Assembly: GCF_002797675.1 (NCBI RefSeq)
Contig: NZ_PGEX01000001.1
Location: 1,984,001-2,048,000, forward strand
Source: Hallerella succinigenes
Lineage (GTDB): Bacteria > Fibrobacterota > Fibrobacteria > Fibrobacterales > Fibrobacteraceae
DNA: 64,000 bases
Direction: 5' to 3'
The notes under the pieces were generated by a model, which saw only the letters and a list, made by a program, of their open reading frames with translations, made no database searches and had not been told where the DNA came from. Shown piece by piece: positions 1-64,000 of this stretch. Numbering within the stretch: the stretch's first letter is position 1; every line of letters begins with the position of its first letter. Both the position numbers and the translations under genes were made by a program.

Positions 1-657
1 GAAATTTTTGACCTGATTCCGCCGGAACTGAATAACCAGAACAAGAGATTCATTCTAAAAAAATTGAACGAGAACATCAAGTTTTCCCGTCACGAAAATT
101 CCTTTATCTGGTTAAAAGAAGCGGGGGTGGCTCTCCCCGTTTACAATGTGGATGAACCCAAAATTCCGTTGCTCCTTTCGCGCTCGCGCAACTTGTTTAA
201 ACTGTTCTTGAACGACGTCGGACTCCTTACTTGCCAATACGCGAACGGGATTCAGCTGAAAATCTTGAACGGTGAAAACGCCATCAATTTCGGTTCCGTT
301 TATGAGAATGTGGCCGCGATGGAACTGAAAGCGCACGGATTCGATCTTTATTATTTCAATAGTAAAAAACAAGGCGAACTGGATTTTGTCATTGAACGGA
401 ATGGACGCATACTCCCCATAGAAATCAAGTCGGGCAAGGATTACAAACGGCACAATGCCTTAAAGAACGTCTTGGAAACAACAAATTACGCCATTCAAGA
501 GGCCGTCGTTTTCTGCAACGACAATGTCTGCGTCAAAGGGAAAGTCTTGTATTGTCCCATCTACATGCTGATGTTCCTGAAAAACGAAGAAATTGATTTG
601 GGAACATACAAAGTAGATTTACGCGGGCTGGCCAAACGTGCTAATCGCAGCAAATAA
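1..657 (+). CDS. DUF4143-type AAA+ ATPase, C-terminal part (5' end outside window)
   Basis: The frame is open from base 1 to the TAA at 655-657, so the gene starts upstream of the window. The visible ~218 residues are the C-terminal half of an ATPase of the AAA_14/DUF4143 type: a winged-helix-like stretch, a segment with LFLNDVGLLTC (compare LFFFDTGLLKCL in the complete relative at 60864-62174), then a PD-(D/E)XK nuclease-like patch with ELDFVIE and LPIEIKSGK. The P-loop half is not visible. In this family ATPase and nuclease-like parts occur together, but cellular roles are mostly unknown. A TTG at 64 is an internal codon, not the start. Confidence 0.85.
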   Translation, partial: EIFDLIPPELNNQNKRFILKKLNENIKFSRHENSFIWLKEAGVALPVYNVDEPKIPLLLSRSRNLFKLFLNDVGLLTCQYANGIQLKILNGENAINFGSVYENVAAMELKAHGFDLYYFNSKKQGELDFVIERNGRILPIEIKSGKDYKRHNALKNVLETTNYAIQEAVVFCNDNVCVKGKVLYCPIYMLMFLKNEEIDLGTYKVDLRGLAKRANRSK

Positions 658-711
658 AATCGACAAACCTGGAAATCAAATGGTCGAATGGATAATAGAA
701 GCGTCGGCCAA

Positions 712-787
712 GGATGGGGAGGGTGCAGGGATGGGCCTGTGCGGCCTTCGCAACTCCGAGCTGGGGCCCTTCCCGCATGTTTTTTGC
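712..787 (+). promoter_or_regulatory. GC-rich hairpin with T-tract upstream of purD (terminator or attenuating leader)
   Basis: In an otherwise A/T-rich spacer, GGGGAGGG (716-723) can pair with CCCTTCCC (767-774) with one G-T wobble. The enclosed 43 nt are themselves GC-rich (GGCC at 734-737 and 742-745 can pair), and a run of six T follows at 780-785. The simplest reading is a rho-independent terminator for the upstream ATPase gene; a purD leader that attenuates is also possible. I do not recognise a known riboswitch core here. Confidence 0.4.
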
Positions 788-820
788 TAAATTTTCTTTG
801 AACAGAAAAAAGGAAATTTT

Positions 821-2113
821 ATGAATATTCTCGTCGTTGGTAGCGGTGGTCGCGAACATGCCATCGCTCTTGCAGTCAAGAAGTCGCCGCTGTGCGACAC
901 TCTCGTGTGCGCTCCGGGCAACCCGGGCATGGCAAACCTCGGCAAGTGCGTGCCGGTGGATGTGGCCGACCCGAAGGCAATCGCTGACCTCGCGGTTGCC
1001 GAAAAGATTGACCTCGCGGTCATCGGCCCCGAAATTCCGCTGGTCGCTGGCGTAGTGGATGAATTCCGCCGTCGCGGGCTCCGCGCTTTCGGCCCGACTG
1101 CGGCTGCTGCCGCGCTCGAAGGCTCCAAGGCTTTCAGCAAGGATATCATGAAGAAGTATAACGTGCCGACGGCAGCCTTCGAGACCTTCACCGATCTCGC
1201 CTCCGCCAAGAAGTTCCTCGCAGAACACCCGGCTCCGATTGTGGTGAAGGCGTCGGGCCTCGCTGCGGGCAAGGGCGCCATCGTCTGCATGACCGACAAG
1301 GAAGCGAACGATGCTGTGGAAGAAATGCTCGGCGACAAGGCGGTCTTCGGCGAATCCGGCAAGACGGTCGTGATTGAAGAATTCATGGACGGCGAAGAAG
1401 CCTCCATCTTCGTGGTTTGCGACGGCAAGGACTATGTGATTCTCTCTTCTGCCCAGGACCACAAGCGCGTCTTTGACGACGACAAGGGCCCAAACACTGG
1501 CGGAATGGGCGCCTACAGCCCGGCTCCGGTGGTGACGGACGCTCTCCTCGACGAAGTGAAGAAGACGATTATTGAACCGACTCTCAAGGGCATGGCCGCC
1601 GAAGGCAAGCCCTACACGGGCGTGCTCTACGTGGGCATCATGGTGACTGCGAAGGGCCCGAAGGTCGTGGAATACAACTGCCGTCTCGGCGACCCTGAAT
1701 GCCAGATTGTGCTTCCGCTTTACGACGGCGATGTGCTCGCGTTGTTCGACGCTGCCGAAAAGGGTGAACTCGCGAAACTCGGTGTCCCGAAGGCCCCGAA
1801 GGGCAGTTCCGCCATCGTCGTGCTCGCAAGCAAGGGTTATCCGGGCTCTTACGAAAAGGGCAAGGTCGTGACGGGTATCGAAGAAGCCGAAAAGAACGGC
1901 GCCCAGGTGCTCCATGCCGGTACCAAGATGGTAGACGGCAAGCTGGTCACGAACGGTGGCCGCGTGTTCGGCGTGGTGGGTCATGGCGAAACGCTCCAGG
2001 CCGCTCTCGACATCGCTTACGAAGCCGCCGAGAAGGTTCAGTTCGAAGGCAAGTTCTACCGCAAGGACATCGGCAAGAAGGGACTCGCCCGTCTCGCCAA
2101 GATGGGTAAATAA
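821..2113 (+). CDS. purD: phosphoribosylamine--glycine ligase (GAR synthetase)
   Basis: The 430-residue product matches PurD in length and order: an N-terminal nucleotide-fold start (MNILVVGSGGREHA), the GNPG motif near residue 33, a central ATP-grasp domain (VKASGLAAGKGA; the glycine-rich GPNTGGMGAYSP) and a C-terminal GARS domain ending with the short GLARLAKMGK tail. It makes glycinamide ribonucleotide from phosphoribosylamine, glycine and ATP in purine synthesis. AAAGGA lies 7 nt before the ATG. purE follows after 14 nt, so the two are probably co-transcribed. Confidence 0.97.
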   Translation: MNILVVGSGGREHAIALAVKKSPLCDTLVCAPGNPGMANLGKCVPVDVADPKAIADLAVAEKIDLAVIGPEIPLVAGVVDEFRRRGLRAFGPTAAAAALEGSKAFSKDIMKKYNVPTAAFETFTDLASAKKFLAEHPAPIVVKASGLAAGKGAIVCMTDKEANDAVEEMLGDKAVFGESGKTVVIEEFMDGEEASIFVVCDGKDYVILSSAQDHKRVFDDDKGPNTGGMGAYSPAPVVTDALLDEVKKTIIEPTLKGMAAEGKPYTGVLYVGIMVTAKGPKVVEYNCRLGDPECQIVLPLYDGDVLALFDAAEKGELAKLGVPKAPKGSSAIVVLASKGYPGSYEKGKVVTGIEEAEKNGAQVLHAGTKMVDGKLVTNGGRVFGVVGHGETLQAALDIAYEAAEKVQFEGKFYRKDIGKKGLARLAKMGK

Positions 2114-2127
2114 AAAAGGAATTGAAA

Positions 2128-2601
2128 ATGCAGATTAATGAAGTTCCGAATGCAAAGGTCGGTATCGTTGCGGGTAGCAAGTCCGACCAGGAAACTGTAG
2201 ACAAGATCACCGCGGTGCTCGACAGCTTCGGCATCGTGTGGGAATACAACATCCTCTCGGCACACCGCACCCCGAACGCCACCGCGAAGTATGCTCGCGA
2301 AGCCGCCGGGCGAGGCCTCCAGGTTCTCATCGGTGTCGCTGGCCTCGCTGCAGCCCTTCCGGGCGTGCTCGCAGGGCACACGATCCTTCCGGTCATTGGC
2401 TTGCCCTGCGCCGGCGGCCCGCTCAACGGCGTCGATGCCCTGCACAGCATTGTGCAGATGCCCCCGGGAATCCCGGTGGCAACAGTCGGCATCGGCAACG
2501 GCAAGAATGCCGGTTACCTCGCCGCCCACATCGTCGCCACCTCCGACCCGGCAGTCCGCGAGAAGCTCATCGCCTACCGCAAGAGTCTTGGTGATATTTA
2601 A
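2128..2601 (+). CDS. purE: N5-carboxyaminoimidazole ribonucleotide mutase
   Basis: The 157-residue product has the PurE signature: GSKSDQETVDK near the N-terminus, SAHRTP near residue 43, and the glycine-rich GGPLNGVDALHSIVQMP segment. It converts N5-CAIR to CAIR in purine synthesis; the SAHRTP form points to the class I mutase and not the class II carboxylase. A TTG at 2122 is in frame, but AAAAAGGA ends 7 nt before the ATG at 2128, so I chose the ATG. It lies directly behind purD. Confidence 0.95.
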   Translation: MQINEVPNAKVGIVAGSKSDQETVDKITAVLDSFGIVWEYNILSAHRTPNATAKYAREAAGRGLQVLIGVAGLAAALPGVLAGHTILPVIGLPCAGGPLNGVDALHSIVQMPPGIPVATVGIGNGKNAGYLAAHIVATSDPAVREKLIAYRKSLGDI

Positions 2602-2604
2602 TCC

Positions 2605-3366
2605 GTGAAACGTTTTTTTCTCATCGCTTGGGTGCTTGCCGCGTTTTCGTTTGCCGAAGACGTGGTGAATGCACCATGGACAAAGGGAGAAAAGCTTTCT
2701 TACCGTTTAAGCTGGGGCTTTATCACGGCCGGTTTTGCTGATATGATGACTCTTCCGCAAAAGGATGGAAGTCTGGAATTTGTGAGCATCGCTCGCAACA
2801 ACGGCGCTTTCCGCTCCATCTATCCGGTGGCAGACACGATTCGAACACTTTCGAAAGGGGATAAGTTTCTCCCTGAAACGTTCAAAAAGATTTTGAACGA
2901 AGGCTCCTACCACAGCACTTCAAAAATTCTCTTTGACCGCAAAGGCAAAATGGCGGTCCTTTCGGACACGGTCTTTGAAAATTCCAAGCGCGACGAAATC
3001 AGGAGGCGTGTCGATACGACGGTCTCGATCAACGGTTACGAACACTGTATCATTTCGGCGTTCTATCGGGTGCGCACCATGGACCTTTCCGGCAAAAAAG
3101 ACACTTACTTTTCTGCGGTCAGTGGCAAAAAGCGCTATTCGCTGCGGGTGATTATTCACGGCAAGGAAACGGTCGAAACAGACCTTGGCAAGTTTGACTG
3201 CATCAAGGTGGAACCGGTGCTGGGGGATGACGGCGCGTTCAAGGCTGCCGGAAGGCTCTTTATTTGGCTGACCGATGACGAAAGGCGCCTGCCAGTTTTG
3301 ATGACCGTAAAAATTCCTATCGGCTCCATTCGAGGGGAATTGGTCCAATTTCGCCAAGGATTGTGA
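2605..3366 (+). CDS. DUF3108 family exported protein
   Basis: The start is GTG, three bases after the purE stop. A signal peptide is visible (MKRFFLIAWVLAAFSFA, then ED). The mature ~236 residues read as an all-beta DUF3108-type protein, with the family's typical opening GEKLSYRLSWGFITAG and a later FDCIKVEPVL segment. Such proteins are periplasmic or envelope-located in diderms, with no established biochemical function. The tight spacing suggests read-through from purDE, though no purine role is implied. Confidence 0.75.
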   Translation: MKRFFLIAWVLAAFSFAEDVVNAPWTKGEKLSYRLSWGFITAGFADMMTLPQKDGSLEFVSIARNNGAFRSIYPVADTIRTLSKGDKFLPETFKKILNEGSYHSTSKILFDRKGKMAVLSDTVFENSKRDEIRRRVDTTVSINGYEHCIISAFYRVRTMDLSGKKDTYFSAVSGKKRYSLRVIIHGKETVETDLGKFDCIKVEPVLGDDGAFKAAGRLFIWLTDDERRLPVLMTVKIPIGSIRGELVQFRQGL

Positions 3367-3489
3367 CTTTAAGCGGATTTAAGGGGTTTTCAATTTTCTT
3401 TTTACACAAATATTTTAGTTTACAATCTAGAGAATAAACTATATTGAACACGGAACTATTCTATCTCAAAAAATAGAGGCTCTTTAGCA

Positions 3490-4455
3490 ATGTTAAAAAA
3501 GATTTGCATTCTGTTTTTTACTCTGGCGGTAGCCGGCTTTGCCCAAGACGATTTCGACTCCTATGAGTCCGATGAATCCTCTAGCGAAGAAATCTCCGAA
3601 TCCACGACCTATTCGGCTTCGGCTGAAGAAAACTCCGGGGAAACGACCTTGGAACGTCGTCGCCGTGCAGCGGGCGGTTCAGCCGTTCGTTCCGCAGCCG
3701 ATGAAGAATCTCAGGTTGAAGAAGCGGATAACGCTACGAGCCGCGGTCGTGCCGCTGACCGTGCAAAGCGTCGCGAATTTGAAAAGGACCAGCGCCTGGA
3801 TGAATTTGCAAACAACCTCCGTCGTCGTGACTGGCTCAAGGACCGCTTGGTTTTTGAAATCGGTATGGGTTCCCGTCAGCCGGTGATGGGTGAAACGGGG
3901 CTCGGCATGGGCTTCGGCTTCGGTGCTGAATATATCACTCGGTGGCATCTCGCTTTGTACGGTGCATTCGGCTTCATCCCGAGCGGGGATGACCCGGACT
4001 TCTCGAACTTTAAAATCGAAGGTGGTACCGGTTGGAAGGTCGGTTTGAACTACTACCTCTTCCCGAAGAACCCGCTTCATCTCGGTCTTTCTGTTTCTTA
4101 CGGTACCGTCTATTACGATCATGACATCGTGGCTGATTCGACGAACGATTACACCCGTAAACTTCTCATGACCAACGGTTTCCAGTTCGACGTTCTCATT
4201 ACCTACCTCACAAACGAATGGTACTACCTCCAGTTTGCAATCGGTATGTATTACGCTCCGAACGCCTACGACGATTCCCACTCGAAGAACGTGAAGGGTG
4301 AAGATGTTTCCCGCGTGATTGATAGCGATGGCATTTCCAAGTTCGGACTTGTCTTCGGTATCACGATCGGTTTCGCTCTGCCGGAATTCTTCCCAGATGC
4401 AACGGAAATCCGTCGCCGCGAACGCGAAAAGAAGTACAGCGAACAGGAAGACTAA
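3490..4455 (+). CDS. putative outer-membrane beta-barrel protein with a charged N-terminal region
   Basis: The 321-residue product starts with a signal peptide (MLKKICILFFTLAVAGFA). About 100 residues rich in Ser/Glu and then Arg/Ala follow, and then ~190 residues of alternating aromatic and glycine-rich strands (GFGFGAEYITRWHLALYG; GTGWKVGLNYYLF) as in outer-membrane barrels. The C-terminus is charged and not a terminal aromatic strand, which is unusual for a barrel. No specific family recognised. TATATT at about 3440 and GAGG before the ATG give a normal leader. A terminator follows at 4476. Confidence 0.65.
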   Translation: MLKKICILFFTLAVAGFAQDDFDSYESDESSSEEISESTTYSASAEENSGETTLERRRRAAGGSAVRSAADEESQVEEADNATSRGRAADRAKRREFEKDQRLDEFANNLRRRDWLKDRLVFEIGMGSRQPVMGETGLGMGFGFGAEYITRWHLALYGAFGFIPSGDDPDFSNFKIEGGTGWKVGLNYYLFPKNPLHLGLSVSYGTVYYDHDIVADSTNDYTRKLLMTNGFQFDVLITYLTNEWYYLQFAIGMYYAPNAYDDSHSKNVKGEDVSRVIDSDGISKFGLVFGITIGFALPEFFPDATEIRRREREKKYSEQED

Positions 4456-4475
4456 TCCATCGCAAAAGAGTGCCC

Positions 4476-4502
4476 AAAGACCGGCTTCGCCGGTCTTTTT
4501 TT
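4476..4502 (+). terminator. rho-independent terminator of the outer-membrane protein gene
   Basis: GACCGGC (4479-4485) pairs with GCCGGTC (4489-4495) around a TTC loop, followed by seven T. It lies 20 nt after the stop codon at 4455. Confidence 0.9.
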
Positions 4503-4584
4503 GTATGTGTGACCCTACTCACTTTGCAGGAAGGCTTATTCCGTTTTTTAGGCCAAGGCTCTTTAAGCCCCAAAAAAATAGTTC

Positions 4585-4659
4585 TATATTGGGAATAGAT
4601 TTGGAGGAGAGGACTGGTAAAGAGTTGGAACGGTGTCGATCGAATCGTCGCCGTTTTTT
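4585..4659 (+). ncRNA. candidate small RNA: orphan promoter box and terminator
   Basis: TATATT at 4585-4590 is followed about 40 nt later by a hairpin (AACGG 4629-4633 with CCGTT 4651-4655, inner CGAT/ATCG) and a run of six T ending at 4659. No convincing reading frame lies between. A transcript would start near 4597 and be about 63 nt, containing a purine-rich GGAGGAGAGGA stretch. It lies between the terminator at 4476 and tRNA-Arg, so it is not the tail of a neighbouring gene. Expression is not shown. Confidence 0.35.
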
Positions 4660-4728
4660 GTTGCCCAGGGCTCAGAACGAAAGACAAATTTTTGAAAAAA
4701 AATTATATTCGGTGTGCCTGATGGCCAT

Positions 4729-4802
4729 GTCCGCGTAGCTCAATTGGATAGAGTGTCAGTTTCCGAAACTGAAGGTCACGAGTTCGACTCTCGTCGTGGG
4801 CA
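4729..4802 (+). tRNA. tRNA-Arg (anticodon CCG)
   Basis: A full cloverleaf can be drawn: acceptor stem GTCCGCG with CGTGGGC (two G-U pairs), D arm around GCTCAATTGGATAGAG, anticodon stem TCAGT/ACTGA with loop TTCCGAA giving anticodon CCG (reads CGG), and T arm ACGAG-TTCGACT-CTCGT. The discriminator is A at 4802 and CCA is not encoded. TATATT at 4704-4709 with AAGACA 17 nt before it could be its promoter. A terminator follows directly. Confidence 0.93.
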
Positions 4803-4809
4803 CTGAAAA

Positions 4810-4834
4810 AGCACCGGGATTCCCGGTGCTTTTC
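4810..4834 (+). terminator. terminator behind tRNA-Arg
   Basis: AGCACCGGGA pairs with TCCCGGTGCT (4810-4830), followed by TTT. Confidence 0.85.
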
Positions 4835-4865
4835 TGCTTTTCTGCTTTTCAATCGCGGAATGCTT

Positions 4866-6179
4866 TTAGGCGTGAGAAACGATGCGTCCGATTAGTTCAT
4901 GCGGTTCTGCATCGATGATCTTCACCATGTAGAATTCTCCCGGATTGGCGTCGCCTTCCACGATTTTCACGATGTCGTCGGAATCAAGCGAGTTGCCTTC
5001 GGTTCTGCCGATAAAGTGGTAATCGCTTTCTTCGGCGACTTCGTCGATCAAAACTTTGACTTCCTTGCCAATCAAGGCTTCGTTTGCTTCGGAAGAAATC
5101 TCTTCCTGCAGGTCTTGAATGGCGTCCAGACGTGCACGGGCCAGTTCTTCTGGAACCGGTTCTTCTTTAAGCTTCATCGCCGGAGTGCCTTCTTCTGGGC
5201 TAAAGACGAATCCGCCCAGGTGTTCAAAGCGCACGTCCTGAATCAGCTGCATCAGTTCTTCAAAGTCTTCCTGCGTTTCGCCGGGGAAACCGACGAGAAC
5301 GGTCGTGCGGAGCGTTACGCCTGGAATCTTGGTGCGAATGTCGGTCAGCATTTTGCGGAGCGACTGCTGATTATAGCTGCGTCGCATCAGTTTAAGGACG
5401 TGCGAACTGGCGTGTTGAATCGGCATGTCGACGTATTTGCAAATGCGCGGTTCGTTTGCCATCAAGTCTAAAAGCTCATCGTCGATGAATTCCGGATACC
5501 AGTAGAGCGTGCGGATCCAAGGAATGTTTGTTTCCTTAAGAACCGCCTTCAAAAGTTTGGCGAGGGACGGCCCCGTTTTGCATCCCTGATCGTGCCCGTA
5601 GAACGTGGTGTCTTGCGCAATGAGCGTGAGTTCCTGCACGCCTTGAGCTTCGAGTTCCTTCGCTTCCTGGATGATGCTCTCGATCGAGAACGAAATCTGC
5701 TTTCCGCGGATGTTCGGGATCGCGCAGAACGCGCAACGGCGGTCACAGCCTTCGGCAACCTTCAGATAGGCGTGATGCTTGTAATCGCCCAGGTTCAGGC
5801 GGGCGAGGTTTTCTGTGCCGCTCGCCTTTTCGCCGAGTCCAAGGACCTTCAGAATTTTCCCGGGCTCGTACGTGCCGAGCCAGTAGTCCACTTCGGGCAT
5901 TTCCTTGGGAAGTTCTTCCATGTAACGGCCCGATAGGCAGCCTGTAACGATAAGCTTTTGGGAAGGCTTCTTCGCTTCGATAAAGGATAGGACCGTGTTG
6001 ATGGATTCGGTCTTGGCGTCTTCAATAAAACCACAGGTGTTGATGAGCAAAAAATCCGCTTTTTCGGCGTTTTCTGTCGATACAAAACCTGCCGAGTAGA
6101 GCTCGGCAAGCATGTGTTCGCCATCAACCTGGTTTTTTGCACAACCGAGTTGTGCGGCAAAAATGCGGGGATGTTTCAA
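4866..6179 (-). CDS. rimO: ribosomal protein S12 methylthiotransferase
   Basis: The 437-residue product has the methylthiotransferase layout: an N-terminal UPF0004 domain (QLGCAKNQVD, INTCGFIEDAK), a radical SAM domain with the CxxxCxxC cluster motif in CDRRCAFC (~residue 145), and a C-terminal TRAM domain. The AQLGCAKNQVD start and DTTFYGHD favour RimO over MiaB. It thiomethylates an aspartate of S12 using two Fe-S clusters. It lies 6 nt downstream of the SPOR lipoprotein gene on the same strand, so the two are likely co-transcribed. Confidence 0.95.
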   Translation of the reverse strand: MKHPRIFAAQLGCAKNQVDGEHMLAELYSAGFVSTENAEKADFLLINTCGFIEDAKTESINTVLSFIEAKKPSQKLIVTGCLSGRYMEELPKEMPEVDYWLGTYEPGKILKVLGLGEKASGTENLARLNLGDYKHHAYLKVAEGCDRRCAFCAIPNIRGKQISFSIESIIQEAKELEAQGVQELTLIAQDTTFYGHDQGCKTGPSLAKLLKAVLKETNIPWIRTLYWYPEFIDDELLDLMANEPRICKYVDMPIQHASSHVLKLMRRSYNQQSLRKMLTDIRTKIPGVTLRTTVLVGFPGETQEDFEELMQLIQDVRFEHLGGFVFSPEEGTPAMKLKEEPVPEELARARLDAIQDLQEEISSEANEALIGKEVKVLIDEVAEESDYHFIGRTEGNSLDSDDIVKIVEGDANPGEFYMVKIIDAEPHELIGRIVSHA

Positions 6180-6185
6180 AAGTGT

Positions 6186-6995
6186 TTATTCCCAGTCGTC
6201 GTAGACTTCTTCTGCCGGTTGAACCGGGGCGGCTTCTGCAGCAGGGGCTGGCGCAGGTGCGGTCGGTTCCGCTACAGGTTCTGCAGCAGGGGCCGTCGCT
6301 TCTGCAACAGGAGCCGGTGCTTCGACAGGAGCGGCTTCGGAGGAAGAAGATTCGACAACTTCAGATGAAGAAGATTCGACTTCGGTGGAGTACTTGGTTG
6401 TTTCCATCGGTTCCGGGTTCAAATACGAACCGGAGGTGGTGTTGGAATTGGTAACGTCGCTGGATTCCGGAGAACCTACGGTATCATTAGCCTTGTTGTC
6501 GATCCACCAGGCGAATTCCAGAGGTTCGAGAGCGGACTTGCCGTATGCCTTGGCGTCTTCGATCTTCTTGAAGTAGCCAACGCGGACACGGTAATAGGTG
6601 CCTTCGAGTTCTCCCGGATTTTCGACCTGGGCGAGGTATCCTTTGATGCCCTTTTCTTCTAATTTCTTCAGAACGGCGTTTGCGGCGCTCTTGGACGGCT
6701 GAATACTCACCTGGATGACAACGGCGCCTTCAGAACTTGGCTGGACAACAGGGCCGGTGGTTTTGAATGTGCCTTCGGCGGCAGAAGCGTCAGCGGAAAG
6801 AGATTCAATCGACTGGAGCTCCGGCATGGAATTCGCATCGCTTGCGGGTACCGTTGCTTCTGGAACGGGTGCAGGGGCTTCGGCTTTTTTAGCCGGTTTG
6901 ATTTCGGGGACGACATCGTCTTCGCTGCTGCAACCAGCAAGCGTCATACCGAAAATTGCGGAACCTGCAATCACGGAGAACTTGAAAATATTCAC
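6186..6995 (-). CDS. SPOR-domain lipoprotein
   Basis: The 269-residue product begins with a lipoprotein signal peptide; the lipobox is LAGC with Cys22. A Pro/Ala/Glu linker follows, then a SPOR domain at about residues 90-165 (VIQVSIQPSKSAANAVLKKL; YYRVRVGYFKKIEDAKAYGK), which in known cases binds denuded septal peptidoglycan. The last ~100 residues are low-complexity Ser/Glu and Ala/Pro repeats ending DDWE. A good AAAGGAG precedes the ATG and TATATT (7036-7041, minus strand) lies ~45 nt upstream. A division or cell-wall role is inferred from the domain only. Confidence 0.85.
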   Translation of the reverse strand: MNIFKFSVIAGSAIFGMTLAGCSSEDDVVPEIKPAKKAEAPAPVPEATVPASDANSMPELQSIESLSADASAAEGTFKTTGPVVQPSSEGAVVIQVSIQPSKSAANAVLKKLEEKGIKGYLAQVENPGELEGTYYRVRVGYFKKIEDAKAYGKSALEPLEFAWWIDNKANDTVGSPESSDVTNSNTTSGSYLNPEPMETTKYSTEVESSSSEVVESSSSEAAPVEAPAPVAEATAPAAEPVAEPTAPAPAPAAEAAPVQPAEEVYDDWE

Positions 6996-7132
6996 CTTTC
7001 GCTCCTTTACCTTTTAGCCAGTGTGGCTTTGCCAAAATATAACTAAGTCTTTGGGAGGCCGCAAGTTAAGGTGAAAAAAAGAGCTAAAAACATATGATTT
7101 TTCTCAGTTCGCAATGGAAAACGGGCTTGCCC

Positions 7133-7161
7133 TTGACGAGATGGATTCTTTTAGGTATATT
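7133..7161 (+). promoter_or_regulatory. sigma70-type promoter of rpsU
   Basis: TTGACG (7133-7138) and TATATT (7156-7161) are separated by exactly 17 nt, 39 nt before the rpsU start. This is the clearest two-box promoter in the window and supports reading TATATT as the usual -10 box in this genome. Confidence 0.8.
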
Positions 7162-7200
7162 TGCGGCGCATAACAAAAATTTTCAACCCGAGGAATCCGA

Positions 7201-7410
7201 ATGATCGGTGTCGTAGTTAAGCCTAATGAACCTTTCGAACGCGCTCTCAAGCGTTTCACTAAGTCTTGCGAAAAGAACGGAATCATTTCTGACGTGAAGA
7301 AGCGTCAGCGCTATGAAAAGCCGTCCGAAGAAAAGAAGCGTGTTGAAACCGCTGCTCGTCGCAAGCGTTTGAAAGAACTCGCTGACGCAAACCGCAAGCG
7401 TCTCTACTAA
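7201..7410 (+). CDS. rpsU: 30S ribosomal protein bS21
   Basis: The 69-residue basic protein is a typical S21: it opens with a short beta strand (MIGVVVKPNEPFERALKRF) and continues as helices with RKRLKELADANRKRLY at the end. It binds the 30S platform near the anti-Shine-Dalgarno region. GAGG lies 8 nt before the ATG. It has its own promoter and terminator, and yqeY follows, a common neighbour. Confidence 0.97.
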   Translation: MIGVVVKPNEPFERALKRFTKSCEKNGIISDVKKRQRYEKPSEEKKRVETAARRKRLKELADANRKRLY

Positions 7411-7433
7411 TTCGTCGCTTTTTTACGAATGCC

Positions 7434-7464
7434 AAGGGAATGTATCATATACATTCCCTTTTAG
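7434..7464 (+). terminator. terminator of rpsU
   Basis: An 11-bp stem, AAGGGAATGTA with TACATTCCCTT, around loop TCATA (7445-7449), followed by TT. Confidence 0.85.
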
Positions 7465-7517
7465 TGTTTCTATTTTTCGCTCGAACTTAAACTCCCGGTC
7501 TGGGAAAAGGACACAAT

Positions 7518-7988
7518 ATGGCAGATTCTCTCGTTAAGGCAGAAAGCCCTCTTCTTCAAGAAATTTTGGCAGACATCAAGGCGGCGATGAAGGCACATGA
7601 TTCGGTCACGCTCGAAGTCCTTCGTACCCTCCATTCCGACATCAAGAATGTGGCGATCAATGCAAAGAAAGATGTGACAGATGACATCGTCCTCGATGTT
7701 CTCGCCAAGAGCATCAAGCAGCGTAACGAATCAATCGAAATGCTCCGCAAGGGCGGCCGTGAAGAAAACGCTCAGGAAGAAGAAAAGACTCTCGCCGTTT
7801 ACCAGAAGTATCTCCCGAAGCAGCTCTCGGAAGATGAAGTAAAGGCCCTGATCGAAGAGATCAAGGCCCAGGTTGGAGCTCAGGGCCCCAAGGACATGGG
7901 GAAGATCATGAAGGAACTTACCCCGAAGACGAAAGGCCGATTCGACGGTCGTCGCGTGAGCGATCTCGTGAAAGCAGCTCTTGCTTAA
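7518..7988 (+). CDS. yqeY: GatB/YqeY domain protein
   Basis: The 156-residue helical protein matches the free-standing YqeY family: N-terminal four-helix part (EILADIKAAMKAHDSVTLEVLRTL) and a C-terminal three-helix tail (MGKIMKELTPKTKGRFDGRRVSDLVK) like the tail domain of GatB. The GatB tail helps recognise tRNA; the function of YqeY alone is not settled. Its stop codon abuts the stop of rpiA on the other strand with no spacer. Confidence 0.9.
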   Translation: MADSLVKAESPLLQEILADIKAAMKAHDSVTLEVLRTLHSDIKNVAINAKKDVTDDIVLDVLAKSIKQRNESIEMLRKGGREENAQEEEKTLAVYQKYLPKQLSEDEVKALIEEIKAQVGAQGPKDMGKIMKELTPKTKGRFDGRRVSDLVKAALA

Positions 7989-8675
7989 TTAGAATTCTTC
8001 CAGTCCGTTTGGCGCGGCAAGGATTACTTTGTTCGCCATTCCGATGAATAACCCGTGGCCCAAAAGCCCGGGTATTTTATTTAATTCAAAGTCGAGCTTT
8101 GCCGGGTCTGCAATCGGGCCGAACTTTGCGTCGGCAATCAGGTTTCCGGAGTCGCTGATGACCGGACCATCTTTGCCCGGAGCTCCCATGCGGACGGCGA
8201 GCGTTGCACCGAGTTTTGTTACTTTGTAAGTAACCGATCCGATGGCGTTCGGAAGAATTTCGAGAGGAACGGCGAATTTTTCGCCGAGGGTCTGCACTTT
8301 TTTGCCCGAGTCCGCGATGATGATGTAATTTTCTGCCATGGAGGCGACGATCTTTTCGAGGAGGTGGGCGGCGCCGCGGCCCTTGATCAGGTTCTTTGCC
8401 GGATCGATTTCGTCTGCTCCATCGATTGCGATGTCCAAGTGGGTCGCTTCGCCGAGGTCGATCAGGGGAATGCCGAGCTTGCGGCACTGAAGCGTGGTGC
8501 TCCAGCTGGTGCTGACGGCGGTCACCTTCAGACCTTCGGTCTGGATGCGTTCGCCGAGACGTTCTACCATGTAAGCGGCCGTGCTGCCTGTGCCGAGTCC
8601 AACGGTCATGCCGGATTCGATCATGTTAGCGGCGCGGACGCCTGCTGCTTTCTTGAGTTCGTTTAAGTCAGCCAT
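7989..8675 (-). CDS. rpiA: ribose-5-phosphate isomerase A
   Basis: The 228-residue product has all RpiA motifs: GLGTGSTAAYMV (phosphate binding, ~residue 26), DGADEIDP (catalytic Asp near residue 84) and KGRGAAHLLEKI. It interconverts ribose-5-phosphate and ribulose-5-phosphate in the pentose phosphate pathway. The ATG overlaps the stop of the upstream isomerase gene as TAATG, indicating translational coupling. Confidence 0.96.
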   Translation of the reverse strand: MADLNELKKAAGVRAANMIESGMTVGLGTGSTAAYMVERLGERIQTEGLKVTAVSTSWSTTLQCRKLGIPLIDLGEATHLDIAIDGADEIDPAKNLIKGRGAAHLLEKIVASMAENYIIIADSGKKVQTLGEKFAVPLEILPNAIGSVTYKVTKLGATLAVRMGAPGKDGPVISDSGNLIADAKFGPIADPAKLDFELNKIPGLLGHGLFIGMANKVILAAPNGLEEF

Positions 8676-9283
8676 TATCGCCAGTGTCTCCCAAAGTTGT
8701 TTTGTTCGTCTTCTGGAAAATCTTCGTCGAAGTCGTCATCGTCTTCTTCCGTGTATTCGTCGGGAAGGCCCGTTTCGAGTTCGGTGACCGAGGGCTCGGT
8801 GATGTCCACGATGGTGATTTCGAATGTTAAATCTCTGCCTGCAAAGGGATGGTTTCCGTCGAGCGTGACGGTTTCTTTTTGAATTTCCTTGATCGTGTAG
8901 ATTGTCGGATCTTCGTCATCGCTCTTGTTGCAAATGTCGCGCGGGTCTTCTGGAATGGAGAATTCCGTCATGTTTGAATCGCGGACCATTTCGAGTTCCA
9001 TGCCGAGCCAAAGTTCGCCGATGTTGCGGAGCTCTTCCTTGGAAACCTTGATAATCAAGTCTTTGCGGTACGGTCCGTATCCCTTGTCATAGGGAATATG
9101 GGCTGTGATATGGTCTCCGACGTGATGGCCTTCCAAGGCGTTTTCAAGACCTTCGATCACGCTGTCGCAACCGTGCATATAGACGAATGGGAAAGATTCG
9201 GGAACTTCCTCGATAATTACGCCGTTTTCGTCCTTTAGAGAGTAGCCAATGCTAACTTTTTTGTTTTTCTGAACCGTTTCCAT
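8675..9283 (-). CDS. FKBP-type peptidyl-prolyl isomerase, SlyD-like
   Basis: From the ATG at 9283 the protein has 202 residues. An FKBP domain (KKVSIGYSLKDENGVII; IEGLENALEGHHVGD; IPYDKGYGPY) is interrupted by an insert-in-flap region and closes with the SlyD-like LDGNHPFAGRDLTFEITIVDI. A ~45-residue acidic tail rich in Asp/Glu follows. It acts as a cytoplasmic proline isomerase and chaperone. An in-frame upstream ATG (9319) would add 12 residues, but the TATATT box at 9292-9297 lies inside that extension, so 9283 is preferred. That leaves almost no 5' leader. Confidence 0.88.
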   Translation of the reverse strand: METVQKNKKVSIGYSLKDENGVIIEEVPESFPFVYMHGCDSVIEGLENALEGHHVGDHITAHIPYDKGYGPYRKDLIIKVSKEELRNIGELWLGMELEMVRDSNMTEFSIPEDPRDICNKSDDEDPTIYTIKEIQKETVTLDGNHPFAGRDLTFEITIVDITEPSVTELETGLPDEYTEEDDDDFDEDFPEDEQNNFGRHWR

Positions 9284-9291
9284 CAAGCACA

Positions 9292-9310
9292 AATATAGAA
9301 AAGCTATATT
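9292..9310. promoter_or_regulatory. back-to-back -10 boxes of a divergent gene pair
   Basis: Minus-strand TATATT (9292-9297) ends 8 nt before the SlyD-like ATG. Plus-strand TATATT (9305-9310) ends 7 nt before the phosphoesterase ATG. Only 7 bp separate them, so each promoter's upstream part lies over the other gene's start. Both mRNAs would begin at or next to the start codon. Confidence 0.65.
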
Positions 9311-9317
9311 AATTTCC

Positions 9318-10046
9318 ATGTTATACGGGATCTATTCTGACATTCATGCGAACTTGCCCGCGCTCGAAGTCGTTTTGGAATCGATGAAAGCGCATGGCGT
9401 GGAACGTCGTGTTTGTTTGGGTGATATAGTCGGGTATGGAGCGCATCCGAACGAATGCGTTGCGCTGGTAAAAGAAAATGCGGATATCTGCATTTTGGGT
9501 AATCACGACAGCGTAGCCATCCAGTGGGACTCGGATACGGGATTCAACCCGTATGCGAAGAGGGCAATCGAATGGACGCAGAATGCGCTCACTCCGGAAT
9601 CCAAGGAATACCTTTGCTCGCTCCCTTACGTTTTTGAAGAAAACGATATTTGCTTTGTTCATGCTTCCCCCATGTCCCCGGCGGACTGGATCTACATAAC
9701 GGATTTGGAAGACGCTCTGGATGCGTTCGATCATTTTGGCGAGCGCCATTGCTTTGTCGGTCATACGCATAGCCCGGTGATCGTGGCGATGCGCGATGGA
9801 GAAATCCCGAAGGTCATTGAAACGGGTTCCTATGTTTTGGAAGATGGGGAACGCCTGTTGATGAATGTGGGAAGTGTCGGACAGCCGCGTGACCGCGACC
9901 CGCGGGCGAGTTACTGCCTGTATGATTCTGAAAAGCACAGTGTGAATCTTGTGCGTTTGAATTACGATATCAGCTTGACGCAAAAAGCGATGCGTGACGT
10001 GGGAATGCCGGACTTTCTCGTGGAACGCCTGGAACTGGGTCGATGA
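9318..10046 (+). CDS. metallophosphoesterase (calcineurin-like)
   Basis: The 242-residue protein shows the metallophosphoesterase metal motifs in order: SDIHANLPAL (DxH, residues 7-9), GDIVGYG, GNHDSV (~residue 60), a His in FVHASP, and GHTHSP (~residue 148). The NVGSVGQPRDRDPRASY segment is typical of the YfcE/MJ0936-like group of small phosphodiesterases. Substrate unknown. No Shine-Dalgarno run; a TATATT box ends 7 nt before the ATG. The end overlaps rlmH by 4 nt (ATGA). Confidence 0.88.
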   Translation: MLYGIYSDIHANLPALEVVLESMKAHGVERRVCLGDIVGYGAHPNECVALVKENADICILGNHDSVAIQWDSDTGFNPYAKRAIEWTQNALTPESKEYLCSLPYVFEENDICFVHASPMSPADWIYITDLEDALDAFDHFGERHCFVGHTHSPVIVAMRDGEIPKVIETGSYVLEDGERLLMNVGSVGQPRDRDPRASYCLYDSEKHSVNLVRLNYDISLTQKAMRDVGMPDFLVERLELGR

Positions 10047-10504
10047 AGCTCATTCTTGCTGTTTTTGGAAGACCTGGCTCTGCCTTTATCCAGGATGAAG
10101 TTGAAAAGTACACGAAGCGCTTGCGCTCTTCGAGCGTGCAGATCGAAGTCGTGGAAATGAAGCAGAGCAAGCGTGACGATCAGGTGAAGAGCCTTGCCGA
10201 AGAAGCGGCGGAATTTTCCAAACGTTTCCCCAAAGAAAATTACCAGTGGATTGTGATGGCGGAAGAAGGTAAGCTGATGAATACGGTGCAGCTTGCGAAC
10301 TGGATCAAGCCTCGGTTGACTTCGAACTGCGTCTTTCTCATCGGTTCCGCTTACGGCATTTCTCCCGAAATCAAAAAACAGGCGAACCTTCTGCTTTCGC
10401 TTTCACCGCTGACGTTTACGCATGACCATGCCCGTGTGATTTTAACGGAACAGCTTTACCGCTGTCTTATGGTGATAGCCGGTCATCCATATCACCACGT
10501 TTAA
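10043..10504 (+). CDS. rlmH: 23S rRNA (pseudouridine1915-N3)-methyltransferase
   Basis: The 153-residue SPOUT-family protein ends with the hallmark C-terminal segment (RVILTEQLYRCLMVIAGHPYHH) and has the FLIGSAYGIS knot loop, both typical of RlmH. It methylates pseudouridine 1915 in helix 69 of 23S rRNA. It overlaps the phosphoesterase gene by 4 nt, so the two are translationally coupled. Confidence 0.95.
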   Translation: MKLILAVFGRPGSAFIQDEVEKYTKRLRSSSVQIEVVEMKQSKRDDQVKSLAEEAAEFSKRFPKENYQWIVMAEEGKLMNTVQLANWIKPRLTSNCVFLIGSAYGISPEIKKQANLLLSLSPLTFTHDHARVILTEQLYRCLMVIAGHPYHHV

Positions 10505-10543
10505 CAGGCGCTCGTCGTTCAACCGTAGTGCGAAGGAAAACGT

Positions 10544-12064
10544 ATGACTGCAAAGATGAATGCTTCTCTCGAAAAAAGCTTAAAGACGGTTTACGCCACT
10601 TTAGAAGAAGTGGAACGTTACCAGCATGCAAGCCGTGTTTTGGGCTTTGACCAACAGACGATTTGCCCGCCGCTCGGGATGGAAGAGCAGGGCGAAACTT
10701 CGGCGTTCCTGTCGAATAAGGCGTTCCAACTTTCGAAATCAAAAAAGTTTATTTCTGCGGCGGAAGATCTTTACGCCAATCGTAAATTTTTGAACGAATG
10801 GGACCGCACCTTGGCGGAATCTTTGCACCGGGATTACCTGCGCAATAAGAACATTACGCCAGCGATGGACAAGCAGTTCTCTTTGGTTTTCAATAAGGCT
10901 TTTGTGAACTGGCTCAAAGCGAAGAAGGCTGCGGACTTTTCGATTTTTGCCGACTCGCTATCGGATGTCCGCAAGGTGAATTTGAAGCAGATAGCTCTTG
11001 CGGAAAAGGCGATGCGTGTACCGTATGACAATCTTTTGGATGTTTACGAACGCGGCATGACGACAAAGGATTTGACCAAGTGCTTTGACGCTTGCAAGGA
11101 GCGTCTGGTGCCGATGCTTCAAAAAATTCAGAAGAGCAAAAAGAAGATTCGCACGGATTTTCTTTCTCGCAAGGTAAGCGACGAATCCCAGCGCCAGATG
11201 GCGGAATTCTTGCTGCAGACGATTGGTTTCGATTTTAAGCGAGGCGCCTTTACGACAAGCGAACATCCGTTTACGGATGGACTTGCCAAAGACGACTGCC
11301 GCGTGACGACGCATTATCATGAGGATATGTTTGCATCGAATATGTTCTCCATCATTCATGAAGGCGGTCATGCTCTTTTTGAAATGAACCAACCGAGTGA
11401 AAATTACGCGCATCACATCAACGGTTGCAAGACTTTGGGTCAGCATGAATCGGTTTCCCGTTTTTATGAAAATCGCATTGGGCGTTCCCGCGCCTTTGTG
11501 CATTTGATCTTTAAAAAGTGCAAGGAGTTTTTCCCGACCGTTTTTGAAGACGTTTCCGAAAAGCAGTTCTACGAAGCACTGAACGTGGTGAAACCGAGTT
11601 TTATCCGCACGGAAGCGGACGAGTTTACGTACACGTTCCACATCATGATCCGTTTTGAAATTGAGCAGATGATTGTGAACGGCAAGGTCGATATTCAAAG
11701 CCTTCCGCAGATTTGGAACGACAAGTACGAAGAATATCTGGGCATTCGTCCGTCGAATGACCGTGAAGGTATTTTGCAAGATGTGCATTGGGCTTCGGGC
11801 TTTGGCTACTTCCCGACGTATTCGCTAGGCAACATGTACAATGCGATGTATTACAATCGCATGAAGCAGGAAATCGATGTGGAAGACTGCATTCTCCACG
11901 GAGACTTCGGGACGATCAACGGCTGGATGAAGGAATATGTTTGGAAATACGCAGACCGCTTGAATTCCAAGGCTTGGATTCAAAAGATTACTGGCCGCGA
12001 ATTTACGGCGGACGACTTCCTCGATTACATTGAACAGAAGTACGGCGAACTCTACGGCATTTAA
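10544..12064 (+). CDS. M32 family metallocarboxypeptidase (Taq carboxypeptidase type)
   Basis: The 506-residue protein is the right length for M32. It carries the zinc motif HEGGH (SIIHEGGHALFEMNQP, ~residue 270), the family's preceding DCRVTTHY segment, HESVSRFYENRIGRS just after (third ligand region), and IRTEADEFTYTFHI. It removes C-terminal residues from peptides in the cytoplasm. It lies 39 nt after rlmH, perhaps in the same transcript. Confidence 0.94.
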   Translation: MTAKMNASLEKSLKTVYATLEEVERYQHASRVLGFDQQTICPPLGMEEQGETSAFLSNKAFQLSKSKKFISAAEDLYANRKFLNEWDRTLAESLHRDYLRNKNITPAMDKQFSLVFNKAFVNWLKAKKAADFSIFADSLSDVRKVNLKQIALAEKAMRVPYDNLLDVYERGMTTKDLTKCFDACKERLVPMLQKIQKSKKKIRTDFLSRKVSDESQRQMAEFLLQTIGFDFKRGAFTTSEHPFTDGLAKDDCRVTTHYHEDMFASNMFSIIHEGGHALFEMNQPSENYAHHINGCKTLGQHESVSRFYENRIGRSRAFVHLIFKKCKEFFPTVFEDVSEKQFYEALNVVKPSFIRTEADEFTYTFHIMIRFEIEQMIVNGKVDIQSLPQIWNDKYEEYLGIRPSNDREGILQDVHWASGFGYFPTYSLGNMYNAMYYNRMKQEIDVEDCILHGDFGTINGWMKEYVWKYADRLNSKAWIQKITGREFTADDFLDYIEQKYGELYGI

Positions 12065-12093
12065 TTCACGGTTTATTTTAGAAGGCGAAACCC

Positions 12094-12978
12094 TTGGAAG
12101 GCGAAGCGAAAAAGAAAAGAGAATTGCATTTGACTTTCGCAGAAATGGCGGAACGGAGCATCTCCAAACGTTTCCGCAGCAAGCTGTGGAGCCCTTTTGT
12201 TTCGGCAATCAAGACGTACCGGATGATCGATGCGGGCGATAAAATCGCAGTCTGCATTTCGGGCGGTAAGGATTCGATGCTGCTTGCGAAAATGATGCAG
12301 ATGCTGCACCGTTATACGGAAAAGCCTTTTGAATTAAAGTTTTTGGTGATGGATCCGGGGTATAATCCGCAGAACCGGGAAAAGATCGAAGCGAATGCGG
12401 AACGGCTTGAAATTCCGATTACGATTTTTGAAACGGATATTTTTGAACAGACGGACAAGGTGGAACATTCGCCGTGCTACGTTTGTGCGCGCATGCGCCG
12501 TGGACATTTGTACAGCCAGGCGAGAAAACTCGGTTGTAATAAGATTGCATTAGGACATCATTTTTCTGACGTGATCGAAACGACAGTGATGAGTATGTTC
12601 TACGCTTCGCAGCTCCAGGGAATGCTTCCCATGCTCCGCAGTCAAAATTACCCGGGAATGACGCTTATCCGTCCGCTGTACAAGATTCACGAAGACGATA
12701 TCATCGCCTGGAGCCGTGCCAATAATTTGAACTTTATCCAGTGTGCTTGCCGTTTTACAGAAAAGAATTTTGAAAATGAAGATGGCTCCGGTTCGAGCAA
12801 GCGTCAAGAAGTCAAAGAGATTATTCGCAAATTGAAGCGTGACAATCCGAATATTGAAAAGAGCATTTTCAACAGTCTTCATGCGGTTTGCATTGAAACG
12901 TTCCCAGGTTTTAAGGCGAATGGAAAGCCGCATTCCTTTTTGGAACGCTTCGACGAAGAAAATTCCGAACTTTCATGA
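12094..12978 (+). CDS. ttcA: tRNA 2-thiocytidine biosynthesis protein TtcA-like
   Basis: The 294-residue product has the PP-loop SGGKDS (~residue 54) and the Cys pair in CYVCARMRRGHLY, with another CxC (CACRF) further on. These fit the Fe-S dependent TtcA group that thiolates C32 of some tRNAs. I chose TTG at 12094 because GAAGGCG lies 6 nt upstream; an in-frame ATG at 12145 is the alternative. It follows the carboxypeptidase by 29 nt. Confidence 0.88.
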   Translation: MEGEAKKKRELHLTFAEMAERSISKRFRSKLWSPFVSAIKTYRMIDAGDKIAVCISGGKDSMLLAKMMQMLHRYTEKPFELKFLVMDPGYNPQNREKIEANAERLEIPITIFETDIFEQTDKVEHSPCYVCARMRRGHLYSQARKLGCNKIALGHHFSDVIETTVMSMFYASQLQGMLPMLRSQNYPGMTLIRPLYKIHEDDIIAWSRANNLNFIQCACRFTEKNFENEDGSGSSKRQEVKEIIRKLKRDNPNIEKSIFNSLHAVCIETFPGFKANGKPHSFLERFDEENSELS

Positions 12979-13066
12979 TTGCGTGCCAAAAAAATGCGGT
13001 TGCAAACGTCGCCAAGACGCGAGCCAATATCGGCTGTGGAGTAAAGCCGTAAAGGATCCGCATGCG

Positions 13067-13762
13067 TTAGTCTGCGAAAAGATGTAAAAGAATGGGTGTG
13101 ATGACCGAGGTGATGACACCTGTAACGCCAATGGCGAGGGAGCTCATCGCACCTTGAGTTTCACCCATTTCCAAAGCTTTAGCAGTGCCGACTGCATGCG
13201 AAGCCGTTCCCACGGCAATGCCTTGCGCCACGGGATGCTTGATTTTGCAGACTCGGCAGATGATCGGGGCAACGACGCCGCCCGTAATTCCTGTAATCAC
13301 AATGGATGCGATTGTAATCGCCGGGATGCCACCGATGCTTTTCGAAAGTTCAACGCCCATCGGAATCGTGATGGACTTGGGTAAAAGTGAAAATTTTAAC
13401 ACGTCTTCAATTTGGAAAATTCCTGCGCAGAGCGTTACAATGGCGAAAGAGGTTAAGGTTCCCACGAGGATTCCGATCAAAATTGGAACGAGATGCGCTT
13501 TCAGCTTATCGAGCTGCTTGTAGAGCGGCACGGCGAGTACTGCTGTTGCAGGGCCAAGGAAAATCGAAATATAATCACCGCCGAGATTATAAGTTTCCAG
13601 TTTGATTCCGCTGATGAGTAAGAAGCCGATGATCAAAACGGCAGCGATCATCATCGGGTTGCAAATCGAAAGCTTGAATTTTCGACTGCAGGCGACGCCG
13701 ACTTCATAAGCGACGATCGTCAAGACAATTCCAAAAAAAGGAGTGTTCAAAACTTCACGCAT
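13067..13762 (-). CDS. lrgB: LrgB/CidB family membrane protein
   Basis: The 231-residue protein is hydrophobic throughout with the LrgB signature (SITIPMGVELSKSIGGIPAI; GTASHAVGTAKALEMGE). The family forms an inner-membrane partner of LrgA, linked to murein hydrolase control and, in several bacteria and plastids, to transport of small carboxylates such as pyruvate or glycolate. Its start overlaps the end of lrgA by 8 nt. Confidence 0.93.
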   Translation of the reverse strand: MREVLNTPFFGIVLTIVAYEVGVACSRKFKLSICNPMMIAAVLIIGFLLISGIKLETYNLGGDYISIFLGPATAVLAVPLYKQLDKLKAHLVPILIGILVGTLTSFAIVTLCAGIFQIEDVLKFSLLPKSITIPMGVELSKSIGGIPAITIASIVITGITGGVVAPIICRVCKIKHPVAQGIAVGTASHAVGTAKALEMGETQGAMSSLAIGVTGVITSVITPILLHLFAD

Positions 13763-14120
13763 CTTTTTTCCTCTTTTTCTGGACGTTTACCATAATGTCG
13801 GTGACTTTGCCAGTGACGGCGAACGTAACGATTGTCGCAAGGACGCTGAGCAAAAAGAAAAGGATCAAATTGCCCTTCAGTACACCGTAAACGGCCAAAA
13901 TGCCAATGGTCGGCGGAAGAAAAAAGAAGGGGAGCCGCTTCAGGAAAAAATCCGACATCTCTGCAATTTGATCCACTTTGACGAGTTTTGTACAAAGTAA
14001 CAAAAAGAGGATCAGCATGGCTAAAATATTACCGGGCAGGGGGATTCCGCAAACTCGGTGAAGAAAATCTCCGATGAAGCAAACGGAAAGAATCAGAGCT
14101 AATTGGAGTAGTAAACGCAT
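13755..14120 (-). CDS. lrgA: LrgA/CidA family holin-like protein
   Basis: The 121-residue protein has four predicted membrane segments and the CidA/LrgA pattern GIPLPGNILAMLILFLLL. It is the usual partner of LrgB and forms one operon with it. TATCTT (14130-14135, minus strand) ends 9 nt before the ATG with no ribosome binding site, so the mRNA is probably leaderless. Confidence 0.92.
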   Translation of the reverse strand: MRLLLQLALILSVCFIGDFLHRVCGIPLPGNILAMLILFLLLCTKLVKVDQIAEMSDFFLKRLPFFFLPPTIGILAVYGVLKGNLILFFLLSVLATIVTFAVTGKVTDIMVNVQKKRKKDA

Positions 14121-14129
14121 TGTGCGCCA

Positions 14130-14148
14130 AAGATAAAATTTTTATTTT
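14130..14148. promoter_or_regulatory. back-to-back -10 boxes between lrgA and the radical SAM gene
   Basis: Minus-strand TATCTT (14130-14135) lies 9 nt before lrgA and plus-strand TATTTT (14143-14148) lies 7 nt before ATG 14156. The two are 7 bp apart, as at 9292-9310. Confidence 0.5.
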
Positions 14149-14155
14149 TATGGCT

Positions 14156-16747
14156 ATGAATATTTTTGACAAATTGGGGCAAGTTTTGCCCTCCGTAGAA
14201 AGTCCCGCCCGTTATATGGGCGGAGAAGCGAATAGCATTGTGAAAGACCCTTCTAAAATGGTGGGAACTTGTGCTTTTGTTTTTCCCGATTTGTACGAAA
14301 TAGGCCTTTCGAATAATGGCTTGCGCATTTTGTATCACGTGGTGAACCGTGAACCGGATTTGTACATGGAAGTGGCGTTCGCTCCGTGGGACGATATGGC
14401 GGAACAGATGCGCAAACATGATATTCCGCTGTACACGCATGCGACTTGGAAACCTGTCCGCGAATTTGATGTGGTCGGCATGTCACTCCAGTCGGAACTC
14501 AATTTTACCAATGTGCCGTATGTGCTTGAACTCGCCGGCATCAGCGCCTTCTCCAAAGATCGTAAAGAAGACGATCCGATTATTTTGGCGGGTGGTCCTG
14601 CAATGGCGAACCCTGAACCTGTCGCCGATTTTTTTGATGCGTTCAATATTGGCGATGGCGAAGAGATGTTCCCGAAGATCGTGCGGACAGTGGGGGAATG
14701 TAGAAGAAAAGGGATGCGCCGATTTGAAATTTTGGAAGCGATTTCAAAAATCGACGGTGTGTACGTTCCAGTATTTCGCCAAGTCGTCGAGGGGGAATAT
14801 AAACAGCTCGTTCCGGCAGAACCCGCTGTAGGCTCTTACGAACATACAAACGGTGTGCGTCGCATTTTTATTCCAGAACTCAAAAAAGAAGATTACCCGG
14901 TCAAGAATTTAATCCCGAACATGCGCTTGGTTCACAACCGCTTTAGTGTGGAAGTGATGCGAGGCTGTGCGCAGGGTTGCCGATTCTGCCAGGCGGGTGT
15001 TTGGTACAGACCGTGCCGCGAACTCAATCCGGATGATGTGATAGATCTTGCGAAGGAAGGTTTAAAGGCGACAGGTGAACAGGAACTCGGCCTTTTGAGC
15101 CTTTCCACGGCAGACTATAAGCCGATTGAATCGTTGACGGATTCGATTATCGATGACGCTTTCTTTGACAATGTGGACGTGTCGCTTCCGAGTATTCGCG
15201 TCAGCAGCTTCGGTCAGCACCTCGCAGAAAAAGTCGCCGCCTTGAAGGGTGGACGCAGTGCGACCTTTGCACCGGAAACCGGTTCGGAACGTATCCGCAA
15301 GATGATCAACAAGACGATCACCGATGAAGACATGTACAGTGCGGCGGACTATGCTTTTTCTTCGGGCTTGAACAAGATCAAGCTTTATACGATGATAGGC
15401 TTTCCGACAGAAGACGATGCCGATATGGAAGCTTTTTGCAATCTCATCGAGAACCTGGTGAAGATCGGTCGTAAGCACATGCGTGGATTCCAGATTTCCG
15501 TGAGCATGGGTATTCTCATACCGAAGTCTTTCACGGGCTTACAGTGGGCTGGCTTTATGGATGAGGAAACGTCTTGGAATCATATCCAGTATGTGCGCAA
15601 GCGGTTCTTTAAGCATCCGAATGTGAAGGTGCAGTGGGCGGACTGGAATACATCTCGCCTGGAAGCGTTCTATAGCCGTGGCGACCGTTCTCTTGCCCCG
15701 ATGATTTATGAAGCCTATAAGCGCGGTATGATCTTCGAAAGTGATGGACATCGCATTCGGGCCAAGGACTGGGAAAAAATTTGGGAAGACTTCCATTATG
15801 ACGTCAGCTGGATTTACGAAACCCGTCAAAAGGATTCCGTTTTTCCGTGGGACTTTATGCACATCGGTGTTACCAAGTCCTTCCTCTGGAGAGAGTATCA
15901 GAAAGGCTTTAACCCGGAAATTTTGAAAACGGCAAAGCCCGTTCCGAACTGCAAATGGGGCGATTGCCTACATTGCGGAATTCCGGGGAGCGGTAAGGAA
16001 GTTCGACTGGCGAATAATCCGGTTCGTTACGCAGCACCGAGCCGTACACCGGAAGAAATCAAGAAGCTTGTGGCGGAACGTCGCCCGGTTTACGATCAGC
16101 GGTACGCGTACAAGATTACGTTCCAAAAGACAGGTCTTAGCCGTTTCCTTCCGCACCAAAACATGCTCAGCGCGTTCGTGCGTTCCTTTGGAAAGGCAGA
16201 AGTTCCGCTCCGCTACAGTGAAGGCTTTAGCCCGAAACCGCGCATCATCAACATGGGCGCTCTACCGCTGGGTCTCGAAACGGTCTGCGAAATCCTCGGC
16301 GTGGAAACCTTAAAACCGTTGGATCTTTCGCCAGAAAATCTGCCGAAACTGATGGAAACTTTGAGCGAACCGTTTCCAATGGGCATGAAGGTTTTGAATA
16401 TTGAACCGCTTACGTACAAGCTCTCTTCTCGCTGTCCGAAGTCGATGACGTATTCCTTTAAGCCAGAGGTTTTGCCGGAAGGCTTGGTTGAAAAGTTCCA
16501 GTCGAAGACGCTTCCTATCGTGCTGAATCACCGCGGTCATGAAGTGAACTTGAACGCACATATTCTGGATTTGCAGATATGCGACGGAAGAATCTTTATG
16601 CGTGTGAAGTGCAATGAGCAGGGCGGTACAGCAAGCCCATATCCGCTCTTTGGCGGACTGATGGGCGTTAAAACGGCGACGGCGACGGTCGATGATGTCA
16701 CACGTCAGTATTTAATCCGGAAGGAATCCATGGAATTCGAAGACTAA
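14156..16747 (+). CDS. TIGR03960-type B12-binding radical SAM protein fused to a DUF2344 domain
   Basis: The ~863-residue product has three parts. First is an N-terminal B12-binding-like region (to ~220). Next is a radical SAM domain with the CxxxCxxC motif in RGCAQGCRFCQAG (~residue 270). Last is a C-terminal TIGR03936/DUF2344 domain from ~640 (YKITFQKTGLSRFLPHQNM; RYSEGFSPKPRI). CKWGDCLHCGIPGSG lies between. The family is widespread, often near rplU/rpmA or RNase G, and has no proven reaction; an RNA or tRNA modification role is only suspected. ATG 14150 is an alternative start; 14156 fits the -10 spacing seen elsewhere. Confidence 0.88.
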   Translation: MNIFDKLGQVLPSVESPARYMGGEANSIVKDPSKMVGTCAFVFPDLYEIGLSNNGLRILYHVVNREPDLYMEVAFAPWDDMAEQMRKHDIPLYTHATWKPVREFDVVGMSLQSELNFTNVPYVLELAGISAFSKDRKEDDPIILAGGPAMANPEPVADFFDAFNIGDGEEMFPKIVRTVGECRRKGMRRFEILEAISKIDGVYVPVFRQVVEGEYKQLVPAEPAVGSYEHTNGVRRIFIPELKKEDYPVKNLIPNMRLVHNRFSVEVMRGCAQGCRFCQAGVWYRPCRELNPDDVIDLAKEGLKATGEQELGLLSLSTADYKPIESLTDSIIDDAFFDNVDVSLPSIRVSSFGQHLAEKVAALKGGRSATFAPETGSERIRKMINKTITDEDMYSAADYAFSSGLNKIKLYTMIGFPTEDDADMEAFCNLIENLVKIGRKHMRGFQISVSMGILIPKSFTGLQWAGFMDEETSWNHIQYVRKRFFKHPNVKVQWADWNTSRLEAFYSRGDRSLAPMIYEAYKRGMIFESDGHRIRAKDWEKIWEDFHYDVSWIYETRQKDSVFPWDFMHIGVTKSFLWREYQKGFNPEILKTAKPVPNCKWGDCLHCGIPGSGKEVRLANNPVRYAAPSRTPEEIKKLVAERRPVYDQRYAYKITFQKTGLSRFLPHQNMLSAFVRSFGKAEVPLRYSEGFSPKPRIINMGALPLGLETVCEILGVETLKPLDLSPENLPKLMETLSEPFPMGMKVLNIEPLTYKLSSRCPKSMTYSFKPEVLPEGLVEKFQSKTLPIVLNHRGHEVNLNAHILDLQICDGRIFMRVKCNEQGGTASPYPLFGGLMGVKTATATVDDVTRQYLIRKESMEFED

Positions 16748-16750
16748 GCT

Positions 16751-19700
16751 TTACTGCATCCAAGTATTGTTGAAGTCGAATCCGATGGTGAACGAAATCT
16801 TCGTCGGGGAAATCGCCTTCGGCAAAACCGGAATGTCGATCGGGTTTAGACGACTTCCAGCTTCTCCGTTTTCGTCTTCGCCTGCGCGGTCTAAGCCGCG
16901 GGCAAGGTTCAGCGAAATGTTGAAGGGCAACGTGTAGAACAGCTTGTTTGCCAAGCGGAATTCTAGACCCACGCTTCGATCCCAGAAATCTCGTGATTTG
17001 AACTTGGAAATCGGAATGCCGTGGTCGTTCCACGCTGCACCGACTTGAGCGTAAAGGTTCAAGAAGAAGTCACGCGTCGAGAAAATCCAGAATTCATTAC
17101 GCCAGTCTTCAAAGATCGGGAAGAGGTAGTGAATTTCTGCCTTCGCCATTTTAAGACCGCTGCGGTTGAACTTTTCGCTTGTTATCAAATACGGATAGCC
17201 TTCAAGCAAAAGAGGCGTGTAATAGTAACTGTCGAGCGTATCCCTGGAATCCTTGGCACTCCAAGCTCCGATGCCTGCATAGGTTGCGCCAACGGCTATG
17301 CGGGAACCCTTTCGAATCGGCGCGGCAATGCTTCCGTGCGTGTTGAAGTAGAAACTGTGCAAGTTGAAGTTCCGGTACTTCGGTTCGATTTTTCCGCTCG
17401 GGCTAATGGTAAAGCTTTCGGCAAAAGTACCCGGACGGAACAAGTCGGAATTCGCAAATTGATAACTCGCCGAAATTCCATTTCCAACGCCTGCGGTATT
17501 TGTCGCTGTCGCTTCTGCGGTCCCGCCGTCGAGCGTAAATCCAACGTTTACGGCAAGGCGCTTCTGGTAAGTCCATTCCAAGTTTTTATCGTACAGGTTG
17601 AAGTTTGCCCAATCGTAGCCACCGCTTACATAAACGCTGTCACCTGATTTGAAAACGCTGTAAGCAGCGGAAGCTTGAATGGCATTGAGTGGAACGGAAT
17701 AATGGGTTGTTCCCACGGAATCTTCGTAGCTTCTCGGATCCTCATAGCGCACCGTATCTATGGAACGGTAGTTCGCATGCGTATAAGAAATTCCAAGCGT
17801 TACCGGAGTCGAATGGTTTTCCAGGGAGGCGACGAATTCGCGTTCGATTTTCGGATTCAGACCGTCACCTGTGATGTATTTCCAACCGTTGCCGACTTCA
17901 AATAAAATCCCGGCGGAAATGATGTTCTTCTTTAGCGGATCGGAAAGTGACATGGCAAAGCCGAGCTTCGGAGTCGCCTGTCCATCGCCTTTCACGCCAA
18001 AGTCCGGAGAGCGTTCCTGCACCATAAAGATCGGGGCTATCAGGAACTGTGTCGGGATCGGCTTGTAATTGCGTTCGCTGCCTGCAAATGCAATGTCGGC
18101 GTACTCGAGTTCCTTCTGGATTTTTTGCGGAAGCGAACCCGTCAGGACGAGCGGCGGTGTCACCGGCTTTTTCAAAACGGAGTCTCGTTTGGAAACGAGC
18201 GTGTCGATTTTGCAAGCGGTCAGCACCACTGCGGAATCTGCAACTGTAGAATCCTTGGCGCTCGAATCTTGGAGCGCGAACTGCGGTTTCGGACAAGTCG
18301 TAAAAGTTGTATCGTAAAGAACGATCACGGAATCTTGCATCGCATCGTAATCTGTGAGTTCTATCGAGTATAGCGAAAATCCGTCTTTATCGTAGTTCGT
18401 GTAATAAACGGTTCCCGAATCAACGACTGGAGTAAAGGCGCCACCGACAACGTTTGTCAGCGGATGTTCTGCATCCCCGTTCAGCTTTTTCGAATACAGA
18501 TTAAAGATTCCGTTTTTATTGCTCGAGTAGATAAGCGTTTCGTTATCGATCCAGTTCGGGTCGCGGAGGTCAAAACCTTTTTGCGTCAAATCTTGCAGGC
18601 CCGAACCGTCGCTGTTGATCACGAGGATGCCGCGGACGGAATCGTCAAAGTAGCTGAAAGCGATCTTCTTTCCGTCGGGGCTGAACTTCGGAGAAAAGAT
18701 GTTGTAATAAAGAAAATTGGAATCCGGAACGAAAATGTCTTGGGTCTCTGCTGGACCTTTTGCCCCGGAATCGGGAACGGTCGTTTTGCTGAGAACGAAA
18801 CGGGTTGAATTGATTTCTCGGCGGGCAAAGACGATCTCTTTCCCATCAGGGGAAATGTCCGGGTAAACGGCGTCGGCAAGAGCGGTCGCAAGTTGCATGT
18901 TGCCGTTCGTATCAGCGATAGCGATGTCAAAATGAGCGTGTCCATTGCGGTCGCGCTTTTTGTAGGTGGTGTAGGCAAGGATCAGTCCACGGCCCGGAAT
19001 TTCGCGAACGGAAATGCCCTTGTCGAACCAAGGCTTTTCCGGTTTGAAACCGCTCTTGGCAAAGTTTGCAAGGTCAATGATCGAATCTTGAACGGTGATG
19101 GTAATGCCCGAAGCGGAATCCGTTACCGTTGAAGAATCTTCGGCATGGGTCGGAATCTTAAAGATACCGCCATCGAACCAAGGCCCTCCAAAGTTCGAAA
19201 CTCCGTAGATATTTCCACCTGCGACAATCGGAAAGTCATTGTAGAAGGCATCCTCGGTCCATTTTTTACCCGTTACGAGAACGCCTAGGCTTTTTTCCTG
19301 TTCCTTGTAATGCGCGGTGATTTCTTCTTTCCAGTTCTTGTACAGCGTTTCTTCGTCGATACCGATGACTTTTTCGATCGCTGCGGAAAGCGTCACCCGG
19401 TAGGGCTTTGAAAGTTCCGACCAAATGTTCGGTATTGCTTCAGGACCGTATTTAGCGTCGATGTAACGGACTAGGGAAAAACCCTGCGTATACGGACCGA
19501 GTTCCGCATCGAGGGAATTATCCGCAAAGTCGTGCATGTATTCTAGATCCAAAAGGTCGTCGTTCAATGAAGCGACGCGCAAAAGCATATCGCGGTGCGA
19601 GTCCCAAGCATCGAACCCCATGCGTGACGATTCAAACTGGGCGGTACCTTCGGCAAACCAAAGCGGCTGCAAGGTAAACGGCAAAAGAACGCTTGCGTTT

Positions 19701-20179
19701 TGGACATTGCGTTCGTTGTAATAATCGATGTAAGAAACCTGAAGCCCATAAACCCAATAGGGAAGCTTGCTTCCGCTTTCAATGCTAACGAGATGCGAAA
19801 ACTCATGCGTCACTACGTCAGCGATCCAAGGGTGCGTGCTGCGGATTTTAAAATCCCAGTTCGAAAGGAAGATGTTCACCGTATTTTCATTCGGTATAGC
19901 AGAACCGTTGGCGTACAGGGCGTTCTGCAGCGAAACGTCGGTCTTGAGAGGCATTTCAATTTTGTACCGCGAAACGATGGAATCGTAAACCGCTTCTGCA
20001 GTCGATGCGACAATCCCTGCATGGGTCGTGTATTCCGCAGGGTATGCGTAATTGAAATGAGCAGAGGATGCGACTTTCCAACGGATGTCGCTGTTGTTGC
20101 CCGAAAAACTGAGTTCCGTCGCAAAAACAGAACTACAAATTGCCAAGGCGGCATAAGAAACAGAACGCAAATATCTCAC
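16751..20179 (-). CDS. large exported protein: gluzincin-like peptidase, TolB-type propeller and outer-membrane barrel
   Basis: From the GTG at 20179 the protein has about 1,142 residues. A signal peptide ends ...SSVFA (~residue 20). A peptidase MA-like domain carries HEFSH (residues 125-129) and WFAEGTAQF (Glu177 as likely third zinc ligand). From ~300 to ~620 there are WD40-like/TolB repeats (SPDGKEIVFA, SPDGKKIAFS, IYSSNKNGIFNLY). The last ~400 residues are strand-rich and read as an outer-membrane barrel. A TTG six codons upstream (20197) would place the TATATT box inside the gene, so the GTG is preferred. Role unknown; surface proteolysis is an inference. Confidence 0.75.
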   Translation of the reverse strand: MRYLRSVSYAALAICSSVFATELSFSGNNSDIRWKVASSAHFNYAYPAEYTTHAGIVASTAEAVYDSIVSRYKIEMPLKTDVSLQNALYANGSAIPNENTVNIFLSNWDFKIRSTHPWIADVVTHEFSHLVSIESGSKLPYWVYGLQVSYIDYYNERNVQNASVLLPFTLQPLWFAEGTAQFESSRMGFDAWDSHRDMLLRVASLNDDLLDLEYMHDFADNSLDAELGPYTQGFSLVRYIDAKYGPEAIPNIWSELSKPYRVTLSAAIEKVIGIDEETLYKNWKEEITAHYKEQEKSLGVLVTGKKWTEDAFYNDFPIVAGGNIYGVSNFGGPWFDGGIFKIPTHAEDSSTVTDSASGITITVQDSIIDLANFAKSGFKPEKPWFDKGISVREIPGRGLILAYTTYKKRDRNGHAHFDIAIADTNGNMQLATALADAVYPDISPDGKEIVFARREINSTRFVLSKTTVPDSGAKGPAETQDIFVPDSNFLYYNIFSPKFSPDGKKIAFSYFDDSVRGILVINSDGSGLQDLTQKGFDLRDPNWIDNETLIYSSNKNGIFNLYSKKLNGDAEHPLTNVVGGAFTPVVDSGTVYYTNYDKDGFSLYSIELTDYDAMQDSVIVLYDTTFTTCPKPQFALQDSSAKDSTVADSAVVLTACKIDTLVSKRDSVLKKPVTPPLVLTGSLPQKIQKELEYADIAFAGSERNYKPIPTQFLIAPIFMVQERSPDFGVKGDGQATPKLGFAMSLSDPLKKNIISAGILFEVGNGWKYITGDGLNPKIEREFVASLENHSTPVTLGISYTHANYRSIDTVRYEDPRSYEDSVGTTHYSVPLNAIQASAAYSVFKSGDSVYVSGGYDWANFNLYDKNLEWTYQKRLAVNVGFTLDGGTAEATATNTAGVGNGISASYQFANSDLFRPGTFAESFTISPSGKIEPKYRNFNLHSFYFNTHGSIAAPIRKGSRIAVGATYAGIGAWSAKDSRDTLDSYYYTPLLLEGYPYLITSEKFNRSGLKMAKAEIHYLFPIFEDWRNEFWIFSTRDFFLNLYAQVGAAWNDHGIPISKFKSRDFWDRSVGLEFRLANKLFYTLPFNISLNLARGLDRAGEDENGEAGSRLNPIDIPVLPKAISPTKISFTIGFDFNNTWMQ

Positions 20180-20188
20180 AATAGGATT

Positions 20189-20194
20189 AATATA
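20189..20194 (-). promoter_or_regulatory. -10 box of the peptidase/barrel gene
   Basis: TATATT on the minus strand, 4 nt after the mutL stop codon and 9 nt before the GTG start. It would give the gene its own transcript, independent of mutL, with almost no leader. Confidence 0.5.
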
Positions 20195-20198
20195 CAAA

Positions 20199-22136
20199 CT
20201 AGCGCTTGAAGCGCTTATGGATTTCGCTTAAAGGAAGCCGCATTAAGGTAGGACGTCCACTTGGCGAACTCATCGGATCCTGGGTTGTCAGGAGCGAGGC
20301 CATGAGTTGCGTCATTTCTTCTGTACTAAGCTTATCTCCAGCTTGGATCGCGTTGCTCTTTGCCCAAGCTTTGGCAAGCGTTTCTTGTGACGGATTGCCC
20401 GGATTTTCGCCTTCAAAGACAGCGGAAACCAGCTCACGGAGTGATTCCACGGAACGGGAGAACTGCAAATCGCGAGGCGTACCGCGAAGTTGGTAAGTAT
20501 TCTTGCCAAAAAGCTCCAAATGGAAGCCCAGCTGGTCAAAGGTTTCGAGCAGGCTCGGAATCATGCTCGCTTCCGCTGCCGAAAATTCCACAATTTCTGG
20601 AAAGAGCAGTTCCTGGCTTTCGAGAGATGCTTGCGCACCTAAGGAATTCAAAGCCTGCTCGTAAAGGATTCTCTGGTGCGCCGCATTCTGATCGATCAGC
20701 AAAAGCCCTTCACTATCTTCGCATACAAGGTAAGTATTCGCCAGCTGAAAGAATTGGGGCGGGGTCGACTTATCCATGCGGGTAGGCGGGCGCAGATTCT
20801 GCGGCGAGAGCGGAATAATGTTGCCGTTTTCCGGCAAAGAGAAAAGATCTTGGATGATGTCGTCGGGGTCGTCGGACCGGTACTTCGAGGGCTTTTCCCG
20901 AACCGTTTTTTTCGCAGGTTGTGGGCAGGGGAAAGGCTTGGGCATCGGAGCGCTTTTTGCAAATGCCGACGGATCTTTGGCAATTGTCGCCGGAGAAAGA
21001 TCTTGAGTATTTTCTTCTTCTGCGGCAGACGCTTTGCGTGTAAAGAGAGGCTCGGGGTGGTGCGCTAGCATGCTCGGGGCGGCGGCCCTTGGCATCGGGC
21101 TCGGAGCTGTAATCTCTTCAAGACTGATTGTTGGATGATCTTCTTCCGGCTTTTGGAACGCATTGCGGATCGCGTGATGCACGGCAAGGAAAACATCGTT
21201 TTCGTTTGCAAATCGCACTTCGCGCTTGTTCGGGTGCACGTTCACGTCGACGGCGACGTCATCCATTTCTAAAAAAAGAACGGCAATCGGCGCATGGGTG
21301 GAACCATAAGGCTCATACGCCCGCGTCACGGCTTTTGTCATCACTGGATTCCAGATCGGTCGCTTTTGTACATAAAAATAAAACTTGCTTCGTTTGTTCT
21401 TTAAAGCGTCCGGCGGAACGGCGAATCCCGAAACGCGAATGCCCGCTTCTGCGTAATCGACCGGGATCATGACGCGGGCTGTTCCCGCACCCAAGGCTTC
21501 GGCGATACGGCTGCGCAAATCGTTTCCTTCAATACCCGTGAAAACGTCTCGTCCGTTGACTTTGTAATCGATGCGAACGTTCGGGTTTGCTATGGCAAGG
21601 CGCGTGACCGTGTCGAGAATGCGCGACGCTTCTAAGGTATCGCTTCCGAGGAATGTTTTGCGCACGGGAGCGTTAAAGAACAGGTCTTCAACGAGAAAAC
21701 TCGTGCCTCGGGGAGAAGCGTTTGTCGATTTACAGTCCGGCGTGCCGCCGGTTAAATGTACTTGGTGCGCTTCTTCTGCGTTTTCTTCACGGCTTGTGAT
21801 AGTCAGTTTGGAAACTGCGGCAATCGATGCGACCGCTTCGCCGCGGAACCCATTTGTCGCCAAGTGGAAAAGATCTTCTGCGGTTTTTAACTTGGAAGTC
21901 GTGTGCGGTAGATAGCACATATCCAGATCGGCTTCCGACATGCCGCAGCCGTTGTCACGGATCATGATGGAGGATTTTCCTCCTTCCGAAATCTGCACTT
22001 CAATGCGTGAGGCTCCTGCGTCTAAAGCGTTTTCCATCAATTCTTTGACAACGGATGCAGGACGTTCCACCACTTCGCCAGCGGCGATTTGGTTGATAAC
22101 TTCTTCGGGAAGTGCATGAATGCGGGAATTTTCCAT
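20199..22136 (-). CDS. mutL: DNA mismatch repair protein MutL with degenerate endonuclease motifs
   Basis: The 645-residue protein has the full GHKL ATPase part: IAAGEVVERPASVVKELMEN, DNGCGM, and TNGFRGEA. The C-terminal dimerisation domain is present, but its metal motifs are altered. The usual DQHA(x)2E(x)4E reads DQNAAHQRILYE (20658-20693), the ACH-type motif reads AKSNAIQAG, and CPHGRP reads SPSGRP. It coordinates mismatch repair with MutS; nicking activity appears lost. TATATT at 22144-22149 (minus strand) ends 7 nt before the ATG, predicting a leaderless mRNA. Confidence 0.95.
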   Translation of the reverse strand: MENSRIHALPEEVINQIAAGEVVERPASVVKELMENALDAGASRIEVQISEGGKSSIMIRDNGCGMSEADLDMCYLPHTTSKLKTAEDLFHLATNGFRGEAVASIAAVSKLTITSREENAEEAHQVHLTGGTPDCKSTNASPRGTSFLVEDLFFNAPVRKTFLGSDTLEASRILDTVTRLAIANPNVRIDYKVNGRDVFTGIEGNDLRSRIAEALGAGTARVMIPVDYAEAGIRVSGFAVPPDALKNKRSKFYFYVQKRPIWNPVMTKAVTRAYEPYGSTHAPIAVLFLEMDDVAVDVNVHPNKREVRFANENDVFLAVHHAIRNAFQKPEEDHPTISLEEITAPSPMPRAAAPSMLAHHPEPLFTRKASAAEEENTQDLSPATIAKDPSAFAKSAPMPKPFPCPQPAKKTVREKPSKYRSDDPDDIIQDLFSLPENGNIIPLSPQNLRPPTRMDKSTPPQFFQLANTYLVCEDSEGLLLIDQNAAHQRILYEQALNSLGAQASLESQELLFPEIVEFSAAEASMIPSLLETFDQLGFHLELFGKNTYQLRGTPRDLQFSRSVESLRELVSAVFEGENPGNPSQETLAKAWAKSNAIQAGDKLSTEEMTQLMASLLTTQDPMSSPSGRPTLMRLPLSEIHKRFKR

Positions 22137-22143
22137 GATTCAT

Positions 22144-22149
22144 AATATA
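22144..22149 (-). promoter_or_regulatory. -10 box of mutL
   Basis: TATATT on the minus strand ending 7 nt before the mutL ATG; the intervening ATGAATC contains no ribosome binding site. Confidence 0.55.
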
Positions 22150-22241
22150 GAAAACTGCAAAAAACGCAAAAAAAACGTAAAAAAGCATGATATGCAAATT
22201 AGGAAATAACCAAAAGATGCAAAAAAAAGTAAATTTTAAGT

Positions 22242-23552
22242 ATGCAGGACACTAAAATACCGAATGTTTTTTTGAAATTGGCGTATAGCGAGTTGCTCCT
22301 TTCGTATTGCACGGAAGATCTTGTCCCGCTCGTTCAAAATGCAAGCGTTTCCAGTCGAAAGTTGATTGAAAATGCTTGGCTGGAAGATGAAATGGTGAGA
22401 GTGGAAGACAATGCCCTCATCATTGAAGGTTTTTCGAACTGGCTTCTGTCCAAGGGTGAAAATCTCGACACCTTTGCAGATCGCATGTTTGAAAAAATGA
22501 GACATTTGCATTCTGTATCTAAACGAGCCATTTTGCGCTCGTATTTGCCGTATATTCATGATTTTTATGAAATGCCGGACCAACGTCAGGGCGTTTTGCG
22601 CTACAATGAAAAGCGCAATCTGTTCCACGAAAACTTGCGTTTTGTGGAAGGACCGGTAGAAGGCGATAACCGTCATGATTTCTTGATCGGTCGCGACAAT
22701 GGTGCAAGTCATCCTGCTGCGGTCTACTCCGAATGGCTTTTGCGTTCTATGCGGCAAGCTCCTTGCCTGCTGGATCTCCCTGCTTATGAATCCGTTAACC
22801 AGCATTCTTGCCTCTGCTCTGCTGAAGAAGCTTTGCTCGGCCGTTTGGCGGGCAGCCAGGAAGGCGATAGCTTCTATGTGAGCGGAATTGCAGTCGGTAA
22901 GGTGGTGAAATTCTCGGAATGCATCGAAAAGCTTCCGATCGATCTTGGCATCTCGGATCTTGGAGACAAACTCTGCGTCCGTGCCGATACCGATGTAATC
23001 GATACGTTTACTGGAACGCATCTTCTGTACAAGGGTCGCTATTACGGCGCTCCGGTTTCCATTGCAGAATTCGTTTATACGAAGGATGTGCGTACCAAGG
23101 ATCCGTTCTTGGGACTCATCTCTTCGCTTGTTCTAGAAGAATACAGCGTGTGGCCGCCGGTCCAGAAGGCTCACGATGAACTTCTGCACAAGATCAACCA
23201 CGTGGCTGAAATCGTTTACTACGAAGCCGATGACTCGATTTCGGTGAACGGCAAGCATTTGATGCGTAACGTGCCGGCTCGTATTCTGCGTAACGTGCTC
23301 CGTGAATATTCGAAGACGGGCCGTGAAGAATTCGAAAACCGCGAATTTAAGCGAGATCCGGAAATTTGTATCGATCCGGTGAACCCGAACTTTGAAAGCC
23401 GATTGAACCGTGTCGTGGATCATTTGGAAAAGGTTTCCGACGTGATGAGCTTGAACCGCCATCGTCGCGGGGGCTTCCGTTTTGAACCGCACTGCCATAT
23501 CGATTTTCGCGAGGAACCGGCTGGAGTTCGCAAGTTGAAAAATAAGCAATAA
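22242..23552 (+). CDS. protein of unknown function, possible C-terminal winged helix
   Basis: I do not recognise this 436-residue soluble protein. No signal peptide or membrane segment is visible. The N-terminal ~200 residues look helical. The middle has a repeated GDSFYVSG / GDKLCVRAD pattern. The last ~110 residues (from ISVNGKHLMRNVPARILRNV to LNRHRRGGFRFE) resemble the strand-helix-hairpin order of an OmpR-type winged helix ending in the usual G-[FY]-[RK]-F-type hairpin. A DNA-binding role is an inference. TAAATT ends 6 nt before the ATG. It is transcribed away from mutL. Confidence 0.6.
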   Translation: MQDTKIPNVFLKLAYSELLLSYCTEDLVPLVQNASVSSRKLIENAWLEDEMVRVEDNALIIEGFSNWLLSKGENLDTFADRMFEKMRHLHSVSKRAILRSYLPYIHDFYEMPDQRQGVLRYNEKRNLFHENLRFVEGPVEGDNRHDFLIGRDNGASHPAAVYSEWLLRSMRQAPCLLDLPAYESVNQHSCLCSAEEALLGRLAGSQEGDSFYVSGIAVGKVVKFSECIEKLPIDLGISDLGDKLCVRADTDVIDTFTGTHLLYKGRYYGAPVSIAEFVYTKDVRTKDPFLGLISSLVLEEYSVWPPVQKAHDELLHKINHVAEIVYYEADDSISVNGKHLMRNVPARILRNVLREYSKTGREEFENREFKRDPEICIDPVNPNFESRLNRVVDHLEKVSDVMSLNRHRRGGFRFEPHCHIDFREEPAGVRKLKNKQ

Positions 23553-23600
23553 ATAAGAGCAAGTTTAGAGGCTACGATTCTATATTATATACGTAGAATT

Positions 23601-23672
23601 TGGCGGAAAGGTAAATCCTCTAACAACTCTATCATTGCTCCCCTCCTGGTAAGTTCGGGGTTCGATCCGCCA
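23601..23672 (+). ncRNA. candidate non-coding RNA with tRNA-like ends
   Basis: This 72-nt element begins TGGCGGA and ends TCCGCCA, which form a perfect 7-bp acceptor-like stem, and contains GGTTCGATCC like a T arm just before the 3' strand. The interior does not form normal D and anticodon arms (AGG/CCT at 23609-23619 and CCCC/GGGG at 23640-23643 and 23657-23660 are the visible pairings). TATATT lies at 23581-23586, with the start expected at about 23594-23600, and a strong terminator at 23680. It is either a decayed tRNA or a real small RNA; no reading frame is evident. Confidence 0.4.
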
Positions 23673-23679
23673 GCTTTTT

Positions 23680-23713
23680 GAAATCCTGTGATATAATCGC
23701 AGGATTTCTTTTT
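23680..23713 (+). terminator. strong terminator behind the tRNA-like element
   Basis: GAAATCCTG (23680-23688) pairs with CAGGATTTC (23700-23708), extended by GAT/ATC inside, followed by five T. Confidence 0.85.
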
Positions 23714-23748
23714 GTTTCTATTTACATTTGTAAAGGTTGTCAAACGAA

Positions 23749-24033
23749 ATGGCTGTGGAAACTATGGTAAAAAAAATAGATGCAGTTGGATTGGATCGTG
23801 AAGGATATACCTTTATCGTTGCGAAAGATGGAACGGTTTACTATACAGGCGAATTGACACGTCATCTGTCGCTCATGTCAAGAACCTCCTGTCAAATGGA
23901 AGATATTGCATGGGGCGGTATTTTAAATGACCGCGGCGACTGGGTGCGTCGAAGCTATGACTTTGGAGATGCGCCTACGGTTGAGATTCGCAATGCTGTG
24001 ATTTCTGCGATTCAAGAGCAAATTTATGCGTAA
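23749..24033 (+). CDS. small protein of unknown function
   Basis: This ~94-residue protein has no recognisable family. It is soluble, with a strand-rich middle (GYTFIVAKDGTVYYTGE) and a helical C-terminus (IRNAVISAIQEQIYA). The ATG at 23749 is chosen; AAAGG at 23732-23736 is somewhat far, and an in-frame TTG at 23737 directly abuts it. A terminator lies on each side, so it is a single-gene unit. Confidence 0.6.
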   Translation: MAVETMVKKIDAVGLDREGYTFIVAKDGTVYYTGELTRHLSLMSRTSCQMEDIAWGGILNDRGDWVRRSYDFGDAPTVEIRNAVISAIQEQIYA

Positions 24034-24039
24034 TCGGTA

Positions 24040-24059
24040 TTGCAACTAAAAAGTTGCAA
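24040..24059 (+). repeat. short inverted repeat after the 94-aa protein gene
   Basis: TTGCAAC and GTTGCAA (7 bp) flank TAAAAA, 7 nt after the stop codon. It is not followed by T, so it is probably an mRNA 3' structure and not a terminator. Confidence 0.4.
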
Positions 24060-24074
24060 CGTTGGGAGGGGCAT

Positions 24075-24107
24075 AAAATCCGTATTCAGGTAGAATACGG
24101 ATTTTGT
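24075..24107 (+). terminator. rho-independent terminator
   Basis: A perfect 13-bp stem, AAAATCCGTATTC (24075-24087) with GAATACGGATTTT (24093-24105), around loop AGGTA. It ends the transcript of the small protein gene and could act in both directions. Confidence 0.9.
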
Positions 24108-24154
24108 TATGGAATCTTATAGAAAGAAGTGTTCAAGGCTAGATTTGTCCTTGC

Positions 24155-24982
24155 ATGAAAAGCGTTTTTGAATATGATGATTATCGGGGGTATTTGAAGG
24201 ATGTGCATGATTATGGGAATCGTGCGAGCTTTTCTTGGCGTGCGATTTCGTTACGGGCTAATATTACCAATCCGAATTTCTTACGTCAGGTGATGCTTGG
24301 GGAACGAAACCTGAGTGAAAAGACGATGGATGTCGTCGGCAAGGCAATCGGCCTTCAGGATGCGGAACTTGAATATTGGCTTTTGCTTGTAAAGCTTGGT
24401 CAGTCCGATAAAGATGAATCAAAAAGGCATTACCGTCAAGAACTCGCTCAATTCCGAGGGGCGGTTAGTCCGGTAAAAATTGGAGAAGGATTTTCTGAAT
24501 ATTATCGGCATTGGTATATCCCTGCGATTCGGGAACTGGTGACGCTTTTTGACTTTAAGGATGATTTTGCCTTGCTCGGAAGATCTGTTTATCCGCCGAT
24601 CACGGAAAGCGAGGCGAGATCAGCGGTTCAGATCCTTGCGCGTTTTCACTTCATTTATAAGGATGCTGATGGACGGTGGGTGGAATCGGACCGGGCTCTG
24701 CGTAGCGGAACTCCGAAGCAACGATCTGCTTTGATTCATTACCATCGGGAAATGCTCGGAAAGGCGTCGGAAGCACTTTTTGCTTTAGATAAGGATAAAC
24801 GCTTTGTGGGGGGCATGACTTTAGGTGTTTCCAAGGAATGTTACCGGAGAATTCTTGCGGAAACGGAAAAGTTCAAGAACCGTGTTGCGTCACTTGCGCT
24901 AAATGATTCTAAAGGCGATAAGGTGATCCAGGTGGCGGTACAAATTTTTCCGATGGGGTATTCTCCGGATAGAAATCGATAA
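24155..24982 (+). CDS. TIGR02147 family (DUF4423) putative regulator
   Basis: The 275-residue protein matches the TIGR02147 family, known as a large paralogous group in Fibrobacter. It opens with the typical VFEYDDYRGYLKDV and FSWRAISLRANITNPNFLRQVM (helix-turn-helix-like), has LSEKTMDVVGKAIGL, then EYYRHWYIPAIRELV, and ends with a strand IQVAVQIFPM. Members usually sit next to genes for secreted or lipoproteins, as here. Targets are unknown. TAGATT ends 9 nt before the ATG. Confidence 0.88.
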   Translation: MKSVFEYDDYRGYLKDVHDYGNRASFSWRAISLRANITNPNFLRQVMLGERNLSEKTMDVVGKAIGLQDAELEYWLLLVKLGQSDKDESKRHYRQELAQFRGAVSPVKIGEGFSEYYRHWYIPAIRELVTLFDFKDDFALLGRSVYPPITESEARSAVQILARFHFIYKDADGRWVESDRALRSGTPKQRSALIHYHREMLGKASEALFALDKDKRFVGGMTLGVSKECYRRILAETEKFKNRVASLALNDSKGDKVIQVAVQIFPMGYSPDRNR

Positions 24983-25002
24983 GGAGAGAAAATCACGGGA
25001 AA

Positions 25003-25335
25003 ATGATTCGATGGATATTTCGTTTTGCTGTTTTAGGGAATCTGTTGTCATTTGCTTCTTGCGGTGTGGACGTTGCAGGGGGGACTAGCGAGCATGAAAA
25101 CGTGCTGAATTCAAAACAGGATTTAGAATTGTTGGATTCAATCAGTTGTTATCAAGTGGAAGCCGGCCGCTGTCGGGACATTGGTTTGGTTGTGCATTCT
25201 CATCATGCCGGCTCCACTTCGAAATACAAATCTTGTCGAATGAAAAAGCGCTGCATTTATAAAAGATTATCTTTTTATTATGCGTCAAATGATTTTACTT
25301 TCTTTGCTTTTGGTTACAAGCCTTTTTTCTGCTAA
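25003..25335 (+). CDS. small putative lipoprotein, perhaps truncated
   Basis: The frame starts 20 nt after the TIGR02147 gene. It has a lipoprotein-like signal with lipobox FASC (Cys20), followed by GVDVAGGTSEHENVLNS, resembling the N-terminus of larger Fibrobacter lipoproteins that follow TIGR02147 genes. From about residue 75 the sequence turns Lys/Tyr/Phe-rich and runs through the -10 region and start of the next gene (56-nt overlap). The tail therefore looks like non-coding read-through, and the gene may be a shortened relic. Confidence 0.45.
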   Translation: MIRWIFRFAVLGNLLSFASCGVDVAGGTSEHENVLNSKQDLELLDSISCYQVEAGRCRDIGLVVHSHHAGSTSKYKSCRMKKRCIYKRLSFYYASNDFTFFAFGYKPFFC

Positions 25336-26749
25336 CGATTCCACAATCACTGCAGCAACGTTGCCGGCGGATTCGACAGGAAGTGTTGCAGAAGCCGAAT
25401 TGCCAGTGCAGGATTCGGTTGTAAAAACGACGGTGCAGAATCCAGAAGTAACGTCTGCAGATACGGTTGTGGCTGCGCCTCAAAATATTGAACAGGCGAT
25501 TCTTGCGGAACCGATGCCTGCTGGTGAAATGGTTCGCCGTGCACGTTTCTATTTGTTAAAGGCTCTGATTTCGCATAACAAGGAACAGGCCGTTCAGACG
25601 ATTGAATATTTAAGGTCCCAGTATTCGTCCGTGCTCTGCCCGTTCAGCGGAATGGAAGAAGGCTTGGCCTATATGCATGCTGCCGTATACGATTCGGCGC
25701 TCACGGCCTTGGTAAAGGAACGTCGTTTGTTCGCACCGAAAGCGAGAAAGGCGGTGACGTATGAAGATCAATGCGTGGTCGATGCCCGCAGCAACAATCT
25801 GCGTTCGTCTCGCTTGATTCAAGACGAACTGTTCGTGTATCTCGCGGACAATTTCCCCAAAACAGCTTCTCAAATCGACAGTCTCGTTCTCGAAATCCAA
25901 AACTCGTCTGTCGAAAATTTCTACAAGGATGCGGCGCCTGCGTTTGTCCCGGTCGTCTTTAATGCATCCTGGGGCCGTACAGAGGCTTCGACCATTCAAA
26001 AGGTTTCTACGGCAGGTTCCGCCTTTTTCGCCAAATATCCGGCAAATGAAAACGGCGCATGGCTCGAAGCGAACTTTGTAGAACCGTTGCAAAAACGTGT
26101 CTCCAATGAAGCAAAGGATTCAAACGATCCGATTCAGAATCATCTGTATACGAGCGGAGTCGGCTTTGAATTCTTGAGCGGTATCGGGATGTTCGCCGGA
26201 GACTTGAAAGATGAATTCCATCACAAGTACTGGAGCTATTACGCGGCGGTGCCCATTCAAATTTCCCGCTTTGTCTTTACCCCGTTCCTTTCTTTTGGTA
26301 CTCTTGAAACGCGCAACAACCGTCAGTTCTCGGACGTGCTCTGGGAAGAAGACAGCGATCTTAACGTTTACTCGAGCGGTATCAGCCTTGGCTTTGTCGT
26401 GTTTGACAGCCGCTATGTGAAGTTGGAACCGTTTGTAGGAATCGCTTCGGCGGAATCCATTCTTCCGGATGACAATAATGATTATTACTATTACGCCGAC
26501 AAGCCGAACAACAATTACTACCGCTTAAGAAAATATGTGAAGCATGAAAATTCCGTCGAATATCTTTTAGGGGCAACGGGTGAAGTTCGGCTTCTTACGA
26601 TTGCTTCTCGGAATGTGCATGCTCCGCTGAATTCGATTTCTTTACGTGTCAAGTATATAGCGCAGTTTCTCGATCATGACTTTGGGTACAAAAAGATTGA
26701 AGGAGTCTCGCATAAGGTTCTTGCGGGCGTCGGAGTCTTTATTTGGTAA
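25280..26749 (+). CDS. putative outer-membrane protein
   Basis: The 489-residue product has a signal peptide (MRQMILLSLLLVTSLFSA), a Thr/Ala/Val-rich linker, a helical region at ~75-260 (AEPMPAGEMVRRARFYLLKALI), and a C-terminal strand-rich part ending VLAGVGVFIW, a terminal aromatic typical of outer-membrane barrels. Function unknown. TATCTT ends 6 nt before the ATG with no ribosome binding site. It converges with ftsB; AAAAAAGGGCGAA and TTCGCCTTTTTTT near 26755-26803 could form a terminator overlapping the ftsB 3' end. Confidence 0.65.
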   Translation: MRQMILLSLLLVTSLFSANDSTITAATLPADSTGSVAEAELPVQDSVVKTTVQNPEVTSADTVVAAPQNIEQAILAEPMPAGEMVRRARFYLLKALISHNKEQAVQTIEYLRSQYSSVLCPFSGMEEGLAYMHAAVYDSALTALVKERRLFAPKARKAVTYEDQCVVDARSNNLRSSRLIQDELFVYLADNFPKTASQIDSLVLEIQNSSVENFYKDAAPAFVPVVFNASWGRTEASTIQKVSTAGSAFFAKYPANENGAWLEANFVEPLQKRVSNEAKDSNDPIQNHLYTSGVGFEFLSGIGMFAGDLKDEFHHKYWSYYAAVPIQISRFVFTPFLSFGTLETRNNRQFSDVLWEEDSDLNVYSSGISLGFVVFDSRYVKLEPFVGIASAESILPDDNNDYYYYADKPNNNYYRLRKYVKHENSVEYLLGATGEVRLLTIASRNVHAPLNSISLRVKYIAQFLDHDFGYKKIEGVSHKVLAGVGVFIW

Positions 26750-26766
26750 TGGGAAAAAAGGGCGAA

Positions 26767-27060
26767 TCAGTCGTCGATAAACTGATAAACGTCTTCGCCT
26801 TTTTTTGACATGCCGAACTGGGTGCGGGCAATGGATTCGATGTAGAAGGAATCCTTCTGAAGGCGCTCGCCTTCGAGCTTGCGAATTTCGAGAATCTTTT
26901 TCAGAGAATCGGCTTCGAATTCTAGGTGGGCAATCTGCTTTTTGAGCTTATACTGATTCCAAAACCCTGTTTCTCCAAACGAAAACGACCACGCCATCGC
27001 CGCTAAAATCGTGGCGACCGCCGTGATGGTAAGTTGGATAAGACGCTTCCGAATATTCAA
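26767..27060 (-). CDS. ftsB: FtsB/DivIC family septum formation protein
   Basis: The 97-residue protein has the expected layout: a short N-terminal tail, one membrane helix (LTITAVATILAAMAWSFSF), a coiled coil (LKKQIAHLEFEADSLKKILEIRKLEGERL) and a C-terminal IARTQFGMSKKGEDVYQF motif typical of FtsB/DivIC. It links FtsQ and FtsL in the divisome. It lies 3 nt after dprA and shares its transcript. Confidence 0.88.
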   Translation of the reverse strand: MNIRKRLIQLTITAVATILAAMAWSFSFGETGFWNQYKLKKQIAHLEFEADSLKKILEIRKLEGERLQKDSFYIESIARTQFGMSKKGEDVYQFIDD

Positions 27061-27063
27061 AGA

Positions 27064-27963
27064 TTACTCCGCTGATGAAAAGTGAAATGCGTTTCCGTCT
27101 TTGGAATGGACGAGTCCCGCAATTTCCAGCTCTGTCAATATAGCAAAAAGCTCCGAAATCGGAAGAGAGGAACTTGTGCATAACTCATCTAAAGAGTGGG
27201 TAAATCCTGCATGTTGGGTAAAAAGAGTTTGTGCGGTATCGCTGATTTGTATGCCCATATGGGGAAGGTCCTGTGGTGTGATGTCGGAGAGACGTTTGCT
27301 TCCGCAGAGGTCCGCAAAATCTTTGGTATTCCAAATGGGAGTGGCGATGCCTAATGCGAGGCAGTCGAGCGGACCCTGGGCATTTGAAGAAAGCAGATTT
27401 CCTGGCACGGCGAGAACCTTTCGTCCGAACTTTTGGGCGTATTCCACGGTGATCATGCCTCCGCCGTGTTTTTTACTTTCGACAAGCGTGACGCTTTTAG
27501 AAAGCCCTGCAATGATGCGGTTCCGCATGGGGAACATGAATTTGAGTGAAGCCTTATCGCCCGGGTATTCCGAAACGATAGCGCCACCCGCTTCGAGGAT
27601 GCGGTGGGCAAGAATCTTACGTGTCCCAGTGATTTCCGCTTCGATGCCCTGAGCGATAATCGCAACGGTCGGAATGGAAAAATGAATGGCTGCGGTATGA
27701 CAGAAACTGTCAATTCCTTGGGCGAGGCCGGAAACGACAACCGCATCGGTTCCGCAAAGGCTTTGCAAAAGTTTTTGGCAAATTTCTTCGGCGCTATCGC
27801 TTGCGCGACGGGTGCCGACCATGGCGATCCAGGATTTTTCAAAGCTCGGCAGGGATCCGCGGTAATAGAGCGCTTCGGGGGAGCCTGGAATTTCACGGAG
27901 GACGGCGGGGAAGTCTTCTCGTTTCAGTTCTTGGACGGGGAAATTATTAGTTTTGATTTCCAT
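27064..27963 (-). CDS. dprA: DNA-processing protein DprA
   Basis: The 299-residue protein has the Rossmann-like DprA core: ALYYRGSLP, AMVGTRRAS, VSGLAQGIDSFCHTAAI, MFPMRNRIIAGLS and VTLVESKKHGGGMITVEYA, then a C-terminal winged helix (DELCTSSSLPISELFAILTELEIAGLV). It loads RecA on single-stranded DNA during transformation. The ATG at 27963 has AAAGGAG 7 nt upstream; the 54-residue upstream extension lacks family features and lies antisense to mazG. The ATG overlaps the mazG ATG on the other strand (CATG). Confidence 0.95.
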   Translation of the reverse strand: MEIKTNNFPVQELKREDFPAVLREIPGSPEALYYRGSLPSFEKSWIAMVGTRRASDSAEEICQKLLQSLCGTDAVVVSGLAQGIDSFCHTAAIHFSIPTVAIIAQGIEAEITGTRKILAHRILEAGGAIVSEYPGDKASLKFMFPMRNRIIAGLSKSVTLVESKKHGGGMITVEYAQKFGRKVLAVPGNLLSSNAQGPLDCLALGIATPIWNTKDFADLCGSKRLSDITPQDLPHMGIQISDTAQTLFTQHAGFTHSLDELCTSSSLPISELFAILTELEIAGLVHSKDGNAFHFSSAE

Positions 27964-28783
27964 GAAATACTCCTTTGCAGATTTGGTAAAGATTATGCAG
28001 CGGCTCCGTTCCAAAGATGGGTGCCCGTGGGATAGAAAGCAGACGACGCAGAGCCTTCTCCCGTATTTGATTGAAGAATCTTCGGAATTTATCGATGCCG
28101 CACAGGCCAACGATAAGGCGCACATGTGCGAAGAACTCGGCGACGTACTTTTTCAAGTAGTATTTCATTCCCAGGTCGCAAGCGAACGTGGCGACTTTGA
28201 TATTGACGATGTGACAGATGCGATTTGCGCAAAGATGATGCGTCGTCATCCGCATGTATTCGGCAACTCGCATGTGAAAAATGCGGACGAGGTTTCGAAA
28301 CGTTGGGAAGAAATCAAGGCGACGGAAAAGAACAACGAGGAAATGAAGGACAAGTCCGTGATGGACAAGGTTTCCCGCAGCATGCCTACACTTGCCCGCG
28401 CCCAGGACATGGGACGCCGTGCCGCTAAAAACGGTTTTGACTGGAAGGGAAACGAACCAGTCTTTGCCAAGGTTCACGAAGAGTTCAACGAATTCTTGGA
28501 AGAATATAAGAAGTCGACAGAAGAAGATCCGAACCGCGACCGCATGGAAGAAGAATTCGGCGATCTGCTGTTTACGCTTTGCCACTTGGCGCGTCACGTC
28601 GGGTTGAATGCCGAAACGGCTTTGAATCGTGCCACGCATAAGTTCGACGCTCGCTTTCGCACATTGGAAAAGCTCGCCAAGGCAAAATACGCCGAAAAGT
28701 CCCTGCAGGAACTTTCTCCCGAGGAATTGCTCGCTCTTTGGAGCGAAGCCAAAGCGGAGACTAATCAAAAATCAGGTTATTGA
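27962..28783 (+). CDS. mazG: nucleoside triphosphate pyrophosphohydrolase MazG
   Basis: The 273-residue protein is a two-domain MazG: RLRSKDGCPWDRKQT near the N-terminus, first EExxE/ExxD metal motif (EESSEF...EELGDVLFQVVFH), a second (EEEFGDLLFTLCHLARHVG) and a short tail (LWSEAKAE). It hydrolyses non-canonical or excess NTPs to NMP and PPi. The ATG at 27962 fits the family start; no good ribosome site is visible. The start codon overlaps that of dprA on the opposite strand. Confidence 0.94.
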   Translation: MKYSFADLVKIMQRLRSKDGCPWDRKQTTQSLLPYLIEESSEFIDAAQANDKAHMCEELGDVLFQVVFHSQVASERGDFDIDDVTDAICAKMMRRHPHVFGNSHVKNADEVSKRWEEIKATEKNNEEMKDKSVMDKVSRSMPTLARAQDMGRRAAKNGFDWKGNEPVFAKVHEEFNEFLEEYKKSTEEDPNRDRMEEEFGDLLFTLCHLARHVGLNAETALNRATHKFDARFRTLEKLAKAKYAEKSLQELSPEELLALWSEAKAETNQKSGY

Positions 28784-28976
28784 CGGAAAGACCTACGAAA
28801 AAGACGAGCAGGTAGCCGTACCAGAGAACCGTCAGCGGGTAATTCATCACGCGCTTCGGCTTGCTTTCGATCGTCTTGTTTTTTTCTGCAATACGGATCA
28901 AGTTCCGTCTAAAATAGAAGGCGGTGATGGCTGTGCCAATGAGACTTGCCAAGATGCAAAGGATTGTCGAAAGCAT
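28761..28976 (-). CDS. small two-helix membrane protein
   Basis: A 71-residue product with two clear membrane segments (residues ~1-22, LSTILCILASLIGTAITAF; ~47-67, LTVLWYGYLLVFFVGLSV) separated by a basic loop (RIAEKNKTIESKPKR). Its 3' end overlaps the end of mazG by 23 nt on the opposite strand. Function unknown. Confidence 0.6.
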   Translation of the reverse strand: MLSTILCILASLIGTAITAFYFRRNLIRIAEKNKTIESKPKRVMNYPLTVLWYGYLLVFFVGLSVNNLIFD

Positions 28977-29103
28977 GTCCCAAAAATAGATATTTTTCGG
29001 ATTCTAGAAGGATATTTGCCAAATCAAGCCCAAAATGCACCAATTTGGATCCGCTCAGTTGCCCGATTCCGTCAAATTTTCTCTATTTGTTGCCGTTGAC
29101 GGC

Positions 29104-29119
29104 TCGTTTATGTAAACGA
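29104..29119. promoter_or_regulatory. palindrome upstream of the rimP-nusA-infB operon
   Basis: CGTTTA-TG-TAAACG is a perfect inverted repeat 22 nt before rimP. It is followed by no T-run, so an operator-like or RNA-hairpin role is more likely than a terminator. TTGACG at 29096-29101 could be a -35 box, but no matching -10 is evident. Confidence 0.3.
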
Positions 29120-29141
29120 TCCTTTCTTTTATGAGGTGTTT

Positions 29142-29591
29142 TTGGATAACCGGGAAAAACTGAATTCCTTGATTGCCGCGGCTTGTGAAGCCGTTGGAGC
29201 TGAACTTGTCGAATTTGACATGTTCAAGGCTGGCAAACGCGAAGTCCTTCGCATCTATATTGATAAGGCAAACGGTGTAGACGTGGAAGATTGTGCGGCG
29301 GTGAGCCGTCGTCTTTCCGATGCGCTGGACCAGGATGAATCCCTCATCGAAGGTGCATTTACCCTGGAAGTCTCTTCTCCCGGGATCGACCGTCCCCTCA
29401 AGTCCACTCGCGATTTCGAACGCAACCTGAACCAGTTGTTGCGCATTACCCGCGAAACGGGTAAGCCGCTTACCGGCACTCTGACTGCGGTGGATGAACA
29501 GAATTTAGCCCTGTCTGTAAAAGGCGTGACAGACGCGGTCTTGGTTTCTCGGTCCGAGATCCTCTCTGCCAAAGTAGAAGTTCAATTCTAA
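29142..29591 (+). CDS. rimP: ribosome maturation factor RimP
   Basis: The ~149-residue protein has the RimP core: GAELVEFDMFKAGKREVLRIYID, DVEDCAAVSRRLSDALD, and the highly conserved LEVSSPGIDRPL. It helps assemble the 30S subunit. A GTG at 29136 is also in frame, but GAGG (29133-29136) overlaps it and sits 5 nt before the TTG at 29142, so the TTG is chosen. It is the first gene of the conserved rimP-nusA-infB-rbfA-truB-ribF block. Confidence 0.94.
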   Translation: MDNREKLNSLIAAACEAVGAELVEFDMFKAGKREVLRIYIDKANGVDVEDCAAVSRRLSDALDQDESLIEGAFTLEVSSPGIDRPLKSTRDFERNLNQLLRITRETGKPLTGTLTAVDEQNLALSVKGVTDAVLVSRSEILSAKVEVQF

Positions 29592-29604
29592 AATAAAGGC
29601 TCTT

Positions 29605-30888
29605 ATGACAACGAAGAATAAGGAACCCCAGATCAATTTACTCGATGCGCTCAAGACCGTCGTCGATACAAAGAACATCGATAACTCTATCGTCGAAGGC
29701 GCTTTGAAGGATGCCTTGATTACGGCAGCTCGCAAGTATCTGAACATTGATAAGCACTTTGATGTGAAGATTGACGGAGAAACGAATGAAATTTCGATCG
29801 CTCTCGTCGTTGATATTGTGGACGATTATCCGGACTACGACCCGTCGCTCGATGCAGAAACCGTTCAGGAAATGGACGAACACTACATGCTCGTCGAACA
29901 GGCTCGCGACTTAAACCCGGACGTCCAGCCGGGCGATCACCTCGAAATGGAACTCCCGGTCTCCGCATTCGGCCGCCAGGCAATCCAGACCGCTAAGCAG
30001 TTCCTCATCCAGCGGATTCGCGATGCAGAACGCAGCAAGATTGTGGACACCTACCGCAACCGTATCGGCTCGATTGTGAACGGTGAAGTTCTCCGTATCG
30101 AAAGTCGCAACGCTATCGTTTCGATTGGCCGTCAGACCGAGGCCGTTCTCCCGTTCAAGGAACAGCTCCCGAAGGAACGCTTTGCCCAGGGCAGCTCCGT
30201 GAAGGCTGTCATTAAGGATGTCGCTGACTCCGCCAAGAATGGCGCTCAGGTGATCCTCTCCCGTACAAGCGAAATGTTCCTCTATGAACTCTTCCGTCAG
30301 GAAGTGCCTGAAATCTTTGAAGGCGCTGTGGAAATCCGTGGCGTGGTCCGTGATCCGGGCTATCGTGCAAAGATCTCCGTTGCTGCCCGCGATGCTCGTA
30401 TCGACCCGGTCGGCGCTTGTGTCGGCATGAAGGGGGCTCGCGTTCAGGCTGTCGTCCGTGAACTCGGTAACGAACGTATCGATATCGTTCACTGGAATCC
30501 GGATCTGATCACGTTCATCCGCCACGCCCTTTCTCCGGCGAATATCGTGAAGTACTTTGAAATCCCGGGCATCCGTCGCATCGTCATCGTGATTGCCGAT
30601 GAAGACCTCGCCCAGGCAATTGGCCGTAACGGTCAGAACGTCAAGCTCGCTTCCCAGCTTGTGGAACGGGATCTCGACGTGTTTGGAGAAAAGGAATGGT
30701 CCGAAAAGAGCGATGAAGACAAGCAGAAGATTTTGACCGCTCGTCCGAATGAACTCGCTAAGGCTGAAGAACTCCGCGCTCATGAAGTCACCTTGTTCAA
30801 GGATGAAGTTCCTAGCGAAGCCGAACCGGCACCGGAGGATGAAGCTGTGTCGGCTGAAGAAAATTCGGATCAGGAAGGTCAGGTTTAA
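29605..30888 (+). CDS. nusA: transcription termination/antitermination factor NusA
   Basis: The 427-residue protein has an N-terminal RNA-polymerase-binding domain (LLDALKTVVDTKNIDNSIVEGAL), an S1 domain near 135-200 (GSIVNGEVLRIESRNAIVSIG) and two KH domains (VGACVGMKGARVQAVVRELG; LAQAIGRNGQNVKLASQL). The C-terminus is a short acidic tail without the extra acidic repeats of E. coli NusA. It modulates pausing, termination and antitermination. It begins 13 nt after rimP. Confidence 0.97.
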   Translation: MTTKNKEPQINLLDALKTVVDTKNIDNSIVEGALKDALITAARKYLNIDKHFDVKIDGETNEISIALVVDIVDDYPDYDPSLDAETVQEMDEHYMLVEQARDLNPDVQPGDHLEMELPVSAFGRQAIQTAKQFLIQRIRDAERSKIVDTYRNRIGSIVNGEVLRIESRNAIVSIGRQTEAVLPFKEQLPKERFAQGSSVKAVIKDVADSAKNGAQVILSRTSEMFLYELFRQEVPEIFEGAVEIRGVVRDPGYRAKISVAARDARIDPVGACVGMKGARVQAVVRELGNERIDIVHWNPDLITFIRHALSPANIVKYFEIPGIRRIVIVIADEDLAQAIGRNGQNVKLASQLVERDLDVFGEKEWSEKSDEDKQKILTARPNELAKAEELRAHEVTLFKDEVPSEAEPAPEDEAVSAEENSDQEGQV

Positions 30889-30919
30889 GAAGTAGAAGCT
30901 TATTGGAGCAAAAGCATAG

Positions 30920-33900
30920 ATGAGTAATGAAATCAAGATCACACCGGGTGAATGGGCCAAGAAGCATGGCGTAGATGCCAGTCGAGTCGTTGCACTGTTG
31001 CACGAGAATGGAGTGCAGGTGTTAACGCCGTTTACCCCAGTTCCCCAAATGGCTTTTGCTTCGATCGAAGCTCAAGTGATGGACGAAAAGGCAAAGGCTG
31101 ACGCTCGCAAGGCAAAGGCCATCGGTCTCCGCAAGAATTTGAAGAAGAATTCGTCGGAAGAAAAAGAAACCGAAACGCCGGCTAAGCCTTCAACTCCGTC
31201 GACCTCGGCTGGACGCCGTACGATTACGGGTAAATTCATGGGTGGAAAGGTGAAGGTGACGCGTTCGACGACCGCACGTCCGGCTGCCGCAAAGGCGACG
31301 AAGACAACGTTGACGCCTGCCGCTCCGAAGCCTGCTCCGACTCCTGTCGCAAAACCGGCTGCTCCTGTGGCTCCGGTGGCGCCTGCAACCCCTGCACCTG
31401 CCGTGAAGCCGACTCCGGTTGAAGCTCCGAAACCCGCAACTCCTGCCGCGGTTCCGGTGGCGCCTGTCGCAAAACCCGCAACTCCTGCAGCTCCTGTCGC
31501 AAAACCGGCTGCTCCTGCTGTAGCAAAGCCTAGCACACCGGTCGCTCCGAAGCCGGCAACTCCGGCTGCAAAACCGGCATCTGCCATTGTGAAGGCAGCT
31601 CCGGTGGGTGAACTTCGCCAGGTTGAAATGAAGGCTCAGGTCTTTAAGCCGGATGCCGCAATTCTTGCCCGTATTGAAAAATCTCGTCAGCAGGCTGCTG
31701 CCCAGCACCGTTCTCGCAATAACGGATCCGGTCAGGGCTATACCGGTCACTTTGGACCGAGCGCAAACGGTGGTAACTATCGCGGTAGCAACAACCACTA
31801 TCGTGGAAATGACAATAATAACGGTGCACGTTCTTTTGGCGGCAGTCAGTCCCGCGGTCCGCGTTTCCCGGGTCAGAACATGCAGGATGTTTTTGCCAAT
31901 GCGCAGAACAACGCGAATGGCGGAAACAACAATCGCTTTGGCGATAACAACAAGGCGGGGCAGAACCGCGGCGGTAACAATGACCGCTTTGGCAAAAACA
32001 AGCACGGCGGCAAGAACGGTCGTGACAGTAAGGACAACCGTTTCGATCAGAGCGAACAGCAGGATTCGATCCGTCAGAACGTTTCCCGCGTGATGGCTTC
32101 GCTTTCGAAGAACCCGGTGAAGAAGGTCTATCACAAGGATAAGGCCGCTTCGAATGACGGTGAACAGAAAAAGATTTTGAAGACTTCTGACTTCATCACG
32201 GTCGGCGAACTCGCCGGTATGATGGATCAGATGCCCGCACGTGTCATTGCAAAGTGCATGGAAATGGGCATGATGGTCACCATCAATGCTCGCTTGGATT
32301 TTGAAACGATTCAGGTCCTCGCCGACGAATTCGGCTATGAAGCGCAGCTGATGGAAGAATATGAAGAAGAAGTTCTCGGCGTGGAAGAAGAAAAGAGCGA
32401 AGATCTCGAACCGCGTCATCCTGTGGTTACCGTGATGGGTCACGTGGACCACGGTAAGACTTCTCTCCTCGACTGGATTCGTAAGACCCATGTGGTGTCG
32501 GGCGAATCGGGTGGTATTACTCAGCATATCGGAGCTTACGAAGTGACGACTTCTGTGGGCAAGGTCACGTTCCTCGATACGCCGGGTCACGAAGCATTTA
32601 GCGCGATGCGTGCTCGCGGTTCCCAGGTGACGGATGTGATCGTGCTCGTTGTCGCTGCGGACTCCATGGTGATGCCGCAGACGGTGGAATCGATTGAACT
32701 CGCTCACCGCGAAAAGGTGCCGATGGTCGTTGCCATAACGAAGATCGACCTTCCGACTGCAAACCCGGATAAGATCCGCGCTCAGCTCGCGGACCGTGGT
32801 GTCGAAGTCGAACAGTGGGGTGGTACCGTGAGCTGTATCGAAGTTTCGGCTCGTACCGGTCAAGGTATGCCACAGCTTTTGGAAACCCTCGCTCTCGAAG
32901 CAGAAGTCTTGGAACTCAAGGCTTCGAAGTCCGCACGTGCCCGTGGCGCGGTCGTGGAATCCAAGCTAGATGCGGGTAAGGGTTCTATGGCAACCGTCTT
33001 GATTCAGAATGGTACTCTCCACATCGGTGACCCGTTTGTTTGCGGTGTCTATGCGGGTCGAGTTCGTGCGATGTTCGATGACCATGGTAAGCAGATGAAG
33101 GAAGCGGGCCCGTCCGCTCCGTGTCAGGTTCTCGGCTTTGACGGTACTCCGCAGGCAGGCGACGAACTCAGCGTGGTGGAAGATGAAAAGACCGCACGTG
33201 AAATTGCTTCCAAGCGTCGTATGGCGGCTCGTGAACGCGATCTCCGCGCTCGTAAGTCGATTTCTCTCGAATCCGCTTATGAAGGCGTCAAGAACGGTAC
33301 GGTTTCTGAACTCAATTTGATCATCAAGGCAGACGTGGGCGGTTCTTCTGAAGCGATCGCTGCAAGCCTTGAAAAGCTTTCGAACAGCGAAGTCAAGGTC
33401 AACATTATCCGCAAGGGCGTCGGTGCGATTACCGATTCCGATATCTTGCTCGCTTCGACTTCTCAGGCTGTGATCGTCGCGTTCCACTTGATGCCGTCGC
33501 TCTCTGTGCGTGAAATGGCTCAGAAGGAAGGCATTCAGATTAAGACTTACCGCATTATTTACGAAATCATCGACGATATCAAGAATACGGTGGAAGGTCT
33601 TCTGAAGCCGACGACTCGCGAAGAGCTCACCGGCGAAGCCGAAATCCGCCAGCTGTTCAAGATTCCGAAGATCGGTATCATCGCAGGCTGTATGGTGACG
33701 GATGGCGAAGTCGACCGGAACAGCCATGTGCATGTTTACCGCAACGGCGTCGAACTCGGTTCTACCGTGGTTCAGTCCCTCAAGCGTCACAAGGACGATG
33801 CGAAGTCCGTTGCCCGCGGCTTTGAATGCGGTATCGGTCTTAAGGGTTATGACAACCTCCAGGAAGGCGATATGCTTATGTTCTTCAAGGAAGTTACCGT

Positions 33901-33994
33901 TGCCCGTACACTCGCAGACGTTGCACGTGATGAAGCTGCCGCCAAGGCCGCTGCAGAAGCGAAGAAGGCCGCTGAAGAAAAGAAGGATGCTTAA
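30920..33994 (+). CDS. infB: translation initiation factor IF-2 with long low-complexity N-terminus
   Basis: The 1,024-residue protein starts with an IF2-N motif (WAKKHGVDASRVVALLHENG). It continues with a Pro/Ala/Lys region made of near-repeats of APVAKPA (about residues 130-225), then an Asn/Gly/Arg-rich region (about 255-380). The G domain starts at GHVDHGKTSLLD (~residue 507; also DTPGH and TKIDL), followed by domains II-IV. IF-2 brings initiator tRNA to the 30S subunit. It lies 31 nt after nusA. The Asn/Gly-rich block is unusual for IF-2. Confidence 0.97.
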   Translation: MSNEIKITPGEWAKKHGVDASRVVALLHENGVQVLTPFTPVPQMAFASIEAQVMDEKAKADARKAKAIGLRKNLKKNSSEEKETETPAKPSTPSTSAGRRTITGKFMGGKVKVTRSTTARPAAAKATKTTLTPAAPKPAPTPVAKPAAPVAPVAPATPAPAVKPTPVEAPKPATPAAVPVAPVAKPATPAAPVAKPAAPAVAKPSTPVAPKPATPAAKPASAIVKAAPVGELRQVEMKAQVFKPDAAILARIEKSRQQAAAQHRSRNNGSGQGYTGHFGPSANGGNYRGSNNHYRGNDNNNGARSFGGSQSRGPRFPGQNMQDVFANAQNNANGGNNNRFGDNNKAGQNRGGNNDRFGKNKHGGKNGRDSKDNRFDQSEQQDSIRQNVSRVMASLSKNPVKKVYHKDKAASNDGEQKKILKTSDFITVGELAGMMDQMPARVIAKCMEMGMMVTINARLDFETIQVLADEFGYEAQLMEEYEEEVLGVEEEKSEDLEPRHPVVTVMGHVDHGKTSLLDWIRKTHVVSGESGGITQHIGAYEVTTSVGKVTFLDTPGHEAFSAMRARGSQVTDVIVLVVAADSMVMPQTVESIELAHREKVPMVVAITKIDLPTANPDKIRAQLADRGVEVEQWGGTVSCIEVSARTGQGMPQLLETLALEAEVLELKASKSARARGAVVESKLDAGKGSMATVLIQNGTLHIGDPFVCGVYAGRVRAMFDDHGKQMKEAGPSAPCQVLGFDGTPQAGDELSVVEDEKTAREIASKRRMAARERDLRARKSISLESAYEGVKNGTVSELNLIIKADVGGSSEAIAASLEKLSNSEVKVNIIRKGVGAITDSDILLASTSQAVIVAFHLMPSLSVREMAQKEGIQIKTYRIIYEIIDDIKNTVEGLLKPTTREELTGEAEIRQLFKIPKIGIIAGCMVTDGEVDRNSHVHVYRNGVELGSTVVQSLKRHKDDAKSVARGFECGIGLKGYDNLQEGDMLMFFKEVTVARTLADVARDEAAAKAAAEAKKAAEEKKDA

Positions 33995-34377
33995 TGCCTC
34001 GTAATTCTCACAGCCATTCCAACCGCCGTGTACCGCGTACTGTCCGCTTGGACGAACAGTTCCGCGAAGAAATCAGCAAGCTCCTGATGAAGGGCTTGAA
34101 GGATCCGCGGATCGGTTTTGTAACGATTAGCCGTGTGGAAATCACGAACGATCTGAGCTATGCGAAAGTCTTTATTTCCGTGCTCGGTTCCGATCGTGAA
34201 AAGGCGGCGTCCTTGATTGGACTCCGCAATTCCGCGGGTTTTATTCGCACGTACCTCGGCAAGGCCTTGAAAATTCGCAAGATCCCACAGCTCTCGTTCC
34301 TGTTGGACGAAAGCCTCGATCATGCGATGCATATCGAAGAAATTCTCGCCGAATTAAAGGAACAGGGTGAACTCTAA
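33994..34377 (+). CDS. rbfA: 30S ribosome-binding factor RbfA
   Basis: The 127-residue KH-like protein has the RbfA pattern RVPRTVRLDEQFREEISKLL, DPRIGFVTISRVEITNDLSYAKVF, and the C-terminal RKIPQLSFLLDESLDHAMHIEEIL. It acts in late 30S maturation at helix 1 of 16S rRNA. The ATG overlaps the infB stop (TAATG), so translation is coupled. Confidence 0.96.
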   Translation: MPRNSHSHSNRRVPRTVRLDEQFREEISKLLMKGLKDPRIGFVTISRVEITNDLSYAKVFISVLGSDREKAASLIGLRNSAGFIRTYLGKALKIRKIPQLSFLLDESLDHAMHIEEILAELKEQGEL

Positions 34378-35287
34378 CCTTCCTCCTTCTGGACTGATTC
34401 TTTTAGATAAAACAGCGGGTGTTACCTCGTGTAACGCCCTTTTCCCTATTCGTAAAATTTTTAAGACGCGTCGTGTCGGTCATGCGGGTTCGCTCGATAT
34501 GCGAGCATCCGGTTTGATTGTGGCTGCTGTAGGCAGAGCGACTCGTCTTTTGCCGTTTGTAGAAGCGGGCGAAAAAACATATTCCTTCTGCGCCCACTTT
34601 GGCTATTCGACGATTACGGATGAATGGGACGGTGAACTTGCCGAACAGGATCCGAGTTCGGAGCCGATTTCGGAAGAAGCGGTGCGTCAGATTTTGCCGC
34701 AGTTCATCGGTGAAATAGATCAGGTTCCGCCGGACTTTAGCGCGATCAAGTTGAACGGCAAGCGTGCTTCGGATTTGAAGCGCAAAGGTCGCGATGTGGA
34801 ACTCAAGGCGCGTAAGATTACGATTCAGAATTTGCGCTTTGAAGGCAAATGCGAAGCTCCGGAAGGCATTTCGGGCCGTATCCGTAGCTCGTATCGGTTT
34901 TCGTGCGACTGTTCCAAGGGAACATATATCCGTTCGCTCGTCCGCGATATGGCGAAGGCTTTGGGAACGGTCGGTGCGGTTTCGGGAATCCGCCGGACGC
35001 GCATTGGACATTTGAATGTGACGGATGCGGTCAAGTCGGAAGAGCTTTGCGAAGCTTCGTTGATGAAACCGCAGGATTGCATGAAGTTCCCTGTAGTGAG
35101 CCTGACCGATAAGCAGGTAGAAGCTTTGCGTCAGGGCCGTGAAATGACGTGGAACAAGGAACCGATCCAAATCGAAGAAGGCGCTCCGAACATGGTTCTC
35201 GCTGTGGATAAGGACGGCGATTTAAAGGCGGGCTGCTCTTTTGAAAATGGAAAGCTTGCTCCAAAATTCTATTTGGGTTTGGATTGA
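34367..35287 (+). CDS. truB: tRNA pseudouridine(55) synthase TruB
   Basis: The 306-residue protein has the TruB motifs: GLILLDKTAGVTSCNAL, VGHAGSLDMRASGLIVAAVG (catalytic Asp in GSLD; most family members have GTLDP here), YSFCAHFGYSTITDEWDG, and CSKGTYIRSLVRDMAKALG. It makes pseudouridine 55 in the T loop of tRNAs. The GTG at 34367 has AAAGG/CAGG just upstream and overlaps rbfA by 11 nt. Confidence 0.95.
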   Translation: MNSNLPPSGLILLDKTAGVTSCNALFPIRKIFKTRRVGHAGSLDMRASGLIVAAVGRATRLLPFVEAGEKTYSFCAHFGYSTITDEWDGELAEQDPSSEPISEEAVRQILPQFIGEIDQVPPDFSAIKLNGKRASDLKRKGRDVELKARKITIQNLRFEGKCEAPEGISGRIRSSYRFSCDCSKGTYIRSLVRDMAKALGTVGAVSGIRRTRIGHLNVTDAVKSEELCEASLMKPQDCMKFPVVSLTDKQVEALRQGREMTWNKEPIQIEEGAPNMVLAVDKDGDLKAGCSFENGKLAPKFYLGLD

Positions 35288-36168
35288 TGACGGACAAGGT
35301 TTTACGTGCTGCAACAGTGGGAAATTTTGACGGTTGCCATTTAGGGCATCAGCAAATTTTCCAGATTCTTCGCAACGAAGCAAAGGCGCACGGACTTGTG
35401 CCGACTGTGATTTCTTTTGAACCGCATACGCGCCATGTACTCGGCATTCCCGGTCATCCGGCTTTGCTCACGACCACCGAGGAAAAGGGCGCGTTTGTGC
35501 GTTCTCTCGGTTTGGATTTTTTGGCACTTCCGTTTTCGCGAGAAGTGGCAGAACAACCGTATCAGACTTTTATCCAGAACGAAATTTTAGACAAGCTGAA
35601 CGTGAAGTTTTTGGTGCTTGGACACGATCACCGCTTTGGCGCTGCGGGCAAGGGAAGTTTTGATGCAATTTTACAGACCTTCCCCGAGCTTCCGGCGATT
35701 CAGGTTTCTGCCAAATATAAAGATGGGGAAGTCTTAAGTTCTTCCCGTATTCGGGATGCCTTGGAAAAGGGTGCAGTCGAACGTGCGACGACTTTCTTAG
35801 GACGTCCTTACCGCTTTCATGGAATTGTCGTTGCGGGAAAGCGCATCGGCAGAACGATTGGATTTCCGACGGCGAATGTGCAGACCGGCGTGTATAAGCT
35901 GATTCCCAAATACGGAGCTTACGCTGCCGTCGTTCGTCTTCAAGACGGTTCGGCGCACCGGGCTGTGGTGAACATTGGACTTCAGCCTTCGATCGGCGAT
36001 TTGCCGCTTGCTGTGGAAGCGCACATTTTGGATTTTAACGCGGACATCTACGGTCAAACGATTGACGTGGACTTGCTCACGTTCATTCGTGCGGAACAGA
36101 AGTTTGCATCTATCGACGATTTGAAACGCCAGATCGGCATGGATGCGGACTTTGCCCGCAATTATTAA
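35287..36168 (+). CDS. ribF: bifunctional riboflavin kinase/FAD synthetase
   Basis: The ~293-residue protein joins an FAD synthetase half (TVGNFDGCHLGHQQI with the nucleotidyltransferase GxxHxGH; SSSRIRDALEKG) and a C-terminal riboflavin kinase half (KRIGRTIGFPTANV; KYGAYAAVV; VEAHILDFNADIYG). It makes FMN and FAD. The ATG overlaps the truB stop as TGATG. Its stop shares TTAA (36165-36168) with the stop of the ATPase gene on the other strand. Confidence 0.96.
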   Translation: MTDKVLRAATVGNFDGCHLGHQQIFQILRNEAKAHGLVPTVISFEPHTRHVLGIPGHPALLTTTEEKGAFVRSLGLDFLALPFSREVAEQPYQTFIQNEILDKLNVKFLVLGHDHRFGAAGKGSFDAILQTFPELPAIQVSAKYKDGEVLSSSRIRDALEKGAVERATTFLGRPYRFHGIVVAGKRIGRTIGFPTANVQTGVYKLIPKYGAYAAVVRLQDGSAHRAVVNIGLQPSIGDLPLAVEAHILDFNADIYGQTIDVDLLTFIRAEQKFASIDDLKRQIGMDADFARNY

Positions 36169-38054
36169 ACTTTTGGACTCACCCAAAGATTGCGGACGGC
36201 ATTGAGCACGGCGAGAATCATCACGCCGACGTCTGCAAAAATAGCCGTCCACATATTGGCAATGCCGAACGCGCCGAGCAAAAGACAGAGCGCTTTGATT
36301 GAAATGCAGAAGACGATGTTCTGATGCACAATGCGCATGCATTTTTTTGCCACATTCATCGCGGTCGAAATCTTTAACGGATTATCGTCCATCAGCACGA
36401 TGTCCGCGGCTTCGATAGCGGCGTCAGAGCCCATCGCGCCCATCGCAATTCCGATGTCTGCACGGGAAAGAACGGGGGCGTCGTTGATGCCGTCGCCGAC
36501 AAATGCCAAGGTTTCGGAAGGGGACTTTTTCGCTTTCAACAGTTCTTCGACTTTTTGAACTTTATCCGCCGGAAGAAGTTCTGCAAAGAAACTGTCTAGC
36601 TGGAGAGTTTTGGCAACATTTTCCGCGACCTTCTGCGTGTCACCGGTCAGCATAATCATTTGTTTGATGCCCTGTTTTTTGAGGGCGGAAATCGCCTGCT
36701 TGGAATTTTCCTTGATGATATCGGAAATCACGATATGGCCCGCATATTCTCCGTCAATTGCGACGTGGATGCATGTGCCGATGCGGTGACATGCGTGCCA
36801 TTTGGCTCCGACATCATCCATCATTTTGCTGTTACCTACGCAGACGATTCTGCCGTTTACAAGAGCTTGGATTCCGCGGCCCGAAATTTCTTGAATGTCA
36901 TCGACTTCGCAGCCGTCCGCTTCGTCGCCGTAGGCCTTTCTTAAAGAGTTTGCAATCGGATGCTTGGAGTAACGTTCTACGTGGGCGGTCAAATGCAACA
37001 ACTCGTTTTTGTCAAGCTTTTCCGGGTGAATCACCGTGACTTCGAAGTTTCCCTGGGTCAAGGTTCCCGTCTTGTCAAAGACAAGCGTATTCGTTTTTGC
37101 AAGGATTTCTAAATAGTTCGCCCCTTTGATTAAAACGCCTGCGCGTGAAGCGCCTCCGATGCCTGCGAAGAAGGAAAGCGGAACGCTTACCACAAGAGCG
37201 CACGGGCAACTGATCACGAGGAAAATCAAGGCGCGGTAAATCCATTCTGTCCACAGAGGATCTCTGCCGATCGCAAACAGAACGAGCGAAGGAATTGTGG
37301 CGAGGGCTAGTGCGGAAAGGGTGACGATTGGCGTGTAAACCTTGGCGAACTTGGTAATGAACTTTTCGGATTTTGTTTTTTGGGAACTCGCGTCTTCGAT
37401 GAGTTCTAGGATCTTGGCGACGGTGGATTCTCCAAATTCCTTCGTGGTGCGAATTTTTAGGACACCGCTCAGATTGATACTGCCCGAAATGATTTCATCG
37501 TTTTCGTTCACATCGCGCGGTAAAGATTCGCCGGTGAGCGCAGATGTGTTGAGGGTCGAAAAACCTTCTACGACAACGCCGTCGATAGGAACCTTTTCGC
37601 CGGGCTGTACCACGATAATCGTGCCGACTTCCACATCGTCCGGGTCGACTTGTTCGAGTTTACCGTCATCGGTTTCGATGTTCGCATAGTCTGGGCGAAT
37701 GTCCATGAGTTTTGCAATGCTTTGTCGGCTCTTTCCCACGGCGTAGCCTTGGAACCATTCTCCAATCTGATAAAAGAGCATCACCGCAATCGCTTCGACA
37801 TAATCGCCTGTCTTAAAGAGTCCCAGGAAAATGGCGCCTAAAGTGGCGATCGCCATCAGAAGGTATTCGTCAAACGGCTGCTTGTGCCAAATGCCTTCTG
37901 CCGCCTTCTTCAACACGTCGTAACCGACGATCAGATAAGGAATGACATACAGAGTAAAACGCAAATAGCCTTCGATAGGCACAAAATGCAGCGCGATTAG
38001 CATCACGGCGGCAGTGATGATTCGGATCAGATTTTTCTTTTGTTTTTGGCTCAT
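36165..38054 (-). CDS. heavy-metal P1B-type ATPase (Zn/Cd-type)
   Basis: The 629-residue protein has the P-type core: TGES (actuator domain), CPC in the membrane (FLVISCPCALVVSVPL, metal site), DKTGTLT (phosphorylated Asp), HP (SKHPIANSL) and GDGINDAPVLSRADIGIAMG. CPC with the flanking sequence fits Zn/Cd/Pb exporters (ZntA/CadA group). It has no N-terminal metal-binding domain; a separate 72-residue HMA protein is encoded just upstream on the same strand. Likely controlled by the divergent ArsR-type regulator. Confidence 0.92.
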   Translation of the reverse strand: MSQKQKKNLIRIITAAVMLIALHFVPIEGYLRFTLYVIPYLIVGYDVLKKAAEGIWHKQPFDEYLLMAIATLGAIFLGLFKTGDYVEAIAVMLFYQIGEWFQGYAVGKSRQSIAKLMDIRPDYANIETDDGKLEQVDPDDVEVGTIIVVQPGEKVPIDGVVVEGFSTLNTSALTGESLPRDVNENDEIISGSINLSGVLKIRTTKEFGESTVAKILELIEDASSQKTKSEKFITKFAKVYTPIVTLSALALATIPSLVLFAIGRDPLWTEWIYRALIFLVISCPCALVVSVPLSFFAGIGGASRAGVLIKGANYLEILAKTNTLVFDKTGTLTQGNFEVTVIHPEKLDKNELLHLTAHVERYSKHPIANSLRKAYGDEADGCEVDDIQEISGRGIQALVNGRIVCVGNSKMMDDVGAKWHACHRIGTCIHVAIDGEYAGHIVISDIIKENSKQAISALKKQGIKQMIMLTGDTQKVAENVAKTLQLDSFFAELLPADKVQKVEELLKAKKSPSETLAFVGDGINDAPVLSRADIGIAMGAMGSDAAIEAADIVLMDDNPLKISTAMNVAKKCMRIVHQNIVFCISIKALCLLLGAFGIANMWTAIFADVGVMILAVLNAVRNLWVSPKV

Positions 38055-38079
38055 AGGGATTCTTGAAAGCTAAGGTAAA

Positions 38080-38099
38080 AGACCGCATTTCTGCGGTCT
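38080..38099 (-). terminator. hairpin between the HMA gene and the ATPase gene
   Basis: An 8-bp stem (AGACCGCA with TGCGGTCT, loop TTTC on the plus strand) is followed, reading on the minus strand, by TTTT then ACC. It could be a weak terminator giving more HMA protein than ATPase. Confidence 0.5.
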
Positions 38100-38106
38100 A
38101 GACGTT

Positions 38107-38325
38107 TTAGAAGAAGACTTCGCAGTCGGATTCGACTTTTTTGCAGTTTTCGCGAACAGCTGTCATCACGGCGGTTTCATCAGCGCCTTCGTCAAATTCC
38201 ACCTTCATTTTAAGCAGCATGAAGTTTACGGAAGCGTCTTTCACGCCGGCAGTGTTTTTGGCGGCGGATTCCATTTTACCTGCGCACACAGGGCAGTCCA
38301 CATCGATTTTATAACTCTTTTTCAT
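38107..38325 (-). CDS. small heavy-metal-associated (HMA) domain protein
   Basis: A 72-residue free-standing HMA domain: MKKSYKIDVDCPVCAGKMES with the metal-binding CPVC pair (Cys11, Cys14), then ASVNFMLLKMKVEFDEGAD, the usual second and third strands. It probably delivers metal to the ATPase encoded 52 nt downstream. AGAGG precedes the ATG. A longer frame upstream on this strand runs through the intergenic operator region and lacks family features. Confidence 0.85.
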   Translation of the reverse strand: MKKSYKIDVDCPVCAGKMESAAKNTAGVKDASVNFMLLKMKVEFDEGADETAVMTAVRENCKKVESDCEVFF

Positions 38326-38360
38326 TTCAAACCTCTTTTTTGAAAAGTTTTCTTCAAAAT

Positions 38361-38446
38361 AACGATTAAATAATCGTTTAATTGAACTATGGATAATATA
38401 GATTCTGAATTCTCCTTTCGCAAGATGATTAAGCAAATATTTAATC
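38361..38446. promoter_or_regulatory. inverted repeats between the HMA gene and arsR, likely ArsR/SmtB operators
   Basis: AACGATTA-AA-TAATCGTT (38361-38378) is a perfect 8-2-8 palindrome. ATTAAA/TTTAAT (38365-38382) overlaps it, and GATTAA (38427-38432) with TTAATC (38441-38446) forms a second site. A/T-rich inverted repeats in this position are typical of ArsR/SmtB metal-sensor operators and would serve both divergent promoters. Confidence 0.6.
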
Positions 38447-38495
38447 GTTTGGAGTAATTTGTGCCGGAATATTGCTATTTTAAAAAATGGATTAG

Positions 38496-38867
38496 ATGAA
38501 GGGTAACAAGTTGCATCACGAACATCCGGTGACCGAAAAAGAGCTGATTTTAGCGAAACGCATGCCGACAGAACGCGCGGCAATTCAGGTGGCGGATGCC
38601 ATGAAACAGTTGGGCGATGTTTCGCGACTCCGCATTTTTTGGCTGCTTTGCCACGCAGAAGAATGTGTGACAAATATTGCAGAACTCGTGAGCATGTCGA
38701 GCCCTGCGGTTTCTCATCATTTAAGACTTCTCAAGGTGGCAGGCTTGATTGTATCGCGTCGCGTAGGGAAGGAAATGCTTTATACCGCATCCGATACACC
38801 GCTTGTGCGTCAGCTGCACCATACGATTGAATCCGTAGCGGAAATCACCTGTCCGGAAGAAGATTAG
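38496..38867 (+). CDS. ArsR/SmtB family metal-sensing repressor
   Basis: The 123-residue winged-helix protein has the ArsR core: LGDVSRLRIFWLLCHAEECVTNIAELVSMSSPAVSHHLRLLK (the recognition helix is SSPAVSHHLRLL), then the wing RRVGKEMLYTASD. The C-terminal helix carries DTPLVRQLHH, which resembles the alpha-5 Zn site of CzrA/SmtB; a Cys in AEECVTNI could add to it. It likely represses the divergent HMA and ATPase genes until Zn or Cd binds. Sensor metal is inferred. Confidence 0.85.
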   Translation: MKGNKLHHEHPVTEKELILAKRMPTERAAIQVADAMKQLGDVSRLRIFWLLCHAEECVTNIAELVSMSSPAVSHHLRLLKVAGLIVSRRVGKEMLYTASDTPLVRQLHHTIESVAEITCPEED

Positions 38868-38880
38868 AGACTTTGCCATC

Positions 38881-39807
38881 ATGCAAAAAATTCAGAAAGT
38901 AGCTGTTGTCGGTCTTGGAGCGGTCGGTGCAGTCGTTGCCGAACAACTGCAAGCGATTCTCGGAAAGGAACTCTACTGCGTCATGGATGCAGCCCGAAAG
39001 GCGCGTTATGAAAAAAGTGGAATGTTCATCAACGGCAAAAAAATAGACTTTCACTCTGTGACGCCAGATGAAGTTCCCCCGGTAGATCTTCTGATCTTTG
39101 CCACGAAAAATCTCCAGCTGAAAGATGCTTTGGACGTTGCCCAAAAGGCGGTCGGTCCGCAGACGGCAATTCTTTCGCTGCTCAACGGCGTACATTCCGA
39201 AGCGGAAATAGAAAAGGCTTTTGGTGCAGAAAAAACACTCTACGGCTTTATTGTGAATTTGCAATCCATCAACAAGAGCGGCGTTATCGATTGTGCTGCG
39301 AAGGGAATTATTCTTTTTGGTGAAAAGGACAATCGTGTTTCGGAACGGGTACGGGCAATTTCGAATCTTTTTGAAGCGGCGCATGTGACACATAAGGTCC
39401 CAGAAAATATCCGCTTTGAAATGTGGAAAAAGCTGTTGATGAATACGGTCTTTAATTCGCTCGGCGCAATCTGCCGTTCTACATTTGGCGGATTCCATTC
39501 TCCGGTAATGCAGAAAATGGCCCGTCAAGTGGGCCGTGAAGTGATTGCAGTCGCGAATGCCGAAGGATTCCCGCTCACGGAGGAACATTTGGAAGAAGAT
39601 CTGCGCATTACGTGCAATTACACGCCTCTTGGCAAATGTTCCATGCTCCAGGATGTGGAAGCGGGCCGTAAAACGGAAAATGCTTTCTTCTGCGGCACGA
39701 TCTGTGAACTTGGAAAATCGCACGGCATTCCGACCCCTTACTGCGAATTCTTGGGCGGTCTTCTCGAAGGAACGGAATACGCCCGGGAATTGCAAAAAAA
39801 AGCTTAG
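38881..39807 (+). CDS. panE: 2-dehydropantoate 2-reductase family protein
   Basis: The 308-residue protein has the ApbA/PanE layout: N-terminal nucleotide motif VAVVGLGAVGAVVAEQL, FATKNLQLKDAL, LLNGVHSEAEIEKAFG, and a C-terminal helical domain with KLLMNTVFNSLGAICRSTFG and GRKTENAFFCGTICELGKSHGIPTP (matching the family's E-x-x-x-G/GxxxxPxP region). It reduces ketopantoate to pantoate for coenzyme A. PanE paralogues with other substrates exist. It starts 13 nt after arsR. Its stop overlaps the ilvA stop (39804-39807). Confidence 0.82.
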   Translation: MQKIQKVAVVGLGAVGAVVAEQLQAILGKELYCVMDAARKARYEKSGMFINGKKIDFHSVTPDEVPPVDLLIFATKNLQLKDALDVAQKAVGPQTAILSLLNGVHSEAEIEKAFGAEKTLYGFIVNLQSINKSGVIDCAAKGIILFGEKDNRVSERVRAISNLFEAAHVTHKVPENIRFEMWKKLLMNTVFNSLGAICRSTFGGFHSPVMQKMARQVGREVIAVANAEGFPLTEEHLEEDLRITCNYTPLGKCSMLQDVEAGRKTENAFFCGTICELGKSHGIPTPYCEFLGGLLEGTEYARELQKKA

Positions 39808-41027
39808 ATCAAGGTTCGCACGACTTGAGGCTTGTAGCCTTCTTCGTCGAGCCGCTTCAAGATCTGCTTTTTGTGTTCTGGACCGTAAGCTTCCATCGTA
39901 ATCTGCAATTCGACTGCGGACTGACGGTTGATCGTAAAGAACTGGTTATGTTCAAGCTTGATGACGTTACCGTTTGCCTTGGCGACGACGTCGGCAACTT
40001 TGGAAAGCGTTCCTGGACGGTCCGGCAAATGCACCGCAACAGTAAAGATTCGGTCTCGCAAAATAAGGCCCTTCTGCACCACGGACGACATGGTAATGAC
40101 ATCCATGTTACCGCCCGAAAGGATCGAAACGATTTTCTTGCCTTTGACGTTTAATTGCTGAAGAGCGGCGACGGAAAGAAGCCCCGAATTTTCCACGACC
40201 ATCTTGTGATTTTCCACCATATCGAGGAACGCGAGAACGAGCTCTTCATCTTTGACGGTGATGATGTCGTCAAGGTTCTGACTCACATACGGGAAAATCT
40301 TGGATCCTGGCGTTTTGACCGCAGTTCCGTCAGCGATGGTGTTTACGCTTGGCAAGGAAACAACCTTGCCCGCCTTGATGGAACTCAGCATGCAGGCAGC
40401 GCCTTCCGGCTCTACTCCGATGACTTTGATGTTTGGGTTCAAAAGCTTGGCAAGCGTCGAAACGCCTGTGGCAAGCCCACCGCCACCGATCGGGACGAGA
40501 ATATAATCGACTAATGGCAGCTCCTTGAAGATTTCCATGGCGATTGTACCTTGCCCTGTCGCTACAGCCAGATCGTCAAACGGATGGATGAACGTGTAAC
40601 CGTGCTCTTGGGCAAGTTCCAGAGCTTTTGCGCAGGCGTCATCGTAAACGTCGCCGTGTAAGATGACTTCTGCACCGTAAGACTTGGTGCGGTTTACCTT
40701 GATGAGCGGAGTTGTTGTAGGCATCACGATGACCGCTTTGGCGCCATAAGCTTTGGCCGCATAGGCGACGCCCTGAGCGTGGTTGCCTGCAGAAGCGGTA
40801 ATCAAGCCTTTCGCTCGTTCTTCTGGAGAAAGCGTGCTGATCTTGTAATAGGCGCCACGAAGCTTGTACGCGCCGGTGAGCTGCATATTTTCAGGCTTAA
40901 AATAAACTTTATTTCCGGTACGCTGGGAATAGAAGTCTGAATAGATCAGCTTCGTTTCGAGCGTGATACTTTTGACCGCTTCGGAAGCTTCTTCAAAGGC
41001 TTCGAGCGAAAGCATTTCCTTGTGCAT
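39804..41027 (-). CDS. ilvA: threonine ammonia-lyase with ACT domain
   Basis: The 407-residue protein is a PLP fold II dehydratase. The PLP lysine is in LTGAYKLRGAYYKI (~residue 56), SAGNHAQGVAYAA binds substrate, and GGGGLATGVSTL binds phosphate. A C-terminal ACT domain (VAVHLPDRPGTLSKVADVV) starts at ~330. The length matches the TIGR01127-type enzymes. It makes 2-oxobutyrate from threonine for isoleucine synthesis or threonine breakdown. Confidence 0.94.
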   Translation of the reverse strand: MHKEMLSLEAFEEASEAVKSITLETKLIYSDFYSQRTGNKVYFKPENMQLTGAYKLRGAYYKISTLSPEERAKGLITASAGNHAQGVAYAAKAYGAKAVIVMPTTTPLIKVNRTKSYGAEVILHGDVYDDACAKALELAQEHGYTFIHPFDDLAVATGQGTIAMEIFKELPLVDYILVPIGGGGLATGVSTLAKLLNPNIKVIGVEPEGAACMLSSIKAGKVVSLPSVNTIADGTAVKTPGSKIFPYVSQNLDDIITVKDEELVLAFLDMVENHKMVVENSGLLSVAALQQLNVKGKKIVSILSGGNMDVITMSSVVQKGLILRDRIFTVAVHLPDRPGTLSKVADVVAKANGNVIKLEHNQFFTINRQSAVELQITMEAYGPEHKKQILKRLDEEGYKPQVVRTLI

Positions 41028-41217
41028 GAATAATCTCGTCGAGTTTGTTGTTTTACGCTGGGAATGTAGTTTTAACGGGCTTGAACGTCAACTAAAATTG
41101 TAGGATTTAGAAAGGCTGAATTTTTAATGAAGCGTAAAATCGGGGCAAAACACTTTTTATCGCAGGATTTGTCGATCAGTTTTTTCTTAAAAAGAAAAAA
41201 AGCTATCTTGCATGCCC

Positions 41218-42651
41218 ATGAGCGATTTAGAAGCGGATAGCAAATTCTTAAAGAAAAGCGTGATTATTAATGTCATCGGAACCATCCTCAAGGTTTGCGG
41301 TCCGCTTCTCACGATTTTGCTCGCCCGAATTTTTGGCGCAGCGGATTTTGGCGTTTTTGTCTCAACGCAAACGCTTCTTTTGACGATTTCACGTTCGTCG
41401 ACGCTCGGCCTGGACAAAGGCTTGTATTGGTACTTGCCGCAGAATCGTCTGAACGGTCGTCCGGCTTATGAAGGAGTGATGGAGTCCTTTTGGGTCTCGG
41501 CGCTGGTGGCACTTATTTGCACGCTGGTGATTTTTGCCGGATCCTTTACACCGCTTATTTCCAAGGAGCTTCCTTGGTATGCATTTTCGCTCGTGTTTTA
41601 TGCGGTCTCCTATGTTTTAAGCAATACTTCGGAAGGAAATCGCAAACCGCAAAATGCGGTCTTTATCAATTCGTTCTTTGTTGCAGTGCTTTCTCCGCTT
41701 TCGTCGATTGTGATGCACTTTTTGGGAATTCCGCATGCGCTTCCGCTTGGCCTTTTGATCGGGCAGATTTGCGGATTTTTGCTGCACTTTATTCTGGTGC
41801 AAAAGCAGTTCCCGGAAATGCCTTTGATTCCGGTGAAGAAAATTTCCAAGGCGTTGCTCGTTTATTCTTTACCGCTCGGTTTTAACGAATTCGTTTCTTC
41901 GTTCCTCATTCGTTCGAGCCTTTGGATGGTGATGCTTTTTCTTGGACCGGAAAAGGCTGGCGCTTACGGCATCATGGTGACGATTTCGAATGCCTTGCAG
42001 ACGATTCGTGTGGGCTTTACACCGATTCTCACTCCTGTCGTTGCAGGAATGGACAAGGACCGTTTGCATACCGATTTAAAACCCGTGTATTCTTACTGCG
42101 TTTCGATGGTGACGTATATTCAGTTGCTAATCGGCTTCTTCATTATTCTTTTTCCGAATGAAATTTTGAATATCGCGGGTAAAGACTTTATTGTGCAACC
42201 GGAAACGCTAGGCATTTTGCTGTTGGTGCATTTGCTCGCTGGTTTCTGGGGTATGGCGATTGTGATTATGAACGGTCTTGGAAAAAGCCTGTACACGCTT
42301 AAGATGAATATTTTTTCGCTAGGAATCGCTCTCGGGTCGGGATATTTTCTGGTGCCGGCTTATGGACTTGTGGGGGCGGCGCTTTCAATGCTCTGCTACA
42401 ATGTTGTAGCGATGATCTGGAATAACGTTTATTTGGCAAAAATGGGACTTTGGCCGTATTCGAGCAAGCTTATCAACCGTTTCGTTTGGATCTGTGTGCT
42501 GATCGCTTGCTACGTTGTGTTGAACGTGGGAAATTTTGAATTGAGTCTTTGGCAGAAAGCCGTTGCCTATTTGGTTGCCCTTGCTGCCCTTGGACTCCAG
42601 TGGCTTTACGACAAAAAGGCGGCGAAGCCTATTCCTTCCACCAATCGTTAA
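41218..42651 (+). CDS. polysaccharide flippase (Wzx/MATE-like)
   Basis: The ~477-residue protein has about 14 hydrophobic segments and the lipopolysaccharide/teichoic acid transporter pattern (LTILLARIFGAADFGVFVSTQTLLLTISR; LNIAGKDFIVQPETLGILLL). Such proteins move lipid-linked sugar units across the inner membrane. ATG 41212 is in frame, but TATCTT (41204-41209) lies 8 nt before ATG 41218. Glycosyltransferase genes follow, which supports a surface polymer role. Confidence 0.85.
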   Translation: MSDLEADSKFLKKSVIINVIGTILKVCGPLLTILLARIFGAADFGVFVSTQTLLLTISRSSTLGLDKGLYWYLPQNRLNGRPAYEGVMESFWVSALVALICTLVIFAGSFTPLISKELPWYAFSLVFYAVSYVLSNTSEGNRKPQNAVFINSFFVAVLSPLSSIVMHFLGIPHALPLGLLIGQICGFLLHFILVQKQFPEMPLIPVKKISKALLVYSLPLGFNEFVSSFLIRSSLWMVMLFLGPEKAGAYGIMVTISNALQTIRVGFTPILTPVVAGMDKDRLHTDLKPVYSYCVSMVTYIQLLIGFFIILFPNEILNIAGKDFIVQPETLGILLLVHLLAGFWGMAIVIMNGLGKSLYTLKMNIFSLGIALGSGYFLVPAYGLVGAALSMLCYNVVAMIWNNVYLAKMGLWPYSSKLINRFVWICVLIACYVVLNVGNFELSLWQKAVAYLVALAALGLQWLYDKKAAKPIPSTNR

Positions 42652-42738
42652 AATCGTGCGTAATGCGCTTTTCTTCGGACGGGCGCTATTGAATAATTTC
42701 TAACTTTTAGTCAGGTTTTATAATGTGAGGAATGCAGC

Positions 42739-43701
42739 ATGTTGAAGTTCTTATATATACTGACAAGCAATGAGAAAGATATTTATTACGAGCAAACGCT
42801 GGTGTCTGTTCTTTCGCTTCGCCATTACAATCCCCAGGCTTTCATAACATTATTGGTTGACGACAAGACAGACAAAAACTTGGTGGGTTTTAGGAGCGAA
42901 ATCAAAAACCTGATAGACGAATACAAGGTTGTTCCCTTTGATGATAGATTGTCAAATATGGTCCGATCCCGTTTTCTAAAAACGAACATGCGGAATCTGA
43001 TCGAGGGAGACTTCTTGTACATCGATGGCGATACCGCTGTAGTAGACCGGCTGGATTCCATTTTGTCTAATGTGACGGGGAGCGTTTGTGCGGTTGCCGA
43101 TTTGCATGCGCCCGAAAATGACAAGTACCATTTAAAGCACAAGAAAATGTTGGCCCACAAGAAAAAGATGAATTTTTCCCTGTCCTTAGGCGAGAAATAT
43201 TTTAATAGCGGGGTCATCTTTGCAAGGGACGATGTCCCGGCCCATGAATTCTTTACGAAGTGGCATGAATTGTATCGGCAGTGTGCCCAAAATGGAATTT
43301 TTACAGACCAGATTTCTTTTAATGAAATCAACCATGTTTTAGGCCATCCCATTGAGGAATTGCCGGGGGAATGGAATTGTCAAGTCCGCGAAGCCTATAA
43401 CCATCTGTATCGAGTAAAAACTATATATCCTATCCTTTGTCGGTCCAAGATTATTCATTTTTTTTGTACGGGAATTGACGGAAAAAAAGAACCTCATCCC
43501 CTGATGAGAAAAGATTTTTTTGATAAAATCAAGGCTCAGCAGGTTGTAGACGAATTTTCCATGCAGATCATTTGCTCCGCCAAGAATCAGTTCTGGGGTG
43601 CTCCTGAAAAATTGGACGAAAGCGTCTCTTTTCCCAAGTTTTTTCTGTTCCGCCAGTTTCCCAAGGTATGTAAATTGTTGAAATGGCTGAACGTGATTTG
43701 A
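42739..43701 (+). CDS. putative glycosyltransferase (GT8-like)
   Basis: The 320-residue protein has the nucleotide-sugar glycosyltransferase pattern: a Rossmann-like N-terminus (FLYILTSNEKDIYYEQTLVSVLSL), TLLVDDKTDK, and the DxD motif in DFLYIDGDTAVVD (~residue 95), then YFNSGVIFARDD. It resembles GT8-type retaining transferases. Donor and acceptor unknown. It is a tandem paralogue of the next gene (about 55% identical over the first 100 residues by eye). GAGG before the ATG and TATAAT upstream differ from its neighbours. Confidence 0.75.
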   Translation: MLKFLYILTSNEKDIYYEQTLVSVLSLRHYNPQAFITLLVDDKTDKNLVGFRSEIKNLIDEYKVVPFDDRLSNMVRSRFLKTNMRNLIEGDFLYIDGDTAVVDRLDSILSNVTGSVCAVADLHAPENDKYHLKHKKMLAHKKKMNFSLSLGEKYFNSGVIFARDDVPAHEFFTKWHELYRQCAQNGIFTDQISFNEINHVLGHPIEELPGEWNCQVREAYNHLYRVKTIYPILCRSKIIHFFCTGIDGKKEPHPLMRKDFFDKIKAQQVVDEFSMQIICSAKNQFWGAPEKLDESVSFPKFFLFRQFPKVCKLLKWLNVI

Positions 43702-43847
43702 TTTTAGTACGCTGCAGGAGCCAAGAAAGCCTAAGTGAAGGACGTTCATCAGCCTGTGTCTGCGCTAGCGGGTTCTTTTATATTAGCTCTTGGTTACGGG
43801 TTCAACGCCGGTAACTGTAGAATGAAGAAATCGTATATTTTAAAGAT

Positions 43848-44861
43848 ATGATCAAATACCTTTTTGTTTTGACTAGTTCGCCGAAGGATTTCTATTGCGA
43901 ACAGACCTTAGTGGCGATCGCATCTTTGCGCGATCATAATCCGGGCGCGTTCGTGACTCTTTTGACAGACGACAAGACGGCGGAAACTCTCACCGGTCCG
44001 CGGGCCGCCATCAAGGAAGCGGTTGATGAACTTAAGGTCTTGACCTTGGACGAAAAGTTCACGCCGATGCTCCGCTCTCGTTATTTGAAAACGGTGATGC
44101 GCAATGTCGTAGACGGAGATTTTCTTTACATGGATTCGGACATCGCGGTCGTGGGCGATCTTTCGATTCCAAAAGAATGGGAAGGCGGCATTTACGCCGT
44201 ACTCGATTTCCACACGAATCTTTCAAAAGCGATCAACCGCAAGAAGGTTTTGAACAACGCGAAGAGGATGGGATTTTCGCCGATTCTGAACGACGAAATC
44301 TTTAACGGGGGCGTGATGTTTGCCGCCGATACGCCAGAAGCCCGCAAGTTCTTTGAAACGTGGCATGAACTGTGGCTTTATTGCGTTTCTAAAAATTTCC
44401 CGTATGACATGGCAAGCCTTGCCGAAACGAACTTCAAGTTCGGCTATATCACGCAGAAAATGCCGGGCGGTTGGAACTGCCAGCTCGCTTACGGCAACCG
44501 TTTTTTGCCGACGGCAAAGGTTTTGCACTTCTTCGGTTCCCGCATCGTGGATACATGCGGTCACAAGGTTCCGGAAAGCATGAACCTGTTCCTTCCGAAA
44601 ATTTTGCGCAAGGATTTCTACACGAACTTGAAAAACCTTCCGGTGACGGTCAATGCCGACAAGAGCATTTCGATCAACGCTTATTATGACGATGTAATTT
44701 TGCATGCAAAGGAAGCGTTTGAGTACCAGACGAAAAAGGTCGGTGCCGCAGGCGCATACATCATTCGCAGTTACGCATTCGCCAAGTCACTCGCTTGGCT
44801 GTACAAGAAAATGCCGATTCTTGTAAAGCCTTTGGCGTTGCTCGGAAAGATCCTTGGATAG
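43848..44861 (+). CDS. putative glycosyltransferase (GT8-like), paralogue
   Basis: The 337-residue protein mirrors the previous one: YLFVLTSSPKDFYCEQTLVA, TLLTDDKTAE, DxD in DFLYMDSDIAVVGD, FNGGVMFAAD, and a His in VLHFFGSR. Codon use is more like the genome core than its paralogue's. TATATT (43834-43839) ends 8 nt before the ATG. The next gene starts 3 nt after its stop, forming a unit of three genes. Confidence 0.78.
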   Translation: MIKYLFVLTSSPKDFYCEQTLVAIASLRDHNPGAFVTLLTDDKTAETLTGPRAAIKEAVDELKVLTLDEKFTPMLRSRYLKTVMRNVVDGDFLYMDSDIAVVGDLSIPKEWEGGIYAVLDFHTNLSKAINRKKVLNNAKRMGFSPILNDEIFNGGVMFAADTPEARKFFETWHELWLYCVSKNFPYDMASLAETNFKFGYITQKMPGGWNCQLAYGNRFLPTAKVLHFFGSRIVDTCGHKVPESMNLFLPKILRKDFYTNLKNLPVTVNADKSISINAYYDDVILHAKEAFEYQTKKVGAAGAYIIRSYAFAKSLAWLYKKMPILVKPLALLGKILG

Positions 44862-44864
44862 CTT

Positions 44865-46016
44865 ATGAATCTACTTTTTAACTTAGTTGCTGTCCAACCG
44901 ATTCACAGTGCCAAATTTCACGGTGGTGGAAGCTACGGCGAAGTAATCTTTTGGGCGCTAGTCAAACGCGGGGCAAAATTCTCTTGCGCCTATGACAGTC
45001 AAAAGTATTTGGCCCCGAAGATCGTAGAAGCTTGTGAAAAACACGGGATACCGTTGTACGATATTCAAAAGCGTTCTCCGCAGCAGATTATTGACGGAAA
45101 TCAGATCGATACATTTTATACGCCGCTGTACTCGCTTGAAGCCAAGTGGCAGATTCAGGTAAAACGCTTTGTGTTTACGTGGCACGGCGTACGCGCCTTG
45201 GAACTGCAATACAGCCCGCTCGGAATTTCTTTTGCCAAAAAGTTCGGTCAAAAGATGGAAGCGCTTGTGCGTTACCGTGCAAGCTGGAAAAAGTATTTTT
45301 ACAAGCCGAAGTATGCAGAACTCGCCGCAAGGATTGCGAAGGGTGAAGTCCAGACGATAACCGTGAGCGAACACAGCTGTGCATCGATCAAGGCGTTTTT
45401 CCCGGAACTCTTGGATAAGGAAATCCCTGTATTCTACAGTCCGATGACGGAAGTCGAAGGCAAGGGAAATCTGCCGGCTGGAGTTTTGCCGAAAAAGTTC
45501 TTTTTGCTCACCAGCGGCGCTCGTTGGGAAAAGAACAATTTGCGAGCCGTAAAAGCCTTTGATGATTTGATTTCGATTCAGCCGAATTTGGATATGAAGC
45601 TCGTGATGACGGGCGCGACAAATCCGCAGGTATATCTGAAAGAGGTAAAGAACCGTGACCGTTTTGTGCTGTTGAATTACGTGGAAACGGAAGAACTTGA
45701 ACTTTTGCACGAGAACGCGTACGCGTTTGTTTTCCCTTCGCTGAATGAAGGCTTTGGCTATCCGCCGATGCAGTCGATGCGCTATGGCGTACCGGTTGCG
45801 GCAAGCGGTACCACGTCGATTCCGGAAGTATGCGGAGATGCGGCGATTTTCTTTGACCCGTATTCGGTAAGTGAAATAGAAAATCGCATGATTCAGCTGT
45901 TAGATCCTGAAATTTACAAGAAGTATTCGGAACGGGGGCTTGCCCGGTATGCGGAAGTGCATTGCCGTCAGAATGAAGATTTGGAAAAAACTATTGATTT
46001 TATTTTGAATCTATGA
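44865..46016 (+). CDS. GT4-type glycosyltransferase
   Basis: The 383-residue protein is a GT-B fold transferase: N-terminal HGGGSYGEVIFWALVKRG, middle FLLTSGARWEKNNLRAVKAF, and the GT4 donor site FVFPSLNEGFGYPPMQSM with the following PVAASGTTSIPEVCGDAAIFFDP. It transfers a sugar from a nucleotide donor; substrates unknown. It overlaps the next gene by 4 nt (ATGA). Confidence 0.88.
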   Translation: MNLLFNLVAVQPIHSAKFHGGGSYGEVIFWALVKRGAKFSCAYDSQKYLAPKIVEACEKHGIPLYDIQKRSPQQIIDGNQIDTFYTPLYSLEAKWQIQVKRFVFTWHGVRALELQYSPLGISFAKKFGQKMEALVRYRASWKKYFYKPKYAELAARIAKGEVQTITVSEHSCASIKAFFPELLDKEIPVFYSPMTEVEGKGNLPAGVLPKKFFLLTSGARWEKNNLRAVKAFDDLISIQPNLDMKLVMTGATNPQVYLKEVKNRDRFVLLNYVETEELELLHENAYAFVFPSLNEGFGYPPMQSMRYGVPVAASGTTSIPEVCGDAAIFFDPYSVSEIENRMIQLLDPEIYKKYSERGLARYAEVHCRQNEDLEKTIDFILNL

Positions 46017-47959
46017 AAAAGATTTTAGAACTGTTGAAGAATCCGTTTATTCAGATTACGCTGTTTGCTTTTGTGCTTCAGACGTTTTTGTTCGCTGTCT
46101 TTTATATGTTGCCCGACCCGCTTGGACTTTCCATGACGGAAATGTTTTCGGGGAGAATGCTTTGGCAGTTTACGATGACTTACGGAGCGATCCTTGTTCT
46201 GTCGGCGCTGTTCGCATTTGCCAAGGCTCCACGTGCACTTTCGATCTTTTACGTTTTCTACTTCTTTTTTGCCATTGCCGATTATGAGGTCTTTCGTTTT
46301 ACGCATCAGAGACTTTCGTATTCTTACTTGCGGACTTATTTTCATTTGTCGAATATTTCGGATGCAACGACCATTTCGACTCTCGGAGGCGAATCGGCTA
46401 CGGTTTGGTTTTTGGGCGCGCTCTTTGCGATGGTGTCGGCTGCGGTCTTCTTTTGTGTGTATTGGACGAATCGCAAGTGCCGTTTGAAGAAAGCGGGCCA
46501 GCCGACCAAGCTTGTGTTTGCAAAGAAAATTCCGGTGACAATGCTCGTGTTGGGCCTTGTGCTTTCGGTGATTCCGTTGATTTTATTCTTGGCGGGAACG
46601 CGTGGCACGGTAACAGTCCCGCTGATTCACTTCCCGGTGGATATGCGTTTTACGCTTGGCAAGCATACGATTACGGCTCCGATTTTACATATTGCGGCAG
46701 AAGAATCGTTTGAATTTGTGCGGGATAATTACAAGATTACCGATGAACTCATGAAAGAATTGGATTCTTTTTTACCCGCGGATTTTGCGGAGAATCGTGT
46801 GAGCCTTGAATATCCGGGCTTCCGCAAGGCTTCTGCTGCTAAATTCAAGGCGACGCATCCGTACAACATCGTTTTTATTTTTGGGGAATCTTTCAAAGGC
46901 TGCATTTTCAATCAGATGCTCGAAGGGGATACTACCCTTGCTCCGAACATTTGGAAGTTGGCAAATGAAGGCGCGATTTGGTTCAAGAATGCGTTCAGCA
47001 GTGGATATCCGACGGTGCGCGGCACCATGTCAACGTACTTGGGCTTTCCTTCGCATCCGAACCGGGATTTGCCGAGTTTTTATGCGTCGAATCGTTTCAA
47101 GGGGTTTCCAGAATATTTGACCGATTATACCCGTGCTTATGTGACGATTTCGAATCCGATTTTTGACCATACGCTCCCGTTTGTGGAACGCTTTTTCGGG
47201 GATAATTGGCATGTTGTTCCAGAACCTAAAATTCACGGTACTATGGATAGCTTGGGGGCAAATCTTGCGATTGAAAATCTTGCAAAGATGCCGACCGACA
47301 AGAATTGGTTCCTGCTCTTTAACACGATTGCTTCGCATATTCCGTTCCAGAATTATCCAGACGCATTTGACGCAAAACCGGACGATGCGATGTACCGCTA
47401 CCGCGCCGCTGTACGTTACACTGATCAGCAGTTGGGCCGTTTCTTTGAAGAACTTTCCAAACGCCCAGACTATGACAATACGGTGGTGATTTTGCTGGGC
47501 GATCACGATACGCCTGTGGATTCGTTGGACTACCGTGTTCCGCAACCACTTGGCGTTTCCGCTTCGCAGATTTTTATGTGTATCTTCTCGAAGGATACAA
47601 ATTTGGTGAAAGGTTTGACGGTGCGTGAAGATGTCGCTGCCCAGCATGACATCGGCCCAACTGTGATGGATTTAGCCCAGGTGCGAGGCGCAAATCACTT
47701 TTGGGGCTATGACCTTTTGACGGATCAACGCCCCGAAAATCAACCGTCGATATTTCTTACGCAGAATGCCTATTACCTTGGATTCCGGGATTCTGTGATT
47801 GTCGGCGGGCTTGAAAATGAAGATGTCTTTGTCGGGAAAAAGGGAGTATACCGGGAGTCTTCCGATGCAACTGCAAAGGCGTGGAGAGAAAATGCGATTG
47901 GGGCAAGTAAAATAATCCGAACTTTGCTCCGAAACGACAAGATGATGCCGCCCGAGTAG
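46013..47959 (+). CDS. LTA synthase-like membrane sulfatase-fold transferase
   Basis: The 648-residue protein has five N-terminal membrane segments (to ~240) and an alkaline-phosphatase/sulfatase-fold outer domain. Metal and catalytic motifs are NIVFIFGESFKG, SSGYPTVRGTMSTYLGFP (Thr candidate nucleophile) and LLGDHDTP. The layout matches LtaS/MdoB/EptA-type enzymes that move phosphoglycerol or phosphoethanolamine onto sugars. Donor and acceptor cannot be read from sequence. It is coupled to the upstream glycosyltransferase, which suggests decoration of that polymer. Confidence 0.83.
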   Translation: MKKILELLKNPFIQITLFAFVLQTFLFAVFYMLPDPLGLSMTEMFSGRMLWQFTMTYGAILVLSALFAFAKAPRALSIFYVFYFFFAIADYEVFRFTHQRLSYSYLRTYFHLSNISDATTISTLGGESATVWFLGALFAMVSAAVFFCVYWTNRKCRLKKAGQPTKLVFAKKIPVTMLVLGLVLSVIPLILFLAGTRGTVTVPLIHFPVDMRFTLGKHTITAPILHIAAEESFEFVRDNYKITDELMKELDSFLPADFAENRVSLEYPGFRKASAAKFKATHPYNIVFIFGESFKGCIFNQMLEGDTTLAPNIWKLANEGAIWFKNAFSSGYPTVRGTMSTYLGFPSHPNRDLPSFYASNRFKGFPEYLTDYTRAYVTISNPIFDHTLPFVERFFGDNWHVVPEPKIHGTMDSLGANLAIENLAKMPTDKNWFLLFNTIASHIPFQNYPDAFDAKPDDAMYRYRAAVRYTDQQLGRFFEELSKRPDYDNTVVILLGDHDTPVDSLDYRVPQPLGVSASQIFMCIFSKDTNLVKGLTVREDVAAQHDIGPTVMDLAQVRGANHFWGYDLLTDQRPENQPSIFLTQNAYYLGFRDSVIVGGLENEDVFVGKKGVYRESSDATAKAWRENAIGASKIIRTLLRNDKMMPPE

Positions 47960-48087
47960 GCTTGTGCGAAATCAGGTGGAAGAAGGTAAGAGCGTAAGCC
48001 CCCTCCCTTCGACCCGCAAATCCGTTACTTTGTCGGTGGTATTTCCCTTTTCAGGCTTGAAAAGGGGAATATTTGTATATTTTCACC

Positions 48088-50676
48088 ATGGATACTCAAA
48101 AGTCGCTCATCGAAAGATTTTCCAATTGGTACATCCCTTTGATTTGCAAGCACCAGTATAAGGCGCTTGTTTTTTATATTCTGCTCGCCCTTCTGCTCGC
48201 ATTCCCGATTCTCGTGTATCCGGGATTGAAGCTCGATGCGGACCTCGCTCATTTGCTCCCGGAAGAAACGCCGAGCGTGAAGGCGCTGAATGAATCTTAT
48301 GAGAGATTCGGCAGTACCGACAAGTTCATGATCGCCATCCAGAGCGAAGACGTAGAACTCGTTGCTGCGTTGCAGGATTCCATTGCGGACTACATCCACA
48401 AAAACTGGGAAGGCGATTACGTTTCGACCCAAGTGGACAACGACAACCAGTTCTTTAAGGACAATGGTCTGCTGTACCTTCCGCTACACCACTTGGAATC
48501 TTTGCGCGACAATTTGGAAGATGTGCAACAGGAAATCGGCCGTAAAAATGGCCCGCTCGTGGTAGACCTTTTGGACGATAACGCTCCGGCAGAAAAGAAG
48601 GAACGCGTTTGGTTCGATGCGAGCATTCCGCAGGAACTTGGCCTTCCGGATGAAGCTTTGGGCGCTTTTGATACTTTCTTTAAAAAGGACACTTCCAAGT
48701 CCGAAGAAAAAAGTTCGGGCGAATGGAACGCAAAGTCCACTGTCCCGTCTCACTTGAAGAATCGCCTGATCGGCTCTCCGAATCCGGAAAACTTTGACGG
48801 CAAGATTCTCTTCAACGGCGTGGTGAATGCAAAGCTTTTGAAGCCTTCGACGGACTATGAATTTGTAACCCACATTCTTGCCCGTACCGATACGCTGTTG
48901 CAATACTTCAACGGAAAGCAGTATCCGGTGCCGACCCGCTTTACCGTGGAAGGGACCTATGAAGGATTGAAGGAAGTGGATGATGTTGCAAACGACAGTA
49001 TCTTCTCCTTTGGCATCAGTCTTTTTTTGATCTTCTTCTTGACAGCGTTCTTCTTCCGCAGCGTGAAGGGACCGATTCTTGTGACGGCATCCGTGCTTTA
49101 CGCTTGCGTTCCGACTCTGGCGTTTACGGCGATTTTCTATGGAAAGTTTAACCCGTTTACGGTGTTTGTCGCTTCGATCATTTTGGGTATCGGTATTGAC
49201 TATTCCATCCATATTTTGGGGACGGCGCAAAAGCTTCTGCACAAGTATGCGACTCTCGAAGAGGTGCTGGAACACGCTCAAAAGAAGATGATCAAACCGT
49301 TCATTTTGGCAAGCTTTACGACGATTGCTGCGTTCCTTACGCTTCTCGCTTCGAGCTTCCGCGGTTTCTACGAATTTGGCATTGTCGCTTCGACGGGAGT
49401 GCTCTTTAGCATGCTGACGTCGGTGCTTGTGCTTCCGGTTTTTGTGAAGTGCATGGGCGGTATTCCGAAGGCTCCGAATAACAGCTTCCTTCCGAAGTCC
49501 TGGAGTGAACAGAAAATTTTCAAGTTCTTCAAGGTGGCGGCGATCATCGGCTTTGTGATTGGAGCGCTTTCGCTGTATTACTGCCAGTATGTGGATTTTG
49601 AACACAATCTGCGCAACCTGCGCCGCGTTTCTACGGAAAAGACGCAGAAAAAGAACAAGATTTCGACCAAGGTGACGACTGCTTCGGGTAAGGCAAAAAC
49701 TTCGACACCTGCTGCCGTAATGGGAAGCAAGCCGGAACAGCTTGACAAGCTTTACGATACTTTGATGGTGCGCCTTCTCAAGGAAAAGGATCCGATGCTT
49801 GGAAGTTTCCTAACGCTCAAGACCTTTGTTCCGCCAAAGGATTCTCAGGAAGCGCGCCTTGAAATTATCGAAGAAATTCGAGACTTGGCCAATGCCCGCG
49901 TTTTTGACCATGCGACGGGCGAGGATTCTGTCAATATTGCAACGCTCCGTCAACTTGCCCAGGTTAAAGAATCCTTTGGCCCGGAAGATATCCCGGCGTG
50001 GACCTTGGATATTCTTCGTGAAAAGGACGGTTCTTACGGCAAGATCGGCTTTATCTACGGCGACTTCCCGAGCTGGGATGCGCATGCGTTGCACGACTTC
50101 CAGAACCGTTATGGACATTGGAATTTCGATGGCGAAAATCTGCGCACCTTCTCATCGCAGTTCATTCTTTCGGACGTGATCGAATCGGTAAAGGCGGACA
50201 GCTTTAAGCTTGCTGCAGCGATTGTCGTCGTCATCTTTGCCACGCTCGCGATTTCGTTCCGCAAGCCGAAGCTCTTTATTTCGGGCTGTATTTCGTTTGG
50301 CCTAGGATTCTTGATAACGCTTGGAGCTCTTGGCTTCTTGACGCATACGATTGAATTCGGCAAAATCAGCATTTACAACGTGATTGTGATTCCGATGACT
50401 CTCGGTATCGGTATCGATGCGACGATCCACTTTATTTCCGCTTGGATTTCGGATAAGAACTTGACTCTGCGTGCGCTTTTGGACAATACGGGCCGCAATG
50501 TGATGGCGAGTTCCACGACGACGATCGCGGGCTTTGTGGGCTTCCTCTTTACGACGCACCGCGGTTTGCAGGGAATTGGCCACTTGGCCTGTGTCGGCCT
50601 TGCAATATTCCTCGTAACGAGCGTCGTCTTTAGCATGTTCTTATGCGGAAGCTTGTTAAAGAAGGATTCGAAGTAG
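48088..50676 (+). CDS. RND superfamily exporter, MMPL type
   Basis: The 862-residue protein shows the RND duplication: a membrane helix (YILLALLLAFPILVY), a large outer loop with DADLAHLLPEETPSVKALNESYERFG, a five-helix block (ILGIGIDYSIHILG), then a second half with a similar block (LGIGIDATIHFISAW). MMPL/HpnN-type members export lipids, such as hopanoids or mycolates. The GxGxD motifs on both halves suggest proton coupling. TATATT ends 6 nt before ATG 48088. Cargo may be an envelope lipid, inferred from the neighbours. Confidence 0.85.
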   Translation: MDTQKSLIERFSNWYIPLICKHQYKALVFYILLALLLAFPILVYPGLKLDADLAHLLPEETPSVKALNESYERFGSTDKFMIAIQSEDVELVAALQDSIADYIHKNWEGDYVSTQVDNDNQFFKDNGLLYLPLHHLESLRDNLEDVQQEIGRKNGPLVVDLLDDNAPAEKKERVWFDASIPQELGLPDEALGAFDTFFKKDTSKSEEKSSGEWNAKSTVPSHLKNRLIGSPNPENFDGKILFNGVVNAKLLKPSTDYEFVTHILARTDTLLQYFNGKQYPVPTRFTVEGTYEGLKEVDDVANDSIFSFGISLFLIFFLTAFFFRSVKGPILVTASVLYACVPTLAFTAIFYGKFNPFTVFVASIILGIGIDYSIHILGTAQKLLHKYATLEEVLEHAQKKMIKPFILASFTTIAAFLTLLASSFRGFYEFGIVASTGVLFSMLTSVLVLPVFVKCMGGIPKAPNNSFLPKSWSEQKIFKFFKVAAIIGFVIGALSLYYCQYVDFEHNLRNLRRVSTEKTQKKNKISTKVTTASGKAKTSTPAAVMGSKPEQLDKLYDTLMVRLLKEKDPMLGSFLTLKTFVPPKDSQEARLEIIEEIRDLANARVFDHATGEDSVNIATLRQLAQVKESFGPEDIPAWTLDILREKDGSYGKIGFIYGDFPSWDAHALHDFQNRYGHWNFDGENLRTFSSQFILSDVIESVKADSFKLAAAIVVVIFATLAISFRKPKLFISGCISFGLGFLITLGALGFLTHTIEFGKISIYNVIVIPMTLGIGIDATIHFISAWISDKNLTLRALLDNTGRNVMASSTTTIAGFVGFLFTTHRGLQGIGHLACVGLAIFLVTSVVFSMFLCGSLLKKDSK

Positions 50677-50689
50677 TTTTTTGAAAAGC

Positions 50690-50718
50690 AAAAAGGTTCT
50701 CGTTAGAGAACCTTTTTT
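50690..50718 (+). terminator. terminator of the MMPL gene
   Basis: AAAAAGGTTCTC pairs with GAGAACCTTTTT around loop GTTA, ending in T. From 50719 to 50894 I see no gene or further motif. Confidence 0.9.
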
Positions 50719-50894
50719 AAGAATTTTATAAACATGACTCGCATGGAGTTTCCTGATTCAGTAAGTCATCGGTATACGGTCAAGCATACCTGTGGGAATT
50801 GACATTGGGGGTTCATACTTTTTTGAATAACCTCAATTCCGCAGTCAGTTTCCGGCATCACACTTTCGCCTCGCAACATCCAAAGGCTCATTGT

Positions 50895-52883
50895 TTAGAA
50901 ACCAGTTTCGAGCGTGTAATCGGAGATTTTGATGAGCGTATCGATCAGAGCTTCCAAGCGTTTGACCTCGGCTGTTTTTTCTGCAGCGAGGTCTTTCTTT
51001 TGGTGCGTATCGCCTTCGGCAAAAAGGCCGTCGACATTTCCGGAGTTTAACGGATAACGATCGATTAAGCGGTAACCGTCAAAGCCGATGTCTGCCACTT
51101 TGGAATAGGCTCCGAGTGAAAGTCCACTGCCGTAGCCGCGCAAAAGATTGTGACCCATGGAAACGTTCGGGACAGCCAAACCGGCGAGTTCAAGAATCGT
51201 GACGCCGACGTCGATCTGTGCCGTGGTTGCGGTATCGATCGCCGGTTCTAGGCCTTTGCCGTGAATGACAAACGGAATCCAGGTGGCGTTCGAATAGGCG
51301 CTGCCGTTCATCGTGGAAACGTCATTTTCTCCTAGAGGAAATCCGTGGTCCGCCATGATGATGACATAAGTGTTCTTGTACCAGGGTTCGTTTTCGATCG
51401 AATGGATGAATCTAGCGAGCTGCCGGTCGGTGTAATGCATTGTCACTTTGATACGTTCCTGCAACGGGCGATTCTTTTCTTCATCCGTCATGCCGGCGGC
51501 AAAGTTGAACGGATAATGGTTCGAACGGCTCATGATCGTGGCGAGGAAAGGCTTATCTCCGGTGGCCAAGGAATCCCGGATAGCGGAAACGGTCTTGTCG
51601 AAGAAGCTCGAATCGTCTTCAAAGTTACGGTCGTAATGCTCTGCGGTGTACCATTTTGCCATCCACACGCCGAGATTATCCCAAGCAGGATCTGCTGCCG
51701 AGAAATAATGCGTCGTGTACCCGGAATCCGTGAGAACGGAGGCGAAGCTCGGCAAATTCACATGGGCAAGATCCGTCGCTTCGGCGAGTTTCGAATGGTG
51801 CGGTATACCGAGATGCGTCGAAAGGACGCCGCCGGTGGTCGGAAGCCCGCTCGCGTGCATACGCACCCAGGCGTGGGAATGTTTGGCGATGGAATCGAGG
51901 AAAGGCGTCGGGGAAGGTTCGTTCGGATTCATAAATCCGACGTTTAAGCCTCGGTGCGATTCTAGCAGGAAGAAAATAATATTCGGCTTTTCTGCACGGC
52001 GCGCCTTGAGCGCTTCACTTTCGGCGAGAGCTGTCTTTGGGATGCGGTACAGGGGAAGTTTTTGCCCGATTTCGGAGCTGTCAAATTCCCACAGGGAATC
52101 GCCTTGGACTTTCTGCCACAATTGTTGGTAAGCCTTCCCGAGAACGGCGACGTCCGTTGCATTTAAATGCTCGGATTTTTTCGCGGGAAACAGATCGTTG
52201 TAAACGAGAGTGACGACCGGGCGGAGCTTTGTCATGCGGGCGTTTCCCGTCCAAATCACGTAGACGAACAGGTGCGATGCGACGTAGAAAATGCACATTG
52301 CAATCAGCGGAATTTTTAACGAGCGATTTCCAAGGCCCTTACGAATCAAGCGGTAAAGCCCGTAGGTGGCAGGCAAGATCAGCGCAAGCACAAAGAACTG
52401 CAAGAACGGCACCGACAGATCATTGGCCACGTAATCGTAGAACATCACAATGGACGAAGTGTCCTTGTAAGTGTTTGCAAGTCCAAAGGAAAGGTGGCTT
52501 CCCAAAAAACGTTGCACCTCGTTGTCGAGAAGGGTCGTGAGCAAAATCGCGGAATGGAAAATCGTGTACAGAACCGTGCAAACGCGGTGCTTGTTTTTGG
52601 AAAGCTTCTTCAAAATCTTGGATTGGATATATCCAAAGAGAACCGTGAAAAGTGCAAAGACGAGAAGCGCTTTGCCGATCCACAAAAAGTCAAGACAGAT
52701 GGCGTGGAAAATGTACCAGTCCGGTTTACTGACAAACGGGAATCCGTAGGGATTATTGCGGAACAAAAGCAGGAATCGCAAAAGGATATGCGAGCCCCAG
52801 AACGCAAGAGATATAAAGACCAGATTCTTCCACGGAGCAAACTCCGCCATTTTGCCGGTAACGGCAGATATAAACTTTTTCAT
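50895..52883 (-). CDS. LTA synthase-like phosphoglycerol-type transferase
   Basis: The 662-residue protein has five N-terminal membrane segments (to ~220) and the sulfatase-fold domain with PNIIFFLLESHRGLNVGF, ASGLPTTGGVLSTHLGIPHHS (Thr as probable nucleophile), YVIIMADHGFPLGEN and GKGLEP. It is only distantly similar to the one at 46013. Possible roles are phosphoglycerol polymer synthesis or glycan decoration in the envelope. AGGAA lies close before the ATG. It faces the MMPL gene tail to tail. Confidence 0.83.
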   Translation of the reverse strand: MKKFISAVTGKMAEFAPWKNLVFISLAFWGSHILLRFLLLFRNNPYGFPFVSKPDWYIFHAICLDFLWIGKALLVFALFTVLFGYIQSKILKKLSKNKHRVCTVLYTIFHSAILLTTLLDNEVQRFLGSHLSFGLANTYKDTSSIVMFYDYVANDLSVPFLQFFVLALILPATYGLYRLIRKGLGNRSLKIPLIAMCIFYVASHLFVYVIWTGNARMTKLRPVVTLVYNDLFPAKKSEHLNATDVAVLGKAYQQLWQKVQGDSLWEFDSSEIGQKLPLYRIPKTALAESEALKARRAEKPNIIFFLLESHRGLNVGFMNPNEPSPTPFLDSIAKHSHAWVRMHASGLPTTGGVLSTHLGIPHHSKLAEATDLAHVNLPSFASVLTDSGYTTHYFSAADPAWDNLGVWMAKWYTAEHYDRNFEDDSSFFDKTVSAIRDSLATGDKPFLATIMSRSNHYPFNFAAGMTDEEKNRPLQERIKVTMHYTDRQLARFIHSIENEPWYKNTYVIIMADHGFPLGENDVSTMNGSAYSNATWIPFVIHGKGLEPAIDTATTAQIDVGVTILELAGLAVPNVSMGHNLLRGYGSGLSLGAYSKVADIGFDGYRLIDRYPLNSGNVDGLFAEGDTHQKKDLAAEKTAEVKRLEALIDTLIKISDYTLETGF

Positions 52884-53006
52884 TTCCTAAAAATATTAAA
52901 AAGGGTTCGTGAAAAATCAGAGATTTTGACGAGAGAGCATTTTTTGTTTCGAGGAGGAATGCTTATATTGGATGGAATAGGGTACTTGAATTTGGAGAAA
53001 GTCCGC

Positions 53007-53513
53007 ATGATTTCGATTCTGTTTGTTTGCCATGGAAATATTTGCCGCAGTCCGATGGCGGAATTTGTAATGAAAAAGATTGTGGCTGATGCTGGACTCG
53101 ATTATGAATTTTGCATTGAAAGTGCCGCGACAAGTGCAGAAGAAATCGGGAATCCGGTGTACCCGCCTGCCCGTAAAATGTTGCAAAAACATGGGATTTG
53201 CTCCGATGGAAAGACGGCTTGCCAGATGACGGCCAAGGATTTAGAAACTTTCGATTATGTCATTTTGATGGATGAAAATAATCTGCGCAATTTAAAATGG
53301 ATTTTGGCGCGTTCACCCTTTGAAGATTTGAATATTTCAAAGGATCCATGGAAACGGCGGCTGCAAAAGGTCTCTCTGCTAATGGATTATACAGATAAAC
53401 CTCGGGAAGTGGCCGATCCATGGTATACAGGCGATTTTCAAGCGACTTGGGACGATGTTTGGGAAGGCTGCTCAGGACTTTTGGAATTCCTGAAACCACA
53501 TTTTTCAAAATGA
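53007..53513 (+). CDS. low-molecular-weight protein-tyrosine phosphatase
   Basis: The 168-residue protein has the P-loop CHGNICRSPMAE (CX5R, Cys near residue 8) and the general-acid loop DPWYTGDF near the C-terminus. Such phosphatases often control tyrosine kinases of exopolysaccharide export; no kinase gene is near. The ATG at 53007 has GGAGA 10 nt upstream, and TATATT lies at 52964-52969. A longer in-frame extension to 52494 has no family features and lies antisense to the LTA synthase-like gene. Confidence 0.92.
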   Translation: MISILFVCHGNICRSPMAEFVMKKIVADAGLDYEFCIESAATSAEEIGNPVYPPARKMLQKHGICSDGKTACQMTAKDLETFDYVILMDENNLRNLKWILARSPFEDLNISKDPWKRRLQKVSLLMDYTDKPREVADPWYTGDFQATWDDVWEGCSGLLEFLKPHFSK

Positions 53514-53532
53514 GAGTATTTTAGAGAATACC

Positions 53533-54528
53533 ATGGAATTTGAAAGATTAGAGACATTACCGATTTCGCGCAGTGACTTTAACAAGTTGGATGTTTTTCG
53601 AAAGGTTTCCTTCGAAAGCTTGGCCGGCTATTTGCTCGGCTGCCGGACTTTTGTGGCGGATCCGGGGACTGTTTTGATTGATCCCGACCATCTTGAACGC
53701 AATCTGATTGTGGTGCTCGATGGGTCTCTAGAAGCGCGTTCTGTCAACGGCAAGGGTCTTGTTTACAGTACGATCGAAGTAGGGCAGTGCGCTGGTGAAA
53801 TGTCGGTGATCGATAATGTAAAGCCCAGTGCGCGTGTCGTGGCGAAGGAAAAGAGCCGAGTCTTGATGATTCCGGCAGATGTCGCCATGGCGATGCTCAA
53901 TGCGTCGCATGATCTCTGTTTGAATTTTTTGCATATTCTGAGCAGCCGTGTGCGCAATAACAGCAATATGGTGGTGGAAGAAGAATTCCATATCCGTTGC
54001 ATTGAAGAATCTTCCAAGGTGGATTCTTTGACGGGCTTGCACAATCGTCGTTGGCTTCAAGAAATGTACACGCGTGAAATGCATCGCAGCAACGCGGGCA
54101 ACTATCCGCTGGCCGCTTTGATGATCGACATAGATTTTTTTAAAGATGTGAATGATACGTTTGGACATCTCGCCGGGGATCAGGTTCTGATTGCGGTGGC
54201 GCAGGTGATTGCGGACAATATGCGTCCGACGGATATGCCTGTGCGTTACGGTGGCGAAGAGTTCTCCATTTTTTTGCCGGAAGCGACGATTGAAAATGCT
54301 CGAATTGTGGGGGAACGTTTACGCAAAGGCGTGGAGTCCACTCCGATTCATCTGGATTCGGGCGAAGAAATCAAGGTGACTGTCAGTGTCGGGATTTCGG
54401 AACGCCGTAAGAATGACTCGGTTCAAGACTTGATCGATCGTTCGGATAAGGCGCTTTACCATGCAAAACAGAACGGTCGAAATCGTACCTGTTTGAACGT
54501 GGAAGACAATTCGCTTTTTCTTGTGTAA
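53533..54528 (+). CDS. cyclic-nucleotide-binding-like domain plus GGDEF diguanylate cyclase
   Basis: The 331-residue protein has a cNMP-binding-like fold at ~30-150 (LIVVLDGSLEARSVNGKGLVY; GEMSVIDNVKPSARVVA) and a GGDEF domain from ~165 (DSLTGLHNRRWL; ALMIDIDFFKDVNDTFGHLAGD; RYGGEEFSIFL). The catalytic GGEEF is intact, and the inhibitory RxxD site (RPTD) lies five residues before it. It should make cyclic di-GMP, gated by whatever the first domain binds. It starts 19 nt after the phosphatase gene. Confidence 0.92.
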   Translation: MEFERLETLPISRSDFNKLDVFRKVSFESLAGYLLGCRTFVADPGTVLIDPDHLERNLIVVLDGSLEARSVNGKGLVYSTIEVGQCAGEMSVIDNVKPSARVVAKEKSRVLMIPADVAMAMLNASHDLCLNFLHILSSRVRNNSNMVVEEEFHIRCIEESSKVDSLTGLHNRRWLQEMYTREMHRSNAGNYPLAALMIDIDFFKDVNDTFGHLAGDQVLIAVAQVIADNMRPTDMPVRYGGEEFSIFLPEATIENARIVGERLRKGVESTPIHLDSGEEIKVTVSVGISERRKNDSVQDLIDRSDKALYHAKQNGRNRTCLNVEDNSLFLV

Positions 54529-54618
54529 TTCCAAAATTTATTTCGCCTGCGGATTTCTCTATTGATTCTCGGATTTCAGAAGGGGCGAAACTTTATCGGT
54601 TTTTTTGAAAATAAAGTT

Positions 54619-56547
54619 TTAGGATCTGCCGAGACGTCGTCCGCGGCGGCGGATGTTGCGGTCTCTGCGGACTTGTTCGCGTTCGACTGCGCGTTCAAGG
54701 CTCGGTTCGTATGTGCGGCCTTCCTTGTACGAGGTGTGCGAAAGTAAAAGGCGCGAAATTTTTCCGAGCTTTAAGCGTTCGAGAGTCTTTCGAATCCAGA
54801 CGCGGTTCTCGGGGATATACCAAAAGAAGAAACGCTTCTGGTTTGCTTTTTGTTCGGGCGTCTTGGCGACGTAAAGAGGCTTTCCGTCCGGGTACATTTC
54901 CGCGTAATACAGCTCGGTCGCAATCGTCATCGGTGTCGGGGTAAAATCCTGAACCTGTTCAAGTTTAAAACCGAGCTGTTTCGTTTCGAGCGCAAGTTCT
55001 GCCATATCCTTTTCGGTGCAGCCAGGATGGCTCGAAATAAAGTATGGAATCAGTTGCTGACGCTTTCCGACGGCTGCGCTTTCCTTGTCAAAGAGTTCCT
55101 TGAACTTGTAAAAAAGGCTAAAGGACGGTTTGCGGATAAGGCTTAAGACCGCATCGGATGTATGTTCCGGCGCGACTTTCAAACGTCCGCTTACATGGTT
55201 GTGAATGAGCTGTTTTGCATATTCCATGTGATCCTGTTGCAGACTCTTGTCGGTCGTTTCTTGCAAAATCAAATCGTAGCGGACGCCGCTTCCAATGAAG
55301 AGATGCTTGACTTTGGGATTCTTTGCGACTTCTTTGTAAAGCTCCGTCAGGTCATGGTGACGCGTATTCATGTTGTCGCAAATACGCGGGAACACGCAAC
55401 TCGGGCGGGCGCATTTTTCGCAACGGGAACGATCCTTGCCGCGCATCTTGTACATGTTCGCACTGGGACCGCCGAGGTCCGAAATCGTGCCTGCAAAGCC
55501 CGGCATGTTTGTCACAATTTCCACTTCGCGGAGAATGCTTTCCCGGGAACGGCTTGCGATGAATTTGCCCTGATGCGCATTGATGGCGCAGAAGCTGCAA
55601 CCGCCAAAGCATCCGCGATGCGTGTTGATCGAGAACTTGATCATTTCGAAGGCGGGAACCGGGCCTCGCTTTTTGTATCGCGGATGCGGAGCTCTCATGT
55701 ACGGGTATTCGTAGCTTTCGTCGAGTTCACCGTATTCAAGAGGCGGGTAAGGCGGGTTGATGACAATTGTCTGTTCGCCGGTATCTTGCAGAATGCGGCG
55801 TGCGTGGATGCGGTTTGTTTCAATTTCCGTTTTGCGGTAGGCGTCGAACTGGGTGCGCTTGTTTTTTAAGCATTCTTCATAGCTCGGCAGCACCAGATCC
55901 TGCATGTCGCGGTTCTTGGGAACGCGACCTTTGGGGGCGAGGTACGCTGTCTGCGGAATGGAGTTCATGTTTGAAAACGGCACGCCTTTCTTGAGCAGAT
56001 GGAGCAGAGCCTTCATCGGTTTTTCGCCCATGCCGTAAAGCAGCAAGTCCGCCTGTGTCGTGGCGAGAATCGAGGGAAAAAGTTTGTCGTCCCAGTAGTC
56101 GTAATGGCTAATGCGGCGTAGGCTCGATTCAAGCCCTCCGATGACCACAGGAACGTCCGGGTAGAGCTTTTTAAGAATTTTTGCGTAAACGGTAGTGGCT
56201 CGGTCTGGGCGGAATCCCGCTTTGCCACCGGGGGTAAAGGCGTCATCGCTACGGAGACGTTTAGCCGCGGTGTAATGGTTCACCATGCTGTCCATGCCGC
56301 TTGAAATGGCAAAGAATAGGCGCGGCTTTCCGAGCTTTTTGAAGTCTCTTAAATCGTCCCGCCAGTTGGGTTGGGGGAGTATTGCTACACGATAGCCTTC
56401 GTTTTCAATGAGGCGAGCCATAACGGCGTGGCCAAAAGAAGGATGGTCGACGTAGGCATCTGCGGAAATGACGATGACATCGACAAAATCCCAGCCACGC
56501 GCATCCAAGTCCTCTTTGGAAATTGGCAAAAAATCATGAGCATCCAT
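54619..56547 (-). CDS. YgiQ family radical SAM protein
   Basis: The 642-residue protein matches YgiQ: N-terminal FLPISKEDLDARGWDFVDVI, the YIDHPSFG-like AYVDHPSFGHAVMARLIENEGYRV, radical SAM CFGGCSFCAINAHQGKFI (CxxxCxxC near residue 312), RCEKCARPSCVFPRICDN, and HVSGRLKVAPEHTSDAVL. The C-terminus is basic (RDRNIRRRGRRLG). Its reaction is unknown. TATCTT (56555-56560, minus strand) ends 7 nt before the ATG, without a ribosome binding site. Confidence 0.93.
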   Translation of the reverse strand: MDAHDFLPISKEDLDARGWDFVDVIVISADAYVDHPSFGHAVMARLIENEGYRVAILPQPNWRDDLRDFKKLGKPRLFFAISSGMDSMVNHYTAAKRLRSDDAFTPGGKAGFRPDRATTVYAKILKKLYPDVPVVIGGLESSLRRISHYDYWDDKLFPSILATTQADLLLYGMGEKPMKALLHLLKKGVPFSNMNSIPQTAYLAPKGRVPKNRDMQDLVLPSYEECLKNKRTQFDAYRKTEIETNRIHARRILQDTGEQTIVINPPYPPLEYGELDESYEYPYMRAPHPRYKKRGPVPAFEMIKFSINTHRGCFGGCSFCAINAHQGKFIASRSRESILREVEIVTNMPGFAGTISDLGGPSANMYKMRGKDRSRCEKCARPSCVFPRICDNMNTRHHDLTELYKEVAKNPKVKHLFIGSGVRYDLILQETTDKSLQQDHMEYAKQLIHNHVSGRLKVAPEHTSDAVLSLIRKPSFSLFYKFKELFDKESAAVGKRQQLIPYFISSHPGCTEKDMAELALETKQLGFKLEQVQDFTPTPMTIATELYYAEMYPDGKPLYVAKTPEQKANQKRFFFWYIPENRVWIRKTLERLKLGKISRLLLSHTSYKEGRTYEPSLERAVEREQVRRDRNIRRRGRRLGRS

Positions 56548-56554
56548 AAGAGTA

Positions 56555-56575
56555 AAGATAGAAAAAAGCTATACT
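56555..56575. promoter_or_regulatory. back-to-back -10 boxes between the YgiQ-like gene and pgi
   Basis: Minus-strand TATCTT (56555-56560) serves the YgiQ-like gene. Plus-strand TATACT (56570-56575) serves pgi, which has a ~25-nt leader with AAGGA. They are 9 bp apart, like the pairs at 9292 and 14130. Confidence 0.55.
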
Positions 56576-56606
56576 TGTTCAAAACTCATTTTTACAAGGA
56601 CACATT

Positions 56607-58271
56607 ATGAGCCGTTTGACTGAATCGAATGAATGGAAGGCCCTCGAAGCGAAAGCTCAAGAAGCCAAGAAGTGGAACATGCGCGAAATGTTCGCGAAAG
56701 ACGCAAAGCGTGCTGAAAAGTTCAGCGCAGAAGCTTGCGGCATTTTCCTCGACTACTCCAAGAACTTGATTGATGACGAAACGATGGCGAAGCTCCAGGA
56801 CCTCCTGAAGAGCGCTAAGTTCGAAGAAATCCGCGCTAAGTATTTTGGTGGCGAAAAGATCAATACCACGGAAAAGCGCGCAGTGCTCCACACCGCTCTC
56901 CGTTACAAGGGCAATGAGCCGATTTGCGTTGACGGTAAAGATGTGATGCCGGAAGTTCGCGCTGTGCTCAAGCACATGGAAGAATTCACGAAGCTCGTCC
57001 GTACTGGTAAGTGGAAGGGCCATACGGGCAAGTCCATCAAGTACGTGGTGAACATCGGTATCGGCGGTTCTGACCTCGGTCCGGTGATGGTGACCGAAGC
57101 TTTGAAGCCGTATGCCGACAAGCCGGCTGAAGGCGAATATTCCCCGACCGTTTATTTTGTTTCGAATATCGACGGCACGCACATGGCGGAAACCTTGAAG
57201 AAGGTCAACCTCGAAGAAACCCTCTTCATCGTGGCTTCCAAGACGTTCACGACTCTCGAAACCATGACGAACGCCCAGACGGCAAAGGCCGCTGTTCTCA
57301 AAGCGTTTAACGGTGATGAAAAGTCCATTGCAAAACATTTTGTGGCTCTTTCCACCAATACCGAAGCGGTTGCCGCATTTGGCATTGACACCGCCAACAT
57401 GTTTGAATTCTGGAATTGGGTTGGCGGTCGTTACTCCCTGTGGTCTGCAATCGGTCTTTCGATCGCTCTCCGCATCGGCTTCGAGAACTACATGAAGCTC
57501 CACCAGGGCGCTTATGAAATGGATCAGCATTTCAAGACCGCTCCGGCAGACAAGAACCTTCCGGTGATCCTCGCTCTCATCGGCGTCTGGTACAACAACT
57601 TCTTTGGCGCTTCGAGCTATGCCATGCTCCCGTACGACCAGTATCTGCACCGCTTGACCGCTTACTTCCAGCAGGCAGACATGGAATCCAACGGCAAGAC
57701 CGTGGATCGCGATTCCAAGCGCGTTGACTATCAGACAGGCCCGATTCTCTGGGGCGAACCGGGTACGAACGGCCAGCACGCCTTCTACCAGCTCATTCAC
57801 CAGGGCACCAAGATGATTCCGTGTGACTTCATCGCTCCGGCAAACAGCCACAACAAGGTCGGCGATCATCACCAGAAGCTCCTCTCGAACTTCTTTGCTC
57901 AGCCGGAAGCCTTGATGAACGGTAAGACCCTCGCCGAAGCAACGGAAGAACTCCGCAAGGACGGCAAGAGCGAAGAAGAAATCGCATTCCTCGCTCCGCA
58001 TAAGGTGTTCGAAGGCAACAAGCCCACGAACTCCATCATGATGGACTACGTTTCTCCGGAACGTCTCGGCGCTCTCATTGCCATGTACGAACACAAGATC
58101 TTCACTCAGGGCGTGATCTGGAACATCAACAGCTACGACCAGTGGGGTGTTGAACTCGGCAAGCAGCTCGCGAAGAAGATCCTTCCGGAACTTGCCAAGG
58201 CCGACGCAGAACTGAAGCACGATAGCTCCACGAACGCTCTCATCAAGTGGTTCAAGAAGCACCAGAAGTAA
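56607..58271 (+). CDS. pgi: glucose-6-phosphate isomerase
   Basis: The 554-residue protein has the PGI signatures: [68 protein letters not shown] (catalytic Glu) and the C-terminal [31 protein letters not shown] with its Lys. It interconverts glucose-6-phosphate and fructose-6-phosphate. A terminator follows. The last ~235 bp are repeated at 59431-59664. Confidence 0.97.
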
Positions 58272-58310
58272 GCCGGTGCCGCAGGGTAAACCACCCCGCA
58301 CCTAAAAATT

Positions 58311-58343
58311 AAAAAGGCCGCGACAATCAAGTCGCGGTCTTTT
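58311..58343 (+). terminator. terminator of pgi
   Basis: GGCCGCGAC (58316-58324) pairs with GTCGCGGTC (58331-58339) around AATCAA, followed by four T. Confidence 0.9.
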
Positions 58344-58400
58344 AGCATTAGCACAAAAATAGTATATATTATCTGTTATACCAAGGATTTATAAGTCTAT

Positions 58401-58886
58401 ATGGAACTTTATCACGGTAGTAACATAGTGGTTTCCGTTCCCGAAATCAGAACTCCGTCTCACCGACTTGATTTCGGCACAGGATTTTACACAACCACGA
58501 GTTTTGACCAAGCCAAGCGCTGGTCGATTAGTAAAGCGAAGTTAGAAAAGAAAGGCTCTGCAACGGTTTCTGTTTTCACTGTTCCTGACGATTTTCTTCA
58601 AAACAAAAATCTAGATATTCTTGATTTCAAAAAAGCTGATGAGCAATGGCTTGACTTTGTTATCGCGAACAGGACGGACAAAGACTTCATTTATGAGCAC
58701 GACATCGTGAAAGGAGCCGTTGCCAACGATAGGGTTTTTGCCAGTCTTAACGCTTTTGAATCCGGCTTCATGGACAAGCCCACCTTACTAAAAGAACTTA
58801 GCACCTGGGTCTATGTGGACCAAATCCTGTTTCATACAGAAAAGGCCCTTCAAATCCTTAAATTCTCGAGGGCAGAACAGGTATGA
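58401..58886 (+). CDS. DUF3990 protein, ADP-ribosyltransferase-like (putative toxin)
   Basis: The 161-residue protein matches the DUF3990 family: the opening LYHGSNIVV, then DFGTGFYTTTSFDQAKRWS, a mid VFTVPDDF strand, and a C-terminal VYVDQILFHTEKALQIL. The family is placed with ADP-ribosyltransferase folds, and its members are usually encoded with one or two small proteins, as here. Toxin activity is inferred from this layout. TATATT lies at 58365-58370; the ATG at 58401 has only AAGGA 13 nt upstream. It overlaps the next gene by 4 nt (ATGA). Confidence 0.82.
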   Translation: MELYHGSNIVVSVPEIRTPSHRLDFGTGFYTTTSFDQAKRWSISKAKLEKKGSATVSVFTVPDDFLQNKNLDILDFKKADEQWLDFVIANRTDKDFIYEHDIVKGAVANDRVFASLNAFESGFMDKPTLLKELSTWVYVDQILFHTEKALQILKFSRAEQV

Positions 58887-59110
58887 TTCCCGAAATTACA
58901 CAAAAAAATGTCCGACTTTTTATTCCGTATAAAGTCGCAAAAATCTGCGACGAATTATGTCGGCAAGACCACTTGACTGCTTCAGAGGCTATTCTTAAAT
59001 TCTACAAAAGCAACTTAAGTCGCCTACTCGGTCAAGAAGATACAAAACTTTGGCAGCTAGGTTGGGTTGCTTTATTTGACATGTATAAGGAAGAAGCGCA
59101 TGAACACTGA
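58883..59110 (+). CDS. small partner protein of the DUF3990 module
   Basis: A 75-residue helical protein with YKVAKICDELCRQDHLTASEAILKFYKSNL and the tail DTKLWQLGWVALFDMYKEE, a pattern often seen in the small gene beside DUF3990 genes. It could be an antitoxin or a targeting partner. It overlaps both neighbours by a few bases, so the three are translated as one unit. Confidence 0.7.
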   Translation: MIPEITQKNVRLFIPYKVAKICDELCRQDHLTASEAILKFYKSNLSRLLGQEDTKLWQLGWVALFDMYKEEAHEH

Positions 59111-59306
59111 GGACTTGGCATTTTGGCTCTCTTGGTGCATAGAAGAATACGCATCTAACAAAGGCAAACAAGCCTCTGACATCGCCCAGTTTTTTGAAAA
59201 AACTGGTACACTTCAATACCTTTCCGAAAATGCAGAAATTCTGCACACACAAGGAAAGTCTTTTATATTTGACTGCATAGAAAAATTTTTGCAGAACAAT
59301 CATTAA
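59100..59306 (+). CDS. DUF3791-like small protein, partner of the DUF3990 module
   Basis: A 68-residue protein with the DUF3791 pattern: FWLSWCIEEYASNKGKQASDIAQFFEKTGTLQYL, then AEILHTQGKSFIFDCIEKFL. DUF3791 and DUF3990 genes are commonly adjacent. The ATG at 59100 overlaps the previous stop by 11 nt. An antitoxin role is possible but not shown. Confidence 0.75.
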   Translation: MNTEDLAFWLSWCIEEYASNKGKQASDIAQFFEKTGTLQYLSENAEILHTQGKSFIFDCIEKFLQNNH

Positions 59307-59309
59307 ATT

Positions 59310-59408
59310 CTAAAATTTATACCCCAACGCAGCATATCCCTTCTTGCGCTTGGCGAGCATACGCATGAGTACAGGAACATCAACATCTGCGTAGTCATGG
59401 TGTTCGAA
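59310..59408 (-). pseudogene. C-terminal remnant of an unrecognised gene
   Basis: Read on the minus strand, a coding-like frame ([20 protein letters not shown], then KKGYAALGYKF) ends in TAG at 59310-59312. It has no start: on its upstream side it runs straight into the pgi 3' copy. It is probably the end of a gene cut at this junction. Confidence 0.45.
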
Positions 59409-59664
59409 GCCCAACCCGACGAACTCCATCATGATGGACTACGTTTCTCCGGAACGTCTCGGCGCTCTCATTGCCATGTACGAACACAAAATCTTCACTC
59501 AGGGCGTGATCTGGAACATCAACAGCTACGACCAGTGGGGTATTGAACTTGGCAAGCAGCTCGCGAAGAAGATCCTTCCGGAACTTGCCAAGGCCGACGC
59601 TGAACTGAAGCATGATAGCTCCACGAACGCTCTCATCAAGTGGTTCAAGAAGCACCAGGCTTAG
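59399..59664 (+). pseudogene. duplicated 3' end of pgi
   Basis: From 59431 to 59655 the DNA matches pgi (58038-58262) with only five differences, four of them silent (one Val to Ile), before the last codons change from QK-TAA to QA-TAG. The offset is 1,393 bp. Upstream of 59431 the match continues in broken form back to GGTGTTCGAAG (59399-59409; 58004-58014 in pgi) with a 2-nt length difference. It lacks the first ~470 codons of pgi. Confidence 0.93.
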
Positions 59665-59780
59665 GTGACGCGCGTAGCGTGTCATTCCCCATGCGGGGAC
59701 CATGCGCACTAAGGCAACAAGTTGCCAAGTGCTGTCCGCCCTGAACGAACGCCGTAAGGCGTGAAGTCGAAGGATCCAGC
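59665..59780 (+). repeat. GC-rich hairpin cluster, REP-like
   Basis: Several short inverted repeats follow the pgi copy: GACGCGC/GCGTGTC, CCCCATGCGGGG, GGCAACAAGTTGCC and ACGCCGTAAGGCGT. Then comes AAGTCGAAGGATCCAG, resembling dispersed intergenic repeats known in many bacteria. No reading frame is convincing. Confidence 0.4.
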
Positions 59781-59790
59781 CCATATAAAA

Positions 59791-59823
59791 CAACCCGTCC
59801 GTTTTTTCCGGGCGGGTGTTTTT
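59791..59823 (+). terminator. rho-independent terminator
   Basis: ACCCGTCCG (59793-59801) pairs with CGGGCGGGT (59809-59817) with one G-T pair and is followed by G and five T. It lies downstream of the pgi copy, perhaps its original terminator. Confidence 0.8.
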
Positions 59824-59841
59824 CTAGGAACAAAATTCTAC

Positions 59842-60027
59842 TTAAGGCTGGTACTTCTCCCGCTTTTCGCGGAGGGACTGAATTTCCGCCTGGACTCGCA
59901 ATGCAGCCTCATGAACTTCAGCATAGATTTTATCTGAAGACCAATTCTTTGTCCTCTCATAATGAGCTTCACGGATTTTATGAATATCCTCTACAGTAAA
60001 GTCTTTCGAGATTTCTATTTTTTCCAT
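59842..60027 (-). CDS. small putative antitoxin next to a PIN toxin relic
   Basis: A 61-residue helical protein (ISKDFTVEDIHKIREAHYER; IYAEVHEAALRVQAEIQ). The pattern fits the short proteins encoded with stand-alone PIN-domain toxins. It overlaps the PIN gene end by 13 nt on the same strand, so it would be translated after it. It appears intact. Confidence 0.65.
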   Translation of the reverse strand: MEKIEISKDFTVEDIHKIREAHYERTKNWSSDKIYAEVHEAALRVQAEIQSLREKREKYQP

Positions 60028-60463
60028 AAACGATACTCCTCGTCTTCCTGATGTTCAATAAGGACCGTGGGCTGCACAATTTCTATCGGCTTATATCCTT
60101 CAAGATTCGTAATTGCACGAATTCCACGAATCGTTTTAATGTTGACCATATGCTTAAAGTTCCATGAGATAACACAATCGCATTCCGCTAAAACAGCAGA
60201 AGCAATATGTTTGCAATCATCAATACTTTTGGCAGTAAGAATCCCCATTTCAACAATTCTATTTGCCAACCTAGATAAATCTTGATGCTGCGGCAATACC
60301 TCGTAGGATATTTCGCCTAGACGTTCGAGAAGAAGTGAACGTGGAACATTTGCCACAGGGCCTGCGTATCCCGCATGCGTTCGGGAGCATCTTCCTGATG
60401 CAGGTAACTGATTACAGAAGTGTCAAGATAGACCTTCAATTTTTTCTGATTGTCATTAGACAT
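60015..60463 (-). pseudogene. PIN-domain (VapC-like) toxin gene, frameshifted and internally deleted
   Basis: From an ATG at 60463 with AAGGAG upstream, the first 48 codons read as a PIN start (LKVYLDTSVISYLHQED, with the first catalytic Asp) and stop at TAG. The rest of the domain continues in another frame from about 60356 (SLLLERLGEISYEVLPQHQD; DDCKHIASAVLAECDCVISW; NFKHMVNIKTIRGIRAITNL). About 20-25 residues normally between these halves, including a catalytic acidic residue, are missing. The protein is surely inactive. Confidence 0.85.
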
Positions 60464-60474
60464 AGTATCTCCTT

Positions 60475-60509
60475 AAAAAGAAAAAAACACTTGATTTTTT
60501 TTCAAGTGT
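60475..60509 (-). terminator. minus-strand terminator upstream of the PIN unit
   Basis: AACACTTGA (60485-60493) pairs with TCAAGTGTT (60501-60509). On the minus strand the stem is followed by a long T-run. It would end a transcript arriving from beyond 60510, where only gene remnants are now visible. Confidence 0.75.
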
Positions 60510-60575
60510 TCAGGAGACGATTTCTAACGCTCGGAAGGAAACATAGAAAGCACCCATTTATTTGAAAAGGGCGCT

Positions 60576-60742
60576 TTAGTAAAAGGTTTGTAATTTATTT
60601 GTAATAACTCTCTTCAAATACTTTTGTTTCCATTTTTGGAAATAATCAACATCATTCTTGTCCCGCCACAAATATACATTCTAGCAATGACAAATTATGT
60701 CATCTTAAACTTGTCAACAACCATTTGACGGAACAGAGCCAT
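60576..60742 (-). other. minus-strand coding remnants in the spacer before the ATPase gene
   Basis: Two coding-like fragments are read on the minus strand. 60695-60742 encodes MALFRQMVVDKFKMT and a stop. 60576-60680 encodes about 34 residues (YLWRDKNDVDYFQKWKQKYL then KRVITNKLQTFY) to a TAA and has no start codon. They may be pieces of one lost gene whose terminator survives at 60475. No family recognised. Confidence 0.3.
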
Positions 60743-60771
60743 TTCAACTTATGTTCGTTAAAAATGCTATG

Positions 60772-60818
60772 TTTTACACGTTTTTAATCCTAAAAAAGTG
60801 TATTTTTACACGTTTTTA
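60772..60818 (+). repeat. direct repeats before the DUF4143 ATPase gene
   Basis: TTTTACACGTTTTTA occurs at 60772-60786 and again at 60804-60818 (32-nt spacing, about three helical turns), with related GTGTATTTT copies at 60799 and 60829. Spaced repeats just upstream of the -10 box (60852-60857) look like operator sites. Confidence 0.4.
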
Positions 60819-60863
60819 TCGTTTTTCCGTGTATTTTGCCTTTTGGCTTATTATATTTAGGAT

Positions 60864-62174
60864 ATGCAAAGATTTGCACTGAAACAGCTTCTTGAATGGA
60901 AAAACTCGACACGACGCAAGCCCCTTGTTCTCAAGGGGGCAAGGCAGGTGGGCAAGACATGGCTCATGAAGGAATTCGGAAGACTACATTATCAAAAAAC
61001 GTTCTACTTCAGCTTTGATCGGGATGCTTCACTTGCAAATCTTTTCAAGACGACAAAAGACCCAATCCGCCTGCTGGAACAGCTGGGGGCAATCCTGGGC
61101 GACAAGATATTGCCTGGCGAACACCTGGTTATCCTTGACGAAATACAAGAATGTCCCGAAGCCCTCAACGCGCTTAAATACTTCAACGAAGAAGCGAACG
61201 AATTCCACGTGATGGCGGCAGGGAGCCTTTTGGGAACTTTGCTAGCAAGTCCTCATGGGTACCCCGTCGGCAAGGTCAACCTGCAGAAAATCAACCCCAT
61301 GACTTTTGGTGAGTTTCTTGAAGCTGTTCAGCCATCCTTGGCGAATTACCTGGATTCGGCAAGTGATTTCACACAAATTCCCGAGATACAGCACCGCAAG
61401 CTTATTGAATGCTACCGTAACTACCTGATTGTAGGCGGAATGCCAGACTGCGTTGCCGCGTGGGTAAACGAAAAGGACTGCCGGCAAGTTCAGTTAATTC
61501 AAAAGGAACTTTTATCCCTTTACGAAAATGATGTTTCCAAATACCACGGCAAGGTAAATGCAGGTCGAATACTCATGGTGTTCCGAAATGTCGCTACGCA
61601 ACTTTCCAAGGAAAACGAAAAGTTTATTTACGGATGTGTGAAGCCCGGAGCCAGAGCCAGGGAATTTGAAGAAGCCATCGAGTGGCTCACGTCCGCAGGC
61701 CTTATCAACCGGGTGTACAACGTGTCCAAGCCCGAGCACCCGCTCAATATTTTTGAGCAAATCAATGCGTTCAAACTGTTTTTCTTCGATACAGGACTGT
61801 TGAAATGCCTTTCTGGTACAAGCAACCAGTCAATCATCCTTGATGAGGCTTTTCAGTTCAAGGGGCCGCTGGCAGAAAACTTTGTCTTGCAACAGTTGCT
61901 GAGCGTCCTGGGCGAGAATCTGCATTATTACGCTCCCATGCAAAATTACGAAGTCGATTTTTTGCTACAGGAAGGTTCAGATATCATCCCTATAGAATGC
62001 AAGGGCGGAGAAAACGTAGCTTCGGCTAGTTTCAAGCGATTCATTAGGGAAAAAAATCCAACTCGTGCATTTCGTTTTTCGCAGCTGCCGTACAAGGTGC
62101 AAGACATCATGACCAACATTCCGCTGTACCTTGCAGACAGGGCCGTGCTGCTAAGCGCAGAGGACAGCCATTGA
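60864..62174 (+). CDS. DUF4143-type AAA+ ATPase (complete)
   Basis: The 436-residue protein has a P-loop (LKGARQVGKTWLMKEF, ~residue 28), Walker B (LVILDEIQECPEAL, ~95), sensor SLLGT, then a winged-helix region (YRNYLIVGGMP) and the C-terminal DUF4143/PD-(D/E)XK-like region (FFFDTGLLKCL; AENFVLQQLL; YEVDFLLQEG; IPIECKGGE). It is related to the partial gene at the window start. Function unknown; such genes are common in variable regions. TATATT ends 6 nt before the ATG. Confidence 0.92.
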   Translation: MQRFALKQLLEWKNSTRRKPLVLKGARQVGKTWLMKEFGRLHYQKTFYFSFDRDASLANLFKTTKDPIRLLEQLGAILGDKILPGEHLVILDEIQECPEALNALKYFNEEANEFHVMAAGSLLGTLLASPHGYPVGKVNLQKINPMTFGEFLEAVQPSLANYLDSASDFTQIPEIQHRKLIECYRNYLIVGGMPDCVAAWVNEKDCRQVQLIQKELLSLYENDVSKYHGKVNAGRILMVFRNVATQLSKENEKFIYGCVKPGARAREFEEAIEWLTSAGLINRVYNVSKPEHPLNIFEQINAFKLFFFDTGLLKCLSGTSNQSIILDEAFQFKGPLAENFVLQQLLSVLGENLHYYAPMQNYEVDFLLQEGSDIIPIECKGGENVASASFKRFIREKNPTRAFRFSQLPYKVQDIMTNIPLYLADRAVLLSAEDSH

Positions 62175-62508
62175 CATATCGCTGATCCAAACCCTAATTG
62201 TCATTCTATTTCAGAAACTGATTTTCGAACTCATGCTAGAAATGCAATAGAAAGTACAAAAGAACATTGGGATCATCTATAAGTTTAGAACAAATTAACA
62301 AGAATATTATCGATCCAGTCAAATTTGCATTTGACAAAGCGCTGTATGGACTTTCTTGCCTTTATTGATATTTTGCGAAATAACCGAACCACTCAAAAGT
62401 ATTTTTGAAATATCCAAAGAGGGTATTTTTTACAGATTGAAAAGTTTGAAATTCTATGTGACGCAAAAAGAATTCAATGAAAAACATTCGCAAATGTCTT
62501 TGTTTTAA
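62175..62508 (+). pseudogene. decayed coding sequence in several frames
   Basis: Directly after the ATPase stop, coding-like stretches change frame: HIADPNPNCHSISETDFRTH with continuation to a stop near 62280, then SLEQINKNIIDPVKFAFDKA to a stop near 62370, then FCEITEPLKSIFEISKEGIF and YRLKSLKFYVTQKEF to TAA at 62506-62508. No start codon is plausible. It reads as one or two genes broken by frameshifts and stops; no family recognised. Confidence 0.4.
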
Positions 62509-62521
62509 ATTGGGGTGCAAG

Positions 62522-62947
62522 ATGGACGCAAAAACAAGATACACAAAATTGGTGGAAGATGTCAAAAATGAAATTGCCAAGGATAGGGCAAAATTCGACC
62601 GCATTAAGGAACGAAATCGGCATCAGGAATAATACAAGGAACTTTGGGAAAAGGTAAATATTGACGAAGTGGTTGAGAAATTTGCTCCCAATTCGGAACC
62701 CGTTATCAACGACAATGGTAAAATAATCTTTAGGACGCCTGGCAGCAACATTCAGGTAGTTTGCGAAGCGACCATCGGATCTCTTCGTATTCAGGATTTG
62801 AATATAAAAAGTCGAAGAAAATCTTATCTTGATCTTGATGGGAAACGCCCTCTCAATATCGTAGAAAATGGCAAAATACGTGGTCGAACTAACAAAGAAT
62901 ATGAACTTGCAACTCATTTTAGAATCAAAAAGCTGAAGGAACTTTAA
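62522..62947 (+). pseudogene. putative polymorphic-toxin-like gene interrupted by an in-frame stop
   Basis: An ATG at 62522 opens a frame of 36 codons (ending RIKERNRHQE) stopped by TAA at 62630-62632. The same frame then continues without a break (YKELWEKVNIDEVVEKFAP) to 62947. The C-terminal part has YLDLDGKRPLNIVENGKIRG followed by RTNKEYELATHFRIKK, a pattern I associate with polymorphic-toxin C-terminal domains of the Bacterial toxin 24 kind; this is from memory and unsure. Translation could restart at GTG 62669. It is either a nonsense mutant or two cistrons. Confidence 0.5.
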
Positions 62948-62961
62948 CCAAGGAGTAAGCT

Positions 62962-63327
62962 ATGAACGAAATGGAAGATACGACCGTATTGTATATGGAA
63001 ATAGCAAAAGATGCCATTGGGCAAGAATACCTCGATTCAGGAGCCGATGTAGAAGCTGAGGAGGAAACTGAACATTACGCTACAATGACTTTGTCTGCCA
63101 AGGAATATTATTCTATCGATGAACTTCTTCTTTCCATGATAAAGCCCTGTGATGTTTTCATAGATGCAGGAGAATCGTCTACCATGGAGGCGAGGCGTGT
63201 TCAAAAGGCAAAGGAAATGACCATCGCTTTTGCAAAAAATCATCCCGAAACCAAAACGGCTTGTGATAAAATGATAAAGATGTTTGATATTGCGCTGAAG
63301 TATAATCGTGATATTGATTTCGCCTAG
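62962..63327 (+). CDS. acidic protein of unknown function, possible immunity protein
   Basis: A 121-residue acidic protein starting 14 nt after the previous gene (AAGGAG before the ATG). It has an N-terminal DTTVLYMEIAKDAIGQEYLD, a Glu-rich segment, and a helical end (KTACDKMIKMFDIALKYN). Its position right behind a toxin-like gene suggests an immunity protein, but I recognise no family. Confidence 0.6.
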   Translation: MNEMEDTTVLYMEIAKDAIGQEYLDSGADVEAEEETEHYATMTLSAKEYYSIDELLLSMIKPCDVFIDAGESSTMEARRVQKAKEMTIAFAKNHPETKTACDKMIKMFDIALKYNRDIDFA

Positions 63328-63337
63328 GAAGGTATCC

Positions 63338-63430
63338 ATGAAGCTGGATAAATATACCCTTGTTGCAGATTTGGAAAATTTTCTGACAAAATATTCTGGG
63401 TTTGTAATTTGTCAACTTCATGCTCCTTAA
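63338..63430 (+). CDS. short 30-residue reading frame, possibly a truncated gene
   Basis: ATG at 63338 with AGGAAGG upstream, 10 nt after the previous stop, encodes 30 residues (MKLDKYTLVADLENFLTKYS...) and stops 30 nt before cas1. The good ribosome site and operon position suggest a real start whose 3' part was lost when the CRISPR locus or another segment joined here. Confidence 0.35.
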   Translation: MKLDKYTLVADLENFLTKYSGFVICQLHAP

Positions 63431-63460
63431 TACACAAATACACACAACAAAAGGAGAAAC

Positions 63461-64000
63461 ATGCCCAAACAGACTCTCGTATTCGAAAGCCCCGTCCAGC
63501 TTTCGGTGCAAAATTTCATGCTCAAAATCGCCTACAAGGACGATCCCAACAACGTCACCCTCAGAGCTATCGAGGATATCGCCATCATCCTCATCGACAA
63601 TCATTCGGCATCGCTCACCACGCCGCTCATCGGCAAACTGGCAGAGCAGAATGTCGCCGTCGTATTCTGCAACGAAAAGCATATGCCGTCATCCATGCTC
63701 ATGAACCTGGACGCAAACACCCTGCAAGAGAAATACTTCCGCCTGCAACTGGACGCACCCCTACCGCTAAAAAAGCAGATGTGGAAAAATGTCGTGGAGG
63801 CAAAAATCAAGAACCAGGCGCTGCACCTAAAGTCCCTTGGCAAAAAACACGACAAGCTCCTGAAATACGCCACTGGAGTCCTTAGCGGGGACTCCAGCAA
63901 CCGTGAAGGACTTGCCGCGCAATGCTACTGGAGGGAACTTTTCGGCAAAGAGTTCATCCGCGACAGGTTCGGCGAGCATCCCAACGACTTTTTGAATTAC
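63461..64000 (+). CDS. cas1: CRISPR-associated endonuclease Cas1, type II (3' end outside window)
   Basis: The frame opens at ATG 63461 with AAAGGAG upstream and runs off the window after 180 residues. Type II Cas1 features are clear: AIEDIAIILIDNHSASLTTPL, LAEQNVAVVFCNEKHMPSSM, FRLQLDAPLPLKKQMWKNVVEAKIKNQALHL, and LSGDSSNREGLAAQCYWREL, containing a catalytic Glu. With Cas2 it inserts new spacers. No cas9 or repeat array precedes it here, so the rest of the locus must lie beyond 64000. Confidence 0.93.
   Translation, partial: MPKQTLVFESPVQLSVQNFMLKIAYKDDPNNVTLRAIEDIAIILIDNHSASLTTPLIGKLAEQNVAVVFCNEKHMPSSMLMNLDANTLQEKYFRLQLDAPLPLKKQMWKNVVEAKIKNQALHLKSLGKKHDKLLKYATGVLSGDSSNREGLAAQCYWRELFGKEFIRDRFGEHPNDFLNY

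Follow-up and report, generated by a model that had tools for sequence, protein, structure and literature searches.

A family-wide hairpin RNA of Fibrobacter with a conserved C-rich loop and a probable role in gene control

A 72-nucleotide element located at positions 23601-23672 of the window (the entire 64,000-nucleotide stretch of Hallerella succinigenes DNA that was analysed), the ends of which are exactly complementary over 7 bp, is almost certainly a real, conserved and structured RNA gene, as judged from sequence comparison. Homologues with covarying stems span at least 11 genera, and these comparisons indicate that the RNA is vertically inherited, standalone and distributed family-wide. 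Given that its most durable part is the C-rich tip of a hairpin, the RNA probably regulates other genes through base pairing with their mRNAs. We consider it to represent a new, hitherto undescribed sRNA family whose mode of action is most likely a known one. Our literature search yielded no paper describing this RNA, and no small RNA described for Fibrobacter, the species of which are major cellulose degraders of herbivore guts. None of the Rfam 15 families matched the element at the gathering score, and nothing credible was seen up to E=10.

The initial annotation of this region described a TATATT box, a 72-nucleotide element closed by a perfect TGGCGGA/TCCGCCA stem and a terminator, arranged in series without a gene, all of which was confirmed from the sequence (Table 1). 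The interval from the upstream ORF (22242-23552) to the following ORF (23737 or 23752) is free of genes.

Table 1. Features of the RNA and its transcription unit, in window coordinates
Feature	Position	Strand	Basis
-10-like promoter box TATATT	23581-23586	+	Sequence; TATAWT box upstream in relatives
P1 closing helix, 5' strand TGGCGGA	23601-23607	+	Two-sided changes at 7 of 7 pairs in relatives
Internal loop, 5' side GGUAAAU	23610-23616	+	Nearly unchanged across 34 distinct copies; a subclade of genus g2 has it replaced
P2, 5' strand CCUC	23617-23620	+	Partner strand at 23657-23660; L044 and L069 carry the compensated change CUUA/UAAG
P3, 5' strand AACU-(C)-UAUCA	23625-23634	+	95% of cells paired; stems of diverged copies rewritten yet kept
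Apical loop UUGCUCCCCUCC, proposed antisense seed	23635-23646	+	Almost invariant; C-run survives change of stems and internal loop
P3, 3' strand UGGUA-AGUU	23647-23655	+	Alignment and covariation
P2, 3' strand GGGG	23657-23660	+	Covariation; both-strand changes in relatives
Internal loop, 3' side: UUC, then GA	23661-23665	+	Relatives have GGTTC, GGTGC or GGTAC
P1 closing helix, 3' strand TCCGCCA	23666-23672	+	Covariation
T-arm-like string GGTTCGATCC	23659-23668	+	Spans 3' side of internal loop
Intrinsic terminator: stem 23680-23708 (13 bp), then TTTTT	23680-23713	+	Terminator analysis

Distribution and consensus structure

Among 61 genomes searched, every one of the 37 that belong to the same family carries the element, and the similarity is concentrated in the interior rather than at the tRNA-like ends. 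A covariance search, as the initial annotation had suggested, demonstrates this conservation: model R1 matched 103 of the 111 genomes from the Fibrobacter family and none of the 57 from elsewhere in the phylum, and a trimmed model (R2) run with laxer filters matched 0 of 22 genomes outside the family. A loose pattern scan of contigs produced many chance matches, and among the matches listed, only Fibrobacter-lineage loci scored with the model. A phage origin was rejected, as phage records contained no match.

The consensus is one long hairpin composed of P1, an asymmetric internal loop (GGUAAAU/UUC), P2 (CCUC/GGGG), P3 and a 12-nucleotide apical loop, wherein P3 (AACU-(C)-UAUCA/UGGUA-AGUU) carries a bulged C and P1 comprises 7 bp in the window copy and as many as 10 bp in genus g6. 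An alignment of 34 distinct copies has 26 invariant columns, which cover the greater part of GGTAAATCCT, a large portion of the P3 stem and GCTCCCCT of the loop. When 55 distinct rows were fitted to the model, an arrangement that leans towards the model's own structure, the covariation score was 0.363; shuffles gave 0.167 and slid partners no more than 0.085. Two-sided changes occupy 137 cells of these rows against 46 expected, and compensatory changes affect each of the seven pairs of P1 and two of the four in P2. A plain MAFFT alignment, in which P1 is out of register through indels, still gave a covariation score of 0.212 versus 0.151.

Single-sequence folding yielded a z-score of -4.2 for positions 23595-23714, which is largely owed to the terminator, and only -1.4 for the 74 nucleotides around the element alone. 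At minimum energy, the window copy departs from the consensus in that the loop CCCC pairs with the P2 GGGG. An RNAalifold alternative (a GG/CC hairpin plus CCC/AGG) was rejected because L044, L051 and L069 change both P2 strands while the GG and the loop C-run stay. Chance is excluded by the comparison across genera, namely the conservation, the covarying stems and the TATAWT box, and not by folding.

Of the eight genomes missed by R1, three are incomplete assemblies without the 436-aa gene that serves as the upstream anchor. In the other five, this gene is present and is immediately followed by a hairpin that keeps the overall shape on rewritten stems; the loops of these hairpins contain UUUUUCCCCUCC, UUUUUCCCCUCU, UUUUCCCUCUU, AUUCCCUCUU and AUUUCCCUC. 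Among low-scoring copies, that of genome G118 has P3 replaced by CAGUUG/CAACUG and keeps UUCCCCUCC, and that of G128 keeps GCUCCCC. The diverged copies have lost the internal loop, which is replaced in a subclade of genus g2, and have retained a loop C-run. Because the C-run outlasts both the stems and the internal loop, it is the most durable feature of the RNA. Tandem paralogues (L014 3254, L040 copy 2 and L075 copy 2) likewise present a C-run loop and a GGURAAU internal loop on otherwise different stems. At L040:2985-3150 and L075:7070-7255, a second copy of the RNA stands in tandem at a distance of about 20 nt, and its P3 stem and loop differ considerably. Alignment, covariation and diverged copies agree on a conserved, exposed C-rich apical loop, and the RNA illustrates how stems and an internal loop may be exchanged without loss of the seed loop.

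Transcription unit

A TATAWT box is found upstream of 41 of the 55 distinct homologues (compared to 18% of shuffles), mostly at the same spacing, and genus g6 copies carry TTGACA about 17 nt ahead of a TATACT or TATATA box. For the window copy, a consensus promoter scan found no full sigma-70 match. At genus g2 loci, GGTAGTT is conserved about 18 nt upstream of TATATT, in the place of the -35 box, and is perhaps a regulator site. Terminator hairpins that differ in sequence come after the RNA in most relatives outside genus g6. Given the box at near-constant spacing and the terminator, the RNA appears to start just before P1 and to end at the terminator. It would be independently transcribed, with a length of approximately 110-120 nt from start to terminator, of which 72 nt constitute the structured part. 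Sequence and conservation thus define a standalone promoter-RNA-terminator unit, and the RNA is predicted to be transcribed. The orphan transcription unit for a small RNA that the initial annotation proposed is, at the level of sequence, well supported by comparison; the tRNA-type identity assigned to it is not.

A coding peptide was rejected because no reading frame is conserved among the 55 homologues. The window copy has one frame open across the core, and the three frames contain a stop in 24, 48 and 55 of the 55 homologues.

In genus g2 (e.g. L022 and L279-L284), an invariant string, TATTTTCTCCTTCTTAGGA, lies just 3' of P1 and before the terminator in 35 distinct copies, and the CTCCTT within it exactly complements an AAGGAG ribosome-binding site.

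Proposed function and competing explanations

We favour, with moderate confidence and by analogy with known systems, the hypothesis that the RNA is an antisense regulator acting through its C-rich loop. The exposed loop would serve as a seed that base-pairs with target mRNAs close to the start codon, at G-rich or Shine-Dalgarno-like stretches, and would thereby block translation. The stems would present and protect the loop, and a protein may bind to the internal loop. Such a loop can pair with the AGGAG-type sites used by genes of this genome, and a few single genes are strong candidates, with long complementarity to the loop at the start site, down to -17 kcal/mol. With regard to the predicted antisense action and its putative targets, crude tests by pattern and duplex energy gave no target enrichment: GAGGGG before ATG is not above control, and by duplex energy start regions are paired about equally well by shuffled loops (36 of 100). 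Apart from the RNA itself, only three sites match the exact 9-nucleotide loop complement, and these appear to lie within genes. A partly complementary string, GGGAGGGGC, is located at 24064-24072, after the small downstream gene and before another terminator-like stem, maybe by chance. The Pfam Hfq model detected no Hfq in the genome of the window.

The explanation that competes most seriously, though we judge it distinctly less probable, is that the element is a protein- or ribosome-bound housekeeping RNA whose internal and apical loops form a binding surface and pair with no specific mRNA. The presence of one locus per genome throughout the family, the invariant sequence of both loops and the lack of target enrichment are all in keeping with this possibility. 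However, one subclade loses the internal loop and leaves only a short C-run, and a short, loose motif of this type is better suited to base pairing; the tandem paralogues with altered loops in some genomes likewise suit a regulatory RNA. A doubtful further reading holds that this is a lineage-specific housekeeping RNA of a new class, the C-rich loop of which resembles the 3' end of 16S rRNA and acts genome-wide on translation initiation. Such a loop could compete with the ribosome's anti-Shine-Dalgarno sequence; searches of this genome detected no Hfq and no 6S RNA.

Known housekeeping RNAs were also considered. 6S RNA is approximately 180 nt long with a central bubble, and SRP RNA is recognizable by a GGAA tetraloop with flanking loops. 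A diverged 6S or SRP RNA was rejected, given that these hallmarks are absent on inspection and the models have no match at the locus, as was a diverged tmRNA, since the tmRNA of the genome was found elsewhere. The Rfam models for SRP RNA (small and large) and 6S RNA matched nowhere in this genome, the SRP RNA of which has probably diverged beyond the models.

It is improbable that the element is a cis-acting leader, such as a riboswitch or attenuator, of the downstream gene. The RNA does precede a terminator and a gene in the window, where a small gene and a TIGR02147 protein lie downstream. In several g6 genomes, a small secreted-protein gene follows it at a distance of 44-190 nt, in two cases after tandem RNAs and with no clear terminator between. 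(This gene, whose product contains FMQNIDREQFEQ, follows the RNA in six g6 loci, including the L040 tandem copies.) However, downstream genes vary by genus, and many lie on the opposite strand, which largely refutes this explanation. Judged from sequence, they code elsewhere for a topoisomerase-like protein, a sigma factor or an alcohol-dehydrogenase-like protein, and they are often convergent, making a cis role unlikely. A riboswitch in particular was rejected because there is no constant association with downstream genes of one pathway. Where upstream flank is present, the upstream neighbour outside genus g6 is, with few exceptions, the 436-aa gene or MutL. The 436-aa protein (22242-23552 in the window) adjoins MutL and the RNA across the family and has no Pfam or NCBIfam match.

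The remaining explanation, that of a decayed tRNA still being transcribed or of a tRNA mimic, was advanced in the initial annotation on the strength of the 7-bp closing stem and the string GGTTCGATCC, which the window copy shares with its closest relatives, and it is now practically untenable: neither ARAGORN nor the Rfam model (RF00005) calls a tRNA at the element, the tRNA-like ends vanish in other genera while the non-tRNA interior persists, and the stems are maintained by covariation rather than decaying. The observation that the interior does not fold as a tRNA holds, but this interior, dismissed at the time, turns out to be the conserved part. The acceptor-like stem is a freely varying closing helix, represented in relatives by quite different pairs such as GCGAC/GTCGC (L014), GGGC/GCCC (L017), GATGGC/GCCATC (L018) and GGAUACGUAG/CUACGUGUCC (L036). 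The T-arm-like string is, like this stem, a local accident. GGTTC forms the 3' side of the internal loop and GATCC belongs to the closing stem, and so there is no T-stem. No T-arm with its own stem stands beside the acceptor-like stem, and relatives lack the T-like string. The sole tRNA of the window is located at position 4729.

Comparison with known RNAs

The present analysis defines a family-wide Fibrobacter sRNA, for which it provides a consensus structure, a promoter box that is conserved and, in the loop, an obvious seed for mutagenesis. Like a tRNA, the element in this species has a 7-bp closing stem and a GGTTCGA string, but it lacks a cloverleaf and a T-stem, and its ends are not conserved. 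It serves as a caution against taking a short stem match for a tRNA relic.

C-rich single-stranded seeds such as the one proposed here are reported for the Firmicutes C-rich-motif sRNAs FsrA, RoxS/RsaE and IsrR, and for the alphaproteobacterial anti-Shine-Dalgarno-type sRNAs (NfeR1 and its relatives) (see also PMC8216469, PMC9410917, PMC10746234). These RNAs have other folds and occur in other phyla, and none of their Rfam models matches the element. Another counterpart is the Xanthomonas sRNA sX13, for which pairing of the C-rich (CCCC) apical loops with G-rich motifs has been proposed, and which represses mRNAs carrying such motifs near the start codon without the need for Hfq (PMC3771888). 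The two RNAs are likened by description, with no sequence relation seen: sX13 consists of three stem-loops, whereas the Fibrobacter RNA folds into a single long hairpin that contains a conserved internal loop. Like sX13, it is short and standalone, and it carries a C-rich apical loop.
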